A stretch of DNA of 64,000 nucleotides, taken from assembly GCA_030691265.1 (NCBI GenBank), contig JAUYET010000077.1, forward strand, positions 1 through 64,000, in the 5' to 3' direction. Shown here piece after piece: positions 1 through 64,000 of the stretch. The position numbers and the translations under genes are program-made. Position 1 is the first letter of the stretch; every line of letters starts with the position of its first letter. The stretch is from Pseudomonadota bacterium (GTDB taxonomy: Bacteria > Pseudomonadota > Gammaproteobacteria > Burkholderiales > Thiobacillaceae). Below the pieces are notes generated by a model. The model was not told the DNA's origin, did no database searches, and saw only the letters and a list, made by a program, of their open reading frames with translations.

Positions 1-1
1 C

Positions 2-685
2 ACCGAACTGGCGCATGCCTGCGGCGTTTCCGTCGAAGGCGAACTGGGCTGCCTGGGTTCCCTGGAAACCGGCAAGGCCGGTGAAGAAGACGGCCACGGC
101 GCCGAGGGTGTGCTGGATCATTCCGCCCTGCTGACCGATCCCGACGAAGCCGCCGATTTCGTTTCCAAGACCAAGGTCGACGCCCTGGCCATCGCCATCG
201 GCACCTCCCACGGCGCCTACAAGTTCACCCAGAAGCCCACCGGCAAGGTGCTGCGTATCGACCGCGTCAAGGAAATCCATCAGCGCATCCCCAATGTGCA
301 CCTGGTCATGCATGGTTCTTCTTCCGTGCCGGAAGACTGGCTCGCCATCATCAACAGCTACGGCGGCGACATGGGCCAGACCTACGGCGTGCCGGTTTCC
401 GAGATCGTCGAAGGCATCAAGAACGGCGTGCGCAAGGTCAACATCGACACCGACCTGCGCATGGCTTCCACCGGCGCGGTGCGCAAGCACCTGGCGGAGA
501 ACAAGGCCAACTTCGACCCGCGCAAGTTCCTCAAGGAAGCCACCAAGGCCATGAGCGGCATTTGCCAGGCGCGTTATGAAGCCTTTGGTTCCGCCGGCAT
601 GGCCAGCAAGATCGGCAAGGTGTACAGCCTGGAAGACATGCAGAAGCGCTACGACAAGGGCGAGCTGGACCCCAAGATCAACTGA
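2..685 (+). CDS. fba: Class II fructose-bisphosphate aldolase, 3' part
   Basis: Only the C-terminal 227 residues are in the window; the reading frame is open from base 2. The enzyme makes or splits fructose-1,6-bisphosphate in glycolysis, gluconeogenesis and the Calvin cycle. Seen: GTSHGAYKF and HGSSSVP, which carry metal- and phosphate-binding residues of class II aldolases, then a NIDTDLR segment. The run [13 protein letters not shown] and the overall pattern resemble the roughly 350-residue 'Calvin cycle' subtype (CbbA); this subtype call is from memory of the family. A strong terminator follows 52 bases after the stop, so the gene probably ends its transcript here. The start lies outside the window. 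Confidence 0.95.
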
Positions 686-736
686 TCTGATTCAGCGATT
701 CTTGTCCGCGACAGACGCGCGCGCAGTTGTATCAAA

Positions 737-770
737 GGGCGGTCCGGGTTAACTCCCGGCCGCCTTTTTT
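737..770 (+). terminator. Rho-independent terminator after fba
   Basis: A GC-rich stem (GGCGG-CCGGG pairing with CCCGG-CCGCC, one bulged T) with a short TTAACT-type loop is followed at once by a run of six T. It separates fba from purC. Confidence 0.85.
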
Positions 771-787
771 CATTCAGGATTCCCGCC

Positions 788-1735
788 ATGACCGAAGCAC
801 CAGTTCTTGGTACGCCGGATTCGTACGCGCTGAAGCGCTACGACTCCGCTGCCCTTTACGAGACCTCCATCACCTCATTGCCATTGATCCACAAGGGCAA
901 AGTGCGCGACATCTATGCCATCGACGACAAACGCATGCTGATCGTCACCACCGACCGCCTGTCCGCATTCGACGTCATCCTGCCGACGCCGATACCGGAC
1001 AAGGGCAAGGTGCTCACAACGGTGGCGAATTTCTGGTTCGCCAAACTCGCCGGCATCCTGCCGAATCAACTGACGGGCGATGCGCCGGAGTCGGTGGTGA
1101 GTCCGATGGAGCGGGCTCAGGTAGCGGGACGGGCAGTGGTGGTGAAACGACTCAAAGCGCTGCCGATCGAAGCGATCGTGCGCGGCTATCTGGTCGGCTC
1201 CGGCTGGGCCGATTACCAGAAAACCGGCAAGGTCTGCGGTATCGCGTTGCCGGCCGGGATGCAGCAGGCGGAACGATTGCCCGAACCGCTGTTTACGCCT
1301 TCGACCAAAGCCGCCGTCGGCGAACACGACGAAAATATCGACTTCGCCCATTGCGAGACCTTGCTGGGCAAGGATATTGCGGCGCGTGTGCGCAGTGCCG
1401 CGATTGCGCTTTATCTGGCCGCCGCCGATTACGCGCTGACGCGCGGCATCATCATCGCCGATACGAAATTCGAATTCGGCCTGGATTTCAACCAAAACCC
1501 GAACGGCACACTGACCTTGATCGACGAGGTGCTGACGCCTGACTCGTCGCGTTTCTGGCCGCTGGATCAGTATCGGGTTGGCGAGAATCCGCCCAGTTAC
1601 GACAAACAATATGTGCGTGACTGGTTGACCGCATCCGGCTGGAATAAACAGGCGCCTGGGCCGGCGCTGCCGGATGATGTCGTCAAACGCACGGCGGAGA
1701 AATATCGCGAAGCGCTGCGCTTGCTGACGCGCTGA
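788..1735 (+). CDS. purC: SAICAR synthase (phosphoribosylaminoimidazole-succinocarboxamide synthase)
   Basis: The enzyme condenses CAIR with aspartate in purine biosynthesis. It is 315 residues long. The recognisable family start is [20 protein letters not shown] at about residue 22, with [12 protein letters not shown] and [15 protein letters not shown] after it. Most homologues I know start 6-8 residues before SLPL and are about 295 long, so the first 21 or so residues are an extension. Bases 809-853 (residues 8-22) are identical to part of a repetitive element found at 38065-38109, which suggests the extension came from that element. The start chosen is the ATG at 788; an internal start is possible but no closer ATG precedes SLPL. 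purD and purH are also in the window but not adjacent. Confidence 0.95.
809..853 (+). repeat. In-frame palindromic element copy inside purC
   Basis: These 45 bases are identical, in reverse complement, to 38065-38109 within the 297-bp element at 38005-38301. The core is an imperfect palindrome centred on GCGCTGAAGCGC. It encodes the purC residues [15 protein letters not shown] without breaking the frame. See the purC and element entries. Confidence 0.85.
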
Positions 1736-1736
1736 A

Positions 1737-1758
1737 TAAACCTGGAAACCTCAGTTGA
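1737..1758 (+). repeat. Solo terminal repeat of the 297-bp element
   Basis: Two bases after the purC stop lies a sequence ending AAACCTCAGTTGA. It matches the left terminal repeat at 38005-38027 with one substitution across 22 bases. No matching right end follows, so it looks like an isolated or decayed element end. Confidence 0.7.
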
Positions 1759-1765
1759 GGTGCTC

Positions 1766-1823
1766 GTAGGTGCGAATTTATTCGCACAATCAACGACTTC
1801 GGTGCGAATGAATTCGCACCTAC
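1766..1823. repeat. REP-like inverted repeat between convergent purC and prsR
   Basis: Arms of 22 bases (1766-1787 and 1802-1823) built on GTAGGTGCGAATT pair with one mismatch around a 14-base loop. The position between convergent stops suits a bidirectional terminator. The motif resembles GTAGGTGCGAATTC repeats common in proteobacterial intergenic regions (from memory). Confidence 0.8.
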
Positions 1824-1840
1824 AGATGCGCCGTCCCGTT

Positions 1841-3238
1841 TTATTTCAGCCCGAAACGGTTCATCAAATCGTACAACGTCGGCCGCGACACCCCGAGCAG
1901 CTCCGAGGCCTGGGCGACGTTACTGTTACAACGGGACAGCGCCTTGATGACCGCACTACGTTCGGCTTCATCGCGCACCTGGCGCAGATTCAACGGTTCG
2001 TTTTCAACACCGTTATGCGTGGCGAGACCGAGGTCGGCCAGGCTGATTTTGGGGCCATCCGACATGATGACCGCACGTTTGATGGTGTTCTCCATTTCGC
2101 GCACATTACCGGGCCAGGGATGCGCTTCGATCGCCTGCACGGCTTCCTGCGAGAAGCCGCCGCGCAAGGCGGCACGCCCCTGGGTTTGCACCATGCGTTC
2201 CAGAAACGCATGCGCCAACAACGAGCAGTCGCCCTGCCGTTTGCGCAGCGGCGGGATATGCACGGAAATTTCCGATAGCCGATAGAACAAGTCCTCGCGG
2301 AACTGGCCGGTTTTGATCCGCTCCGCCAGGTTTTGATGCGTCGCCGCCACCACGCGCACATCGACCGGAATTTCGCCGCGCCCGCCCAATCGCTCGATCA
2401 CCCGTTCCTGCAGGAAGCGCAGCAGCTTGGCCTGGAGCGACATGGGCAGATCGCCGATTTCATCGAGGAACAGGGTGCCGCGATGGGCGTATTCGATCTT
2501 GCCGATGGTTTGCTTGGAAGCGCCGGTAAAAGCCCCCTTCTCGTAACCAAAGAGTTCGGATTCGAGCAGGTTGTCCGGGATCGCCGCGCAGTTGATGGCG
2601 ACGAATTTCTCCTGGCTGCGCTGGGAGAGATCATGCAGCCCGCGCGCCAGCACCTCCTTGCCGGTGCCCGATTCACCCAGCAGCAATACCGAGGCGTCGC
2701 TCGGGGCGACCTTCTCGATGGTGCGGCAGACCTTGAGCATATCCGGGTCGCTGGTAATCAGACCCTGCAAGGGTTCCGAACGCGTGCGCATCATCAACGC
2801 GCGATTTTCCTGTTCCAGTTCATAGACCCGGAAAGCGCGCGCAATCACTAATTTGAGAATCTGTTCTTCAAACGGTTTGTGATAGAAATCGAAGGCGCCC
2901 AGGCTGATTGCCTTGATGGCATTGCCGCGGTCCTGGTTGCCGGTGACGACGATGATCTTCGAGGCGGGACAGAGTTGCAGGATTTGTTGCAGGGTCGCCA
3001 AACCTTCCGTCGCGCCGTCCGCGTCGGGCGGCAAGCCAAGATCGAGCAGCACGACCGCAGGTTCGAAGCGACGCAACTGGGCCAGCGCAGACTCGCGATC
3101 GCCCGTGGAGAGGATTTCGTACTCATCCAGACTCCATTTGATTTGCTTCTGGAGCCCGATGTCGTCTTCTACCAGCAGAATCTTCGGTGCTTTGTCGCCT
3201 ACTTTGTCGTTTGCTTTGTCGTTTGCTTTATCGCTCAT
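1841..3238 (-). CDS. prsR: PEP-CTERM-box response regulator, sigma-54 activator PrsR
   Basis: A 465-residue NtrC-type activator. An N-terminal receiver domain (about residues 18-130, KILLVEDDIGLQ and VVLLDLGLP) is followed by a sigma-54 AAA+ domain: Walker A GESGTGKE near residue 187, the GAFTGA loop near 236, and Walker B FLDEIGDL. A C-terminal Fis-type helix-turn-helix ends in SRPTLYDLMNRFGLK. Its start overlaps the prsK stop by 4 bases (ATGA), so it is coupled to its partner kinase. PrsK/PrsR are known to control PEP-CTERM genes with RpoN. The N-terminus carries degenerate NDKA-type repeats from a short tandem DNA repeat (about 3190-3236), upstream of the receiver fold. Confidence 0.95.
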   Translation of the reverse strand: MSDKANDKANDKVGDKAPKILLVEDDIGLQKQIKWSLDEYEILSTGDRESALAQLRRFEPAVVLLDLGLPPDADGATEGLATLQQILQLCPASKIIVVTGNQDRGNAIKAISLGAFDFYHKPFEEQILKLVIARAFRVYELEQENRALMMRTRSEPLQGLITSDPDMLKVCRTIEKVAPSDASVLLLGESGTGKEVLARGLHDLSQRSQEKFVAINCAAIPDNLLESELFGYEKGAFTGASKQTIGKIEYAHRGTLFLDEIGDLPMSLQAKLLRFLQERVIERLGGRGEIPVDVRVVAATHQNLAERIKTGQFREDLFYRLSEISVHIPPLRKRQGDCSLLAHAFLERMVQTQGRAALRGGFSQEAVQAIEAHPWPGNVREMENTIKRAVIMSDGPKISLADLGLATHNGVENEPLNLRQVRDEAERSAVIKALSRCNSNVAQASELLGVSRPTLYDLMNRFGLK

Positions 3239-5298
3239 GATGTCGGTTCAGTGATTAGCGGCAGGCGCACGGTGAACAGGGTTCCACGTCCGGGGTGGCT
3301 GGCAACCTGAATGTTGCCATTCAGCTCTTGTACATATTCCTTGCACTCGTAGGCGCCGATTCCCATGCCAGTCCCTTTGGTGGATGCAAAAGGGCGAAAC
3401 AGACGTTCGCGGATGAATGCGGCGTCCATGCCGGAGCCGGTATCCTCGACCTTCAGCACCGCCCAGTCATCAGCGCGGGCCAGTGTAACACTCACATTTC
3501 CGGTGTATGGCGTGGCTTCGATCGCGTTCTGGATGAGATGGCCGACGACGCGGACCAGTTTTTCACGTTCCGCTTTGACGCGCATTCCTTCGGCCTCGAT
3601 ATGTAGTTTCGGCTTCAGGCTGTAAGCGCTTTTCGATTGCATGACCTCATGCAACATCGCGCCCAGGTCGAGCGTGCTCTTGTCGCTGATGCCAGGCTCA
3701 TCGCTCAATTTCAGCAGCATGCGATTCATGCGCGCGACCGAGCTTTCGATCGTCGCCAGCATGTCTTCCTGAAATTCAGGTTTGTGTTTGTGCTTTTCCG
3801 CATTGGCCAGCAACAGCGAGAGCTGGGCGACCAGGTTCTTGATGTCATGCACGACGAACGCCGCCGCCCGGTTGAAAGACTCGAACTGGCGCGCCACGGT
3901 CAGGGCTTCCGCTGCCTGCGCCTGAGCCAGGTGGGCCGCGGCCTGACGCGCGGCGGTTTTCAGCAAGTCGTTGATTTCCCAGTCCATGCCGGGCTGGCTC
4001 ATGGATTTGGCCAACACCACGAAACCCGACAGACGTTCATGCCAGAGCAGAGGAATGATCAACCAGGCTTTGTCGCAGGCAAGCAGCCAGGCGGGGAAAT
4101 TCGTTTCCACCAGCAGGCCGGGCTGTTCCTTGCAGTCTTTCAGGTCGAGCACCCACTGGCGGGACTCCAGGAACGCCGCAAAGGCATGATCGGCTTCCAG
4201 TTGCCCCTCCAGCTCGGCGAAGTTCCAATGCGCCGCGCGTCGATAGACGCCTCCCTCCTGTTTCAGCCACAGCCCGGCGGCGGGACTATCGACCAGACGC
4301 GCCATCGCTTGCAGGCTACGCTCGTAAACCTGGGCATCGGGCTCGCCCTCGGTCAGCATGGAGGTAAAGCGCAACCACTCCTCGCGGTAATCGTAACGGT
4401 AACGAAAAAAATGCTTGGCCAGATAAACCCGCAGCTTGGCGCGCACCGTACTGGAAAAGACTGCCAGCAGCAGCACCAGCGCCGCGCCGAACAGGAATAC
4501 GGTTTGCAGTATCGCGCCCCATTCGCCGCCGGCGAAGCGGATGTAATACCCCGCCGCCGCCATCAACATGAGATAGAGGCCGGCGCCCATCAGCGCGGCG
4601 CTGTGGAAGGCCATGCGATGTGAAATCGCCAGCTTCATGTCGGTATTGGCACGACGGCGCAGGGAGGTCCACAGCAGCGGCACCAACAAGGCGTTGACCG
4701 CGCCGCGCGCAATCCAGCCATCCTGCGAGATGGCGGCGAACAGCATCGCTTCCGAAAAGAGGTAGAAATCAAACACGAATATGCCGCCCAGGGCCAGGCA
4801 CAGGTGTTTGATTCCCCAGCGTTCCTGCACGCTTGAGTTGCGGTAGAACTGTTCCACCAGCACCATGCCGGCCACCGCAAACAGCGCCGGGAAGACCGCG
4901 CCGATCCAGTAACTCAACTGGCTGGCAGGGAAAAACAGGGCGATGACATGACTTGTAAAGGCCAGCGCGGCCAGCCCGCCCAGACCACGACCGAGAAAGG
5001 CGAGGCGATCGACGCGCTCGGTTTTTGCACGTAGCGCTCGCAAGTTGCGCCAGAGGAACCACACCCAGACCAGGTTACGCCCGAGTTCGGCCAGAGCGGC
5101 CAGTTCTTGCCCCGCGCGCAGCAGCGCCTGGATCGCCAGGATCGCGGCCCAGAGAAAGCTGGCGGCGGCGGGAACCGCCAGGCCGGGGACGCCGGGCGGA
5201 CCATCGCGGCCGCGCGAGGTCAGGGCGAGCGACGCGAAGGCGATTGCGGCCAGACCGTAGCTGATGGCGGCGATGCTGGCGCTGTGATCCATGGGCAT
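3235..5298 (-). CDS. prsK: PEP-CTERM system histidine kinase PrsK
   Basis: A 687-residue membrane sensor kinase that should phosphorylate PrsR. The N-terminal 290 or so residues are hydrophobic with several membrane segments. A GAF-like region (about 310-455) follows. The catalytic half holds the H-box VVHDIKNLVAQ (near residue 484), an N-box NAIEAT, DTGSGMD, and GTGMGIGAYECKEYVQEL. The HDIKN form and the overall layout match the PrsK family. It lies 16 bases downstream of the glycosyltransferase gene and overlaps prsR, making a three-gene operon. The input signal is unknown. Confidence 0.94.
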   Translation of the reverse strand: MPMDHSASIAAISYGLAAIAFASLALTSRGRDGPPGVPGLAVPAAASFLWAAILAIQALLRAGQELAALAELGRNLVWVWFLWRNLRALRAKTERVDRLAFLGRGLGGLAALAFTSHVIALFFPASQLSYWIGAVFPALFAVAGMVLVEQFYRNSSVQERWGIKHLCLALGGIFVFDFYLFSEAMLFAAISQDGWIARGAVNALLVPLLWTSLRRRANTDMKLAISHRMAFHSAALMGAGLYLMLMAAAGYYIRFAGGEWGAILQTVFLFGAALVLLLAVFSSTVRAKLRVYLAKHFFRYRYDYREEWLRFTSMLTEGEPDAQVYERSLQAMARLVDSPAAGLWLKQEGGVYRRAAHWNFAELEGQLEADHAFAAFLESRQWVLDLKDCKEQPGLLVETNFPAWLLACDKAWLIIPLLWHERLSGFVVLAKSMSQPGMDWEINDLLKTAARQAAAHLAQAQAAEALTVARQFESFNRAAAFVVHDIKNLVAQLSLLLANAEKHKHKPEFQEDMLATIESSVARMNRMLLKLSDEPGISDKSTLDLGAMLHEVMQSKSAYSLKPKLHIEAEGMRVKAEREKLVRVVGHLIQNAIEATPYTGNVSVTLARADDWAVLKVEDTGSGMDAAFIRERLFRPFASTKGTGMGIGAYECKEYVQELNGNIQVASHPGRGTLFTVRLPLITEPTS

Positions 5299-5314
5299 CA
5301 GGCTGAAACCGGTG

Positions 5315-6703
5315 CTAACGCACCCCTTTGCCCAGCACGACGACCTGCGTGGTTTGCAGCAGAACCATCAGATCCAGAAACAGGCTGTGATTCTTGACGT
5401 AGTAGAGGTCGTACTGAAGTTTGTTCATCGCGTCTTCGACACTGGCGCCGTAGGAAAATCTGACCTGGGCCCAACCGGTAATGCCGGGTTTGACGCTGTG
5501 GCGTGCGTGGTAATAAGGAATCTGTGCGGCCAATTCGTTGACGAAATAGGGGCGTTCCGGACGCGGGCCGACAAAACTCATGTGCCCCAAAAACACATTC
5601 AGGATTTGCGGCAACTCGTCGATGCGCGTGCGTCGGATGAAACGGCCAACCCGCGTGGTGCGGTCGTCCTTTTGACGCGCCCAGACCGGCAGCCCGTCTT
5701 TTTCCGCATCGGTGAACATGCTGCGGAATTTGAAAATGGTGAACGGATGGCCGAACTGGCCGATACGCTCCTGGGTGTAGAACACCGGCCCGCGGCTTTC
5801 CATGCGGATCAAGGCGCCGGCAAGCAGCATGATCGGCAGCGTCACCAACAGGAATGCGCCGCTGACCAGCAGATCGAACAAACGCTTGACCACGTCCCGG
5901 GCGGAGCCCTGGGTGAATCCCTCCGCGAAGATCATCCAACTGGCATTGATCGCTTCCAACGGCAAGATGCCGGTCTGGCGCTCGAAGAAAGCCGGCAAAT
6001 CGAGGATGTGCAGACCGCGCAGTTTGCATTCGAGCAAATCCGTCATCGGCAGGCCGCCACCGCGGCGCTCTCTCACCGCCACCACGATCTCGCCGACGCC
6101 CAGGCGGGTTGCGGTCTCGAACAACGAACATTCCTCGTGTTCGAGGACGCGCTCACGCGGCACATAGTGATGCGACGCGCCCAGCGGCATGTAGCCGACC
6201 ACGCACAAACCTTGCGCCTCGCCAGAGGCCACCATTGCCTCGATTTTCGCGGCCCGACTGCCCGCGCCAAGAACCAGGATGCGTTTCTTGAACAGATCGG
6301 TCTTGCCCCATTCCATGAACAGCAGCCGAATCAGGACAGAGGCGAGCCCGGCAACGATAACCCCGGCGATATATTCGGCGCCCACCGGGAACACCTGGGG
6401 CAGGAATTGCCCGCCCAGCGCCAATACACCGGCGGCAACCAGAAAGCTGCCGCCGACCCGGCTCAGCAGACTGATCAAACCCTTGGTCCACTCCCAGTCA
6501 TGCAGGCCGAAAGTGGAATTGAGCAGGGTCAGGATCGCGGCAAACAGCCAGGGCTTGTAAGTGGCATCAGGGCCGACAAGCAAATAAGGCGCAACGCCAT
6601 AGCGTTCGGCTGCAAATCCGCTGACGTAGTAAAAAACCAGGAATTCGACCACGGTGAGCAACAACATGCTCATGGGGATGTAATGCCGAAAGAATCGGAT
6701 CAT
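5315..6703 (-). CDS. XrtA/PEP-CTERM system exopolysaccharide sugar transferase (EpsB_2-like)
   Basis: A 462-residue polyprenyl-phosphate sugar transferase expected to start repeat-unit synthesis of an exopolysaccharide at the inner membrane. Four or five N-terminal membrane segments are followed by a Rossmann-like middle ([15 protein letters not shown]). The bacterial sugar-transferase domain comes last: [14 protein letters not shown], a further membrane helix, [14 protein letters not shown] and FKFRSM, ending near [10 protein letters not shown]. The start chosen is the ATG at 6703 (MIRFFRHY), which matches family N-termini; an upstream TTG at 6721 is also in frame. It heads the prsK-prsR operon, as in many genomes with exosortase XrtA. 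No exosortase gene is in this window. Confidence 0.9.
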
Positions 6704-6758
6704 GTCTGCTCTGATTCGCAAAAATTAGGGGAGTTGTATCGGCATGAGAGCGTCCGCA

Positions 6759-7364
6759 TCAAGGGCGAGTCGCGTAGATTGCAGGCGTTGTCGCACCTGA
6801 TTTCGCTAACGGCAGGAGCTTTTCCAGTTGAGGCAAGCTGAGTTTCATGCGTGCGCCAGAGGCCGCGTGATGTCCATCACCAGGGCTGATACGCACCAGC
6901 ACATCTGTCGGCTCTGAATAGATCAGGTAGGCCATGCGTCCGCCTTTGTCTTGAACCTTGAATTCGATGCTCTGGTTGACCAGATACTGTTCGAAATCCT
7001 TGCTTGAATCCGCGTTGATGTCCAGTTCGATGAGGCTGTGTTCGGAAACCGCGCCAGAGGCGACCATCCCCGTCAGGCTGGGAGAAAAATGCCCGAACAC
7101 CCGCATCACGGCAAGCGCCTGCTGGCGCAAGGCAAGCAGCAAGGCGGCCTGCGCTTCCGGCTCATACAGCGATTGTCGATCGATGAGCGCGGCATCCACC
7201 TCTTCATTGCTGGGCAGGCCGCGCCCATCCGGCAATCCCAGACTGCGCGCCGCTTTGCGTTTGGCCAGGGCATAGTCCTGAATGCCATGTTCAGCGATGA
7301 GACGCGCGGCCAGCTCGGCAATGCGCGAACGGTTTTGCAAGAGCTGGGCATCACGCGCCGACAC
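6759..7364 (-). CDS. Conserved hypothetical protein downstream of mrcA
   Basis: About 201 residues starting with GTG at 7364, one base after the mrcA stop, so translation is probably coupled. The N-terminal half is helical and charged (SRIAELAARLIAEHG, LAKRKAARSLGLPDG). The second half is mixed (LIELDINADSSKDFEQYL, PTDVLVRISPGDGH). No signal peptide or membrane span is seen. I recall similar genes near mrcA or pilM in betaproteobacteria but cannot name a function. The open frame continues upstream to 7787, but that part is antisense-phase to mrcA and has the composition of a shadow. Confidence 0.7.
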   Translation of the reverse strand: MSARDAQLLQNRSRIAELAARLIAEHGIQDYALAKRKAARSLGLPDGRGLPSNEEVDAALIDRQSLYEPEAQAALLLALRQQALAVMRVFGHFSPSLTGMVASGAVSEHSLIELDINADSSKDFEQYLVNQSIEFKVQDKGGRMAYLIYSEPTDVLVRISPGDGHHAASGARMKLSLPQLEKLLPLAKSGATTPAIYATRP

Positions 7365-7365
7365 T

Positions 7366-9666
7366 TCAAATTTGCCCAGGCAATGGCGTTGGTTCCGCCG
7401 ACTCTTGCGGCTCGCCCGCCTGTGCGCCGGGGGCGAACTCCTGGAAGAAATATTCGCCAACCCCCTGTTCAGGCTCGGCAGGCGCCCCGGTTTTTGCGTC
7501 GATCCGAGCAGTAACGACGCCTGCGGGCATCGCAAACGGCATTTCCGGCGTCGAACGCAGCGCCTCGCGCATATAACGCACCCAGATAGGCAATGCCGTG
7601 CCGCCGCCGGTTTCGCCCGAGCCCAGCGGGCGTGGCTGGTCGTAGCCCATCCACGCAACCGCCACGCGAGTTGCCTGAAAACCGGCGAACCAGGCATCGT
7701 GGTGGTCGTTGGTAGTGCCGGTCTTGCCCGCGATATCCTGGCGACCAAGCGTAAGCGCGGCGGTTGCGGTACCGCGCCGGATGACATCCTGCATCAAACT
7801 GGTGGTGACGAAAGCGTTACGCGCATCGATGGCCAGATGCGACGGCGGCGGCGAAAAACTTTCGAGCACGCGGCCATCCTTGTCGGCCACCCTTAACAAG
7901 TGCCAGGGGGTAACCGCATGGCCGCCATTGGCGAAAACGGCATAAGCGGCGGCCAGAGACAGCGGCGTAACCTCGCCCGCGCCCAGCGCCATCGTCATAT
8001 AGGGGGGGATGCGGCTCATGTCGAAACCGAATTTCGCGATGTGTTCATGGGTGAACTGCGTACCGGCGCCCTGCAACACACGAATCGATACCAGGTTCTT
8101 CGACTTGGCCAGCGCATTGCGCAGCGTGAGAGGGCCTTCCATGGTCCCGTCATAGTTCTTGGGTTCCCAAGGGGTTCCGCCCGTCTCGGCAGCGTCAATA
8201 GCAATCGGCGCGTCATCGAATACGGTGGCCGGCGTGATGCCGCGCTCCAGTGCGGCGGAATAAACGAAGGGCTTGAAGCTGGAACCGGGCTGACGCCAAG
8301 CCTGGGTCACATGGTTGAACTGGTTGCGGGAAAAATCGAAGCCGCCAACCATCGCGCGTATCGCCCCATTGGCCGGCGCCAGGGCGACGAAAGCCGCTTC
8401 GACTTGCGGCAGGTAGGTGAGTTGCCAGGGCGCATTGGCCTCGTTGCGCGCCACACGCACGATGCTGCCGCGCGCCAGACGTTTTTCGGGCGCCAATTTG
8501 TTGGACAGGAAACGTTGCGCGAATTTGATTTCGCTGGCGCCCAGATCGACATCCTCGCCGCTACGAAGACGCACATTGATACGCGATTTGTCGAGCCCGA
8601 GGACCACTGCCGGCAACAGTCCGCTCGACTCCTCGCGCTCAAGCAGCGTGTCTTCGATGATCTTGTCAGCTTCTCCGGCATCGGCCGGCAATTGGACTCT
8701 TCCCTCCGGGCCGGCGTAGCCGCGCCGGCGGTGGAACTCGAGCACGCCCTGGCGCACGCCATTCAAGGCCGCCTTCTGATCGGCAAGGCGCAACGTGGTG
8801 TAGACCTTCATGCCGCTGACATAAATGTCATCACCGTATTTTTCGTGCATGCGTCGACGCACGAGTTCGGCCAGATGATGCGCCTCCGCCTCGAAATTCT
8901 GCGGCGAGTACTTGATCGGCAAACGTTGCGTCTTCGCTTGCTGATAAGCGCCCTCGGCGATATATCCCAAGGTTTTCATGCGCCCCAGAACATAGAGCTG
9001 GCGCGACTTTGCGCGCGCCGGATTGACCACCGGGTTATACGCGGAAGGCGCTTTCGGCAGGCCCGCCAACATGGCTGCCTCGGCGACATTGATCCGGGCA
9101 AGCGGTTTGCCGAAGTAGATTTGCGCTGCCGCCGCAAAACCATAGGCGCGTTGGCCGAGAAATATGTGGTTGATGTAAAGCTCGAGGATTTCGTCCTTGG
9201 ACAACGCATGCTCGATCTTGATCGCGAGCAGAGCTTCATTGAGTTTGCGGGTAAAGGTTTTTTCTGAGCTGAGAAAAAAGTTGCGCGCCACCTGCATGGT
9301 GATGGTCGATGCCCCCTCCTTCGCACCGCCCGATGCCAGATTGGACAGCGCCGCGCGCAATATTCCCAGGGTATCGACGCCGCCGTGGCGGTAAAAACGT
9401 TCGTCTTCCGCAGCCAGAATGGCCTGAGTCAATGCTTTGGGCGTGTCTTTCAGCCTGACCACCGCACGCCGCTCTTCGCCGAACTCGCCGATCAAAGCGC
9501 CATCTTCGGTAAAAATGCGCAATGGCTGCTTGGGACGATAATCCTTGAGCGACTCCAGACTGGGGAGATTAGGATAGATAATGGCGGCGGCCAATACGAC
9601 TACTGCGCTTGACGCCACGGCCAGGCCGGCCAATATTGCCAGCGAGATTTGCCACCAACGGGTCAT
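7366..9666 (-). CDS. mrcA: Penicillin-binding protein 1A (bifunctional peptidoglycan synthase)
   Basis: A 766-residue class A PBP that polymerises and crosslinks peptidoglycan in the periplasm. A single N-terminal membrane anchor (residues 7-30) precedes the glycosyltransferase domain with AAEDERFYRHGG and GASTITMQVARNFF. The transpeptidase domain has the catalytic Ser in SSFKPF (near residue 462), KSKN as the second motif, and KTGTTND near 648. It is divergent from pilMNOPQ with 149 bases between them, an arrangement conserved across beta- and gammaproteobacteria. Confidence 0.96.
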   Translation of the reverse strand: MTRWWQISLAILAGLAVASSAVVVLAAAIIYPNLPSLESLKDYRPKQPLRIFTEDGALIGEFGEERRAVVRLKDTPKALTQAILAAEDERFYRHGGVDTLGILRAALSNLASGGAKEGASTITMQVARNFFLSSEKTFTRKLNEALLAIKIEHALSKDEILELYINHIFLGQRAYGFAAAAQIYFGKPLARINVAEAAMLAGLPKAPSAYNPVVNPARAKSRQLYVLGRMKTLGYIAEGAYQQAKTQRLPIKYSPQNFEAEAHHLAELVRRRMHEKYGDDIYVSGMKVYTTLRLADQKAALNGVRQGVLEFHRRRGYAGPEGRVQLPADAGEADKIIEDTLLEREESSGLLPAVVLGLDKSRINVRLRSGEDVDLGASEIKFAQRFLSNKLAPEKRLARGSIVRVARNEANAPWQLTYLPQVEAAFVALAPANGAIRAMVGGFDFSRNQFNHVTQAWRQPGSSFKPFVYSAALERGITPATVFDDAPIAIDAAETGGTPWEPKNYDGTMEGPLTLRNALAKSKNLVSIRVLQGAGTQFTHEHIAKFGFDMSRIPPYMTMALGAGEVTPLSLAAAYAVFANGGHAVTPWHLLRVADKDGRVLESFSPPPSHLAIDARNAFVTTSLMQDVIRRGTATAALTLGRQDIAGKTGTTNDHHDAWFAGFQATRVAVAWMGYDQPRPLGSGETGGGTALPIWVRYMREALRSTPEMPFAMPAGVVTARIDAKTGAPAEPEQGVGEYFFQEFAPGAQAGEPQESAEPTPLPGQI

Positions 9667-9749
9667 TTCATACTCGCAGGATAACCAGAGGAAAAAGACA
9701 AGGGCAAGGCAAGGATAAAGGGAAAAACCTTGTAAGTATTAACAAGTTG

Positions 9750-9778
9750 TTGCTAGGATTTAACGTAGAGCATTAAAT
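9750..9778 (+). promoter_or_regulatory. Possible sigma-70 promoter for pilM
   Basis: TTGCTA and TTAAAT are separated by 17 bases in the mrcA/pilM divergent region. Each hexamer matches consensus at four of six positions, so this is only a candidate. Confidence 0.3.
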
Positions 9779-9815
9779 AAGCGCCCGAAGCGGGTGTCTG
9801 TGAAGGGGAAATTGT

Positions 9816-10892
9816 TTGAAACTTGCTTTTTTTGGCCCGGGTTCACGTCCTTTGATCGGCGTTGATGTTAGCTCATCAGCAGTGAAAATGCTTGAGCTGG
9901 CGGATAGCGGCAAGGGGATGCGCCGCGTCGAACGCTATGCCATTTCGCCGCTGCCCAGGGATGCCGTTCAAGACGGCGCCATCACCAAGATCGAAGTTGT
10001 CGAAGCGGCCATGCGGGATGCCTGGAAAGCTTTGGATACGCGCACCCGCGAGGTGGCGATGGCCTTGCCCGCCTCCTCGGTCATTACCAAGAAAATCATG
10101 TTGCCTGGCGGCGCCAGCGAAGCGGAAATCGAGACACAAGTCACCGCCGAAGCGAATCAGGTCGCCTCATTTCCGCTCGGCGACATCAGCCTTGATTATC
10201 AGATCCTCGCTCCCAGCGCCAAAAACCCGAATGAAAACGATGCCCTGCTGGTGCTGGCTCGGCGCGAACGCGTCGAAGAGCGGGTTGCGCTTGCGGAGTC
10301 AGTCGGTCTCAAGGTGGTCATCATGGATGTCGACGCTTTCGCGACGCTGACCGCCTACGAGCAAATGGCGTTTCAACTGCCTGAAAACGGCAAGGGCCAG
10401 ACCATCGCCGTAATCGACATTGGCGCCCAGACAACACATGTCAATGTTTTGCACGACAACCAGACGGTCTATCAGCGTGAACATGCGCTTGGCGGCAGCG
10501 CCTTGACCAATGAAATCAGTCGCCGCTTCGACCTGCCCTCTGAAGAAGCCGAAGATGCAAAGCGCAAAGGCCTGCTGCCCGACAGTTATGAATCCGAAGT
10601 GCTGCAACCGTTTCTTGATTCCGTCGCCCAGGAAATCGGGCGCGCCCTGCAGTTGTTCTTTTCCGCCACCTCATTTCAGCGCGTCGATCACATCCTGCTG
10701 GCGGGTGGCTGCGCCGCTATTCCTGGCCTCGATGATGTCGTGCACAGCAGAATGCAAACCAGTACGCTGATCGCAAATCCTTTCGCCAAGATGGCGGTTT
10801 CCAGCCACGTCAAAGCGCGCCAGCTTGCTTCCGAGGCGCCGGCCTTGTTCGTGGCATGCGGTCTGGCTCTGCGCAGGTTCGACCCGACATGA
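9816..10892 (+). CDS. pilM: Type IV pilus inner-membrane platform protein PilM
   Basis: A 358-residue actin-like ATPase fold protein that sits on the cytoplasmic side and binds the PilN N-terminus. Seen: LIGVDVSSSAVKMLEL at the N-terminus, TIAVIDIGAQTTHVNVL (phosphate-1-like) and ILLAGGCAAIPGLDD (adenosine-like). The start is a TTG at 9816 behind a GAAGGGGAA ribosome site; no in-frame ATG lies near the conserved N-terminus. First gene of pilMNOPQ, with 4-base overlaps through to pilP. Confidence 0.95.
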   Translation: MKLAFFGPGSRPLIGVDVSSSAVKMLELADSGKGMRRVERYAISPLPRDAVQDGAITKIEVVEAAMRDAWKALDTRTREVAMALPASSVITKKIMLPGGASEAEIETQVTAEANQVASFPLGDISLDYQILAPSAKNPNENDALLVLARRERVEERVALAESVGLKVVIMDVDAFATLTAYEQMAFQLPENGKGQTIAVIDIGAQTTHVNVLHDNQTVYQREHALGGSALTNEISRRFDLPSEEAEDAKRKGLLPDSYESEVLQPFLDSVAQEIGRALQLFFSATSFQRVDHILLAGGCAAIPGLDDVVHSRMQTSTLIANPFAKMAVSSHVKARQLASEAPALFVACGLALRRFDPT

Positions 10893-11473
10893 CCCCTATT
10901 CGGATCAATCTTCTCCCGCACCGCCAGTTACGCCGCGCGCGTCAGCAGCGCTGGTTTGTCGCCCTCGCAGCCATTGTGGTTGGCCTTGGCCTGGCGGCGG
11001 TTGGCGGCGGCCAGGCTTACATCGTCAATCTCAAATCCGGGCAGGACGCACGCAATGCGTTTCTGAAGGAAGAGCTTGTCAAACTGGACAAACAGATTGC
11101 CGAAATCGCCCAGCTCAAGGAAAAGACCGCCGATCTGCTTGCACGCAAGGACGTGGTCGAGTCCTTGCAAAACAACCGCGGTGAAGCGGTTCACATGTTC
11201 GATGCACTGATGCGACTCTTGCCGGATGGTTTGTACCTCAAGAGCGTCAAGCAGACGGGCGATGCGGTGGCCTTGACCGGTTTCGCCCAATCCAGTGCGC
11301 GCGTCTCCACCTTCATGCGCGCGCTCGAAGCGACCGAGTTATTCGACGAACCGGTCCTGGTCGAGGTCAAGTCCGCCATGGTCGGCCCGGTGCGCAGTTA
11401 TGAGTTTTCGCTCAATGTCAAAATCGCCCGCAAAGCGCCGGAATCGGACAAGGGCAGGGGCGCCAAATCATGA
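10889..11473 (+). CDS. pilN: Type IV pilus assembly protein PilN
   Basis: A 194-residue bitopic inner-membrane protein. It begins MTPIRINLLPHR, the conserved segment that docks into PilM, then a membrane helix (about residues 24-44), a coiled coil, and a ferredoxin-like periplasmic domain that pairs with PilO. The start is the ATG at 10889, sharing ATGA with the pilM stop. Confidence 0.95.
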   Translation: MTPIRINLLPHRQLRRARQQRWFVALAAIVVGLGLAAVGGGQAYIVNLKSGQDARNAFLKEELVKLDKQIAEIAQLKEKTADLLARKDVVESLQNNRGEAVHMFDALMRLLPDGLYLKSVKQTGDAVALTGFAQSSARVSTFMRALEATELFDEPVLVEVKSAMVGPVRSYEFSLNVKIARKAPESDKGRGAKS

Positions 11474-12093
11474 ACCTGTCCGACATCAACAACCTTGACC
11501 TGAAGGACATCACCAGCGCGCCCGCCCCGGTTCGTGGGGCTGTTCTGGTGGTTCTGTTCGCCGCCATTGTCGCTGCCGGGTGGTATCTGGTCTGGGCGGA
11601 TGCCCTGCGCAACCTCGATTCGGCGCGCCAGGAAGAACAGACCCTGCGCGATAGCTACAGCATCAAGAAAGGCCAGGTATTTCACTACGAAGTACACAAA
11701 CGCCGTTTGGTGGAGGTTGAACAATCGTTGGCCGCGATGCTGCGCCAGTTGCCCGACCGCTCGCAAATGGATGCGCTGCTCGCCGACATCAACCAGGTCG
11801 GTGTCGGGCGCGGCCTTGAGTTCGAGTTGTTCCGTCCGGGCGTCGAGACTCCGGCAGACTTCTATGCCACCTTGCCGGTGTCGATCAAGGTCGGCGGGGG
11901 TTATCACGACATTGGCGGCTTCGTCAGCGATCTGGCCAAAATGCCGCGCATCGTCACGTTGCATGATGTCTCGCTGACGGCAGGCAAAGACAATCTTTTG
12001 AGCATGGATGCGCGCGTTCAGACTTACCGCTATCTGGACGAAAACGAGCTTGCCGCTGCCAAGAAACAAAAACAGGGCGGGGCGAAAAAATGA
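11470..12093 (+). CDS. pilO: Type IV pilus assembly protein PilO
   Basis: A 207-residue bitopic membrane protein that heterodimerises with PilN in the alignment complex. It has a short cytoplasmic start (MNLSDINNLDLKDI), a membrane helix (about residues 24-43), a coiled coil, and a periplasmic domain with PADFYATLPVSIKVGGGYH, a typical PilO run. Its start overlaps the pilN stop by 4 bases. Confidence 0.95.
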   Translation: MNLSDINNLDLKDITSAPAPVRGAVLVVLFAAIVAAGWYLVWADALRNLDSARQEEQTLRDSYSIKKGQVFHYEVHKRRLVEVEQSLAAMLRQLPDRSQMDALLADINQVGVGRGLEFELFRPGVETPADFYATLPVSIKVGGGYHDIGGFVSDLAKMPRIVTLHDVSLTAGKDNLLSMDARVQTYRYLDENELAAAKKQKQGGAKK

Positions 12094-12620
12094 AGCTGTC
12101 TGGCTTGCTTTCCTCTCGTTCAGCCACGTATCTGGCGCTTTCCGGCCTGTTCCTGCTTGGCGGCTGCGGCCAGGACCAGTTCACCGATTTACGTGAATTC
12201 ATGGCAAAGACCGGCACTACCGGCCAAGCACCGCTTGAATCGCTCCCCGCAGTCAAAGCGCAAGAGACTTTCAGTTACGAACCGGGCGAGATGCCCGACC
12301 CGTTCAAGCCGCGCAGCCTCAAACCGGCCAAAGGCGGCGGCGCACTGCAACCCGATCTGAGCCGCCCCAAGGAAGTGCTGGAACAATTTCCCCTTGATGC
12401 CCTGCGCATGGTGGGAAGCCTGAGCAAGGGCGGACAGCTTTATGCCCTGGTGCGCACCGCTGAAAACGCCCTGTATCGGGTCAAGAAAGGCGATCACATG
12501 GGACACAATTTTGGTCTTGTCATCGGCATAACCGAAGCAAGCATCGAACTCAGGGAAACCGTCCAGGATGGTGCTGGCGACTGGACCGAATCGAAGGCCA
12601 CGCTGGCCCTTCAGGAGTAG
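12090..12620 (+). CDS. pilP: Type IV pilus lipoprotein PilP
   Basis: A 176-residue lipoprotein linking PilNO to the secretin PilQ. Seen: a signal peptide with lipobox LLGGC (Cys near residue 27), a flexible segment, then a small beta domain (LRMVGSLSKGGQLYALV, VKKGDHMGHNFG). Overlaps pilO by 4 bases. Confidence 0.95.
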   Translation: MKLSGLLSSRSATYLALSGLFLLGGCGQDQFTDLREFMAKTGTTGQAPLESLPAVKAQETFSYEPGEMPDPFKPRSLKPAKGGGALQPDLSRPKEVLEQFPLDALRMVGSLSKGGQLYALVRTAENALYRVKKGDHMGHNFGLVIGITEASIELRETVQDGAGDWTESKATLALQE

Positions 12621-12625
12621 AAGTG

Positions 12626-14854
12626 ATGAAAACGAAGCAACCCCATGCACTGAAGATGTCCATCCTGGCTGGTCTGGCCGCCAGTCTGATGTTACTGATC
12701 GCTGCGCCAGGCTACGCAGCCAACGTACTCAACACGGTCTCGGTGGCAGAGGGGCCGAACGAGAGTCAGGTCATCAAGATCGTCATGCAAGACCCGGTCG
12801 AGACCATGCCCGTCTCCTTCACCACCAGCAACCCGCACCGTCTGGTGCTGGATTTCGCCAATACCAGCAACAGCATCGGTCGGGTGCAAGAAGCGCTGAA
12901 CAGCGGCGCCATCAAGAATTACCAGGTCGTCCAGGCTGGCGATCGCACACGCGTGGTGTTCAATCTCAACACCCCCTCCAGTCATGAACTGCGCAAGGAC
13001 CGGAATCTGGTCCTGATCGTGCTGCACAGCGCGCCTAAACAAGCCGGCGCGCCTACCCCGGCAAGTGCGCCCGCGCGTTTTGCTGAAGTCGGCAAGCAAC
13101 GCGAATATGGCATCCGCGATGTCGATTTCCGGCGTGGCAAGAATGGCGAAGGCCGTATCGCCATCAGCCTCACCGATCCGGGTGTCGGCATCGATATCCA
13201 GCAGAAGGGCCGCACCATACAGGTCGATTTCCTCAACACCAGTCTGCCCACGGCATTGCAACGCCGGCTCGACGTGGCGGATTTCGCCACCCCGACACAG
13301 CTCATCGAGACATTCGAGCAAGGCAAGAACACCCGCATGGTCGTGACGCCCAAAGGCAAGTGGGACTACTCGGCGCACCAGACCGGCAACCAGTTCGTCA
13401 TGGAAGTCCGTTCGCTCGACGACCCCAATCTGGCCAAGAACGAGAAACCGCAGTACAGCGGCGAGAAGCTGACGTTGAATTTCCAGAATGTGGAAGTCCG
13501 CTCGGTGCTGCAAGTCATCGCCGACTTCACCAGCCTCAACATCATCGCCAGCGACACCGTCACCGGCAACGTCACCTTGCGCCTCAAGGACGTGCCCTGG
13601 GATCAAGCGCTCGACATCATTCTGCGTGCCAAGGGCCTCGACAAACGCGTGTCTGGCAGCGTGATCTGGGTCGCCCCGCGCGACGAACTCGCGGCCAAGG
13701 AAAAACTGGAACTGGAAGCCAAGAAATCCATCGCCGACCTGGAAGCACTGACCACGCGCAGCTATCGACTCAACTACCTGCGCGCCGATGAGGCGATGGC
13801 CGTACTTTCAGGCGATTCGCGTTCCATCAACGCCAACCAGGAAGCCGCAACCTGTTCGCCGAGTTCGACCGGCATCAAGGCGGACGTCGCAGCAGGGGGG
13901 AGCTCGGGGTCAAGCAGCACGACCTCCGCCTCTGGAACCACCACGAGCAACAAGGTGAACCGCGTCCTGTCCGATCGCGGCGGCGCATCGCACGATCTCA
14001 CCACCAACACCCTGGTCGTCACCGATACGCTGGAACGTCACACCGCCATCGAAGAAGTGCTCAAGAACGTCGATCTGCCGTCCAAACAGGTGATGATCGA
14101 GGCGCGCATCGTCCTGGCGGATGACACCTTCAGCCGCGATATCGGGGCCAAACTTGGCATCCGCAGCAACGTCACCCGGGGCGGCACGTCGGGGGCGATA
14201 TCCGCCAATCAAGTCGATTCCAACTTGCTGGCGACCGGTGGAACCAGCACCAACCCCCTCAACATCAATCTGCCCGCCAACCCCGCCAGCGGCACCGCAG
14301 GTTCAATCGGCTTCACCATCCTGAACGCTGCCGCCAATACCCTGCTTTCACTTGAATTGCAGGCCCTGGAAGCCGACAACCGCGGCAAGATCGTTTCCAA
14401 CCCGCGCGTGGTCACCACCAATCTGCGCCCGGCGGTGATCTTGCAGGGGACCCAGATTCCTTATCAGACCGTGGCTTCAGCAGGCGTCAGCACGACCTCG
14501 TTCAAGGACGCGCTGTTGTGCTTGCTGGTGTCGCCGCAAGTGCTCAACAACGACTCGATCATTCTGAACGTCGAAGTCACCAAGGATGCTCAGGGTGTCA
14601 ACACCACGGCCGGGCCGGCAATCAATGTCAAACGGGTCAAGACTCAGGTACGCATCAATAACGGCGAAACCGCTGTGCTGGGCGGCATTTTTGAGCAGAC
14701 TTTGCGCAACGACACCAACAAAGTGCCTTTCCTGGGCGACATCCCGATTCTCGGCAATCTGTTCAAGAACACCAGCAAGTCGGATACCAAATCCGAAATG
14801 CTGATCTTCCTGACACCGCGCGTGCTGGATGACACCCTGAACAACATTCGTTGA
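12626..14854 (+). CDS. pilQ: Type IV pilus secretin PilQ
   Basis: A 742-residue outer-membrane secretin through which the pilus exits. It has a signal peptide cut near GYAANVLN, two AMIN-like peptidoglycan-binding domains (about residues 35-265), a secretin N0/STN domain (LNFQNVEVRSVLQVIADFT), an N1 domain, and the secretin core ending in PFLGDIPILGNLFK. A Gly/Ser/Thr-rich low-complexity loop lies near residues 410-450. The ATG at 12626 is preferred over the adjacent GTG at 12623 because AGGAG is 8 bases upstream of it. The usual next gene, aroK, is absent. Confidence 0.95.
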   Translation: MKTKQPHALKMSILAGLAASLMLLIAAPGYAANVLNTVSVAEGPNESQVIKIVMQDPVETMPVSFTTSNPHRLVLDFANTSNSIGRVQEALNSGAIKNYQVVQAGDRTRVVFNLNTPSSHELRKDRNLVLIVLHSAPKQAGAPTPASAPARFAEVGKQREYGIRDVDFRRGKNGEGRIAISLTDPGVGIDIQQKGRTIQVDFLNTSLPTALQRRLDVADFATPTQLIETFEQGKNTRMVVTPKGKWDYSAHQTGNQFVMEVRSLDDPNLAKNEKPQYSGEKLTLNFQNVEVRSVLQVIADFTSLNIIASDTVTGNVTLRLKDVPWDQALDIILRAKGLDKRVSGSVIWVAPRDELAAKEKLELEAKKSIADLEALTTRSYRLNYLRADEAMAVLSGDSRSINANQEAATCSPSSTGIKADVAAGGSSGSSSTTSASGTTTSNKVNRVLSDRGGASHDLTTNTLVVTDTLERHTAIEEVLKNVDLPSKQVMIEARIVLADDTFSRDIGAKLGIRSNVTRGGTSGAISANQVDSNLLATGGTSTNPLNINLPANPASGTAGSIGFTILNAAANTLLSLELQALEADNRGKIVSNPRVVTTNLRPAVILQGTQIPYQTVASAGVSTTSFKDALLCLLVSPQVLNNDSIILNVEVTKDAQGVNTTAGPAINVKRVKTQVRINNGETAVLGGIFEQTLRNDTNKVPFLGDIPILGNLFKNTSKSDTKSEMLIFLTPRVLDDTLNNIR

Positions 14855-14858
14855 GCGC

Positions 14859-14877
14859 GGTGCGCGCAATGCGCACC
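14859..14877. terminator. Hairpin between convergent pilQ and tsaC
   Basis: GGTGCGC and GCGCACC pair around a 5-base loop just after the pilQ stop. There is no T-run, so a terminator role is only likely. Confidence 0.45.
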
Positions 14878-14905
14878 CACAGCGGCGGAGCAAAGTGAGG
14901 CTGCT

Positions 14906-15460
14906 TCAGGCTCTGAATGTTTTGCCGCTGCGCGGATCGATGATGCGGGAGGGCCGCTTGCGCTGACCAATCTGACCGCGCAGCGTCAGAACCTGTTTGC
15001 CGAAAACCTTGCCGCATGTTTTAGCGTCTTTGATCGGGCGCATCCCTGCCCGGTTAGCACTGGTAGAGACCAAAGCCATGTCTAGCGCGCTACACAGGTG
15101 GCTGCACACTGGGTGCGCACTGATTCGCACCGCAAGCGTGTCATGCCCCCCCGTCAACCAACGCGGGCAATGTCTGGATGCCGGCAACAACAGCGTATTC
15201 GGGCCCGGCCACCATTCGTTCAAACGCGCGGCAATATCGTCGGGAATAGTGGCGAGGTAACGCTTGAACTGGCGAATATCCGCGCCGATCAGAATCAAGC
15301 CTTTGCTTTGCGGGCGTCGTTTCAGCCTCAGGATGCGCTGCACCGCGCGCCGGTTGGCCGGGTCGCAGCCCAGGCCATAGCAGGATTCGGTGGGGTAAGC
15401 GATGACGCCGCCCCGCTTCAGAAAAACGCGCAGGCGACGGATATCGGGTAACGGCGTCAT
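14906..15460 (-). CDS. tsaC: L-threonylcarbamoyladenylate synthase (TsaC/YrdC type)
   Basis: 184 residues. The enzyme makes threonylcarbamoyl-AMP for the t6A modification of ANN-decoding tRNAs. Seen: GGVIAYPTESCYGLGCDP, KRRPQSKGLILIG, WWPGPNTLLLPA and ALVSTSANRAG, all standard YrdC-fold segments binding ATP and threonine. The ATG at 15460 is chosen; in-frame sequence upstream to 15529 is repeat-derived and unlikely to be translated. It lies downstream of purD on the same strand. Confidence 0.93.
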   Translation of the reverse strand: MTPLPDIRRLRVFLKRGGVIAYPTESCYGLGCDPANRRAVQRILRLKRRPQSKGLILIGADIRQFKRYLATIPDDIAARLNEWWPGPNTLLLPASRHCPRWLTGGHDTLAVRISAHPVCSHLCSALDMALVSTSANRAGMRPIKDAKTCGKVFGKQVLTLRGQIGQRKRPSRIIDPRSGKTFRA

Positions 15461-15479
15461 GCCAAACCGAGGGGGGTTC

Positions 15480-15501
15480 GGCCCGCAAGCGGGCCTCCTA
15501 C
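15480..15501. repeat. REP-like palindrome at the purD 3' end
   Basis: GGCCCGC-AA-GCGGGCC followed by TCCTAC. The same 22 bases occur at 58181-58202. The purD stop codon (15498-15500) lies inside the unit. Confidence 0.8.
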
Positions 15502-16787
15502 CTCTTCCTCCCGATGGCGCGCCAGCCAATGTCGCGACGCATCTGGCGGCCGGCGAAGTCGATCTCTTCGGCAGCCTGGTAGGCGCGCGTCTGCGCCATC
15601 TTCACCGTGTCGCCCAGCGCGGTGACACAAAGCACACGGCCGCCGGCGGTGACGACCTGATCGTCTTGCAGCGCGGTGCCGGCATGGAATACGTGGAAAT
15701 CTTCACCGCCGCGTTCGCTGAGTCCGGTGATCGCGTCGCCCTTGCGCGGATTGTCCGGGTAACCCGCGGCGGCCATCACCACGCCGAGCGCGAAACGACG
15801 ATCCCATTCGGCCTCGACTTCATCGAGCCGCCCCTCGACTGCCGCTTCCAGCAGCGTCACCAGATCCGATTTCAGCCGCAGCATGATCGGCTGCGTTTCC
15901 GGGTCGCCCATGCGGCAGTTGAATTCCAGCACCTTGATCTGAGCATCCGGGCTGATCATCAGGCCAGCGTAGAGAAAGCCGGTGAACGGCGTGCCTTCCG
16001 CCTTCATGCCGGCCACCACCGGGCGGATCACTTCGCGCATGGCTTTGGCGTGAATCTCCGGCGTCACCACCGGCGCCGGCGAATAAGCGCCCATGCCGCC
16101 GGTATTGGGGCCCTGGTCGCCGTCGAGCAGACGTTTGTGGTCCTGGCTGGTCGCCAGCGGCAGTACATGCTCACCATCGACCATGACGATGAAACTGGCT
16201 TCTTCGCCGAACAGGCATTCCTCGATCACCACGCGCGCACCGGCGTCGCCAAAGGCGCCGGGTTTGCCATCCTCGGCAAGCATCATCTCGACGGCGGCAT
16301 GGGCCTCTTCCAGCGTGGTAGCAACAACAACGCCTTTTCCGGCGGCCAGACCATCTGCCTTGATGACGATGGGCGCACCCTGGGCATCGAGATAGGCATG
16401 TGCGGCGGCGGCATCGGTGAAGGTGGCGAAAGCGGCAGTCGGGATGTGATGCCGGGCCATGAACTGCTTGGCGAAATCCTTCGAGCTTTCCAGTTGCGCG
16501 GCGGCCTGCGTCGGTCCGAAGACCTTCAGGCCGGCGGTGCGGAATGCGTCCACCACGCCCGCCGCCAGCGGCGCCTCAGGCCCGACCACGGTGAGTTGGA
16601 TGCCTTCTTTCAGCGCAAAGGCGACCAGATCGGGGATCGCCGTGATGGCCACGTTTTCCAGACCTTCTTCGCGCGCCGTGCCGCCATTACCGGGAGCGAC
16701 GTAAACCTTCTGGATGCGGGGAGAGCGCTTGAGCCGCCAGGCCAGCGCGTGTTCGCGTCCGCCGGAGCCGATGACGAGGATTTTCAT
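15498..16787 (-). CDS. purD: Phosphoribosylamine-glycine ligase
   Basis: A 429-residue ATP-grasp enzyme for the second step of purine synthesis. Seen: N-terminal KILVIGSGGREHALAW, the ATP-grasp segment IVIKADGLAAGKGVVVA, TGGMGAYSPAP and EFNCRMGDPETQ. Length is normal. It is followed by tsaC and preceded by the DUF2442/DUF4160 pair, which separates it from purH. Confidence 0.97.
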   Translation of the reverse strand: MKILVIGSGGREHALAWRLKRSPRIQKVYVAPGNGGTAREEGLENVAITAIPDLVAFALKEGIQLTVVGPEAPLAAGVVDAFRTAGLKVFGPTQAAAQLESSKDFAKQFMARHHIPTAAFATFTDAAAAHAYLDAQGAPIVIKADGLAAGKGVVVATTLEEAHAAVEMMLAEDGKPGAFGDAGARVVIEECLFGEEASFIVMVDGEHVLPLATSQDHKRLLDGDQGPNTGGMGAYSPAPVVTPEIHAKAMREVIRPVVAGMKAEGTPFTGFLYAGLMISPDAQIKVLEFNCRMGDPETQPIMLRLKSDLVTLLEAAVEGRLDEVEAEWDRRFALGVVMAAAGYPDNPRKGDAITGLSERGGEDFHVFHAGTALQDDQVVTAGGRVLCVTALGDTVKMAQTRAYQAAEEIDFAGRQMRRDIGWRAIGRKR

Positions 16788-16799
16788 GGTGAAGTCCGG

Positions 16800-17078
16800 T
16801 TAAACCGTGGAGAGTTGTTTTGGGCGCGTCGCCGGCGTGCCGTGCAACATGCCGGCGACGCTGATGTCTTCATCGACCTCGGGCCAATGCACGCCCTGGC
16901 CCGAGCCGATCAATTCGTAATGTGCGCGTTGCGCGGGTGTTGCTTCGGAAAGCCGCCAGGACCATGCCAGGGGTACGCTGACCGTGCGTCCGTCACTGAG
17001 TGACGCGGCAATGCTGTCTTCTGTAACGGCGACGGACACGACGCGCGGAAATTCGTACTCAATGGCCACAGTGCTCAT
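16800..17078 (-). CDS. DUF2442 domain protein
   Basis: 92 residues matching the DUF2442 pattern: DGRTVSVPLAWSWRLSEAT, then YELIGSGQGVHWPEVDED and a short tail. The family is often encoded beside DUF4160 proteins, as here, and the pair is often regarded as a toxin-antitoxin-like unit; this is an inference from context. Its start overlaps the DUF4160 gene by 20 bases. Confidence 0.88.
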   Translation of the reverse strand: MSTVAIEYEFPRVVSVAVTEDSIAASLSDGRTVSVPLAWSWRLSEATPAQRAHYELIGSGQGVHWPEVDEDISVAGMLHGTPATRPKQLSTV

Positions 17079-17298
17079 TCCAAGCCTCCATTAGTTGACC
17101 TCGTTGTGCCGCGACCAGCTTACGAATGACGCCTAACTCATGTGCGGCAAAGCCATCGTTACCGGCAAGCATCACAGGTTCCAGCCAGAATTTGCAGGTC
17201 CGATTTTCCCGCCTTATGTGGATATGGGCAGGTTCGTTACAGTCGAAACTGTAAAAGAAAAAACGATAGGGGCCTGGGATGTCCCTGACAGTAGGCAT
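17059..17298 (-). CDS. DUF4160 domain protein
   Basis: 79 residues with the DUF4160 hallmark [19 protein letters not shown] and a C-terminal [19 protein letters not shown]. It lies upstream of, and overlaps, the DUF2442 gene. Role unknown; a small two-component toxin-antitoxin-like module is plausible. Inserted between purH and purD. Confidence 0.88.
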
Positions 17299-17364
17299 GG
17301 TTTGTCAGCGTTGTAGTTCGCCGAAACTTGAAATCTCAAAGCGTGATTTCAAGTCCGAAGGCGA

Positions 17365-19005
17365 TCAATGCCGGAAATGCCGAACACCCGTAAATACCAT
17401 CGCGATGCCATGTTCATCCGCCGCCGCGATGACTTCCTCGTCGCGCATCGAGCCGCCCGGCTGGATCACGGCGGTGATGCCGGCGGCGGCGGCGTTGTCG
17501 AGGCCGTCGCGGAACGGGAAGAAGGCATCGGAGGCCATCACCGAGCCGGGTACCGCCAGGCCGGCCTGTTCGGCCTTGATGGCGGCGATGCGGGCGGAGT
17601 TGACGCGGCTCATCTGGCCGGCGCCGACGCCGATGGTCATACCGTCCTTGCAGTAGACGATGGCATTGGATTTGACGAACTTGGCGATGCGCCAGGCGAA
17701 CAGCAAGTCTTCCATTTCCTTGGCCGTCGGCGCGCGCTGGGTGACCACCTTCAGTTCGCCGTGCAACTGGGTGTCGGCGTCTTGTACCAGCAGGCCGCCG
17801 GCGACGCGCTTCATGTCCATTTGCGCTACAGAACCGGCCATGCCCGCCGCCGGGCCGCCCCAAGGCGGGCATTGCGCCCCCTCGGGGGGCGGCGAAGCGT
17901 GGGGGCTGTTCCAACGCCCGCATTCCAGCAGGCGCACGTTCTTCTTGGCGGCGACCGCTTCGCTGGCTTCCGGGCTGACTTCCGGGGCGATGATGACTTC
18001 GACGAACTGACGTTCGACGATAGCCCGCGCAGTCTCGCCGTCGAGGCGGCCGTTGAAAGCGATGATGCCGCCGAAGGCGGATTCCGGGTCGGTCTGGTAG
18101 GCGCGGTTGTAGGCGTCGAGCAGATTTTCGCCATAGGCGACGCCGCAGGGGTTGGCGTGCTTGACGATGACGCAGACCGCTTTTGTGTCAACCCCGGCGT
18201 CAAACGTCTTCACGCATTCCAGCGCCGCATCGGTATCGGCGATGTTGTTGTAGGACAGTTCCTTGCCCTGAATCTGCTTGCTGCTGGCGATGGTGCCGGC
18301 GGGGGCGTTGGCTTCGACGTAGAAAGCGCCGTTCTGGTGCGGGTTCTCGCCATAGCGACAGGTTTGCGCGCGGGTGAATTGCAGCGTGAGCTGGTCGCCG
18401 AACTGTTCACGCTCGCCTGCCGCATTCAGCGCTGTCAGATAGTTGCTGATGTGGCCGTCGTACTGGGCGGTGTGGGTGAAGGCCTTCTTGGCCAGATTGA
18501 AGCGGGTGGCATCAAGCAGCGCGCCGCCGTTGGCCTGCATTTCCGCGACCAGACTGGCGTAATCCGCCGGGTCGGTGACGATGGCGACGTGCTTATAGTT
18601 CTTGGCCGAGGAGCGCACCATCGCCGGGCCGCCGATGTCGATGTTCTCGATGGCGTCGTCCAGCGTGTGCGGCTTGGTCACTGTCTGCACGAACGGGTAG
18701 AGATTCACACAGACCAGATCGATGTAGCCGAGGCCGTGTTCGTTCATGGTCTCCACATGCGCGGCGTTGTCGCGCACGGCAAGGATGCCGGCATGCACCT
18801 TGGGATGCAGCGTCTTGACGCGACCATCGAGCATTTCCGGGAAGCCGGTGAATTCGGACACGTCTTTCACCGGCAGCCCGGCATCGCGAATGGCCTTGGC
18901 GGTACCGCCGGTGGAGAGGATTTCCACGCCTTGCCCGGTAAGTGCGCGGGCGAAGTCGATGAGGCCGGTTTTGTCGGAGACGGAGAGGAGAGCGCGTTTG
19001 ATCAT
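17365..19005 (-). CDS. purH: Bifunctional AICAR transformylase / IMP cyclohydrolase
   Basis: 546 residues carrying out the last two steps to IMP. The N-terminal cyclohydrolase (MGS-like) domain starts [18 protein letters not shown]. The transformylase domain has the catalytic KHANPCGVA and ends with [14 protein letters not shown]. Residues about 365-390 are a Pro/Gly-rich insertion ([18 protein letters not shown]) encoded by a GC-rich palindromic repeat, placed just before [13 protein letters not shown]. Removing it gives about 520, the usual length. The start is the ATG at 19005, matching family N-termini. It lies downstream of fis. Confidence 0.96.
17838..17913 (-). repeat. GC-rich palindromic repeat in frame inside purH
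   Basis: Two inverted repeats lie back to back: ATGCCCGCC/GGCGGGCAT (17840-17848 and 17864-17872) and CGCCCCC/GGGGGCG (17875-17881 and 17885-17891). The boundaries are estimated from where the protein stops matching PurH family sequence. Confidence 0.7.
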
Positions 19006-19034
19006 GGTGGCAAGTGGGTTCGTAGGTTGGCTAG

Positions 19035-19271
19035 CTATTTGATTCCATGCTGCTGCATCTTCTTGCGCAGCGTGTTGCGGTTGATGCTGAGCCAATCGGC
19101 GGCGCGGCTCTGGTTGCTGCCGGCGCGGTCGAGGATGACTTCCAGCAGCGGTTTTTCGACGCAGTTGAGCACCATCTCATAGATGCCGGCAGGCATTTCG
19201 CCGTCCAGATCCTTGAAATACTGGTTCAGCTCGCGGCGCACGCAGGCGGCGAGTTCACTTTCGTCGATCAT
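19035..19271 (-). CDS. fis: DNA-binding protein Fis
   Basis: A 78-residue nucleoid protein with a C-terminal helix-turn-helix ([20 protein letters not shown]) and the KDLDGE segment typical of betaproteobacterial Fis. The frame is open to 19304, directly abutting the dusB stop. The ATG at 19271 gives the usual length and has AGAAAG upstream; ATG 19280 and GTG 19302-19304 are alternatives. The dusB-fis pair is conserved in proteobacteria and is followed here by purH. Confidence 0.92.
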
Positions 19272-19304
19272 GGGTTCCATCTTTCTGAGCGCCTCGGTGT
19301 CCAC

Positions 19305-20348
19305 TCAAGCCGCCGCGCGTCGGTCTGGCGCAGCGTCGAGAAAGTCGGGCTCCGTGCGATAAATCAGTCGGCTGGAGCGTTCGCGCGTGCGCCAGAAAAA
19401 ATCGTTCACCGCTTCGAGCTGGGCATGCGTGCCTTCGAGCCGATTCATGGCATGGCGGAAGTTGGCGGAATCGGCCAGGCCGCGCGTATACCAGGCGATG
19501 TGTTTGCGCGCCATGCGGCTGCCCGAGAGTTCGCCGTAGAAGCGATAGAGATCGTCCAGATGTGCGAGCAACACGACGTGAATCTCGGCCACTTCCGGCG
19601 CCGGCAGGCTCTCGCCGCTGGCCAAATAATGGCTGATTTCACGGAACAGCCAGGGCCGGCCCTGGGCGGCGCGACCGATCATGATGGCATCGGCGCCGGT
19701 GGCCGCGAGCACCTGTCGGGCCTTTTCCGGCGTCGTGATGTCGCCGTTGGCGATGATCGGAATGCGCGCTTCGGCTTTTACTGCGGCGATGGTTTCGTAT
19801 TCGGCCTCGCCGGAGTAGCCGCAGGCGCGAGTGCGGCCATGAATCGCCAGCGCTTGAATGCCGGATTCCTGGGCGATATGCAGAATCTTCAACGCGTTGC
19901 GATGCGATTGATCCCAGCCGGTGCGGATCTTCAAGGTCACCGGCGTATCCGGCACCGCTTGCACCACCGCTTCGAGAATGCGCGCCACCAGCGCTTCGTC
20001 CTGCAGCAACGCGGAGCCGGCCATGACATTGCAGATTTTCTTGGCCGGACAGCCCATGTTGATGTCGATGATCGCCGCGCCGCGCTCGGCGTTGTAACGC
20101 GCCGCCTCTGCCATCATCGCCGGGATGCTGCCGGCGATCTGCACCGAGACCGGTTCCACTTCGCCTTCGTGATTGGCGCGGCGCTGGGTCTTGGCCGAGC
20201 CGTACAGCAGCGAGTTCGAAGTCACCATTTCGCTCACCGCCATGCCTGCGCCCATCTGCTTGCACAACTGGCGGAACGGCCGATCCGTCACCCCGGCCAT
20301 GGGCGCGACGATCAGATTGTTCTTGAGCTTGTAGGGGCCGATTTGCAT
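19305..20348 (-). CDS. dusB: tRNA-dihydrouridine synthase B
   Basis: A 347-residue FMN-dependent reductase that makes dihydrouridine in tRNA. Seen: NLIVAPMAGVTDRPFRQLC, INMGCPAKKICN with the catalytic Cys, VTLKIRTGWD, IHGRTRACGYSG and ADAIMIGRAAQGRPW. The ATG at 20348 (MQIGPYKL) matches the family start; the frame continues to 20384. Co-transcribed with fis. Confidence 0.96.
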   Translation of the reverse strand: MQIGPYKLKNNLIVAPMAGVTDRPFRQLCKQMGAGMAVSEMVTSNSLLYGSAKTQRRANHEGEVEPVSVQIAGSIPAMMAEAARYNAERGAAIIDINMGCPAKKICNVMAGSALLQDEALVARILEAVVQAVPDTPVTLKIRTGWDQSHRNALKILHIAQESGIQALAIHGRTRACGYSGEAEYETIAAVKAEARIPIIANGDITTPEKARQVLAATGADAIMIGRAAQGRPWLFREISHYLASGESLPAPEVAEIHVVLLAHLDDLYRFYGELSGSRMARKHIAWYTRGLADSANFRHAMNRLEGTHAQLEAVNDFFWRTRERSSRLIYRTEPDFLDAAPDRRAAA

Positions 20349-20532
20349 GCGGGGGGAGGTGTGACGCTTCGATGGGCTGCGCATTTTATACGCAACGGGG
20401 GGTTGGCAAAAGCACGCTTTTCGCCTTGATGTCAGTCTCGTTGTGAGGCCCGCAAAACCGCTGTGTTCGCATATTTTTGTGGCGCAATAACGCGTGCCGC
20501 GCTACCTTTGCGACCACATATGGAGTCGGGTT

Positions 20533-20546
20533 GATTGCATGCAATC
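20533..20546. promoter_or_regulatory. 14-bp perfect palindrome upstream of the GGDEF/EAL gene
   Basis: GATTGCATGCAATC is a perfect dyad 54 bases before the start at 20601, in the divergent region with dusB. It could be a regulator site. Nothing else is distinct in 20349-20600. Confidence 0.35.
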
Positions 20547-20600
20547 CGGCCACTTTACCGACCCAGCGCCAAGAAAAACCGATTAACCGAGGACAGTGCC

Positions 20601-22670
20601 ATGTCAGACGCTTTTGCCAGCGAGTTGTCCACCGCTCGCGTGCTGGTAGTGGAAGGCGCCGCGTCGTTGCAGTTGCTGATACAGAAAGTCATCGCCCCCC
20701 GCGTCGCCGAGGTGCGCGTCGCCGCCGATGGCGCCGAGGGTCTGGCGATCTGGCGGGCCTGGCAACCCGATCTGGTAATCACCGACATCGCCATGCCGAT
20801 CACGGACGGCCTGGTCATGAGCCAGGCGATTCGCGCCGAGGATCCGGACACGCAGATCATCGTCGTCAGCGATTCGTCCGATACCGGCCATCTGCGTCAG
20901 GCGCTCGATATCGGCGTCGACCGTTATGTGCTCAAGCCGCTCGATGCGCAGTTGCTCGCGGACGCGGTCACCAAATGCCTGCGCGATGCCTCGCGTTTGC
21001 GCGAGCTGCGCCTGGCGCGGCTGGCCTTCGAATCGGCCAGCGAAGGCATGATGGTGACCGATGCCGATGCCCGCATCCTGGCGGTCAACCCGGCGTTCAG
21101 CGAAATCAGCGGCTATCGCGCCGATGAAGCGATAGGCAAAACACCCGCCATGTTCTCTTCCGGCGAGCATGGCCACGAGTTCTACCAGCACATGCGGGAC
21201 ACCCTGATCAGCGCCGGGCGTTGGTCGGGCGAGGTGATCAACCGGCGCAAATCGGGCGAACTTTTCTCGGAATGGCTGTCTATCGTCGCGGTCAGCGAAC
21301 CCAGCGGCCGCGTCACCCGCTATGTCGGCCTGTTTTCCGACATCACGGAACGCAAACGCGAGGAAGACCATATTCGCCGTCTGGCGCATTTCGACGCGCT
21401 CACCGGACTGCCCAACCGCATCCTGTTCGGCGACCGTCTGCGCCGCATGTTGTCGACGCTTGAGCGGCGCAGCGGCCAAATGGCCCTGTTGTACCTTGAT
21501 CTCGACCGCTTCAAACCGGTCAACGACCAATACGGCCATGCCTTCGGCGACAAGGTCCTGATCGAAGTCGCCAAACGCATGTCGGCCTGCATGCGCGCCA
21601 GCGACACCCTGAGCCGACGCGGCGGCGACGAATTCGTCGCACTGCTGGAAAGCCCGGATCCCAAGGCAGCCGCCGCACTGGTCAGCCGCAAGTTGATCGA
21701 TGCCGTGGCACAACCCATGTTGATCGACGGGCATGCCATCGACGTCGGCGTCAGCATCGGCGTAGCCATCTACCCCAACGACAGCGATGATGCCGAAGGC
21801 TTGCTGGAGGCCGCCGACAACGCCCTTTACACCGCCAAGCAGAACGGCCGCGGCGACTTCCGTTTCCACCGCAAAGAAGACCAGTCCATCGCGCAAGCCC
21901 ACCTCACACTGGACGCCGCTTTGCGGCGCGGGCGTGAGGAACAGCGCTTCCAGCTACGTTTTCTGCCGGAAATCGATCTGGTCAGCGGACGCGTTTCGCG
22001 CATCGAAATGTTGCTTCGTTTCCAGCATCCGGAATTGGGTTTGCTGGATGCCAGCCGCTTTGTCGAACAAGCCGAGAAACTCGGTCTGATGCCCGCGCTG
22101 GGCATCGACTCGCTGCGCGAAACGGCGGAGTTGCTTGCGCGCCTGGATTTGCGCGATATCGGCGTCAGCATCGACCTGTCCGCCCGACAATTGGCCGCGC
22201 TTACCGATCCGGCTCCCATCCTGGCTGCGCTCAGCAGCAGCGGCTTCAGTCCGGGCTCGGTCACCTTTGAATGTCCGGAAAGCGCGCTGACCAGCAATGC
22301 CGCGGGATTGCGCGGGCTGTACGCCCTGTCGCGCGCGGGTTTCAAATGCTCGCTGGACGACTTCGGCGTCGGCTATTGCTCGTTCGCGCTACTGCAACAG
22401 CTTCCCCTGGACGCGCTCAAGATCGACCTGACTTTTATCGAGGAAATCGACCGTAACCCGCAAAGCCGCGAACTGGTTGCCGCGCTGCTGGCATTCGGCC
22501 GGCGGCTTGGCTTGCGCACCGTTGCGGAGGGTGTCAACCGGCCCGAGCAACTGCAATTTTTGCGCGCCAACGGTTGCGATGCAGTACAGGGTTTCCTGTT
22601 CGGAAAGCCCTTGGCAACAACGGAACTCGACGCTTATCTCAAGGCGAAAAGCTGGCTCCAGCAACTCTGA
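20601..22670 (+). CDS. Response regulator with PAS, GGDEF and EAL domains
   Basis: A 689-residue cyclic-di-GMP signalling protein, predicted cytoplasmic. A receiver domain (1-125, phospho-acceptor Asp about 61 in VITDIAMP) is followed by a PAS domain (about 140-255) and a diguanylate cyclase domain with intact RRGGDEF near 340. The EAL domain (about 435-689) reads EML in place of EAL, SIDLSARQ where the usual NLS Asn is Asp, and AEGVN instead of AEGVE, while LDDFGVGY and KIDLTFI are kept. Cyclase activity is therefore likely and phosphodiesterase activity doubtful. The start is the ATG at 20601 with GAGG upstream. No partner kinase is adjacent. Confidence 0.92.
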   Translation: MSDAFASELSTARVLVVEGAASLQLLIQKVIAPRVAEVRVAADGAEGLAIWRAWQPDLVITDIAMPITDGLVMSQAIRAEDPDTQIIVVSDSSDTGHLRQALDIGVDRYVLKPLDAQLLADAVTKCLRDASRLRELRLARLAFESASEGMMVTDADARILAVNPAFSEISGYRADEAIGKTPAMFSSGEHGHEFYQHMRDTLISAGRWSGEVINRRKSGELFSEWLSIVAVSEPSGRVTRYVGLFSDITERKREEDHIRRLAHFDALTGLPNRILFGDRLRRMLSTLERRSGQMALLYLDLDRFKPVNDQYGHAFGDKVLIEVAKRMSACMRASDTLSRRGGDEFVALLESPDPKAAAALVSRKLIDAVAQPMLIDGHAIDVGVSIGVAIYPNDSDDAEGLLEAADNALYTAKQNGRGDFRFHRKEDQSIAQAHLTLDAALRRGREEQRFQLRFLPEIDLVSGRVSRIEMLLRFQHPELGLLDASRFVEQAEKLGLMPALGIDSLRETAELLARLDLRDIGVSIDLSARQLAALTDPAPILAALSSSGFSPGSVTFECPESALTSNAAGLRGLYALSRAGFKCSLDDFGVGYCSFALLQQLPLDALKIDLTFIEEIDRNPQSRELVAALLAFGRRLGLRTVAEGVNRPEQLQFLRANGCDAVQGFLFGKPLATTELDAYLKAKSWLQQL

Positions 22671-22849
22671 AGCACCGCTTCGGCCATTGTTCGTCCATTG
22701 GACCCGCCTGGATCAGTGACGTAGGTTGGGCAAAGCGAAGCGTGCCCAACGAACCGGTGCGATGTTGGGCACGCTTCGCTTTGCCCAACCTACGGCGCTC
22801 TGAAGCACCGCTTCGTCCATTGTTCGTCCAATGGACCCGTCTGGTTCAG
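22665..22849. repeat. Direct-repeat pair flanking a 31-bp perfect inverted repeat
   Basis: Two 52-base direct repeats (22665-22716 and 22798-22849; 4 mismatches) enclose a perfect 31-base inverted repeat (22720-22750 and 22764-22794) of the GTAGGTTGGGCAAAGCG type. The first direct repeat includes the GGDEF/EAL gene stop and the second includes the transporter ATPase stop. It separates convergent genes and could terminate both. Confidence 0.85.
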
Positions 22850-23637
22850 GCCGCCTTCTTCAGATGCTTTTGATACAAAAATTCCAGCACCTGGCCGCGC
22901 AGACGGTGATACACCGGGTCTTCCGCCAGTTTCAGACGATCGCGCGGACGCGGCAGATCCACCGTCAGCACTTCGCCGATGGTTGCCGACGGCCCGTTGG
23001 TCATCATCACGATGCGATCCGACAACAACACGGCTTCGTCGACGTCGTGCGTCACCATCAACGTGGTGGCCTGGGTTTCCTTGACGATACGCATGAGTTC
23101 ATCCTGCAGGCCGGCGCGGGTCAGCGCGTCGAGGGCGCCGAACGGCTCGTCCAGCAATAGCACCTTGGGTTCCATCGCCAGCGCCCGGGCGATGCCGACG
23201 CGCTGCTTCATGCCACCGGATATTTCGTTGGGATGCTTGTGTGTGGCATGGCTCAACCCCACCAGATCCAGCGCCGCCTGGGTGCGTTCCTTCAGCTTGG
23301 CTTTGGATTCTCTGCTGCCGAACACGCGTTCCACCGCCAGATGGACGTTACCGAAGCAGGTCAGCCAGGGCAGCAGGCTGTGGTTCTGGAACACCACGCC
23401 GCGTTCCGGCCCCGGCCCTTTGATTTCCTTTTCCGACAGCAGCAAAAAACCTTCCGTCGGTTCGGTCAGCCCCGCCACCAGATTCAGCAGGGTGGATTTG
23501 CCGCAACCCGAGTGGCCGATCAGCGCGATGAATTCGCCCTGTTTCACGTCCAGGTTGATGTCGGTCAGCGCGGTGAATTTGCCTTTTTTGGTGTCGAACA
23601 CCATCTTGGCGTTTTCGATGTGCAGATAGCTGTGCAT
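22846..23637 (-). CDS. Nitrate-type ABC transporter ATP-binding protein (NrtD-like)
   Basis: A 263-residue ATPase. Walker A is GHSGCGKST, the signature ISGGMKQRVGIARAL, Walker B LLLDEPFGALDA, and the switch His is in MVTHDVDEA. The NrtC/NrtD/TauB group is indicated by sequence and by the neighbouring permease and NrtA-type binding protein. It energises uptake of nitrate, or possibly nitrite or cyanate. Last gene of a three-gene minus-strand operon, separated from the permease by a repeat. Confidence 0.9.
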   Translation of the reverse strand: MHSYLHIENAKMVFDTKKGKFTALTDINLDVKQGEFIALIGHSGCGKSTLLNLVAGLTEPTEGFLLLSEKEIKGPGPERGVVFQNHSLLPWLTCFGNVHLAVERVFGSRESKAKLKERTQAALDLVGLSHATHKHPNEISGGMKQRVGIARALAMEPKVLLLDEPFGALDALTRAGLQDELMRIVKETQATTLMVTHDVDEAVLLSDRIVMMTNGPSATIGEVLTVDLPRPRDRLKLAEDPVYHRLRGQVLEFLYQKHLKKAA

Positions 23638-23682
23638 GACGGTGTCCTTTAATGTGAAAGTCGCGCAGCGACTCTCGACGCT

Positions 23683-23772
23683 CCCCTCTCCCGCAAACGG
23701 GAGAGGGGCTGGGGGAGAGGGAAACGGGCGTGGCTTTCATGCCCCGGGGTGTCTCTCAAAGCCATGCCCGTT
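23683..23772. repeat. Two hairpins between permease and ATPase genes
   Basis: CCCCTCTCCCG/CGGGAGAGGGG (23683-23693 and 23698-23708), then a second inverted repeat AACGGGCGTGGCTTT/AAAGCCATGCCCGTT (23723-23737 and 23758-23772, one mismatch) at the permease stop. Closely related motifs recur at 53389-53540. They may lower expression of the distal ATPase gene. Confidence 0.75.
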
Positions 23773-24673
23773 ACTCGTAATTGAAGCGATTCGCGATCAG
23801 CACCAGCAGCTGTTCCAGCAGCAGGCCGACGATACCGACGATGAAGATGGCGATCAGGATGTGTTCGACGTTGAGGTTGTTCCACTCGTCCCACACCCAG
23901 AAGCCGAGGCCGGTGCCGCCGGTGAGCATCTCGGCGGCGACGATCACCAGCCAGGCCACACCCATCGACAGGCGGATGCCGGTCATCAGATACGGCAGCA
24001 CGGAAGGGAACAGGATGCGGGTGAATATCTTCCATTCCGACAGGTTGAGCACCCGCGCCACGTTGAGGTAATCCTGCGGCACCCGCGACACGCCGGCTGC
24101 GGTATTCAGGATGATCGGCCAGATGCTGGAGATGAAGATCACCCACAGCGAGGCCGGTTCGGTCTCCTTGAACACGTAGAGGCCGATCGGCAACCAGGCC
24201 AGCGGCGAGACCGGGCGCAACAGGCTGATGATGGGCGACATCATGCCGGACAGGAACTGGAAGCGGCCGATCATGAAGCCGAGCGGAATGCCCACCAGCG
24301 CGGCCAGACCGAAGCCCATGCCGACACGATAAAGCGAATGCAGGATGTTCCAGCCGATGCCCTTGTCGTTGGGGCCGTTGTCGTAGAACGGGTCGGCAAA
24401 CAGGAGTTTGGCTGACTCCCAGGTCTTCGCCGGGCCGGGCAGACCTTGATCGCCGCCGCTGGCGGAGACGATCTGCCAGAGCAGGACGAATAGCGCGATG
24501 CCGAGGAACGGTGGCAGGGCGGCGCGGAAGAATTTTCCGATGGCTTCAGCAAAAGCCAGTCCGCGTTCGGTTTGCAGAAACGGCGTGCGACGCGGAGGCG
24601 CCGGCAACGGGGTGGTATCGGGCGAGTTCATGATGTCTTTCAGACTGTTTTCGTTGATGGTCACAGCACTCAT
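23771..24673 (-). CDS. Nitrate-type ABC transporter permease (NrtB-like)
   Basis: A 300-residue inner-membrane permease of the NrtB/SsuC/TauC type with about six hydrophobic helices. Seen: the permease segment PLAWLPIGLYVFKETEP and, in the next loop, STIWPII-like SSIWPIILNTAAGV. A long cytoplasmic N-terminus precedes the first helix. It lies between the binding protein and ATPase genes. Confidence 0.9.
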   Translation of the reverse strand: MSAVTINENSLKDIMNSPDTTPLPAPPRRTPFLQTERGLAFAEAIGKFFRAALPPFLGIALFVLLWQIVSASGGDQGLPGPAKTWESAKLLFADPFYDNGPNDKGIGWNILHSLYRVGMGFGLAALVGIPLGFMIGRFQFLSGMMSPIISLLRPVSPLAWLPIGLYVFKETEPASLWVIFISSIWPIILNTAAGVSRVPQDYLNVARVLNLSEWKIFTRILFPSVLPYLMTGIRLSMGVAWLVIVAAEMLTGGTGLGFWVWDEWNNLNVEHILIAIFIVGIVGLLLEQLLVLIANRFNYE

Positions 24674-24690
24674 GGCGGACTCCTTGGGGT

Positions 24691-24744
24691 CGTAGGGTGC
24701 GCCGCGCGCACCGTCCTGAAATGGTGCGCGCGGCGCACCCTACG
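24691..24744. repeat. Perfect 22-bp inverted repeat between nrtA- and nrtB-like genes
   Basis: The arms at 24691-24712 and 24723-24744 are perfectly complementary, built on CGTAGGGTGCGCCGCGCG, with a 10-base loop. It looks like a REP-type unit that could stabilise the upstream nrtA message. Confidence 0.8.
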
Positions 24745-24750
24745 TTCTGT

Positions 24751-26043
24751 TCAAGCCTTCACCTTGAACCCGTCGGCATAGGCCTTCGGGTTCTTACCGT
24801 CCCACACCACGCCGTCGATGAGCTTGGAGGTGCGCATCTCCGACTTGGGCACGGGGGCTTTGGCCATGGTGGCGGCTTCCTTGTAGATCTTGATCTGGTT
24901 CACCTGTTTGGCCACGGCCAGGTAATCCGGATGTTCTTTCAGCAAGCCCCAGCGCTTGTGCTGGGTCAGGAACCACATGCCGTCCGACAGGTAGGGGAAG
25001 TTGACCTTGCCGTCGTTGAAGAACTTCATGTAGTTGGCGTCCTGCCATTTCTTGCCGATGCCGTTGTCGTACTGGCCCAGCATGCGGTCCTCGATGACAT
25101 CGAAATCGGTGTTCACGTAGGACTTGCCGGAGATGATGCGGGCGGTTTCCGAGCGGTTGGCCATGGTGTCGATGTACTTCGACGCATCCAGGATGGCGGC
25201 GATCATGGCGCGGGTGGTATTGGGATACTGCTGCACGAATTCCAGCGTCGTGCCGAGCACCTTTTCCGGGTGGTCGGTCCAGATGTCCTGGCTGGTGGCG
25301 GCGGTGAAGCCGATCTTGTCGTGAATGGCGCGCGCGTTCCACGGCTCGCCGACGCAATAGCCGTCCATCTTGTCGACGCGCATGTTGGCGACCATCTGCG
25401 GCGGCGGCACAGTGATCACCTTGACGTCCTTGAACGGGTCGATACCGTAAGTCGCCATCCAGTAATACAGCCACATGGCATGGGTGCCGGTGGGGAAAGT
25501 CTGCGCGAAAGTCCACTCTTTCGGCTCGGCCTTGACCAGTTTGGCCAGACCTGCGCCATCGGTGACGCCCTTGGCCTTGATCTGATTGTTGAGCGTGATG
25601 GCCTGGCCGTTGTGGTTGAGGTTCATCAGCACGGCCATGTCTTTCTTGGTGCCGCCGACGCCCATCTGCAAGCCGTAGATCAGGCCATAGAGCACGTGCG
25701 CGGCATCCAGCTCACCGTTGCTGAGCTTGTCGCGCACGCCGGCCCAGGAGGCTTCCTTGCTGGGGATGATCTTGATGCCGTACTTCTTGTCGAAACCCTT
25801 CTCGGCGGCCATCGCCACGCTGGCGCAATCGGTCAGCGGAATGAAACCGATCTTCACTTCCAGTTTTTCGGGAGCGTCGGAACCGGCAGCCCAGGCGGCG
25901 CTACGCACGCCTGGCGGGACCAGAGACATGAGTGCGGCGGCGGCGGACATTCCTGCGGCTTTCTTCAAGAAATCACGTTTACCGTCGTCGACGAGGATCA
26001 GGTTGCTGCTAGGCGGAATATTTGGCAAAACCGGCTTTTCCAT
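24751..26043 (-). CDS. Nitrate-type ABC transporter substrate-binding protein (NrtA/CmpA family)
   Basis: A 430-residue exported binding protein. The N-terminus has a KRDFLKKAAG motif and hydrophobic stretch resembling a Tat signal with KR in place of RR. Family segments include EASWAGVRDKLSNGELD, HVLYGLIYG, LNHNGQAITL, PPPQMVANM and GEPWNARAI. The start is the ATG at 26043 with GGAG 8 bases upstream; the frame is open to 26112. It heads the operon and has a sigma-54 promoter match about 130 bases upstream. Nitrate is the most likely ligand; nitrite, cyanate or bicarbonate cannot be excluded. Confidence 0.9.
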   Translation of the reverse strand: MEKPVLPNIPPSSNLILVDDGKRDFLKKAAGMSAAAALMSLVPPGVRSAAWAAGSDAPEKLEVKIGFIPLTDCASVAMAAEKGFDKKYGIKIIPSKEASWAGVRDKLSNGELDAAHVLYGLIYGLQMGVGGTKKDMAVLMNLNHNGQAITLNNQIKAKGVTDGAGLAKLVKAEPKEWTFAQTFPTGTHAMWLYYWMATYGIDPFKDVKVITVPPPQMVANMRVDKMDGYCVGEPWNARAIHDKIGFTAATSQDIWTDHPEKVLGTTLEFVQQYPNTTRAMIAAILDASKYIDTMANRSETARIISGKSYVNTDFDVIEDRMLGQYDNGIGKKWQDANYMKFFNDGKVNFPYLSDGMWFLTQHKRWGLLKEHPDYLAVAKQVNQIKIYKEAATMAKAPVPKSEMRTSKLIDGVVWDGKNPKAYADGFKVKA

Positions 26044-26172
26044 TGCATTGACTCCAATAAGAACGGCATCCGAGCCCGATGGGAAGGACGTCGTTGTCCA
26101 GGTTATCCACACGAAAATTCAGTGAAGGAGCGACATGACTGGCGCGCCTTTGCATCAGTCAAACAGTGATTA

Positions 26173-26187
26173 GCAATGCCCGTGCCA
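26173..26187 (-). promoter_or_regulatory. Sigma-54 promoter of the nitrate-type transporter operon
   Basis: The minus strand reads TGGCACGGGCATTGC, a full match to TGGCACG-N4-TTGC. It lies about 130 bases upstream of the start at 26043, so transcription should begin near 26161. The rest of 26044-26398 contains activator-like repeats and a GGCGAATTCGCC palindrome at 26355-26366. Confidence 0.85.
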
Positions 26188-26284
26188 ACGTCTCATATTA
26201 TTTATAACCCACTGTATTAATTACTATATTTTGCTTTTAATCAGGACAAACAGGAAGCGTGAGGAATATCTGGCGGCGGTGCCA

Positions 26285-26383
26285 TGCACCATGCATGCAC
26301 CGAATCGGCGCGTTGTGCACCATTTCAGGATATGTAGGTCATCTTTTATCTCCGGGCGAATTCGCCTGCCCGAAAATGCACCA
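26285..26383 (-). promoter_or_regulatory. Four TGCACC half-site repeats (enhancer-like)
   Basis: TGCACC(A) occurs at 26285, 26296, 26316 and 26377. The first three are spaced 11 and 20 bases apart, near whole helical turns. They sit about 124-222 bases upstream of the inferred sigma-54 start, where an NtrC-class activator would bind. NtrC dyads contain the same half-site, but no complete dyad is seen. Confidence 0.5.
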
Positions 26384-26398
26384 CTTGGGACGCCAGGG

Positions 26399-26836
26399 TT
26401 ACTGGCGCACGAAATCGTCGAGCATGGCTTTGAGTTCCGCCTGCCAGGCCTCGATCATGCGATGCGCCGGATCGCTCGGGAATTCGTGCAGCCAGAGAGC
26501 GAAGTCGTCGCTCATCACGGTCATCCGCCCGTCACGCTGGATCAGGGTCAAGCGCAGCGGCAGCAGGTTGAGCAGGCGGGGTTCCACCGCCTCCGCCCAG
26601 CGCACGGCGGATTCGCTGCCGATGAACAGGATGCGCATGTGCGGATTCTCGAAACCGCGTTTGGCCAGCGCGGTATCGATGGGCTGCATCTTCACCAGCA
26701 CCAGTTCATGGTTGGCTGCGGCCAGGGCAAGATCATCCAGCGCCTGGCGCATATCCACGGCCTTGCTCACGCTGAGCGGCTCGGCGTGAGCAGGAAAGCA
26801 CCATGCCAGTGCGAGCAACACGGCGATGCGCTTCAT
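26399..26836 (-). CDS. Small secreted DUF302-like protein (second of pair)
   Basis: 145 residues with a signal peptide (KRIAVLLALAWCFPAHAEP). The body resembles DUF302 proteins: VDMRQALDDLALAAANHELV, then MRILFIGSES and a C-terminal helical tail. The DUF302 call is by pattern and is tentative. The ATG at 26836 overlaps the upstream gene's stop by 4 bases, so the two are coupled. Function unknown; periplasmic. Confidence 0.75.
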   Translation of the reverse strand: MKRIAVLLALAWCFPAHAEPLSVSKAVDMRQALDDLALAAANHELVLVKMQPIDTALAKRGFENPHMRILFIGSESAVRWAEAVEPRLLNLLPLRLTLIQRDGRMTVMSDDFALWLHEFPSDPAHRMIEAWQAELKAMLDDFVRQ

Positions 26837-27321
26837 AACGAAGCCTCTTCCAGAATCGCCAAATAGTCGTTTTTCAACTCCTGGCACTCCTCATGCAAGC
26901 CCGGCATGTTTTGCGATACCCAGGCCGGATTCACCGCGATCAGATCGACGCCGGTCGGCGTTTCAATCAGCGTCACGCGGCAGGGCAGCATCTGTGCGGC
27001 GCGCAAGTCCAGACGCAACGCCCGATCCATCTTGGCGAAATTGCAGAAATAGACCAGACGCACGGAGCGCACTTCCTGGGCGTAGGGCACCAGCCGGTTG
27101 TCGATGGCCTGCTGGCGCACGAAGGTGTAGTTGTGATTGACGATGGCCTGGTTGAGCGCTGCGAGCGCCGCTTCCATGTCACGGCCCTGGGCGGTAGCGG
27201 TGAGGATCATCGGTTCGGGTATGGGCTTGGGTATGGACTTGGGTGCGGGTTCGGCGGCGGTAGCCACGCCGCCACAAAGCAGCGCCAGAAGCAGGAACAG
27301 GGAACGGATGTGATGAATCAT
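26833..27321 (-). CDS. Small secreted DUF302-like protein (first of pair)
   Basis: 162 residues with a signal peptide (HHIRSLFLLLALLCGG, cleavage near ATAAEP) and a Lys-Pro-rich linker (KSIPKPIPEP). A DUF302-like domain follows: MEAALAALNQAIVNHNYTFV, RLVYFCNFAKM and LRAAQMLPCRVTLIE. The ATG at 27321 has a strong AGGAGG site. It forms a two-gene operon with a shorter paralogue. Function unknown. Confidence 0.78.
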   Translation of the reverse strand: MIHHIRSLFLLLALLCGGVATAAEPAPKSIPKPIPEPMILTATAQGRDMEAALAALNQAIVNHNYTFVRQQAIDNRLVPYAQEVRSVRLVYFCNFAKMDRALRLDLRAAQMLPCRVTLIETPTGVDLIAVNPAWVSQNMPGLHEECQELKNDYLAILEEASL

Positions 27322-27434
27322 GAAACCTCCTGTCGTCATGCGGAGCTTGTCGATGCAACATGCTCTCACAGGAAAATTTCAGCAAGCCACGTGCCTGGTG
27401 GCTGCTGCGTATGACTCGGCACTTGCGCAGAAAC

Positions 27435-27463
27435 GACAAACCCCGCTCATGGCGGGGTTTGTC
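27435..27463 (-). terminator. Terminator after the PEP-CTERM gene
   Basis: GACAAACCCCGC and GCGGGGTTTGTC form a 12-bp stem around a 5-base loop, 20 bases beyond the stop at 27483. Confidence 0.75.
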
Positions 27464-27482
27464 GGGTGGCGAGGAACTCAGC

Positions 27483-28616
27483 TTAGCCGATGGTCTTTGC
27501 CTGCTTGCGGCTGCGCAAGCGGAGTCCGATCAGGCCGACGCCGACCAGCAGCATGGCGTAGGTTTCGGGTTCTGGTACGGCGGCCACGGCAAGGTTGTTC
27601 GCCACGTTTTGTGCACCGATGTAGGTGCCGATTTCATTAAGTTCCGGATGCGAATCGCTGGTTATTAGAATGGCTTGATGGTCGGCCAGGTCGTATTCGC
27701 CTGCATATTTGTAGAACTCATAGCGGCGAATGATGGATGCGGCATTCGGCCCCACCGGCGCGCCATAACCGCTCTCCAGTTGCCCTGCCAGCGGATTGCC
27801 CGGGTCGGTCTGCAGAAGTTGCCACTCGGTTTCTGTTTTGGTTTTAGCCAGATTGATGACCGCGTTGCCGCCAATCAGATCTTCCAGTTCGACCTCATTC
27901 TCCAGCTCGGTGGTAAAGACCTTGACCCAGATCGCCTCGCCGAATTGGGGTTCAAGGGGTTCAATTTCTAGCGCGGGTATGGGTTCCGGCGCTTGAATTT
28001 GCGCGATGACGACTGGCGGTGCAGGCGGTAACCCAGGCTGCACAACTGCGGGAATCACGGCCCATTTCGGTGCCGGAAGACTGACTACGCCATTGGTCAG
28101 AACACCGACCGTCCCGGTTTCGAGCAGCCAGCTATAGGTGGTCTTGGTAGCATTCGTGCGCGTACCCACGCCGAAGTGATCGCAAGGCGTGGCGGCGCTA
28201 TAGCCGACGCCGCCACGGGTCCAGCAGTTGTCTCCGGGAGTCACGAAGTTTCCGCTCGGTGTGCCATAGTCCCAGGAGGAGGTGGCGGCATCGAACAGCC
28301 CCAGGTAGGTCACTTTGGTGCCGAAGATTGCGCCGTTCGAGTACTCGGTGATGGTGGGCGCACCATAGCGTTCCACGCTGGTTGCGGGGTCGAAACCGCG
28401 GCCGCTCGGAAACCATCGCCCGGTACCGCCAAAGGTGTCGGTAATGTCGGAACTGTGCAGTCCTTCCAGCTCGATCTCGAAACCATGCGCGGTTTTGCCA
28501 GTGTCATTGATGACATCGAAATTGCCCAAAAACCCGATGACTGCCGCGGAACCCATGTTTGGCGCGATGGCCAGGGCCGCCGCGACAACCAGGGATGAGA
28601 GTTTTAACTTCGCCAT
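27483..28616 (-). CDS. PEP-CTERM sorting-domain protein
   Basis: A 377-residue exported protein. A signal peptide (KLKLSSLVVAAALAIAPNMG) is followed by a secreted domain without a family I recognise, a Pro-rich middle (QPGLPPAPPVVIAQIQAPEP), and the C-terminal sorting signal: VPEPETYAMLLVGVGLIG, a hydrophobic helix, then RLRSRKQ. Such proteins are processed by exosortase (EpsH/XrtA). It has AAAGGAG upstream of its ATG and its own terminator. The regulators PrsK/PrsR are encoded about 22 kb away. Confidence 0.92.
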   Translation of the reverse strand: MAKLKLSSLVVAAALAIAPNMGSAAVIGFLGNFDVINDTGKTAHGFEIELEGLHSSDITDTFGGTGRWFPSGRGFDPATSVERYGAPTITEYSNGAIFGTKVTYLGLFDAATSSWDYGTPSGNFVTPGDNCWTRGGVGYSAATPCDHFGVGTRTNATKTTYSWLLETGTVGVLTNGVVSLPAPKWAVIPAVVQPGLPPAPPVVIAQIQAPEPIPALEIEPLEPQFGEAIWVKVFTTELENEVELEDLIGGNAVINLAKTKTETEWQLLQTDPGNPLAGQLESGYGAPVGPNAASIIRRYEFYKYAGEYDLADHQAILITSDSHPELNEIGTYIGAQNVANNLAVAAVPEPETYAMLLVGVGLIGLRLRSRKQAKTIG

Positions 28617-28685
28617 GATTCAGAACTCCTTTGTCTAATACTTTCCATGAAGGTCGAAGCAGCAAAGTGCTCGCGCCCCGTGTGC

Positions 28686-28700
28686 GTGTAAATATTACAC
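28686..28700. promoter_or_regulatory. Palindrome upstream of the PEP-CTERM gene
   Basis: GTGTAA-ATA-TTACAC lies about 70 bases before the start at 28616, a reasonable place for a regulator such as PrsR. No good sigma-54 promoter is seen next to it. Confidence 0.35.
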
Positions 28701-28810
28701 ACGGATATTCCTACATGGAGGTCGATTAGTCAAATGGCGACCGCTAAAAAACCCGATATCCAATATGGGTTATTGCTGAGAGATGGGCAGATTCGCAAGC
28801 GCTTCCATCT

Positions 28811-31321
<2,511 letters not shown>

Positions 31322-31387
31322 CTATTGATTAGTCGAGTGTCGTGAGCAGCGTTGCCAACCCACTCTGTGGACTCGAATTTGGACTGC

Positions 31388-32494
31388 TTAGATACGCATT
31401 GGCATGACTACGTAGCGGAAGTTTTCTTCTCCCGGCACTGTAATCAGGAGCGAACTGGTGGGATCTCCAAATGAGCACAATACTGATTCAACTACGACGT
31501 TGTTCAACACATCCTGTAGGTATTGGATGTTGAATCCGATATCAAGCGAATCCCCGCTGTAATCGATGTCCAGTTCTTCCTGCGCTTCTTCCTGCTCGTT
31601 ATTGCTGCATGCAATCCGCAAACTGCCTGGCGTCAGGGCAATACGTACGCCGCGGTATTTGTCGTTGGTAAGAATCGCCGCACGATTGAGAGACTGCGAC
31701 AGCCGCTTGCTCTGTATTGCAAAGCATTTGTCGTGTCCTACCGGGACTACCCGCTGCCAGTCAGGGAACTTCCCGTCGACAACCTTGCTGCGCAATTCGA
31801 AATCCTGGCGACGGAAAACAATCTGGTTCTGATTGACCTGGATCTGTATCTGCTCGTCTCCGTCGTTCAACAGCTTGCCCAACTCCAACACAGTCTTGCG
31901 CGGCAAAATAACGTCGATACCTTGTTCGACTTCTTCTTCCATATCGGTGCCATCCACAGCCAGACGATGACCATCTGTAGCCGCCACGGTCAATCGCTTG
32001 CCATGGATGGAGAACAGCATGCCGTTCAGGTAGTAACGAATGTCCTGAACCGCCATGGCGTATTGCACGCGTGACAACAATTGCTTGATCAGACCTTGCG
32101 GCAGACTAAACGTGAGGCCCTGGCCTTCCGGGATCTGGAGTTTTGGGAAATCGCGTGCCGGGAGCGTTTGCAGATTGAATCGGCTGCGGCCCGATTGCAC
32201 CTTGAGTTGATCGTTGTTCAAGTCGAGCGATATGGCATCCACGTCTTGAAGGGATCTGCTGATATCCAACAACTTGCGGGCCGATACCGTGAACGCTGCA
32301 TCCGACGCACCTTGTGCTTCAGCCCATGTACTGATCTGGAGTTCGAGATCGGTGGCTATGAAGGCAACTCGTCCACCAACCACTTCCAATAACACGTTGG
32401 AAAGAATAGGTAGCGTGTGCTTGCGTTCCACCACCCCGGCCACTGCTTGCAGGGGTTTGAGCAAGGCGTCCTTGGAGGATTTAAGTACAAGCAT
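31388..32494 (-). CDS. dnaN: DNA polymerase III beta sliding clamp
   Basis: 368 residues; the ring-shaped processivity clamp. It starts LVLKSSKDALLKPLQAV and ends NFRYVVMPMRI, as in the family, with TLPILSNVLLEV in the first domain. Between dnaA and gyrB on the same strand; the DnaA-box region lies just upstream. Confidence 0.97.
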   Translation of the reverse strand: MLVLKSSKDALLKPLQAVAGVVERKHTLPILSNVLLEVVGGRVAFIATDLELQISTWAEAQGASDAAFTVSARKLLDISRSLQDVDAISLDLNNDQLKVQSGRSRFNLQTLPARDFPKLQIPEGQGLTFSLPQGLIKQLLSRVQYAMAVQDIRYYLNGMLFSIHGKRLTVAATDGHRLAVDGTDMEEEVEQGIDVILPRKTVLELGKLLNDGDEQIQIQVNQNQIVFRRQDFELRSKVVDGKFPDWQRVVPVGHDKCFAIQSKRLSQSLNRAAILTNDKYRGVRIALTPGSLRIACSNNEQEEAQEELDIDYSGDSLDIGFNIQYLQDVLNNVVVESVLCSFGDPTSSLLITVPGEENFRYVVMPMRI

Positions 32495-32733
32495 TTATAT
32501 ATATTCCTGATGGTAGTAATAGGTAACAGCAGTTTCTTTGGATAAGCCGACAAAGTGTATCAAAATCATCGGCTTAAGCTGTGGAAAAATGGGTTGGTAA
32601 GGCTGTGCACGGGACGGGGATGGATTGTGGATAACTTTCCTGCTGGTTGCTCGATCATGCTTTATCCACAAAGTGTCCAGTCTCTATCCACATGGTTATC
32701 ACCAACCCATCCGATGTTTCATGGAAGCCGGTT
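32495..32733. other. Candidate replication origin (oriC) between dnaA and dnaN
   Basis: DnaA boxes: perfect TGTGGATAA at 32626-32634 and TTATCCACA at 32662-32670; one-mismatch boxes TGTGGAAAA at 32580-32588 and CTATCCACA at 32684-32692; a weaker TTATCACCA at 32696-32704. An AT-rich TTTATATATATT run at the dnaN end (about 32490-32506) could be the unwinding element. The dnaA/rpmH gap shows no comparable cluster. Confidence 0.75.
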
Positions 32734-34149
32734 TCATCCTGTAAGTACCTGAATCAAAAGGTTATAATCTTTCCGCATGATTTGATCGCTGGCTTTCAAT
32801 TCCTCTATCTTGGCACAGGCATGGAGGACGGTTGTGTGGTCGCGTCCGCCAAAAGAAAGCCCGATTTCGGGGTAAGACAGGTTGGTCAGTTCACGCGCCA
32901 GATACATGGCCATTTGCCTCGGTCTTGCCAGAACACGGGTGCGTTTCTTGGAATACATGTCGGCGACCTTGATCTTGAAGTAATCAGCGACCGTTTTCTG
33001 GATGTTCTCGATCGAAATTTGCCTGTTTTGTACCGCTAACAAGTCCTTGAGCGCCTCCTTGGCGAGCTCTATGGAAATCGGTAGTTTGCTGAAGCGTGCA
33101 TAGGCAATTACACGTTTGAGTGCGCCTTCGAGTTCACGCACGTTTGAGCGAACCTGTTTTGCAATGAAGAAGGCGGTCCCTTCATCAATACTGGCTTTTT
33201 CAATGCGTGCTTTGTCCAGCAGTATGGCTACGCGCATTTCCAGTTCCGGGGGTTCCAGCATCACCGTGAGGCCCCAGCTAAAACGTGATTTAAGGCGTTC
33301 TTCAATGCCTTCCATGTTTTTCGGAAATGTATCGCTGGTGATGATGACTTGTTTGTGTTCTTCGATCAGCGTGTTGAAGGTGTAGAAAAATTGTTGCTGA
33401 GTGCCTTCCTTGCCTGCAAAAAACTGAATGTCATCGATCAGCAGCAGATCGAGTGTGTTGTAACGGTGTTTGAAGTCGTCATAAGAGTTGGTGCGCACGG
33501 CACGAACCACATCGGAGACATAACGGTCGGCGTGGATGTAGCGTACGCGCGCTTTCGGGTTGATCTGGACCATGCGGTTGCCGATGGCTTGTACAAGGTG
33601 AGTTTTGCCAAGACCTACGCCGCCATAAACAAACAGTGGGTTATAGCCGGCGCCTGGGTTGTCGGCGACTTGCAGAGCGGCGGCGCGGGCCAGATCGTTT
33701 GCTTTGCCTGGTACGAAAGTATCAAAATTGAATAAAGGATTGAGCCGACTTTCATCAAGAGGCGACGGCTTTTCCTGCTTGGATGATTTGGTATGCCGAA
33801 TTGGCTCGGATAACCCCGCCTCGGGTTCGGTAACAGGAAGAGGATCTGATTTTTTGGGGTTGATCGGTGAATTTGTGGGTGGCGTTTGTTCGGGCTGGTT
33901 GGCTTGCGTACGTGTATCGGATATAGCTAAATGGATTGCAGGTGGGGTATCGAAGTATTCACGTGCGAGCAGATCAAAGTCGAGGAGGAATTTTTCGCGC
34001 ACCCACTGAGCGACAAAACGATTGGGTGCGTTGATCAGTATCTGTTTGGAACTGACCTCCATGGCCAGTGGTTTGATCCAGGTGTTGAGCTGCTGTGCGT
34101 TCAACGTGCGCGCGAAGTGGGCGATGCAATGGCTCCAGAATTCGTGCAT
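32734..34149 (-). CDS. dnaA: Chromosomal replication initiator DnaA
   Basis: 471 residues. Domain I (HEFWSHCIAHFARTLNAQQL, then TWIKPL) and a variable, Pro-rich domain II precede the AAA+ domain with VYGGVGLGKTHLVQAI and LLLIDDIQFFAGKEGTQ. The DNA-binding domain IV ends with SFGGRDHTTVLHAC. The start chosen is the ATG at 34149, which lines up with other DnaA N-termini; a GTG at 34197 in the same frame would add 16 residues. Neither has a clear ribosome site. Divergent from rpmH. Confidence 0.96.
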   Translation of the reverse strand: MHEFWSHCIAHFARTLNAQQLNTWIKPLAMEVSSKQILINAPNRFVAQWVREKFLLDFDLLAREYFDTPPAIHLAISDTRTQANQPEQTPPTNSPINPKKSDPLPVTEPEAGLSEPIRHTKSSKQEKPSPLDESRLNPLFNFDTFVPGKANDLARAAALQVADNPGAGYNPLFVYGGVGLGKTHLVQAIGNRMVQINPKARVRYIHADRYVSDVVRAVRTNSYDDFKHRYNTLDLLLIDDIQFFAGKEGTQQQFFYTFNTLIEEHKQVIITSDTFPKNMEGIEERLKSRFSWGLTVMLEPPELEMRVAILLDKARIEKASIDEGTAFFIAKQVRSNVRELEGALKRVIAYARFSKLPISIELAKEALKDLLAVQNRQISIENIQKTVADYFKIKVADMYSKKRTRVLARPRQMAMYLARELTNLSYPEIGLSFGGRDHTTVLHACAKIEELKASDQIMRKDYNLLIQVLTG

Positions 34150-34221
34150 GAGCGGTGTGGCAGCAAGCGGTTGGGGGGAGGCGGAGGATTCTATCACCGC
34201 ACAGGAAAGAGCCGGAAATGT

Positions 34222-34250
34222 TTGACAAATCAGGGGGCTAGCGGTCTAAT
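34222..34250 (+). promoter_or_regulatory. Sigma-70 promoter of rpmH
   Basis: TTGACA, a 17-base spacer, then TCTAAT; start expected near 34257, about 40 bases before rpmH. Confidence 0.75.
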
Positions 34251-34295
34251 GCGCTGCTTTTTTGTAGTCGACTCCCCCCTCTTGAGGCACCCATC

Positions 34296-34430
34296 ATGAA
34301 ACGCACCTATCAACCTTCCGTAGTCCGCCGTAAGCGTACCCATGGCTTCCGCGCGCGCATGAAGACTGTCGGCGGCCGCGCCGTCATCAATGCCCGTCGT
34401 GCCAAAGGCCGTAAGCGTCTTGCGGTCTGA
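34296..34430 (+). CDS. rpmH: 50S ribosomal protein L34
   Basis: 44 residues, [20 protein letters not shown] onward to the end GRKRLAV, an almost invariant family sequence. It is the smallest protein gene in the window, divergent from dnaA and immediately upstream of rnpA, the canonical origin arrangement. Confidence 0.97.
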
Positions 34431-34442
34431 GTCAGTGGTTTG

Positions 34443-34865
34443 ATGTCGGATCCGGGCTCGCTGCCCATCGCTCCAGATGTGGATAACACCTTGGGGCGTC
34501 AGAAAAAAATGCGCAAAACGGATGAGTTTTCATCCGTTTTTCGTTTCAGGTGCGTGCGAGCCATGCCGGGTCTGGATCTGCTCTCTGCGCCAAACGGTTT
34601 GGATTACCCGCGTCTGGGCATGATTGTGCCCAAGAAAATCATTGCCACGGCGGTGGGCCGTAATCGAATCAAGCGTGTGATACGTGAGGTTTTTCGCCTG
34701 AACCAGGCTGAATTGGTTGGGCTCGATGTGGTAGCGAGGATCAGATCAAAATCAGCAGAAGTCGGTCTTGAAGAGGCTTTGCAATTGGGACTGAAACAAT
34801 GCAAATCGTGTGTAGCATCTCGCGTCAAGTCTACTGTTCAAGCTGTCAACTCCAGTAGGCCGTAG
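34443..34865 (+). CDS. rnpA: Ribonuclease P protein component
   Basis: 140 residues; the protein subunit that assists RNase P RNA in tRNA 5' maturation. Seen: RKTDEFSSVF, RLGMIVPKKI and the RNA-binding GRNRIKRVIREVFR. The N-terminal 24 or so residues before RKTDEF are longer than usual, so a start inside the frame is possible; the ATG at 34443 is chosen. yidD, usually next, is missing: yidC begins 39 bases later. Confidence 0.93.
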   Translation: MSDPGSLPIAPDVDNTLGRQKKMRKTDEFSSVFRFRCVRAMPGLDLLSAPNGLDYPRLGMIVPKKIIATAVGRNRIKRVIREVFRLNQAELVGLDVVARIRSKSAEVGLEEALQLGLKQCKSCVASRVKSTVQAVNSSRP

Positions 34866-34904
34866 CAGCTTACTTACTGTAATCAACCAGAATCTGCCGA
34901 CATC

Positions 34905-36572
34905 ATGGATACCCAACGCATCATCGCGTTCATCGTTTTTTCATTTTCTATTCTGCTGCTGTGGGAAGCCTGGCAAGACTACAGCGACCCTAAACCGGGG
35001 ATAGAAGTTCAGGCAACAAAGGCGAAGCAGCAAGCGCAGCCATCAAGCGCAGAATTGCCGGTTCCAGGACAGGGGCTTAAACCCAATTCAGCGATCGCCG
35101 CTAGCGGACAGGCCGCACCTGGCGCGCGCGCCAGGATTATTACCGATGTTCTGGATGCGGAAATTGATGCCAACGGCGGTGATCTGCGTAAGCTGATTCT
35201 CACGCGCTACCGTCAGAACGAACAAGAAGATCAGCCATTCTCGCTACTTGAAGAGAAGTTGGGGCGTAACTACTTTGTGCAGATGGGTTTTGTCGGCGGC
35301 AGTCTGCCCACGCATAAAACCGTGTTCGAGTTGGTGCCGGGTGAATACCGCCTGAAGGAAGGCCAGAACGAACTCAAGGTCAGTCTCAAGGCGACAGTCA
35401 ACGGTGCGGAAGTCGTGCGTACTTACACTTTCCAGCGCGGCAGCTACGTAGTCGACGTAGACACGCAAATCAGTAACCGGAGCGAAGCGGTTCTGGAAGG
35501 TTTTCCCTATTACCAGATTCTGCGCCATGGCCAGGCTCCGGAGGGTGAGTCCGCCCTCATGCAGACCTTCACAGGCCCGGCGATCTACACCGATGCCGGA
35601 AAATTCCAGAAAGTCAGTTTTGATGATGTCGCCAAGGACAAGACCGAGTACGTAAAAGAAGCCAAGGATGGATGGGTTGGCCTGGTTCAACACCACTTTG
35701 TGTCGGCCTGGATGACACGTGATCCGGCGGAGGCAAGTCAGCGTGAGTTTTATACCCGGGCGGTTGGCAAGGACGAATACAGCACCGGCATGATTTTCCC
35801 TGCGGTCAAGTTGAACCCGGGGCAGGAAAAAGTGATTTCCATGCGCCTTTATGCAGGCCCGCAGGAGCTGGAAAAAATCAAATCTCTGGCGCCCGGCCTG
35901 GATCTGGTGGTCGATTACGGTTGGCTCACCGTGCTCGCCTATCCGATCTTTGTGCTGCTTAACTGGATCAACAGGCTGGTTGTGAACTGGGGTGTTTCCA
36001 TCATCCTGCTCACGGTGCTGATCAAGATGGTGTTTTATCCCTTGTCTGCGGCTGGCTACAAATCCATGGCCAAGATGCGCAAGCTGGCGCCGCGATTGCA
36101 AACGCTGAAAGAACGTTATGGCGATGACCGCCAGAAACTGCATGAAGGGATGATGAAGATTTATTCGGAGGAAAAAATCAACCCCATGGGCGGATGCTTG
36201 CCTATCCTGGTGCAAATCCCCGTTTTCATTGCCTTGTACTGGGTGCTTATGGGCGCTGTGGAACTCCGCCAAGCGCCCTTTGCGCTCTGGATACAAGATC
36301 TCTCCAAGCCCGATCCTTTCTACGTTTTGCCGGTGATCATGGCGATTACCTCGTTCATCCAGGTCAAGCTTTCGCCCGCTTCGCCAGATCCGGTGCAACA
36401 AAAAGTGATGATGGCCATGCCGGTCATTTTCTCGGTGATGTTCCTGTTTTTCCCGGCTGGCCTGGTGCTCTACTGGTTGGTCAACAACGTGCTTTCCATC
36501 CTGCAACAATGGCGCATCAACAAGGTTATTGAAGCGGGCGGCAAGGCAGCCAACGACAGCAAGCATAAATAG
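34905..36572 (+). CDS. yidC: Membrane protein insertase YidC
   Basis: A 555-residue gammaproteobacterial-type insertase. An N-terminal membrane anchor ([19 protein letters not shown]) and a large periplasmic P1 domain precede the conserved five-helix core: [40 protein letters not shown], and a C-terminal helix pair before a basic tail. It inserts small membrane proteins such as the ATP synthase c subunit, encoded downstream here. Confidence 0.97.
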
Positions 36573-36597
36573 TTTTTGGCGGGTTACGCCGGCAGAC

Positions 36598-37929
36598 ATG
36601 ACCGCCAGCGATACCATCGTCGCCATTGCTACCGCCCCTGGCAGGGGCGGGATCGGCGTCGTGCGAATTTCCGGACCCGATCTCTCTCCTTATCTGATCG
36701 GATTGACGGGTAAAACGCTGCCGCCGAGACATGCCAGCCATGTGCATTTTCTGGGCGCCGATGGGGAAACGCTCGACGATGGCATCGCGCTTTATTTCCC
36801 AGCCCCCCGCTCCTTCACTGGCGAGCATGTTCTGGAACTGCAAGGCCACGGCGGCCCGCAAGTGTTGCAACTGGTTCTGGAACGTTGTTTGCAGCTTGGC
36901 GCGCGTTTGGCGCAGCCTGGTGAATTCACTAAGCGCGCATTTCTCAACGGCAAACTGGACTTGGCTCAGGCCGAGGCGATCGCCGACCTGATCGACGCCG
37001 GTAGCCGAGAAGCTGCACGCTCAGCGCTGCGCACATTGGATGGAGCGTTTTCCCGCAAGATCAATGTCTTGAGAGATGGATTGATTCATCTGCGCATGTT
37101 GGTCGAGGCCACGCTGGATTTTCCTGATGAGGACATCGATTTCCTCGAACAGGCGGATGCATGGGGAAAATTGTTGGCGCTGCAGGCAAGTCTTGGCGCG
37201 GTCATGGCTCAGGCCCGTCAGGGCGCATTGCTGCGCGAGGGCCTCAATGTCGTTCTGATCGGCCAGCCCAATGTCGGCAAATCAAGTCTGATGAATCAAT
37301 TGGCAGGCTACGATGCAGCCATCGTCACGGAATATGCTGGAACTACCCGAGACGCCCTTCGCGAATCTATTCAGATCGAAGGCATTCCGATTCATTTGAT
37401 CGATACAGCCGGCTTGCGCGAAACCGAAGACCCGGTCGAGCGCTTGGGTATCGTGCGAACCTGGGCCGTGCTTGACAAGGCTGATATCGCGGTGCTTCTG
37501 GTCGATGCCGGTCACGGCGTAGGTGATCAAGAAACGACGATTCTTGAGCGTTTGCCCGATATTCCGCTACTTACCGTGCACAACAAGATAGACCTTGCCG
37601 ACGAAGCGCCAAGAGCGGCGCCGGATGGCAAAGAAGTCTGGTTGTCCGCCAAAACGGGAGCCGGGATTGAATTGTTGCGTCGGCAATTGCTTGGGCTCGC
37701 AGGCTGGCGCAGCGAGGGCGATGGCCTGTTTATCGCCCGGGCGCGTCACCTGGATGCGTTGCGGCGCGCGGGAGAAAGCCTGGAAAGTGCGCGTGGCGCT
37801 GGTAAGCAGTTAGAGTTTTTCGCGGAAGAGTTGCGTCTGGCTCAGGATGCGCTGTCGGAAATAACGGGCGAATTCGGTTCTGACGATTTGTTGGGTGTCA
37901 TATTCAGCCAATTTTGTATCGGCAAGTGA
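36598..37929 (+). CDS. mnmE: tRNA uridine-5-carboxymethylaminomethyl modification GTPase MnmE
   Basis: 443 residues. With MnmG it modifies wobble U34. The N-terminal formyl-THF-binding domain starts [19 protein letters not shown]. The embedded G domain has [22 protein letters not shown] and NKIDLAD. The C-terminus is FCIGK with the catalytic Cys. The start is the ATG at 36598; upstream in-frame codons overlap the yidC 3' end. Confidence 0.97.
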
Positions 37930-37933
37930 GAAC

Positions 37934-37949
37934 AGTTTCACGTGAAACA
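37934..37949. promoter_or_regulatory. parS-like site after mnmE
   Basis: AGTTTCACGTGAAACA, one base off the 16-base parS consensus, just after the mnmE stop. Confidence 0.85.
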
Positions 37950-38004
37950 CATTGGCCTGCTCCCTTCGCCTGGAATCTGGCCTCTGTGCCGCTCATAAAA
38001 CCAG

Positions 38005-38301
38005 TTAAACCTAGAAACCTCAGTTGAACGCGCCCGAGTGTGCGGTTTTCGGGTCGGCAGGCAAGGCAGCGGAGTCGTAGCGCTTCAGCGCGTACGAATC
38101 CGGCGTACCCCTTGCGGGTGCGTGACGACGCGCGGGGTCGTTTCCCGCAAGGAGGAGCAACGCAGCCAGACGGCCCGAAAACCGTGCAATCGGGCGCGTA
38201 GCGGCGTCACCCGATTGGTGAGCGCTATCGGAGGCGCTAACGGCCGCATCCATGCTGCCTCACAAGGGCTAAGGAGCGGTCAACTGAGGTTTTTAGGTTA
38301 A
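38005..38301. mobile_element. 297-bp non-autonomous element with terminal inverted repeats and nested palindromes
   Basis: The ends (38005-38027 and 38280-38301, both containing AAACCTCAGTTGA or its complement) are inverted repeats with one indel and one substitution. Inside are a second inverted repeat (about 38029-38054 with 38173-38198, 4 mismatches in 26) and an imperfect palindrome at 38066-38100. A CCTTGCGGG/CCCGCAAGG pair flanks 38110-38150. There is no transposase frame. The internal 45 bases 38065-38109 are identical to purC 809-853. The layout suggests a MITE or a structured-RNA element. Confidence 0.75.
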
Positions 38302-38654
38302 ATCAAAACCCATGTTTTTGAAGGCGCACCGCAGAGTTCGGCCCTGTTGCCCGAGTAATTGAACTCCTCCGGGCCTGTGCTATCGATGACCGTTCCGCAG
38401 AGATGGCTCAAGTGCCAACGGATTCCAGCGAGAAACATTAATTCATCCAGGGCATCGATGGGGAACCCCATGCGGTCGCCACGATCGTCAAGCAGTAGGC
38501 CATCGATGTAGCTATCGATTTCCTTGCTGCCCCACAGGGTGCTGAGCTCGCTTGCAATGCGCGGAAAGCGTTTTTCGATTGCAGAGACCTCGTCCCATGC
38601 GTTGGTACGGGGCGGGCGTTGGCTGCTAGGTGTACAGATTGTGTTGGTGAGCAT
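38298..38654 (-). CDS. Hypothetical protein abutting the repeat element
   Basis: 118 residues from the ATG at 38654, which has GGAG 8 bases upstream; the frame is open to 38711 through a TTG. The sequence is soluble and acidic-helical: WDEVSAIEKRFPRIASEL, DSYIDGLLLDDRGDRMG, LDELMFLAGIRWHL. I do not recognise the family. The stop codon is supplied by the terminal repeat of the element, so the native C-terminus may be altered. Upstream DNA is AT-rich, suggesting acquired DNA. Confidence 0.6.
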   Translation of the reverse strand: MLTNTICTPSSQRPPRTNAWDEVSAIEKRFPRIASELSTLWGSKEIDSYIDGLLLDDRGDRMGFPIDALDELMFLAGIRWHLSHLCGTVIDSTGPEEFNYSGNRAELCGAPSKTWVLI

Positions 38655-38816
38655 GATTACGCTCCAATAGTGGCTTGTGACCTGATCAAGCAATTCATGA
38701 GCCAGTATCAATAAATTATTATTCTTTATAAATCATGGGGTTATTTTGTTTTATTTAATTTTCCTGACGGTGCGCGGTTACTGTGCTGACCTGATGCTGA
38801 CAGATATGACGAAATC
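38655..38816. promoter_or_regulatory. AT-rich divergent region upstream of the ABC exporter
   Basis: Bases 38706-38765 are strongly AT-rich (runs such as AATAAATTATTATTC and TTTTGTTTTATTTAATTTTC), unlike the GC-rich surroundings. It separates the hypothetical gene from the exporter and should hold both promoters. No consensus hexamer pair is assigned. Confidence 0.4.
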
Positions 38817-40610
38817 ATGACGATGCATCAATCTGAACCGACAGCCCTATCCTGGCGAATGATCTTCACTGAAGTTCGCCGACACCGCGATGCGTTGATA
38901 CGCGGCAATCTCATTGCCCTGCTCGCAGTTACATGCGCGGTTCCGGTGCCGCTTTTCCTGCCGGTACTGGTCGATGAGGTGCTTCTGAATCAGCCGGGCG
39001 GGTTTATTGCGTTTTTTGCGCCTTGGTTTCCGCCCGCCTGGCATGGTCCGGTTTTGTTTATTTTGATTGCGCTCGCGCTCACCCTTGGGTTGAGGTTGGC
39101 ATCCATCCTGCTCAACGTTTGGCAGTCACGCACGTTCTCTCTCATTTCCAAAGAGGTGGTTTATCGAATTCGGGCGCGCATGCTGGATCGGCTGTCGAAG
39201 ATTGCATTGTCCGAGTACGAAACGCTGGGGACCGGGCGGGTTACTTCGCACTTCGTTACCGACCTGAATGCGGTGGATGGGTTTTTGGGGGCGTCGATTT
39301 CCGGCTTCCTGGTGGCGTTGCTGTCCCTGGCCGGTGTGGCCGGCGTCTTGCTCTGGATGAACTGGCAGCTGGCGTTGTTCATTCTCTTGCTGAATCCTTT
39401 GGTCATCACGTTTTCAACCCGGCTCGGCAAGAAGGTGAAGGAACTCAAGAAACGTGAAAACAGCGCCTTCGAGGCATTCCAGGAAGCATTAGGCGAAACA
39501 CTGGATGCCCTCAACCAGATCCGCGCGATGAACCGCGAGGCGCACTACCTGGGTCGCGTTCTGGACAAGGCCGCGAATATCCGGCGACACGCCGCAGCCT
39601 ATGCTTGGAAATCCGATGCCATGAACCGGGTTTCGTTTTTCATTTTTTTGGCGGGTTTCGATGCGTTTCGCGCCGGTGCGATGTTGATGGTGGTTTTCTC
39701 TGATCTGACTATCGGGCAGATGCTGGCGGTATTCGGTTATCTCTGGTTCATGATGTCACCGGTGCAGGAGGTCATCAATATTCAATATTCCTGGTATGCC
39801 GCCAATGCTGCGCTTGCCCGCATCAATGGCATGCTGGCGCTGAATGCTGCGGAAACAGGCGAGAGCAATCTGAATCCTTTCGCCGCCTCGAAATCTATTG
39901 GATTGGAGCTGGAAAACGTGAGCTTTTCCTATGGCGATGGCGACACCGTGCTGGATGGCGTCAATTTGTCTATTGCTCCGGGTGAAAAGGTGGCCTTGGT
40001 CGGTGCATCCGGAGGCGGTAAATCAACCTTGGTGCAGGCTTTGCTTGGGCTGTACCCGTTGCGGAATGGTTCGATCCGTTATGGCGGCGTCGATGTTGCA
40101 GATATCGGCTGGGATGCGGTGAGAGAGAACGTCGGTGTGGTTCTGCAGCACCCGGTTCTGTTCAATGCCAGCGTTCGCGAGAATCTGACCCTGGGGCGCG
40201 AATATGCGGATACAGACTTATGGCATGCCCTGGAAATAGCGCAGCTGAAGGCATTCATCGCCGGTCTGGATGATGGTCTGGATAGTGTCGTGGGTAAAAA
40301 CGGCGTGCGTTTATCCGGCGGCCAGCGGCAACGTCTGGCGGTGGCGCGCGTCATTTTGGGCCGCCCGAGCGTGGTGATACTGGACGAGGCGACTTCGGCT
40401 CTGGATAGTGCGACCGAGCGCGAACTTCACACGGCGCTGGCGGCGTTTCTGGAAAAACGCACTACGTTGATCATCGCCCATCGTCTTTCCGCTGTACGCC
40501 AGGCCGACCGTATTCTGGTGTTTGAAAATGGACGTATTGTCGAACAAGGCGCTCACGACAGCCTGATGCAGCGTGGCGGCCTGTATCACCAGCTTTACGC
40601 GCATGCCTGA
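38817..40610 (+). CDS. ABC exporter, fused permease and ATPase (MsbA-like)
   Basis: 597 residues: a six-helix type-1 exporter domain (1-320) followed by an ATPase domain with Walker A GASGGGKSTL, Q-loop VGVVLQHPVLF, signature RLSGGQRQRLAVAR, Walker B VVILDEATSALD and switch His in IIAHRLSAV. It probably works as a homodimer exporting a lipid, drug or peptide; the substrate cannot be read from sequence. It sits between mnmE and mnmG, normally adjacent or nearly so, and is bracketed by two parS-like sites. Confidence 0.9.
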   Translation: MTMHQSEPTALSWRMIFTEVRRHRDALIRGNLIALLAVTCAVPVPLFLPVLVDEVLLNQPGGFIAFFAPWFPPAWHGPVLFILIALALTLGLRLASILLNVWQSRTFSLISKEVVYRIRARMLDRLSKIALSEYETLGTGRVTSHFVTDLNAVDGFLGASISGFLVALLSLAGVAGVLLWMNWQLALFILLLNPLVITFSTRLGKKVKELKKRENSAFEAFQEALGETLDALNQIRAMNREAHYLGRVLDKAANIRRHAAAYAWKSDAMNRVSFFIFLAGFDAFRAGAMLMVVFSDLTIGQMLAVFGYLWFMMSPVQEVINIQYSWYAANAALARINGMLALNAAETGESNLNPFAASKSIGLELENVSFSYGDGDTVLDGVNLSIAPGEKVALVGASGGGKSTLVQALLGLYPLRNGSIRYGGVDVADIGWDAVRENVGVVLQHPVLFNASVRENLTLGREYADTDLWHALEIAQLKAFIAGLDDGLDSVVGKNGVRLSGGQRQRLAVARVILGRPSVVILDEATSALDSATERELHTALAAFLEKRTTLIIAHRLSAVRQADRILVFENGRIVEQGAHDSLMQRGGLYHQLYAHA

Positions 40611-40614
40611 GGCA

Positions 40615-40630
40615 TGTTTCACGTGAAACA
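40615..40630. promoter_or_regulatory. Perfect parS site
   Basis: TGTTTCACGTGAAACA, an exact match to the consensus bound by ParB, in the gap between the exporter and mnmG. Confidence 0.93.
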
Positions 40631-40701
40631 CTGCATGAAACACCGGTTGGCATGGCGTAGAATCCACCGCCTGTCAGACCGCCAGAAGCGCCAATAAGAC
40701 C

Positions 40702-42624
40702 ATGCTTTCCCCGGATATTTTTGATGTCATTGTGGTCGGGGGCGGCCATGCGGGAAGCGAGGCTGCACTCGCGGCGGCGCGCATGGGGGTGAAAACCCTG
40801 TTGCTCACACACAACATCGAAACCCTGGGCGCGATGTCATGCAACCCTTCGATTGGCGGCATAGGCAAGGGCCACCTGGTCAAGGAGGTCGACGCCCTGG
40901 GCGGGGCGATGGCCATCGCTACCGATGAGGCGGGCATCCAGTTCCGCATTCTCAATTCATCCAAGGGCCCGGCGGTGCGGGCGACACGCGCCCAGGCCGA
41001 TCGCCTTCTCTATAAACAGGCGCTGCGCAGCCGCCTGGAAAACCAAGAGAATCTCACCTTGTTCCAGCAGGCGGTGGACGATCTGATTCTGGAGGGCGAC
41101 CGGATTGCCGGCGTGCGCACGCAACTCGGCATCGTGTTCAAGGCGCGGGCGGTGGTGCTGACTACCGGGACATTTCTGGCTGGCCTGGTTCATGTCGGAC
41201 TGGCAAATTTTCAGGCTGGCCGCATGGGCGATCCGCCGGCGGTTTTTTTGGCCGCCCGTCTGCGCGAGTTGAACCTGCCTGCCGGCAGGCTGAAGACCGG
41301 AACGCCGCCGCGTATCGATGGGCGCAGCATCGATTTTTCCGTGATGCAGGAACAGCCCGGCGACGATCCGGCGCCGCTGTTCTCCTTCATGGGGCGGCGC
41401 GAGATGCATCCGCAACAACTGCCTTGCTGGATTACTTCCACCAACGAACAGACGCATGAAATCATCCGCCAGGGGCTGGATCGTTCGCCGCTGTATACCG
41501 GCGTCATCGAAGGCGTCGGCCCGCGCTATTGCCCGTCGATCGAAGACAAGATCACGCGCTTTGCCGACAAGTCGGGGCATAACGTGTTTCTGGAGCCGGA
41601 GGGATTGACCACGCACGAGTTTTATCCGAACGGGATCTCCACCAGCCTGCCCTTCGATGTGCAGTTGAATCTGGTGCGCTCGATTCGCGGCCTGGAGAAT
41701 GCTCATATCCTGCGCCCCGGCTATGCCATCGAGTATGACTATTACGATCCGCGCGGCCTCAAGCCGAGCCTGGAAACCAAGGCCATCTCCGGTTTGTTTT
41801 TCGCGGGCCAGATCAATGGCACCACGGGCTATGAGGAAGCGGCTGCACAAGGGTTGCTTGCCGGGTTGAACGCCGGTTTGCATGTCCAGGAGCAGCCTTC
41901 CTGGTGGCCGCGTCGCGATCAGGCCTACCTTGGTGTCATGCTCGACGATCTGACCACGCGCGGCGTCCTTGAGCCGTATCGGATGTTTACCAGTCGCGCC
42001 GAGTATCGACTGTCATTGCGTGAGGACAATGCCGATCAGCGCCTGACCGAGGCTGGCAGGCGTCTGGGATTGGTGGATGACGCGCGCTGGCTGCGTTTTG
42101 AAGCCAAGCGCGAAGCGATGGCGCGTGAGAGCGAACGCCTCAAATCGACCTGGGTGAATCCCAATAATCTGGCGGATGAAGACGCCAAACGGTTGTTGGG
42201 CAAGTCCATAGAACGGGAATACTGCCTGTTCGACCTGCTTCGCCGGCCTGAGGTGGATTACGCTGCACTGATGACGCTGCCCGGTGCTGGTCCTGGCCTG
42301 GCGGATGGCGAATTCAGCGGGCAGGTGGAAATCGAAGCCAAATATGCCGGCTATGTCGCCCGCCAGCTTGATGAGATCGAACGCCAGCGCGGCCAGGAAA
42401 ATCAGGCCCTGCCGTTGGATTTCGACTATATGAGTCTGGCTAGCCTTTCAATCGAGGTGCGCCAGAAACTCAATCAGGTGCGCCCGGCCACGCTGGGCCA
42501 GGCTTCGCGTGTCGCTGGCGTGACACCGGCCGCGATATCGGTATTGATGGTCTACCTGAAGCGCGGTGAGCTGGGCAAACGCTCGGAGTGGGCAGGGGCG
42601 CCAGCGACAGGTGTGCAAGCATGA
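40702..42624 (+). CDS. mnmG: tRNA uridine-5-carboxymethylaminomethyl modification enzyme MnmG (GidA)
   Basis: A 640-residue FAD-dependent partner of MnmE. The FAD-binding start [57 protein letters not shown] and [16 protein letters not shown] are all hallmarks. Starts the mnmG-rsmG-parA-parB run with overlapping junctions. Confidence 0.97.
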
Positions 42625-43241
42625 ACCTGCCGGAATCGCTCGATGCAGGATTGGGGGCCTTGCAGCTCGATTTGTCCGCACAACAAAAAGCGGCCTTGCT
42701 TAACACCCTGTCGCTGCTCGGCAAGTGGAACAAGACCTATAACCTGACAGCGATTCATGAGCCGGAACGCATGCTGACACACCATATTCTGGATAGTCTG
42801 GCGCTGACGCCTTACCTGGGCAGCGGCGCTCTCCTGGATGTCGGCAGCGGCGCCGGATTTCCCGGTATTCCTTTGGCCATTGTGCGTCCCGATCTATCTG
42901 TAACCGTGATGGATGCAAGCCAGAAAAAATGCGGTTTCATGCAGCAGACGGCAATCGAGCTAAAGCTGGCCAATGTCTCGGTAGTTCATGCGCGCGTCGA
43001 GTCCTATCAAGCGCCGGAGAAATTCATGCAGATCGTTTCGCGCGCTTTTTCCGATCTTTCCGAGTTTGTTCGTTTGAGTGGGCATTTGCTGGCGCCGGGC
43101 GGCGTCTGGCTGGCCATGAAGGGGGTGCAGCCGGATGACGAGATCGCCCAACTCAAGGTGGCGCGCGTCGTGCGCGCTTTGCCACTGCAGGTTCCCGGGC
43201 TGAACGCCGAGCGGAGCCTGATCGTTATGGAACCTGTCTGA
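42621..43241 (+). CDS. rsmG: 16S rRNA m7G527 methyltransferase RsmG (GidB)
   Basis: A 206-residue SAM-dependent methyltransferase. Seen: [20 protein letters not shown], the SAM loop [17 protein letters not shown], and [11 protein letters not shown]. The ATG at 42621 shares ATGA with the mnmG stop, and the stop overlaps the parA start. Confidence 0.96.
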
Positions 43242-44038
43242 TGGCCCGCATCCTTGCAATCACCAACCAAAAAGGCGGCGTCGGAAAGACCACGACTGCC
43301 GTCAATCTCGCCGCCAGTCTGGCGAGCCTCGGCAAACTGGTGCTGCTGGTCGATCTCGATCCGCAGGGCAATGCCACCACCGGTAGCGGCGCCGAAAAAC
43401 GGGGTCTGACCAAGACCGTGTACCACCTGCTGTTGGGAACGGACAGCTACGAGGCTGTCCGCTTGCGGTCTGAAGCGGGCGGCTTCGATTTGTTGCCGGC
43501 CAATCGCGATTTGGCCGGGGCGGAGGTCGAGCTGGTTGAACAAAAACAGCGTGAGTACCGGCTCAAGAGTGCACTGGACAAGGCGGCCGAGGACTACGAC
43601 TTCATTCTGATCGATTGCCCGCCGGCCCTGAATCTGCTGACGGTCAATGCGCTGACTTGCGCGCATGCAGTGCTGATCCCGATGCAATGCGAGTATTTCG
43701 CCATCGAAGGCCTCGCCGATCTGGTCAACACCATCAAGAAAATCAAGGCGCGGCTCAATCCGGGACTGGTCATCGAGGGCGTCGTGCGCGTGATGTTCGA
43801 CAACCGCAATACGCTGGCTCAGCACGTATCCGACCAGCTCAAGGCGCATTTCGGCGCCAAGGTGTTCGACACCGTTGTGCCGCGCAATGTGCGATTGGCG
43901 GAAGCGCCGAGTCATGGCTTGGCGGTATTGCAATACGACCGCGCGTCCAAGGGCGCGCAGGCCTATTTACAGATGGCGCAGGAGTTGGTCAGAAAGCAGG
44001 CTGACCAGCCCGCCAGAGGAGGGGCGCGACGTGGCTAG
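43241..44038 (+). CDS. parA: Chromosome partitioning ATPase ParA (Soj)
   Basis: 265 residues with the deviant Walker A NQKGGVGKTTTAVNLAA, switch I region LLVDLDPQGNATTGSG and FILIDCPPALNLLTVN. With ParB and the parS sites it segregates the origin region. Overlaps rsmG by one base and parB by 8 bases. Confidence 0.96.
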   Translation: MARILAITNQKGGVGKTTTAVNLAASLASLGKLVLLVDLDPQGNATTGSGAEKRGLTKTVYHLLLGTDSYEAVRLRSEAGGFDLLPANRDLAGAEVELVEQKQREYRLKSALDKAAEDYDFILIDCPPALNLLTVNALTCAHAVLIPMQCEYFAIEGLADLVNTIKKIKARLNPGLVIEGVVRVMFDNRNTLAQHVSDQLKAHFGAKVFDTVVPRNVRLAEAPSHGLAVLQYDRASKGAQAYLQMAQELVRKQADQPARGGARRG

Positions 44039-44867
44039 ATTGAAGGGTTTGGGGCGCGGTTTGGACGCATTGCTTGGCGAGGGCGATACCAATGATGGCG
44101 AACGCTTGCTGACGCTGCCGGTTGAGAGCCTGGTGCCCGGCAAGTATCAGCCGCGTACGCGCATGGATGAGACCGCGCTCGGCGAGTTGGCGGCCTCGAT
44201 CAAGTCGCAAGGGCTGATGCAGCCGATATTGGCGCGGGCAATTCCGGGCGGGCAATTCGAAATCATCGCCGGCGAACGGCGCTGGCGCGCCAGTCAATTG
44301 GCGGGGCTGAAAGAAGTGCCGGTGCTGGTCCGGGTGGTCGAGGATGAGGCCGCGCTGAAAATGGCGCTGATCGAAAATATTCAACGCGAGAATTTGAACC
44401 CGCTTGAGGAGGCGCAAGGGATACATCGCCTGATTCAGGAGTTCTCCATGACCCACCAGACCGCAGCCGAATCCGTCGGGCGTTCCCGCGTCGCAGTTTC
44501 GAATCTGTTGCGTTTGCTCAATCTCGCCAAGCCCGTGCAGGCCATGCTGATGGGCGGCGAATTGGATATGGGGCATGCGCGCGCGTTGCTTGTTCTTGTC
44601 CATGCCAAACAGGTCGATGCTGCGCATGAAGTGGCCAAAAAAGGCATGTCGGTGCGCGATGCCGAGCGTTTGGCGGCGCGTATGGCAAAACCGGCCGGGA
44701 AGGCGGCGGCGGGAAAAGACCGCGATGTGGAGAGACTCGAAGAGGAGCTCTCCGAACGTTTGGGCGCGAGCGTGAAGATCGGGGCCAACCAGAAGGGGGC
44801 GGGCCGGATATCGATTCAGTTCGACAGCCTTGAGCAGCTGGATGAGTTGCTGCACCGCATCAAATGA
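44031..44867 (+). CDS. parB: Chromosome partitioning protein ParB (Spo0J)
   Basis: 278 residues. Starts ARLKGLGRGLDALLGEG from a GTG at 44031 behind AGGAGG. The CTP-binding motif GERRWRASQLAG, the ENIQRENLNPLEEAQG segment and the helix-turn-helix (TAESVGRSRVAVSNLLRLL) are present, with a C-terminal dimerisation domain. Its likely targets are the four parS-like sites listed here. Confidence 0.96.
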   Translation: MARLKGLGRGLDALLGEGDTNDGERLLTLPVESLVPGKYQPRTRMDETALGELAASIKSQGLMQPILARAIPGGQFEIIAGERRWRASQLAGLKEVPVLVRVVEDEAALKMALIENIQRENLNPLEEAQGIHRLIQEFSMTHQTAAESVGRSRVAVSNLLRLLNLAKPVQAMLMGGELDMGHARALLVLVHAKQVDAAHEVAKKGMSVRDAERLAARMAKPAGKAAAGKDRDVERLEEELSERLGASVKIGANQKGAGRISIQFDSLEQLDELLHRIK

Positions 44868-44955
44868 AGCAGCGAACTATTGGGCCGATCGACGAATTCA
44901 TCAAACTCATTGATGGTTGCATTAGCCCCACTAATTCATATATTATCGTCCGCTA

Positions 44956-45312
44956 ATGTTTTTTGCGCTGTTGATCCAGGCTGTTGTCATTGCTGTAGTC
45001 GTGGTGACTTGTTGGGTCTGGATGGGGGTGATGGTTGCGCAAGCTTTGGCCTGCGGTGCGGTTATCGCGCTAGTGAATTCGGGCATGCTTGTGGGGCGCT
45101 GGTATATCGGCCTTGACGACTATCATTGCGACGGTGCGCGTCATTTAAAGTTGTTCCACCGTTCCAGTCTGGAGCGGTTTTTTGTTGTCGGCATGTTGAT
45201 GGCCGTAGGATTCGGGCTTCTGGATCTGGCGCCGCAAGCGTTGTTGGCGGGTTTTATAGTGGGGCAGCTGGTTTGGGCGTTTGCGAACGTGCTCGCGCGA
45301 CGGCTGTTCTGA
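44956..45312 (+). CDS. atpI: ATP synthase subunit I
   Basis: A 118-residue membrane protein with four hydrophobic helices, the usual first gene of the atp operon; thought to aid c-ring assembly. Seen: the LKLFHRSSLERFFVVGMLM segment and the C-terminal LLAGFIVGQLVW. A possible promoter -10 (TATATT, about 44938-44943) lies upstream in the 88-base gap after parB. Confidence 0.88.
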   Translation: MFFALLIQAVVIAVVVVTCWVWMGVMVAQALACGAVIALVNSGMLVGRWYIGLDDYHCDGARHLKLFHRSSLERFFVVGMLMAVGFGLLDLAPQALLAGFIVGQLVWAFANVLARRLF

Positions 45313-45323
45313 ATACAGATTGA

Positions 45324-46208
<885 letters not shown>

Positions 46209-46226
46209 TATTTTTTGACTTGTTGA

Positions 46227-46481
<255 letters not shown>

Positions 46482-46515
46482 CCACCATCCGCAATAACCC
46501 GCAAGAGGAGCGGTC

Positions 46516-46986
46516 ATGAACATCAATATGACCCTGATTGGGCAGTCCATCACCTTCGCCATATTCGTATGGTTCTGTATGAAGTTTGTGTGGCCGCCCA
46601 TCGTCAGTGCATTGGAAGCCCGCAAGAAGCTGATAGCCGATGGTCTGGCTGCGGCGGATCGCGGCAAGCATGAATTGGAGTTGGCAGCCAAGCGCGCCAG
46701 CGAAACCATGCACGAGGCCAAGCTGAAAGCATCGGACATCATCGCGCAGGCTGAAAAACGCGCCGTGCAAATCGTTGAAGAGGCGAAGGGCGCCGCCAAG
46801 GGTGAGGGGGATCGCATGATTTCTTCAGCCAAGGCTGAAATCGAGCAGGAATCTCACCGTGCACGCGAAGCGTTGCGTGGCGAAATCGCCGCGTTGGTGG
46901 TGGCTGGAGCTGGCAAGGTGCTGCGTCGTGAAGTCAGCGCCCAAGCCCACGCCGATCTCCTGGAAGTCATCAAGAACGAGCTCTGA
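46516..46986 (+). CDS. atpF: ATP synthase F0 subunit b
   Basis: 156 residues: one N-terminal membrane helix ([20 protein letters not shown]) then a long charged coiled coil forming the peripheral stalk. Confidence 0.96.
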
Positions 46987-46987
46987 T

Positions 46988-47521
46988 ATGGAACGCGCAA
47001 CCTTAGCCCGCCCTTATGCCGAAGCGCTTGCCAAGCTGGCTGGAGAGAGCCGTTCCTGGGGTCTCTGGTCGGAGCGACTTGCGTTGCTTGCCCTGGTGGT
47101 CGGCGATGCTCAAGTTCAGAGTCTGGCAACTAATCCGGGGGTTCCTGGTGCGCGTGTCGCCGAGATCATTCTGGCGGTTTGCGGTGAGCAACTGGGGGCG
47201 GAAGGCGGCAATCTGACGAGTCTATTGGCGGAGAACAAGCGGCTTGCCTTTTTGCCGGAAATCGTCAGCCTGTTTGAAGCGCTGAAGGCGGATCAGGAGG
47301 GGGAGTTGACTGCTCACGTTACCAGCGCATTCCCGCTTTCCGCTGGGCAGATGGCTGGCCTGGTCGCCAAGTTGGAAGCCAAGTTTGGTCGCAAGGTTAC
47401 TGCCGACCAATCCGTGGATAGCGAGCTGATTGGCGGCGTCGTGATCCAGGTCGGCGATGAAGTTATGGATGCGTCGGTGCGCGGCGGGCTAGAAGCCCTG
47501 GCCGTCACCCTGAAAGCTTAA
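46988..47521 (+). CDS. atpH: ATP synthase F1 subunit delta
   Basis: 177 residues linking the stalk to F1. Seen: [15 protein letters not shown] at the N-terminus, [14 protein letters not shown], and the C-terminal [20 protein letters not shown]. The ATG at 46988 starts one base after the atpF stop. Confidence 0.96.
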
Positions 47522-47541
47522 TTAGGAAATCTGGGATTCTC

Positions 47542-49077
<1,536 letters not shown>

Positions 49078-49103
49078 TCAACTACTGACGGACGAGAAAA
49101 AGC

Positions 49104-51379
<2,276 letters not shown>

Positions 51380-51460
51380 TTCGCGTACGAGTCCCGGGTT
51401 GCAGGCGGCACGTAAAAAACGGCCAACCGAAACCCGGCACACGAAACTAGGAGTCGAAGA

Positions 51461-51886
51461 ATGGCAATGACCATACATGTCGACATCGTCAGCGCGGAAG
51501 CGTCCATCTATTCGGGACTCGCCGAGTATCTGGTCGCACCTGCTGAGATGGGCGAGGTCGGGGTCTATCCCCGCCACACGCCGCTGTTGACTCGCTTGAA
51601 GCCGGGTTCTGTGCGGATAAAGTCGCCGGACAAGGCGGAAGAAGAGTTGATTTATGTGTCCGGCGGCATTCTTGAAGTTCAGCCAGGCGTGGTTACCATC
51701 CTGTCGGACACCGCCGTGCGCGGTGCGGATCTGGACGAGGCGCGTGCGCTTGAGGCCAAGCGACAAGCGGAGGAGGCGATGAAGAATCGCACTTCTTTGA
51801 TGGACTACGCCTATGCGGAAGCCGAATTGGCGGAAGCCGTGGCACAACTGGCGGCGATTCAGAAGCTGCGCAAGACCCGAGGCTGA
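51461..51886 (+). CDS. atpC: ATP synthase F1 subunit epsilon
   Basis: 141 residues: an N-terminal beta sandwich ([44 protein letters not shown]) and a C-terminal helical hairpin. AGGAG lies 8 bases before the start. Last gene of the operon; a terminator follows. Confidence 0.96.
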
Positions 51887-51904
51887 TCATCCCGCACGTC
51901 ATGA

Positions 51905-51936
51905 AAAAACGGCAGCCGCGCGCTGCCGTTTTTCTT
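51905..51936 (+). terminator. Terminator of the atp operon
   Basis: AAAAACGGCAGC pairs with GCTGCCGTTTTT around a 5-base loop, continuing into a T-rich tail. Confidence 0.9.
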
Positions 51937-52012
51937 TAGCGGGCCGCCAGACAAAGCACGGAAGCGCTGTTTATACTTACGCGCGTTACTGGCTACACCT
52001 CCTCGCCGTCCC

Positions 52013-53389
52013 ATGCACCCCCCCCTGAACGTCGTTATCCTGGCCGCTGGCAAGGGTACCCGGATGAAATCCGATTTGCCCAAAGTGCTGCACCCATTGG
52101 CCGGCAGGCCGCTTATTACGCATGTGCTTGCTGCCGCCGACCAACTTGGCCCGACCGCCACATGCGTCATCTACGGCCACGGTGGCGAGACGCTGCCGCA
52201 AGCCATCGGCAGAGGCGACCTGATCTGGGCAAAGCAGGAGCCGCAGTTAGGCACCGGGCATGCGGTGCAACAAGCCGTTCCCCATCTCGACCCCAACGCC
52301 ATTTGCCTGATTCTTTACGGCGATGTCCCGCTGACGCGTCCCGAGACGCTGCAGGAAATGACGCTGATTGCGCGTGAAGGCGCGATCGCCCTGCTGACCG
52401 TTCATCTGGCCAATCCGACTGGCTACGGTCGCATCGTGCGCAACGCGCGCGGCCAGGTCGAGCGCATCGTCGAACAGAAAGATGCCAGTCCCGAGGAGTT
52501 GGCCATCAACGAAGTGAATACCGGCATTCTCTGTCTGCCGGCCGGCAAACTGGCTGGCTGGTTGGCGCGCCTGGGCAACAACAATGCGCAGGGCGAGTAT
52601 TACCTGACCGATGTCATCGGCATGGCCGCAGCCGAAGGCGAGCGAGTGATTCCCTGCCACCCGGCCGCGGAATGGGAAGTGCTGGGCATCAACAGCCGCG
52701 CCCAGCTTGCCGAACTGGAGCGTCTGCATCAACGTAATCAGGCCGACAAGCTGATGACCGACGGGGTGACGCTGATCGATCCGAGCCGGATTGATATTCG
52801 CGGCAGCCTGTCCTGCGGGCGCGATGTGCTGATCGACATCAACGCCGTTTTCGAAGGCGATGTGGTGCTGGGCGATGGCGTTCAGATCGGCGCCAATTGC
52901 GTGCTGAAAAACGTCGAACTGGCGGCCGGCGTTCAACTCAAGCCGTTCTGTCACCTGGAAGGCGCGCGTGTCGGCGCCAATGCCGTGATCGGCCCCTATG
53001 CCCGTTTACGCCCGGGCACCGAGCTGGCCGAGGAAACGCATATCGGCAACTTCGTCGAACTGAAAAATGCCCAGATTGGCTTCAACTCGAAAATCAGCCA
53101 CCTGTCCTATGTCGGCGACGCGACTGTCGGGCGCAAGGTCAACATCGGCGCCGGCACCATCACCTGCAATTACGACGGCGCCAACAAACACCGCACGATC
53201 ATCGAGGACGACGCCTTCATCGGTTCCGACACGCAACTGGTCGCCCCGGTCACCGTCGGCAAGGGCGCGACACTGGGCGCCGGCACCACGCTGACCCGAG
53301 ATGCCCCGGCCGGGCAACTGACGCTGTCGCGCGTCAAGCAGATCACCCTTCCCGGCTGGCAACGGCCGACCAAAAAGAAACAACCCTGA
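52013..53389 (+). CDS. glmU: Bifunctional UDP-GlcNAc pyrophosphorylase / glucosamine-1-phosphate acetyltransferase
   Basis: 458 residues making UDP-GlcNAc for cell envelope synthesis. The N-terminal uridyltransferase starts [20 protein letters not shown]; the C-terminal left-handed beta helix shows [31 protein letters not shown] and the acetyl-CoA site GADTQ-like [11 protein letters not shown]. Followed by glmS, which supplies its pathway precursor. Confidence 0.97.
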
Positions 53390-53540
53390 CGGGCATGGAT
53401 CGAGGCTGTCCCGGAGAATGAACGTCGTGCCATGCCCGTTTCCCTCACTGATGGAACTACCAGCCAACCGACTAAGCCGAAAAAAGACATCGGCCAAGTC
53501 TCTGGCTGCCCCAACCCCTCTCCCGCAAGCGGGAGAGGGG
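53389..53540. repeat. Two inverted repeats between glmU and glmS
   Basis: ACGGGCATGG/CCATGCCCGT (53389-53398 and 53430-53439) and CCCCTCTCCCGC/GCGGGAGAGGGG (53515-53526 and 53529-53540). The same two motif types occur together at 23683-23772. Confidence 0.75.
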
Positions 53541-53595
53541 CGCGTCAAGCGTCGCTCACGCGACGTTTTCGTCAAGAAATAATCGGAGAAGAACT

Positions 53596-55422
53596 ATGTG
53601 CGGCATCGTCGGCGCAGTGGCCCAACGCAACGTTGTGCCCATCCTTATCGAAGGTTTGCAACGCCTGGAATATCGCGGCTACGACTCGGCCGGCATCGCC
53701 GTGCGTCAGGCCGATGGCAGCCTGGGTCGCATTCGCGCGCTCGGCAAGGTGGCCATGCTGCGTCAGTTGGTGGAAGCGAATCCGATTGCCGGCAATCTCG
53801 GCATCGCCCACACCCGCTGGGCCACGCACGGCATGCCCGCCGAACGCAACGCGCACCCGCACATGAGCGGCGAGAAAGTCGCCGTGGTGCATAACGGCAT
53901 CATCGAAAACCATGCCGAGCTGCGCGCCGAATTGCAGGCCAAAGGCTATTTCTTCACCTCGGAGACCGACACCGAAGTCATCGCGCACCTGCTCGCGCAT
54001 TTGCAGAAAGAAGAGCCCGATTTGCTGCGCGCGGTGCAGAAAGCGATCAAGCAACTGGTCGGCGCCTACGGCCTGGCGGTCGCCACCCCGGACGAAGCCG
54101 ATCGCCTGATCGTCGCCCGCGCCGGCAGTCCGCTGGTCATCGGCCTCGGCGTCGGCGAAAACTTCATCGCCTCCGATGTGTTCGCGCTGTTGCCGGTCAC
54201 GCAACGTTTCATCTTCCTGGAAGAGGGCGATGTCGCCGAAATCCGCCGCGACGGCGTGCGCATCTTCGATGTCGCCGGCAACCCGGTCGAGCGGCCGGAG
54301 CGGCTGTCGCTGCTGTCCGCCTCGACCACCGACAAGGGCCCGTACAAGCATTACATGCTGAAGGAAATCTTCGAGCAGCCCTCGGTCATCGCCGAAACCC
54401 TGGAAGGCCGCATTCACAAGGGACGCCTGCTGGAAGAGAGCTTCGGCCACGAAGCCAAGACGCTGTTCGACAAGACCCGCGGCGTCCACATCATCGCCTG
54501 CGGCACCAGCTATCACGCCGGTCTGGTCGCGCGTTACTGGCTGGAGGAAATCGGCATTCCGTGCAGCGTCGAAGTCGCCAGCGAATATCGCTACCGCAAG
54601 GTCGTGGTGCCGCCGGATACCTTGTTCCTGTCCATTTCCCAGTCCGGCGAGACGGCGGACACCCTGGCCGCGTTGCGTTTCGCCAAGCAGGCCGGCTATA
54701 TCGGTTCGCTGACCATCTGCAACGTGCCGGAATCGTCATTGACGCGCGAATCCGATGTCGCGCTGATGACCCGTGCCGGCCCGGAAATCGGCGTCGCCTC
54801 GACCAAGGCGTTCACCACCCAACTCACCGCGCTGCGCCTGCTCACCATCGCGCTGGCGCGTCGGCGCGGTCTGTCGGTCGAGGATGAAAAGCGGATGGTG
54901 GATGAGCTGCACGCGCTGCCGCGCCAGGTCGAAGTCGTGCTGTCCTTGTCCGATGCGATCAAGGAAATGGCCGCCGCCTTTGCCGACAAGCATCACGCGC
55001 TGTTCCTCGGCCGCGGCCCGTTCTACCCGATCGCGCTGGAAGGCGCGCTCAAGCTGAAGGAAATCTCCTACATCCACGCCGAAGCCTATCCCGCCGGCGA
55101 GTTGAAGCACGGCCCGCTGGCGCTGGTGGATGCCGACATGCCGGTGATCTGCGCGCTGCCGGACGACCCGCTGCTCGACAAGGTGCTGTCGAACCTGCAG
55201 GAAGTGCGCGCGCGCGGCGGCGAACTGTTCCTGTTCTCCGACCACAACGTGAAGATCGAACTCGACCGCTTCCAGAATCTGACCCTGGCCGACATCTATC
55301 CCGGCACCGCCCCCATCGTCTACAGCATCCCGCTGCAATTGCTGGCCTACCACGTCGCCATCCTCAAAGGCACCGATGTAGACCAGCCGCGCAATCTCGC
55401 CAAATCGGTCACCGTGGAGTAA
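53596..55422 (+). CDS. glmS: Glutamine-fructose-6-phosphate aminotransferase (isomerizing)
   Basis: 608 residues. The N-terminal glutaminase starts [20 protein letters not shown] with the nucleophile Cys after Met1, followed by [13 protein letters not shown] and HTRWATHG. Two SIS sugar-isomerase domains include [33 protein letters not shown] and the C-terminal [16 protein letters not shown] precedes the start. Confidence 0.97.
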
Positions 55423-55429
55423 CCCCTAC

Positions 55430-56194
55430 ATGGCAGTCATCGCGGTATTCAACCAGAAAGGTGGCGTCGGCAAGACCACCACCACGCTCAATGTGGCCGC
55501 CTCTCTGGCGTTGCTGGACCGCAAGCCGGTGGTGATCGATCTCGACCCGCAGGCGCATGTCAGCCTGGCCCTGGGCGTTAGGCATCTGCCCGGCAATGCG
55601 ACGACAGCCGCATTTTTTCGCGACAAAGTGCCGCTCGACAGTGTCATGCGTCGTCTGGCAAACCAGATACGCCTGCTGCCGGGCCATCCCGATCTGTCCA
55701 AGATCGACGCCTTGTTGGGCGCCACCCCGGGCGTCGCCGCCACCCTCAAGCGGGGCCTGGATGCCGCCCTGGCCTGGGAGGAGGCGCCCATCCTGATCGA
55801 CTGCGCGCCGGCGCTGGGCGTGCTTTCGCTGAATGCCCTGTTCGCGGCGGATCGGGTGCTGATCCCCGTCACCGCCGACTTTCTGGCGATACAGGGCCTG
55901 AACCGGCTCGATCTCGCCCTCAACGTGCTGGAAGGCCCGCTCAAGCGGCGCATTCCGCGTCGTGTCGTGCTGACCCGCTTCGATGAGGCCAAGCCGCAAT
56001 GTCGCGAGGCGCTGGCCAGTCTGAAAAGTCGTTACGGCGACAATCTGTGCGATACGCGGATCTCGGAAGACCCGGCGCTGTCGGAAAGCCCGGCGCACGG
56101 CATGGACATCTTCGCCTATTGCGCCGATTCGCCGGGTGCGCATGATTACCGTCTGCTGACCATGGAACTGCTGTCGAAAGGGTTCTTTCAATAA
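55430..56194 (+). CDS. Orphan ParA/MinD-family ATPase
   Basis: 254 residues with a deviant Walker A FNQKGGVGKTTTTLNVAA, VVIDLDPQAHVSLALG, and ILIDCAPALGVLSLNALF. It lacks the N-terminal DNA-contacting extension of plasmid ParA and has no ParB-like partner next door. It begins 7 bases after glmS. It is only distantly similar to ParA at 43.2 kb. A role in positioning a protein complex is possible but unproven. Confidence 0.88.
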   Translation: MAVIAVFNQKGGVGKTTTTLNVAASLALLDRKPVVIDLDPQAHVSLALGVRHLPGNATTAAFFRDKVPLDSVMRRLANQIRLLPGHPDLSKIDALLGATPGVAATLKRGLDAALAWEEAPILIDCAPALGVLSLNALFAADRVLIPVTADFLAIQGLNRLDLALNVLEGPLKRRIPRRVVLTRFDEAKPQCREALASLKSRYGDNLCDTRISEDPALSESPAHGMDIFAYCADSPGAHDYRLLTMELLSKGFFQ

Positions 56195-56211
56195 CAACGC
56201 CGTCATTATCA

Positions 56212-57531
56212 ATGACGGACTCCCCCATGGATAACGCCGACTGGCTCAACCGTACCCGCGCAAGTGTCTGGCATCCGTGCACCCAGATGAAACATCTGGA
56301 GCAGACGCCGCCGTTGCCGGTTGCGCGCGGCGAAGGCCCCTGGCTGATCGACCACGACGGCCGCCGCTATCTGGATGCGATTTCCTCCTGGTGGGTCAAC
56401 CTGTTCGGCCATGCCAACCCGCGCATCAACGCCGCCATCGTCGATCAGCTCGGCCGCATCGCGCACGTCATGCTGGCCGGCTGCACACATGCGCCGGTGG
56501 TCGAGCTGTCGGAACGCCTCGCCCGGCTCAGCGGCTTGTCGCACGCCTTCTATGCTTCGGACGGCGCCAGCGCCACGGAAATCGCGCTCAAGATGAGTTT
56601 CCACTTCTGGCGCAATCGAGGCCGCCCGCACAAGACCGGTTTCGTCAGCCTGCAAAACGGCTATCACGGCGAAACCCTGGGTGCGCTGTCGGTCACCGAT
56701 GTCGCGCTGTTCAAGGACACCTATGCGCCCCTGCTGCGCCAGTCGCATCAGGTCATCAGCCCGGACTGGCGGCTGGCTGACGAGGGCGAATCGGCGGAAA
56801 CCTATGCCTGGCGCGCCATCGCGCAGATGGAGGATTTCCTCGCCGAATGCGCCGATACCACCGCCGCCGTCATCGTCGAACCGCTGGTGCAGGGGGCGGC
56901 GGGCATGGCCATGTATCACCCGATCTACCTGACCCGTCTGCGCGAACTGTGCGACAAGCACGAAGTGCATCTGATCGCCGACGAGATCGCCGTCGGTTTT
57001 GGCCGCACCGGCACGCTGTTCGCCTGCGAGCAGGCCGGCATACGCCCCGATTTCCTGTGTTTGTCGAAAGGCATCACCGGCGGCTATCTGCCGTTGTCCT
57101 GCGTCCTCACGCGCGATGACATCTATGCCGCGTTCTACGCAGATTCGTCGGCGCGCGGTTTTCTGCATTCGCATTCCTACACCGGCAATCCCCTCGCCTG
57201 CCGCGCCGCGCTGGCAGTGCTGGATATTTTCGAAGCCGACCATGTTCTGGTGCGAAATAGATCGAAAGCCGCGCGCTTCAGCGAACTGCTCGCACCCATC
57301 GCCGCGCATCCGTGCGTTAGCCATTTCCGCAATACCGGCATGATCTGGGCGTTCGACGTGAAGCATGCCGCACCCGGATTCAGCGCCCGTTTTCACCAAC
57401 AAGCCCTGGCCCAGGGCCTGTTCATCCGGCCCATCGGCAACACGGTCTACTTCATGCCGCCCTACGTCATCGAAGAAGCGGAAATGCGCCTGATGGCCGA
57501 CGTAACGCTCAACCTCCTGCAAACCCTGTGA
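56212..57531 (+). CDS. bioA: Adenosylmethionine-8-amino-7-oxononanoate aminotransferase
   Basis: 439 residues; a PLP enzyme that makes DAPA from KAPA in biotin synthesis. Seen: WHPCTQMKHLEQTPPLPV, the substrate-site ISSWWVNLFGHANPRIN, FYASDGASATEIALKM, LIADEIAVGFGRTGTLFA and the Schiff-base Lys in LCLSKGITGGYLPLS. No other bio gene is nearby. A start at the ATG 56227 is also possible. Confidence 0.95.
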   Translation: MTDSPMDNADWLNRTRASVWHPCTQMKHLEQTPPLPVARGEGPWLIDHDGRRYLDAISSWWVNLFGHANPRINAAIVDQLGRIAHVMLAGCTHAPVVELSERLARLSGLSHAFYASDGASATEIALKMSFHFWRNRGRPHKTGFVSLQNGYHGETLGALSVTDVALFKDTYAPLLRQSHQVISPDWRLADEGESAETYAWRAIAQMEDFLAECADTTAAVIVEPLVQGAAGMAMYHPIYLTRLRELCDKHEVHLIADEIAVGFGRTGTLFACEQAGIRPDFLCLSKGITGGYLPLSCVLTRDDIYAAFYADSSARGFLHSHSYTGNPLACRAALAVLDIFEADHVLVRNRSKAARFSELLAPIAAHPCVSHFRNTGMIWAFDVKHAAPGFSARFHQQALAQGLFIRPIGNTVYFMPPYVIEEAEMRLMADVTLNLLQTL

Positions 57532-57542
57532 AAGAGATCGCC

Positions 57543-58007
57543 ATGAAACGCCTCCTGCCGCTGCTGCTGCTTGCCGCTGCCCCCTTGAATGCCGCCGAAC
57601 ACAGTCATGAAGCTGCCCATGGGCCGGCTCTGGAACACCGCAAACCCATCAACCTGAGCGCAGAAGAGAAAGCCCATATCCACCAGGAAATGCGCTTGTT
57701 CCTGTCTGGCGCACAGAAAATTGTCACCGCCGCCGCCGCCAATGACATGAAGGTAGTGGCTACCGCCGCACGCGAACTGGGCATGGCCGCCGCGCACGCA
57801 GTCCCGGCCGATCTGCGCGCCAGATTGCCGCTCGAATTCAAGAAACTGGGCCAGGCCACGCACCAGGGCTTCGACGACCTGGCGCGCGACGCCGACAGTC
57901 TGGCCGACGCCAACCATGCCTTGCGGCAACTCGGCCAGGTGATGTCGAACTGCGTTTCCTGCCACGCGATGTTCCGGCTGGAGGCGCATGCAGGTGGTAA
58001 GCACTGA
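57543..58007 (+). CDS. Periplasmic c-type cytochrome (class II-like)
   Basis: 154 residues. Signal peptide KRLLPLLLLAAAPLNAAEH, a His-rich N-terminus (EHSHEAAHG), an all-helical body, and a single haem motif near the C-terminus, NCVSCHAMFR. The C-terminal CxxCH and helical body recall cytochrome c'-type proteins, but the fold assignment is tentative. The ATG at 57543 is chosen; a GTG at 57528 overlaps the bioA stop. Confidence 0.85.
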   Translation: MKRLLPLLLLAAAPLNAAEHSHEAAHGPALEHRKPINLSAEEKAHIHQEMRLFLSGAQKIVTAAAANDMKVVATAARELGMAAAHAVPADLRARLPLEFKKLGQATHQGFDDLARDADSLADANHALRQLGQVMSNCVSCHAMFRLEAHAGGKH

Positions 58008-58089
58008 CCCAGGCTGCGGCCGCCGCCTTGCAGCGCATCCCGCCAGCACCTTAGGCGGCAGCCACCCTCCGGGCGAGCCCGTTTGCCCG

Positions 58090-58202
58090 GTAGGAGGGCC
58101 GCTTGCGGCCCGAAGCGCGCCAGCGCAAACCGCAACCGCGTGGCCTTGGCGACTGTTTGTGACTTGCGCTGGCGCGCATCGGCCCGCAAGCGGGCCTCCT
58201 AC
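58090..58202. repeat. BIME-like composite inverted repeat
   Basis: About 40-base arms (58090-58128 and 58163-58202), each containing a GTAGGAGG-CCCGCTTGCGGGCC-type unit and a GCGCGCCAGCGCAA segment, pair with a few mismatches around a 34-base loop. The right arm contains the same 22 bases as 15480-15501. Confidence 0.82.
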
Positions 58203-58207
58203 GAGTC

Positions 58208-58299
58208 CTTACGCCAATTCCTCAATGTCATAAATCCGCCGGTGTTCGCGAATCGCGTAGCGGTCGGTCATGCCGGCGATGTAGTCGCAGACCGCGCGG
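58208..58299 (-). pseudogene. Duplicated 3' end of dgt (first copy)
   Basis: 92 bases identical to 59018-59109, encoding the last 28 or so Dgt residues ([13 protein letters not shown] to the stop) without a start or upstream body. It lies downstream of the vapBC pair and marks the far boundary of that insertion. Confidence 0.9.
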
Positions 58300-58318
58300 C
58301 CCGTGTGTTTCGGCTGCG

Positions 58319-58720
58319 TCAGTCCATCGTCAGTAAATTCAGCGCCGGGAAATAGGATCGATAGCGGCGGGCATCGCGGGTGATCAGCGTGAAGCCGGAG
58401 ATCTGCGCGTCGGCGCCGATATAAAAATCGGGCAGCGGAGCGGTCTTTTGTCCGCCTTGGCGGCGATATTGCAGAAAGGCTTGGCCGGCCAGAAAGGCGG
58501 CAGCCCAAGGCACGTCGTGGCGTCCGATGGTCAGTCGGGCGAGCACGCGATCCAGGTCGGCGGGGCTGGCGTAGGCGATGGATATTTCCGCATAAATAAT
58601 GGGATTGATCAGCACGGGCCCATCAATCAAGGCGTTTTCCAGTGCTGTGGCTGACCACTCGTTGAACGGTTCTTGCGCTTTGACGATATCGAGCAGGACG
58701 TTGCTGTCGACCAGGTACAC
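58319..58720 (-). CDS. vapC: PIN-domain ribonuclease toxin VapC
   Basis: 133 residues. The PIN acidic residues are visible in YLVDSNVLLDI (Asp5), IIYAEISIAY, LPDFYIGADA and ITRDARRYRSYFP. Expected to cleave RNA and be neutralised by VapB. It starts with a GTG at 58720, one base after the vapB stop. The module lies between duplicated dgt 3' ends. Confidence 0.92.
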   Translation of the reverse strand: MYLVDSNVLLDIVKAQEPFNEWSATALENALIDGPVLINPIIYAEISIAYASPADLDRVLARLTIGRHDVPWAAAFLAGQAFLQYRRQGGQKTAPLPDFYIGADAQISGFTLITRDARRYRSYFPALNLLTMD

Positions 58721-58721
58721 G

Positions 58722-58970
58722 TCAGTCTTCGCCCCGCGTCAGAGCCATGATGTCGTCGCTGGACAGGTCAATATTGGCGTTTGCGCTGCCGGTGACCGTC
58801 TGAATAGCGGCGCGAATTCGATTGCGGCGAAGTTCAGGATTGTCTTCGTTGCGCGCCAGCCAGACGCGTCCGTTCTCGAAATGGAATTCGACTTCACTGC
58901 CCGGCATCAAGCCCGCTTTTTCGCGGATGTCTTGCGGGATGGTGACTTGGCCTTTGCTGGTGAGTCGCAT
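58722..58970 (-). CDS. vapB: AbrB/SpoVT-type antitoxin VapB
   Basis: 82 residues. The N-terminal swapped-hairpin DNA-binding fold reads RLTSKGQVTIPQDIREKAGL; the C-terminal part should bind VapC. It is translated just ahead of vapC and likely autoregulates the operon. Confidence 0.92.
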   Translation of the reverse strand: MRLTSKGQVTIPQDIREKAGLMPGSEVEFHFENGRVWLARNEDNPELRRNRIRAAIQTVTGSANANIDLSSDDIMALTRGED

Positions 58971-59017
58971 GGACTGCCTCTTTGAGTAATACCGGTCTGG
59001 TAAGAATACTAGCCCGG

Positions 59018-59109
59018 CTTACGCCAATTCCTCAATGTCATAAATCCGCCGGTGTTCGCGAATCGCGTAGCGGTCGGTCATGCCGGCGATGTAGTCGCAG
59101 ACCGCGCGG
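59018..59109 (-). repeat. Second copy of the 92-bp repeat (native dgt 3' end)
   Basis: Identical to 58208-58299 over all 92 bases as read; the two copies are 810 bases apart and enclose vapBC. Confidence 0.92.
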
Positions 59110-60158
59110 TAGGGGTCTTGATCGGCGCGGGCGTGGTGTTCGGGCGGCATCAGGCGCGGTTCGCTGCTGAACGCGACGAACAGGTCGCGCAGCAGGCGTT
59201 GCGCTTTTTCGCTCATGCGCACCACCTTGTAATGGCGATACAGGTTCTGGAACAGGAAGCGCTTGAGTTCACGGTGTTGCGTCTGCACGCGCTCGCTGAA
59301 GGCGGCCAGCGGCGGGCAGCGGCGCACGTCGTCGAGGCTTTCCGGCCGGTGTTCGGCGATATTGCTGCGGGTCTGTTCGAGCATATCGACGACCAGCGTG
59401 TTGATCATGCGGCGCACGGTTTCGTGGATCAGGCGGCGGTCGTTGAGATCGGGGTAGAGATTGCGCACGGTGTCGAGGTGGCGCGCGAAAATTTCCACTT
59501 GTTCCAGTTGCGCCACCGTGATCAGGCCGGAACGCAGGCCGTCATCGACGTCGTGGTTGTTGTAGGCGATTTCGTCGGCCAGATTGGTGATTTGCGCTTC
59601 CAGCGAAGGTTGCCGGTTTTCCAGGAAACGCCGGCCGACGTCGCCGAGTTTTTCCGCGTTCTTGACCGAGCAGTGTTTGAGGATGCCTTCGCGCGATTCG
59701 AAGGTGAGGTTGAGGCCTTCGAATTCGGCGTATTTCTGTTCCAGTTCATCGACCACGCGCAGCGATTGCAGGTTGTGTTCGAAGCCGCCGTGTTCCTTCA
59801 TGCAGGTGTTGAGCACGTCCTGGCCGACGTGGCCGAACGGGGTGTGGCCGAGATCGTGCGCGAGCGCCAGGGTTTCGCTGAGGTCTTCGTCCAGGCCCAG
59901 CATGCGCGCCAGGGTGCGGCCGATCTGGGCGACTTCCAGGCTGTGCGTGAGGCGGGTGCGGAACAGGTCGCCTTCGTGGTTGATGAACACCTGGGTCTTG
60001 TATTCCAGTCGGCGGAAGGCGGTGGAATGGATGATGCGGTCGCGGTCGCGCTGGAATTCGGAACGCGGCGCGGCGGACGGCTCCGGGTGGCGGCGGCCTT
60101 GGCTCTGGGCGGAGCGGGCGGCATAGGGAGCTGCGTGAGTCGGGGCGGGATCGGTCAT
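59019..60158 (-). CDS. dgt: dGTP triphosphohydrolase-like HD-domain protein
   Basis: 379 residues of the shorter Dgt-like type. HD-phosphohydrolase motifs: [17 protein letters not shown] and [17 protein letters not shown], then a later [13 protein letters not shown]. It probably dephosphorylates dNTPs to deoxynucleosides. It starts 3 bases after the hipA stop, so it appears to be read with hipBA. Usually follows aroB in betaproteobacteria. Confidence 0.95.
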
Positions 60159-60161
60159 GGG

Positions 60162-61385
60162 TTACCTTTCGGTGCGACACCGGCGGGCGATGTCCTGGGT
60201 GAAGCGGTTGATTTCGGTTGCCGGCACGTGCTTGTCGGCGGCGATTTCGGCGAAGCGCGCCACGGCGGCTTCAACTTCCTGACAGATCGCCGCCGCGCCG
60301 CTGACGCCCCATTTGCGGCCGAGCGCGGCAAGTTCCACGGGGGATGGCGGCAGCGGCGTGAGATCGAACAGCAACACATGCTCGCGCCGCGCACCGGTAT
60401 CCGGCAACAGGTCGAAGGCGGGTGAGAGGCGATAACCGGCTGCGTCATGCAGCAACCAGAAGTTTTTCAGGTGGTCGTCGGTGTTGCCGAGCAGGGCGTT
60501 GAATACCATCTGCCGATACAGGCGCGGCACGTCTTCTTCCGGGCAGGCGCCGTGCTGGCGCAAGGCGGCGATGAGGTCGGCGTAGCGAATGACGTAATAG
60601 CCGCTGGCTTGCAGCAGGGCACGGAAGCTGAGCATGTGCCGACGACCGCCTTGCGGTATCAGATCAAAGCGTTTGACCAGAAGCGCGCGGCGTGTGCTGG
60701 CAAGCCCGTCAGACAATTCCACCAGCCGGAAATCGGGCACTTCAAGGCCGGCCTGTCGCGCCAGTTCCAGGCTGGTGGCTTCCAGGCCGACCATATCCAC
60801 GTCGTCGCGACGGCTGGGGAACTTGGCGATCCATTGTCCGCTGTCGTCATACACCAGCGCTTTCGGCCGCGCGCCACCGGGCGAACTGCCGGCGGCCAGC
60901 AGGCTGCGACTCGTGTCGTCGATGGCGGCGTTGCCGTCGCGTTCCAGGCGTTGTGCGGCATCCAGCAGGGTGTCGAGTTCCAGCATGGCGGCGGCGTAGG
61001 CTTCTTCGCCGGGCGGTTGGCCGGGCGGATAAAAACCCAAAGCGCCCAGCCCTTGTCCTGCCAGAACATGCAACAAATGCGGTTCCGACTGGCGGCCACG
61101 CGGCAGGCCGTGGCGCAGGATCAGCAGCCGGCGGCCCCAGTCGTCGGGCAGGGCGTCCTCCAGCGCCAGCAGCGGAATGTCGAGTTGCTGGCCTTGAAAA
61201 TCGCCCGGCGCCAAAGGCAATGCGGCGGGGTCGAGCGCAAAGGCGCGCGCATCGGCCAGATATTCGGCGGTATAGCGGAACGCGCTGGCATAGCGGCCTT
61301 GGCGATCTGCATCGCCAAACACCAGCTCGGCCGCATGCAGTTTTTCGCCCGTGGGGAGGGTGAGCCAGAGATCGAGGCGGATCAT
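60162..61385 (-). CDS. hipA: HipA-family Ser/Thr kinase toxin
   Basis: 407 residues. N-terminal subdomain with EYLADARAFALDPAALPL; the ATP loop SPGGARPKALVY; substrate segments; and the catalytic VFNALLGNTDDHLKNF with DLLPDTG after it. In E. coli HipA phosphorylates glutamyl-tRNA synthetase and induces persistence; this target is not shown here. The start overlaps the hipB stop by 4 bases. Confidence 0.92.
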   Translation of the reverse strand: MIRLDLWLTLPTGEKLHAAELVFGDADRQGRYASAFRYTAEYLADARAFALDPAALPLAPGDFQGQQLDIPLLALEDALPDDWGRRLLILRHGLPRGRQSEPHLLHVLAGQGLGALGFYPPGQPPGEEAYAAAMLELDTLLDAAQRLERDGNAAIDDTSRSLLAAGSSPGGARPKALVYDDSGQWIAKFPSRRDDVDMVGLEATSLELARQAGLEVPDFRLVELSDGLASTRRALLVKRFDLIPQGGRRHMLSFRALLQASGYYVIRYADLIAALRQHGACPEEDVPRLYRQMVFNALLGNTDDHLKNFWLLHDAAGYRLSPAFDLLPDTGARREHVLLFDLTPLPPSPVELAALGRKWGVSGAAAICQEVEAAVARFAEIAADKHVPATEINRFTQDIARRCRTER

Positions 61386-61693
61386 GTTTTTCTTCGGGCG
61401 CGCTGGCGCGGTTGGCTGGCACTTTGCGCCGCCGCTGCATCGAACAGGCTGTAGCGCGGCGCAAGCAGGGTTTCTGCGTCGGCTATGCGACCGAGCAGAA
61501 CCAGGGCAGTCAGCCAGTGGCCGATCTGGGCGCTGGCGTCGCCTTGTTCCATGCGGCGCAGCGTGGGCACCGAGACCCCGATACGGGCGGCGAAGCGGGT
61601 TTGCGATTCGTTGCGCGCCACGCGCTCGGCACGCAAACGCGTACCGAGTTGCAACAAGAGTGTCGTGATGTTTTCAGAAAACATGGTTTCCAT
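61382..61693 (-). CDS. hipB: HipB-like XRE-family antitoxin/repressor
   Basis: 103 residues with an XRE helix-turn-helix (LRAERVARNESQTRFAARIG, then SVPTLRRMEQG) and a basic tail (RQRARRKT). The ATG at 61693 is chosen; ATG 61684 is an alternative that lies inside a 17-bp palindrome. It should repress its own operon and hold HipA inactive. Located just after aroB. Confidence 0.88.
   Translation of the reverse strand: METMFSENITTLLLQLGTRLRAERVARNESQTRFAARIGVSVPTLRRMEQGDASAQIGHWLTALVLLGRIADAETLLAPRYSLFDAAAAQSASQPRQRARRKT
61668..61684. promoter_or_regulatory. HipB operator candidate 1
   Basis: ATGTTTTCAGAAAACAT is a perfect 17-base palindrome at the hipB 5' end. Confidence 0.6.
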
Positions 61694-61716
61694 TATGTGC
61701 AATAAATGCGGCTAAT

Positions 61717-61731
61717 GAAAACTTTGTTTTC
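61717..61731. promoter_or_regulatory. HipB operator candidate 2
   Basis: GAAAAC-TTT-GTTTTC, with the same GTTTTC/GAAAAC half-sites in opposite order, in the gap between aroB and hipB. Confidence 0.5.
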
Positions 61732-61737
61732 TGTTTT

Positions 61738-62826
61738 CTATGTTTTTAAGACGAATTCCGTCAAGGCTGCACGCAAGGCATTGGGGTCGTAATCAGCACT
61801 GACAAACGCTTCGCCCACCTTTCTGAACAGCACGAAGCGGATGCGTCCGGCTTCCACTTTCTTGTCGACGCCCATGGTGTCCATATAAGCGTCGTAACCC
61901 AGATTGGGCGCCACAATCGGCAATCCTGCGCGTCGGAACAGCGACGCGATGCGATCGACATCCTCGGCTGAAATCAGTCCCATGCGGTGCGACAAATCGG
62001 CCGCCAGCATGGTCCCGGCGGAGACGCCTTCGCCGTGCAGCCAGTTGCCATACCCCATGCCGGTTTCGATGGCGTGGCCGAAGGTGTGGCCGAGGTTGAG
62101 CAGCGCGCGCTGGCCGGATTCGCGCTCGTCGGCCGCGACCACTTCCGCCTTGTTCTCGCACGAACGGCGAATGGCATAAGTCAGCGCCGTCGTGTCGCGC
62201 GCCAGCAGGGCTTCCATGTGCGTTTCCAGCCATTCCAGGAATGGCAGATCACGAATAAGGCCGTACTTGATGACTTCCGCCAGACCGGCGGACAACTCAC
62301 GCGCGGGCAGCGTATTGAGGGTGTCGGTATCCGCCAGCACCAGTTGCGGCTGGTAGAAGGCGCCGATCATGTTCTTGCCGAGCGGATGGTTGATTCCGGT
62401 CTTGCCGCCGACGGAAGAATCGACCTGCGCCAGTAGCGTCGTGGGGACTTGAATGAAGGGTATGCCACGTTGATAACAGGCTGCCGCGAAGCCGGCCAGG
62501 TCGCCGATGACGCCGCCGCCGAGAGCGATCAGCGTGGTCTTGCGCTCGGCGCGTTGGGTGAGCAGCGCGTCGAAGATCAGATTGAGGGTTTCCCAATTCT
62601 TGTAGACCTCGCCATCGGGCAGCACGACCGAATCGATTTGCACGCCAGCGCCGCGCAAGGTTTGCGCGAAACGGTCCAGATAAAGCGGGCCGACGGTGGT
62701 GTTGGTGACGATGATTGCCCGCTTCTGTAGCAAATGCGGCAGCACCAGATCGGCGCGATCGAGCAGGCCGGGGCCGATGTGGATGGGGTAGGCGCGGTCG
62801 CCGAGTTCTACGGTCAGGGTTTGCAT
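61738..62826 (-). CDS. aroB: 3-Dehydroquinate synthase
   Basis: A 362-residue shikimate-pathway enzyme, NAD- and metal-dependent. Seen: [56 protein letters not shown], and metal-binding [19 protein letters not shown]. The ATG at 62826 (MQTLTVEL) matches the family start; the frame continues to 62931. aroK, normally its upstream neighbour, is absent. Confidence 0.96.
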
Positions 62827-62956
62827 GGGTTTTCGGGTTGTCGCTGCGAGAGGTTGTAAATAATAGGTTGCCAATGATAATCCGCCCACTTCACTCGGAC
62901 ACGCTCGCCCCATCCCCTGGGTTCGCTCCACCCGCCTTGCGTTCGATGATGGCTAA

Positions 62957-63115
62957 CGCGAGGTTCCCCTTCCTCCATTGCGGGAGCAAAAACGGATAGT
63001 CGATTACTTGAACGCGCTTCAAGCCGAAACCCAACGCCTCGCCTCCCTCTACTAGCGCAAGCTGGCCGCCCTGAAAAAATCCCTGCTGCACCAGGCTTTC
63101 AGCGGCCAGCTTTGA
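62957..63115 (+). pseudogene. Remnant of a type I restriction specificity subunit (HsdS C-terminus)
   Basis: The plus strand encodes VPLPPLREQKRIVDYLNALQ, then ETQRLASLY, an in-frame TAG where Gln is usual, and RKLAALKKSLLHQAFSGQL to a stop. These are the conserved end segments of HsdS. The frame is closed upstream by TAA at 62954. Only about 50 codons survive. The rest of 62827-63168 shows no gene and no aroK remnant. Confidence 0.85.
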
Positions 63116-63120
63116 GTCGG

Positions 63121-63150
63121 CTTGACAAATAACTTGACTCATACTTGACA
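63121..63150 (+). promoter_or_regulatory. Three CTTGAC direct repeats upstream of fic
   Basis: CTTGAC(A/T) occurs at 63121, 63133 and 63144, at 12- and 11-base steps. These could be operator repeats or overlapping -35 boxes. No convincing -10 is seen. Confidence 0.4.
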
Positions 63151-63168
63151 CGTTATTAGCCTTTTCCC

Positions 63169-64000
63169 ATGGCCTATCTCCCGCAATTCACCATCACCCC
63201 GGCGCTGCTGGCGGAAGTCGAGCAGGTGGCGGCGTTGCGCGAGCGCATCCAGAGCGCCGTGGTGGATCTGGCCTGGGTGCCGGCGCTGCAAAAGGACACC
63301 CGCACGCGCAACGTGCATGCCTCGACGGCCATCGAGGGAAATCCGCTGACTCTTGAGCAGGTGCGCGCGCTGGAGGAAGGACGCGAGCTTTCAGCATCCG
63401 GCGCGCGTCCGCAGCGGGAAGTCATCAATTATTTCGCCGGCCTGCGTTATGTGGAAAAGCATGCGGCCAGGAAAACCCTCCGTCATGCGGACATTCTGGA
63501 GCTGCACCGGATTCTGGCTGGGGCGGTGATGGATCAGGGCGAGGCAGGGAAATACCGGATGATCGCGGTTCGCGTCGGGGCGTATCTCCCGCCGCCGCCG
63601 GATGCCGTTTCGGGGCTGATGTTCGAGTTGCTGGAATGGTGGAATTCGGCGGCAACCAAACTCTCGCCGGTGCTCAGTTCGGCCATCCTGCATTACCGCT
63701 TCGAGGCCATCCATCCGTTTGCCGACGGCAACGGCCGCACCGGGCGGGCGCTCTCTTTGTGGGAGCTTTACCGACGCGGCTTCGATACCCACCACATTTT
63801 TTCTGTGGATGAGTATTACTGGGAAGATCGGCCCAAGTACTACGCCGCGCTGCAAGGCGTGCGCGAGTCTGGAGAAGATATGACGGCGTGGCTGGAATAC
63901 TGCGCGGCGGGGCTTCGGCAAACCCTCGAACGGGCGTGGCTGCGGATTCAAACCTTCCAGACGAAGAGCACGGAGAAACTGGTTTTGCGTCCGCGACAGG
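63169..64000 (+). CDS. Fic-family protein, 5' part
   Basis: 277 residues to the window edge; frame open. The core motif HPFADGNGRTGRAL is complete, which predicts AMP transfer to a target protein. STAIEGNPLT near residue 55 fits the inhibitory (S/T)xxxE(G/N) motif placed N-terminal to the Fic core, so it is probably a self-inhibited class II Fic. The ATG at 63169 is chosen. Fic genes are often seen inside type I restriction loci, which fits the HsdS remnant just upstream. Confidence 0.92.
   Translation, partial: MAYLPQFTITPALLAEVEQVAALRERIQSAVVDLAWVPALQKDTRTRNVHASTAIEGNPLTLEQVRALEEGRELSASGARPQREVINYFAGLRYVEKHAARKTLRHADILELHRILAGAVMDQGEAGKYRMIAVRVGAYLPPPPDAVSGLMFELLEWWNSAATKLSPVLSSAILHYRFEAIHPFADGNGRTGRALSLWELYRRGFDTHHIFSVDEYYWEDRPKYYAALQGVRESGEDMTAWLEYCAAGLRQTLERAWLRIQTFQTKSTEKLVLRPRQ

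Follow-up and report, generated by a model that had tools for sequence, protein, structure and literature searches.

Insertion of a palindromic element in purC

The window (the whole 64,000-nucleotide stretch analyzed) carries near its left end the purC ORF for SAICAR synthase (788–1735, forward strand), with an upstream AGGA and a start codon that are common to the relative G007. Just after this conserved start, a 54-bp palindromic element with two hairpins occupies positions 798–851 (forward strand; ends ±1–2 bases), leaving the reading frame intact and adding 18 residues to the protein. The original prediction, made from the DNA letters, had singled out positions 809–853 (forward strand) as a sequence shared with a 297-bp element farther along the window, and the identity proved exact: all 45/45 positions (100%) agree with 38065–38109 on the opposite strand. 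This 45-bp match, which stands as described, covers most of the element plus two right-flank bases; it does not give the size of the mobile unit, for which comparison with the empty site yields 54 bp. The purC copy was matched by the covariance model (see below) at 794–856 with 71.5 bits. Both copies fold into a small and a large hairpin as single-stranded DNA, in keeping with the proposed hairpin-capable palindrome.

The proposed in-frame insertion near the purC start is well supported by the empty site in relatives, for example ATGACCGACGCCCTCTAC, where the window has ATGACCGAAG, the 54 bp and then CCCTTTAC. The upstream context ATTCAGGAT...ATGACCGA is common to the purC gene of the window and the corresponding locus of G007 (L011). 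PurC had been searched for in 61 genomes including the own one, 59 of which gave a match (one of them very weak). It had been reasoned that the same N-terminal residues in PurC of many unrelated betaproteobacteria would mean capture of purC sequence by the element; the 18 extra residues were found in none of the 29 relatives' purC loci fetched from this search. Eighty further loci came from named records, in part of the same genomes; the N-terminus could be located in 76 of them, and the insert was seen in none of these. One locus (L115) gave a loose pattern match, yet it has no insert between the start and SLPL.

Outside the insert, PurC is identical to the G007 protein at 251 of 293 positions, with dN 0.08 and dS 1.35 against L011. 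Such a pattern is as expected of a working gene and points to a strongly conserved protein, and the divergence from G007 may largely predate the insert. Because G007 has the same start codon and preceding AGGA, the insert is most simply taken to be translated. Alignments with PurC structure homologues in the PDB begin only at about residue 28–30, and in the AlphaFold model pLDDT was below 50 at residues 1–20 and at least 90 at 258 of 315 residues. Judged by this model, the insert looks like a floppy, disordered N-terminal addition. Searching positions 500–2000 of the window against Rfam gave no match, and a plasmid search likewise gave none. Directly 3′ of the purC stop, at 1738–1822, lies a MITE-terminus-like sequence, AACCTGGAAACCTCAGTTGAG, followed by a pair of GTAGGTGCGAAT-type REPs.

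The second copy and its host repeats

The 297-bp element at 38005–38301 had been taken for a single, "parent-like" element. It does hold the identical copy of the palindrome, but it is composite: a MITE of ~243 bp with AACCTAGAAACCTCAGTTGA-like terminal inverted repeats, into which 54 bp are inserted at about 38067–38120 (reverse strand; placed by alignment with empty MITEs, ends ±1–2 bases). The covariance-model match of this nested copy extends over 38062–38124 with 77.7 bits. Sister copies of the MITE on contigs C79, C112, C78, and C34 have no palindrome and run uninterrupted through the insertion site, so the 38005–38301 element is not the parent; the MITE copy on C87 carries the same nested palindrome.

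REPs of three kinds also serve as hosts. The palindrome is nested in GTTGGGCACGCTTCGCTTTG^CCCAACCTAC in the own genome and in G006, in GTAGGAGCGGGCTTG^CCCGCGAT in G011 and in one copy in G006, and in a third REP kind of the GTAGGGCGGAAAAGCGAAGCG^CCTTCCGCC type. Two empty REP copies of the first kind, with the sequence GTTGGGCACGCTTCGCTTTGCCCAACCTAC, are present in the window itself (22721–22750, reverse strand, and 22764–22793, forward strand), filled versions being found elsewhere in the genome and in G006.

Copy number, spread, and structure of the family

In the 2.02-Mb genome, a 58%-complete MAG, BLAST with the region as query gave 48 locations, and a covariance model built from 45 copies raised this to 78 matches, far more than expected by chance. 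The counting of copies that had been suggested, with attention to their coding frames, thus gave a multi-copy family in which 14 of the 78 matches lie inside 11 conserved proteins with the frames kept. The mobile unit is a two-hairpin repeat of 54–57 bp. Matches were obtained in 19 of the 23 genomes of the genus, several of them >95% complete, with at least 140 in G011; G001, G003, G005, and G012 gave no match at E 0.001 in this covariance-model search. With stricter filters, which sacrifice weak matches, 3 genomes in a sample of 369 from the class matched, among them the own one. Outside the genus, DNA matches occurred in two genomes of the same family, G025 (one) and G027 (six). The palindrome family is found mainly in one genus.

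As to folding of single copies, the z score was −2.42 for the purC copy (6 of 200 shuffles at least as good) and −2.52 for the MITE-nested copy (3 of 200). In the 45-copy alignment, 96.7% of 790 cells were paired in the two-hairpin structure, and the hairpins are kept with compensatory changes, both sides having changed in 10 of 18 pairs. Four of five structure measures were reached by 0 of 500 shuffles and the fifth by 1 of 500, in a test whose structure derives from the consensus of the same 45 copies and whose shuffles ignore shared ancestry. A larger element bounded by palindrome halves was sought in 315 loci (1.04 Mb) and rejected: two left halves were obtained, both of them damaged full copies, and no right halves.

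Copies inside proteins

Most copies lie outside proteins. The proteins hit are PurC, ComF, CobD (two copies), PlsC (three, in tandem), MurD, MurG, MurB, Mpl, CobS, RhuM, and a DUF3683/FAD oxidase, as identified by Pfam/NCBIfam; for PlsC the model covers the downstream domain only, and on the upstream side the evidence is the open frame. In PlsC, an acyltransferase-type protein (L131, G000:C43), the three tandem copies add ~57 residues immediately before ANHASYLD. Five proteins (MurD, MurG, CobD, Mpl, and MurB) have PDB alignments that are interrupted around the insert, the structure-chain positions flanking it being adjacent in the first four and 16 residues apart in MurB; a second repeat adjoining the palindrome enlarges the break in CobD, Mpl, and MurB. 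The MurD, MurG, and MurB proteins of G007 have exactly 19 residues fewer at the insert site, and the first CobD copy is absent in G011. Presence or absence at a given site thus differs among species. The same proteins are hit repeatedly, as G007 MurD and G016 CobD each carry a copy at a different site.

All 14 in-protein copies have a frame-keeping length; among the 60 other full-length copies the number is 25 (Fisher p = 3e-5; 1.2e-4 if the three PlsC copies are entered as one), a comparison in which the copies share ancestry, so that the events are not fully independent. Removal of eleven borderline cases left 12/12 against 17/50 (p = 2.4e-5). The in-protein model matches are 66 long in eleven cases and 63 in three, corresponding to inserts of 57 or 54 bp. 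That all of these lengths are divisible by three is what selection against frameshifts predicts. The 14 do not include possible N-terminal or tail cases in an ABC ATPase, GAF-HD, ftsW, rmlD, rnhB, phd/PIN, and the FAD oxidase (a further copy where its frame begins), nor the E2 gene on C52; all of these were counted in the comparison group of the first test. In the E2 gene (L152, G000:C52:11600-14703), the lipoyl and catalytic domains of the 2-oxoacid dehydrogenase E2 lie in different frames around the copy, so that the gene may be broken or misassembled, or there may be two genes.

The inserts are read in all six frames, giving such different peptides as HAGSVRRQSRQRLR in CobS, ARRFRKAAEPPTAP in CobD, TAESLAALPPYESG in MurD, and SGAVGGSAALRNRR in a Mur protein; those of PurC and ComF differ too. 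Since all six frames are used, no particular peptide is favored.

Other repeats were seen in frame in proteins as well. MurG of G009 (L327, G009:C256) carries an unrelated in-frame repeat, VSGERGA, in the same interdomain region as the palindrome, which suggests that this region is a permissive site; a MurG structure model (mean pLDDT 67, 7 sequences) was of low confidence and was given no evidential weight. In the window, a purH-like ORF (17365–19095, reverse strand) contains at about 17877 a different in-frame repeat, from CCCCCCGAGGGGGCGC...CCTTGGGGCGGCCCGG. This purH-type repeat is also present in frame in CobD, MurB, and Mpl of the own genome and in tandem in G017 CobD, and the palindrome adjoins it at TTCGCTG^CCCCCC in CobD and at CTCGCTG^CC in MurB.

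Junctions, arrays, and possible mode of movement

Seven sites with an empty counterpart were compared (purC, the MITE, murD, murG, murB, cobD copy 1, and the REP of the window); cobD copy 2, which is also filled in G006, and the ftsW tail, with its weak G007 match, were omitted from the list. At each, excision of 54–57 bp restores the empty site, point differences aside. Insertion in genes, REPs, and the MITE is therefore clean: no target duplication was found at these sites beyond 1–2 ambiguous bases. Within that ambiguity of 1–2 bases, every one of the seven joints is compatible with a position between a purine and YC.

Flanks were examined for 138 distinct copies, 40 of them in tandem and 98 non-tandem. 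Among the latter, 75 have GC as their left flank and 90 have GC or GT at the right end; the commonest left/right pair in 58 distinct contexts was GC with GC (28). The junction bases on the two sides tend to agree (C-C in 70 and T-T in 9 of the 98), and there may accordingly be a 1-base target duplication at the joints. One core copy, on L147 at 1588–1660 (G000:C4), has a 12-bp direct repeat, GTAATTCATGGG, on each side; it is the only such case noticed and runs contrary to the clean joints.

In arrays, all 19 of 19 adjacent pairs lie in one orientation, and nine of them have non-identical cores, several very different. Strongly differing neighbors fit insertion beside a resident copy better than they fit simple duplication. 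The right end of the element reads CTG, then usually a pyrimidine, and resembles its own target; such a target-like end would account for head-to-tail arrays in one orientation.

IS200/IS605-type elements have hairpins near their ends, clean junctions without obvious target duplication, and a short target motif. By analogy with them, the hairpins, the clean joints, and the one-way arrays of the palindrome fit insertion as a folded single strand. The element would then move as folded single-stranded DNA through an enzyme acting in trans, perhaps an HUH/Y1 transposase, and would be joined at R^YC, with a purine on one side and YC on the other, duplicating no target bases. Y1-family genes are present in 17 of the 23 genomes of the genus. 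Scanning of 34 Y1-transposase loci, out of 58 Y1 matches in the genus, gave no dedicated mobilizing enzyme: a copy of the palindrome lies nearby in three (L162, L275, and L271), and at L162 and L275 this copy is within a REP. No transposase-bearing relative with the ends of the palindrome was present among the fetched loci. It is conceivable, if doubtful, that the family has its own, undescribed movement, with a folded single strand joined at R^YC and its own right end targetable, and that it repeatedly places linkers of 18–19 residues in essential enzymes across one genus. If true, this would be a natural in-frame linker-mutagenesis system.

Interpretation of the purC insert

With a probability of about 90%, the repeat is a selfish, non-coding mobile palindrome of 54–57 bp, found mainly in one genus, and the purC insert is one frame-keeping copy of it. 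The inserted residues would then be a tolerated disordered addition and no adaptation.

The alternative that keeps most weight, though an unlikely one, is that the palindrome belongs to the REPs moved by a RAYT, either as a REP family of the ordinary kind whose ends have drifted or as a passenger in RAYT-spread REPs. Its palindromic form, copy number, and arrays are REP-like; copies are found inside REPs, many near-identical ones of G006 and G011 in a common REP context, and Y1 genes are widespread in the genus (17/23). In none of the 45 copies, however, did a GTAG/CGTC tag lie within 8 bases of an end on either strand, 31 of the 34 Y1 loci scanned had no copy, and the purC, murD, murG, and MITE junctions have no surrounding REP. 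A RAYT as the direct mover is consequently not supported by the neighbors of the copies, though it may act as a carrier of REP-embedded copies.

Exaptation, as the original prediction had it, is improbable. Either the added peptide or the hairpin of the purC mRNA would have been recruited for regulation or protein interaction, and it is true that the insert lies early in the message, in a position from which a hairpin could influence translation, and that the rest of PurC is conserved. The tail is nevertheless predicted to be disordered, the same DNA is read elsewhere in six frames to give unrelated peptides, none of the 29 relatives' purC loci has the insert, and Rfam matched nothing in 500–2000, so that no function is indicated. 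That the 38005–38301 element captured a part of purC, or was the parent donating the palindrome, would suit the 45/45 identity, but it is hardly credible given four MITEs that keep both flanks at the site without a palindrome, 76 further matches in the genome, and relatives' purC genes free of the palindrome. An assembly or binning artefact, for which an incomplete MAG (58%) might give cause, is no more credible, as 18 other genomes of the genus, several >95% complete, contain the same family, and in relatives MurD and CobD are hit at different positions. The mobile palindrome thus remains the preferred reading, and annotators should be warned that odd extra segments in such proteins can be insertions.

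Comparison with known systems

MITEs are, like the palindrome, small, non-coding, multi-copy, and mobile; the palindrome differs from them in lacking terminal inverted repeats (ends inspected) and a consistent target duplication. Non-autonomous elements of the IS200/IS605 type share with it the hairpins near the ends, the clean joints, and the short target motif, a link that is hypothetical, and differ in that the fetched loci held no transposase-bearing relative with the ends seen here. A literature search, whose coverage left out most subscription journals, found no description of this palindrome family.

Thauera is a betaproteobacterium. According to the accessible part of one report, REPs tagged GTAG or CGTC occur inside coding regions of many bacteria, Thauera included; clusters of tagged REPs encode long inserts, and some families are nested in other palindromes (PMC3733652). 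In-frame palindromes outside Rickettsia are thus already described for REPs, as far as that part of the report goes (PMC3733652). The present family resembles these intragenic REPs in lying within coding regions and in being nested in other palindromes (PMC3733652), and, on the same partial account, differs from them in being tagless, in having two hairpins, in the head-to-tail orientation of all arrays seen, and in that no linked RAYT of its own was seen at the 34 Y1 loci scanned.

The likeness to Rickettsia palindromic elements (RPE), to which the original prediction had drawn attention, is apt, as both are short palindromes lying in frame inside unrelated proteins. In the accessible descriptions, RPE are short palindromic repeats, in frame in unrelated proteins and likely tolerated (PMC10969869, PMC3733652); they measure about 150 bp and encode a conserved peptide (PMC10969869), and those of R. 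conorii end with CGTC (PMC3733652). Compared by these descriptions, the two have in common a hairpin-forming palindrome and in-frame insertion in protein genes (here 14 copies in 11 proteins), and differ in that the present unit has 54–57 bp instead of about 150, is read in six frames with no single conserved peptide, has no CGTC end, belongs to another bacterial class, and is also nested in REPs and a MITE. As the palindrome works like RPE and the intragenic REPs but is tagless, it was placed in neither group.

What is new is the breadth, with 11 proteins hit in one partial genome, the fact that the same enzymes are hit again between species, and the tagless two-hairpin unit. This bears on the old Rickettsia puzzle of how in-frame palindromes move and whether the added peptides act. 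Because this untagged family occurs in several species of environmental bacteria, offers empty sites, and has struck MurD and CobD more than once, tolerance, target choice, and movement become testable by comparison.
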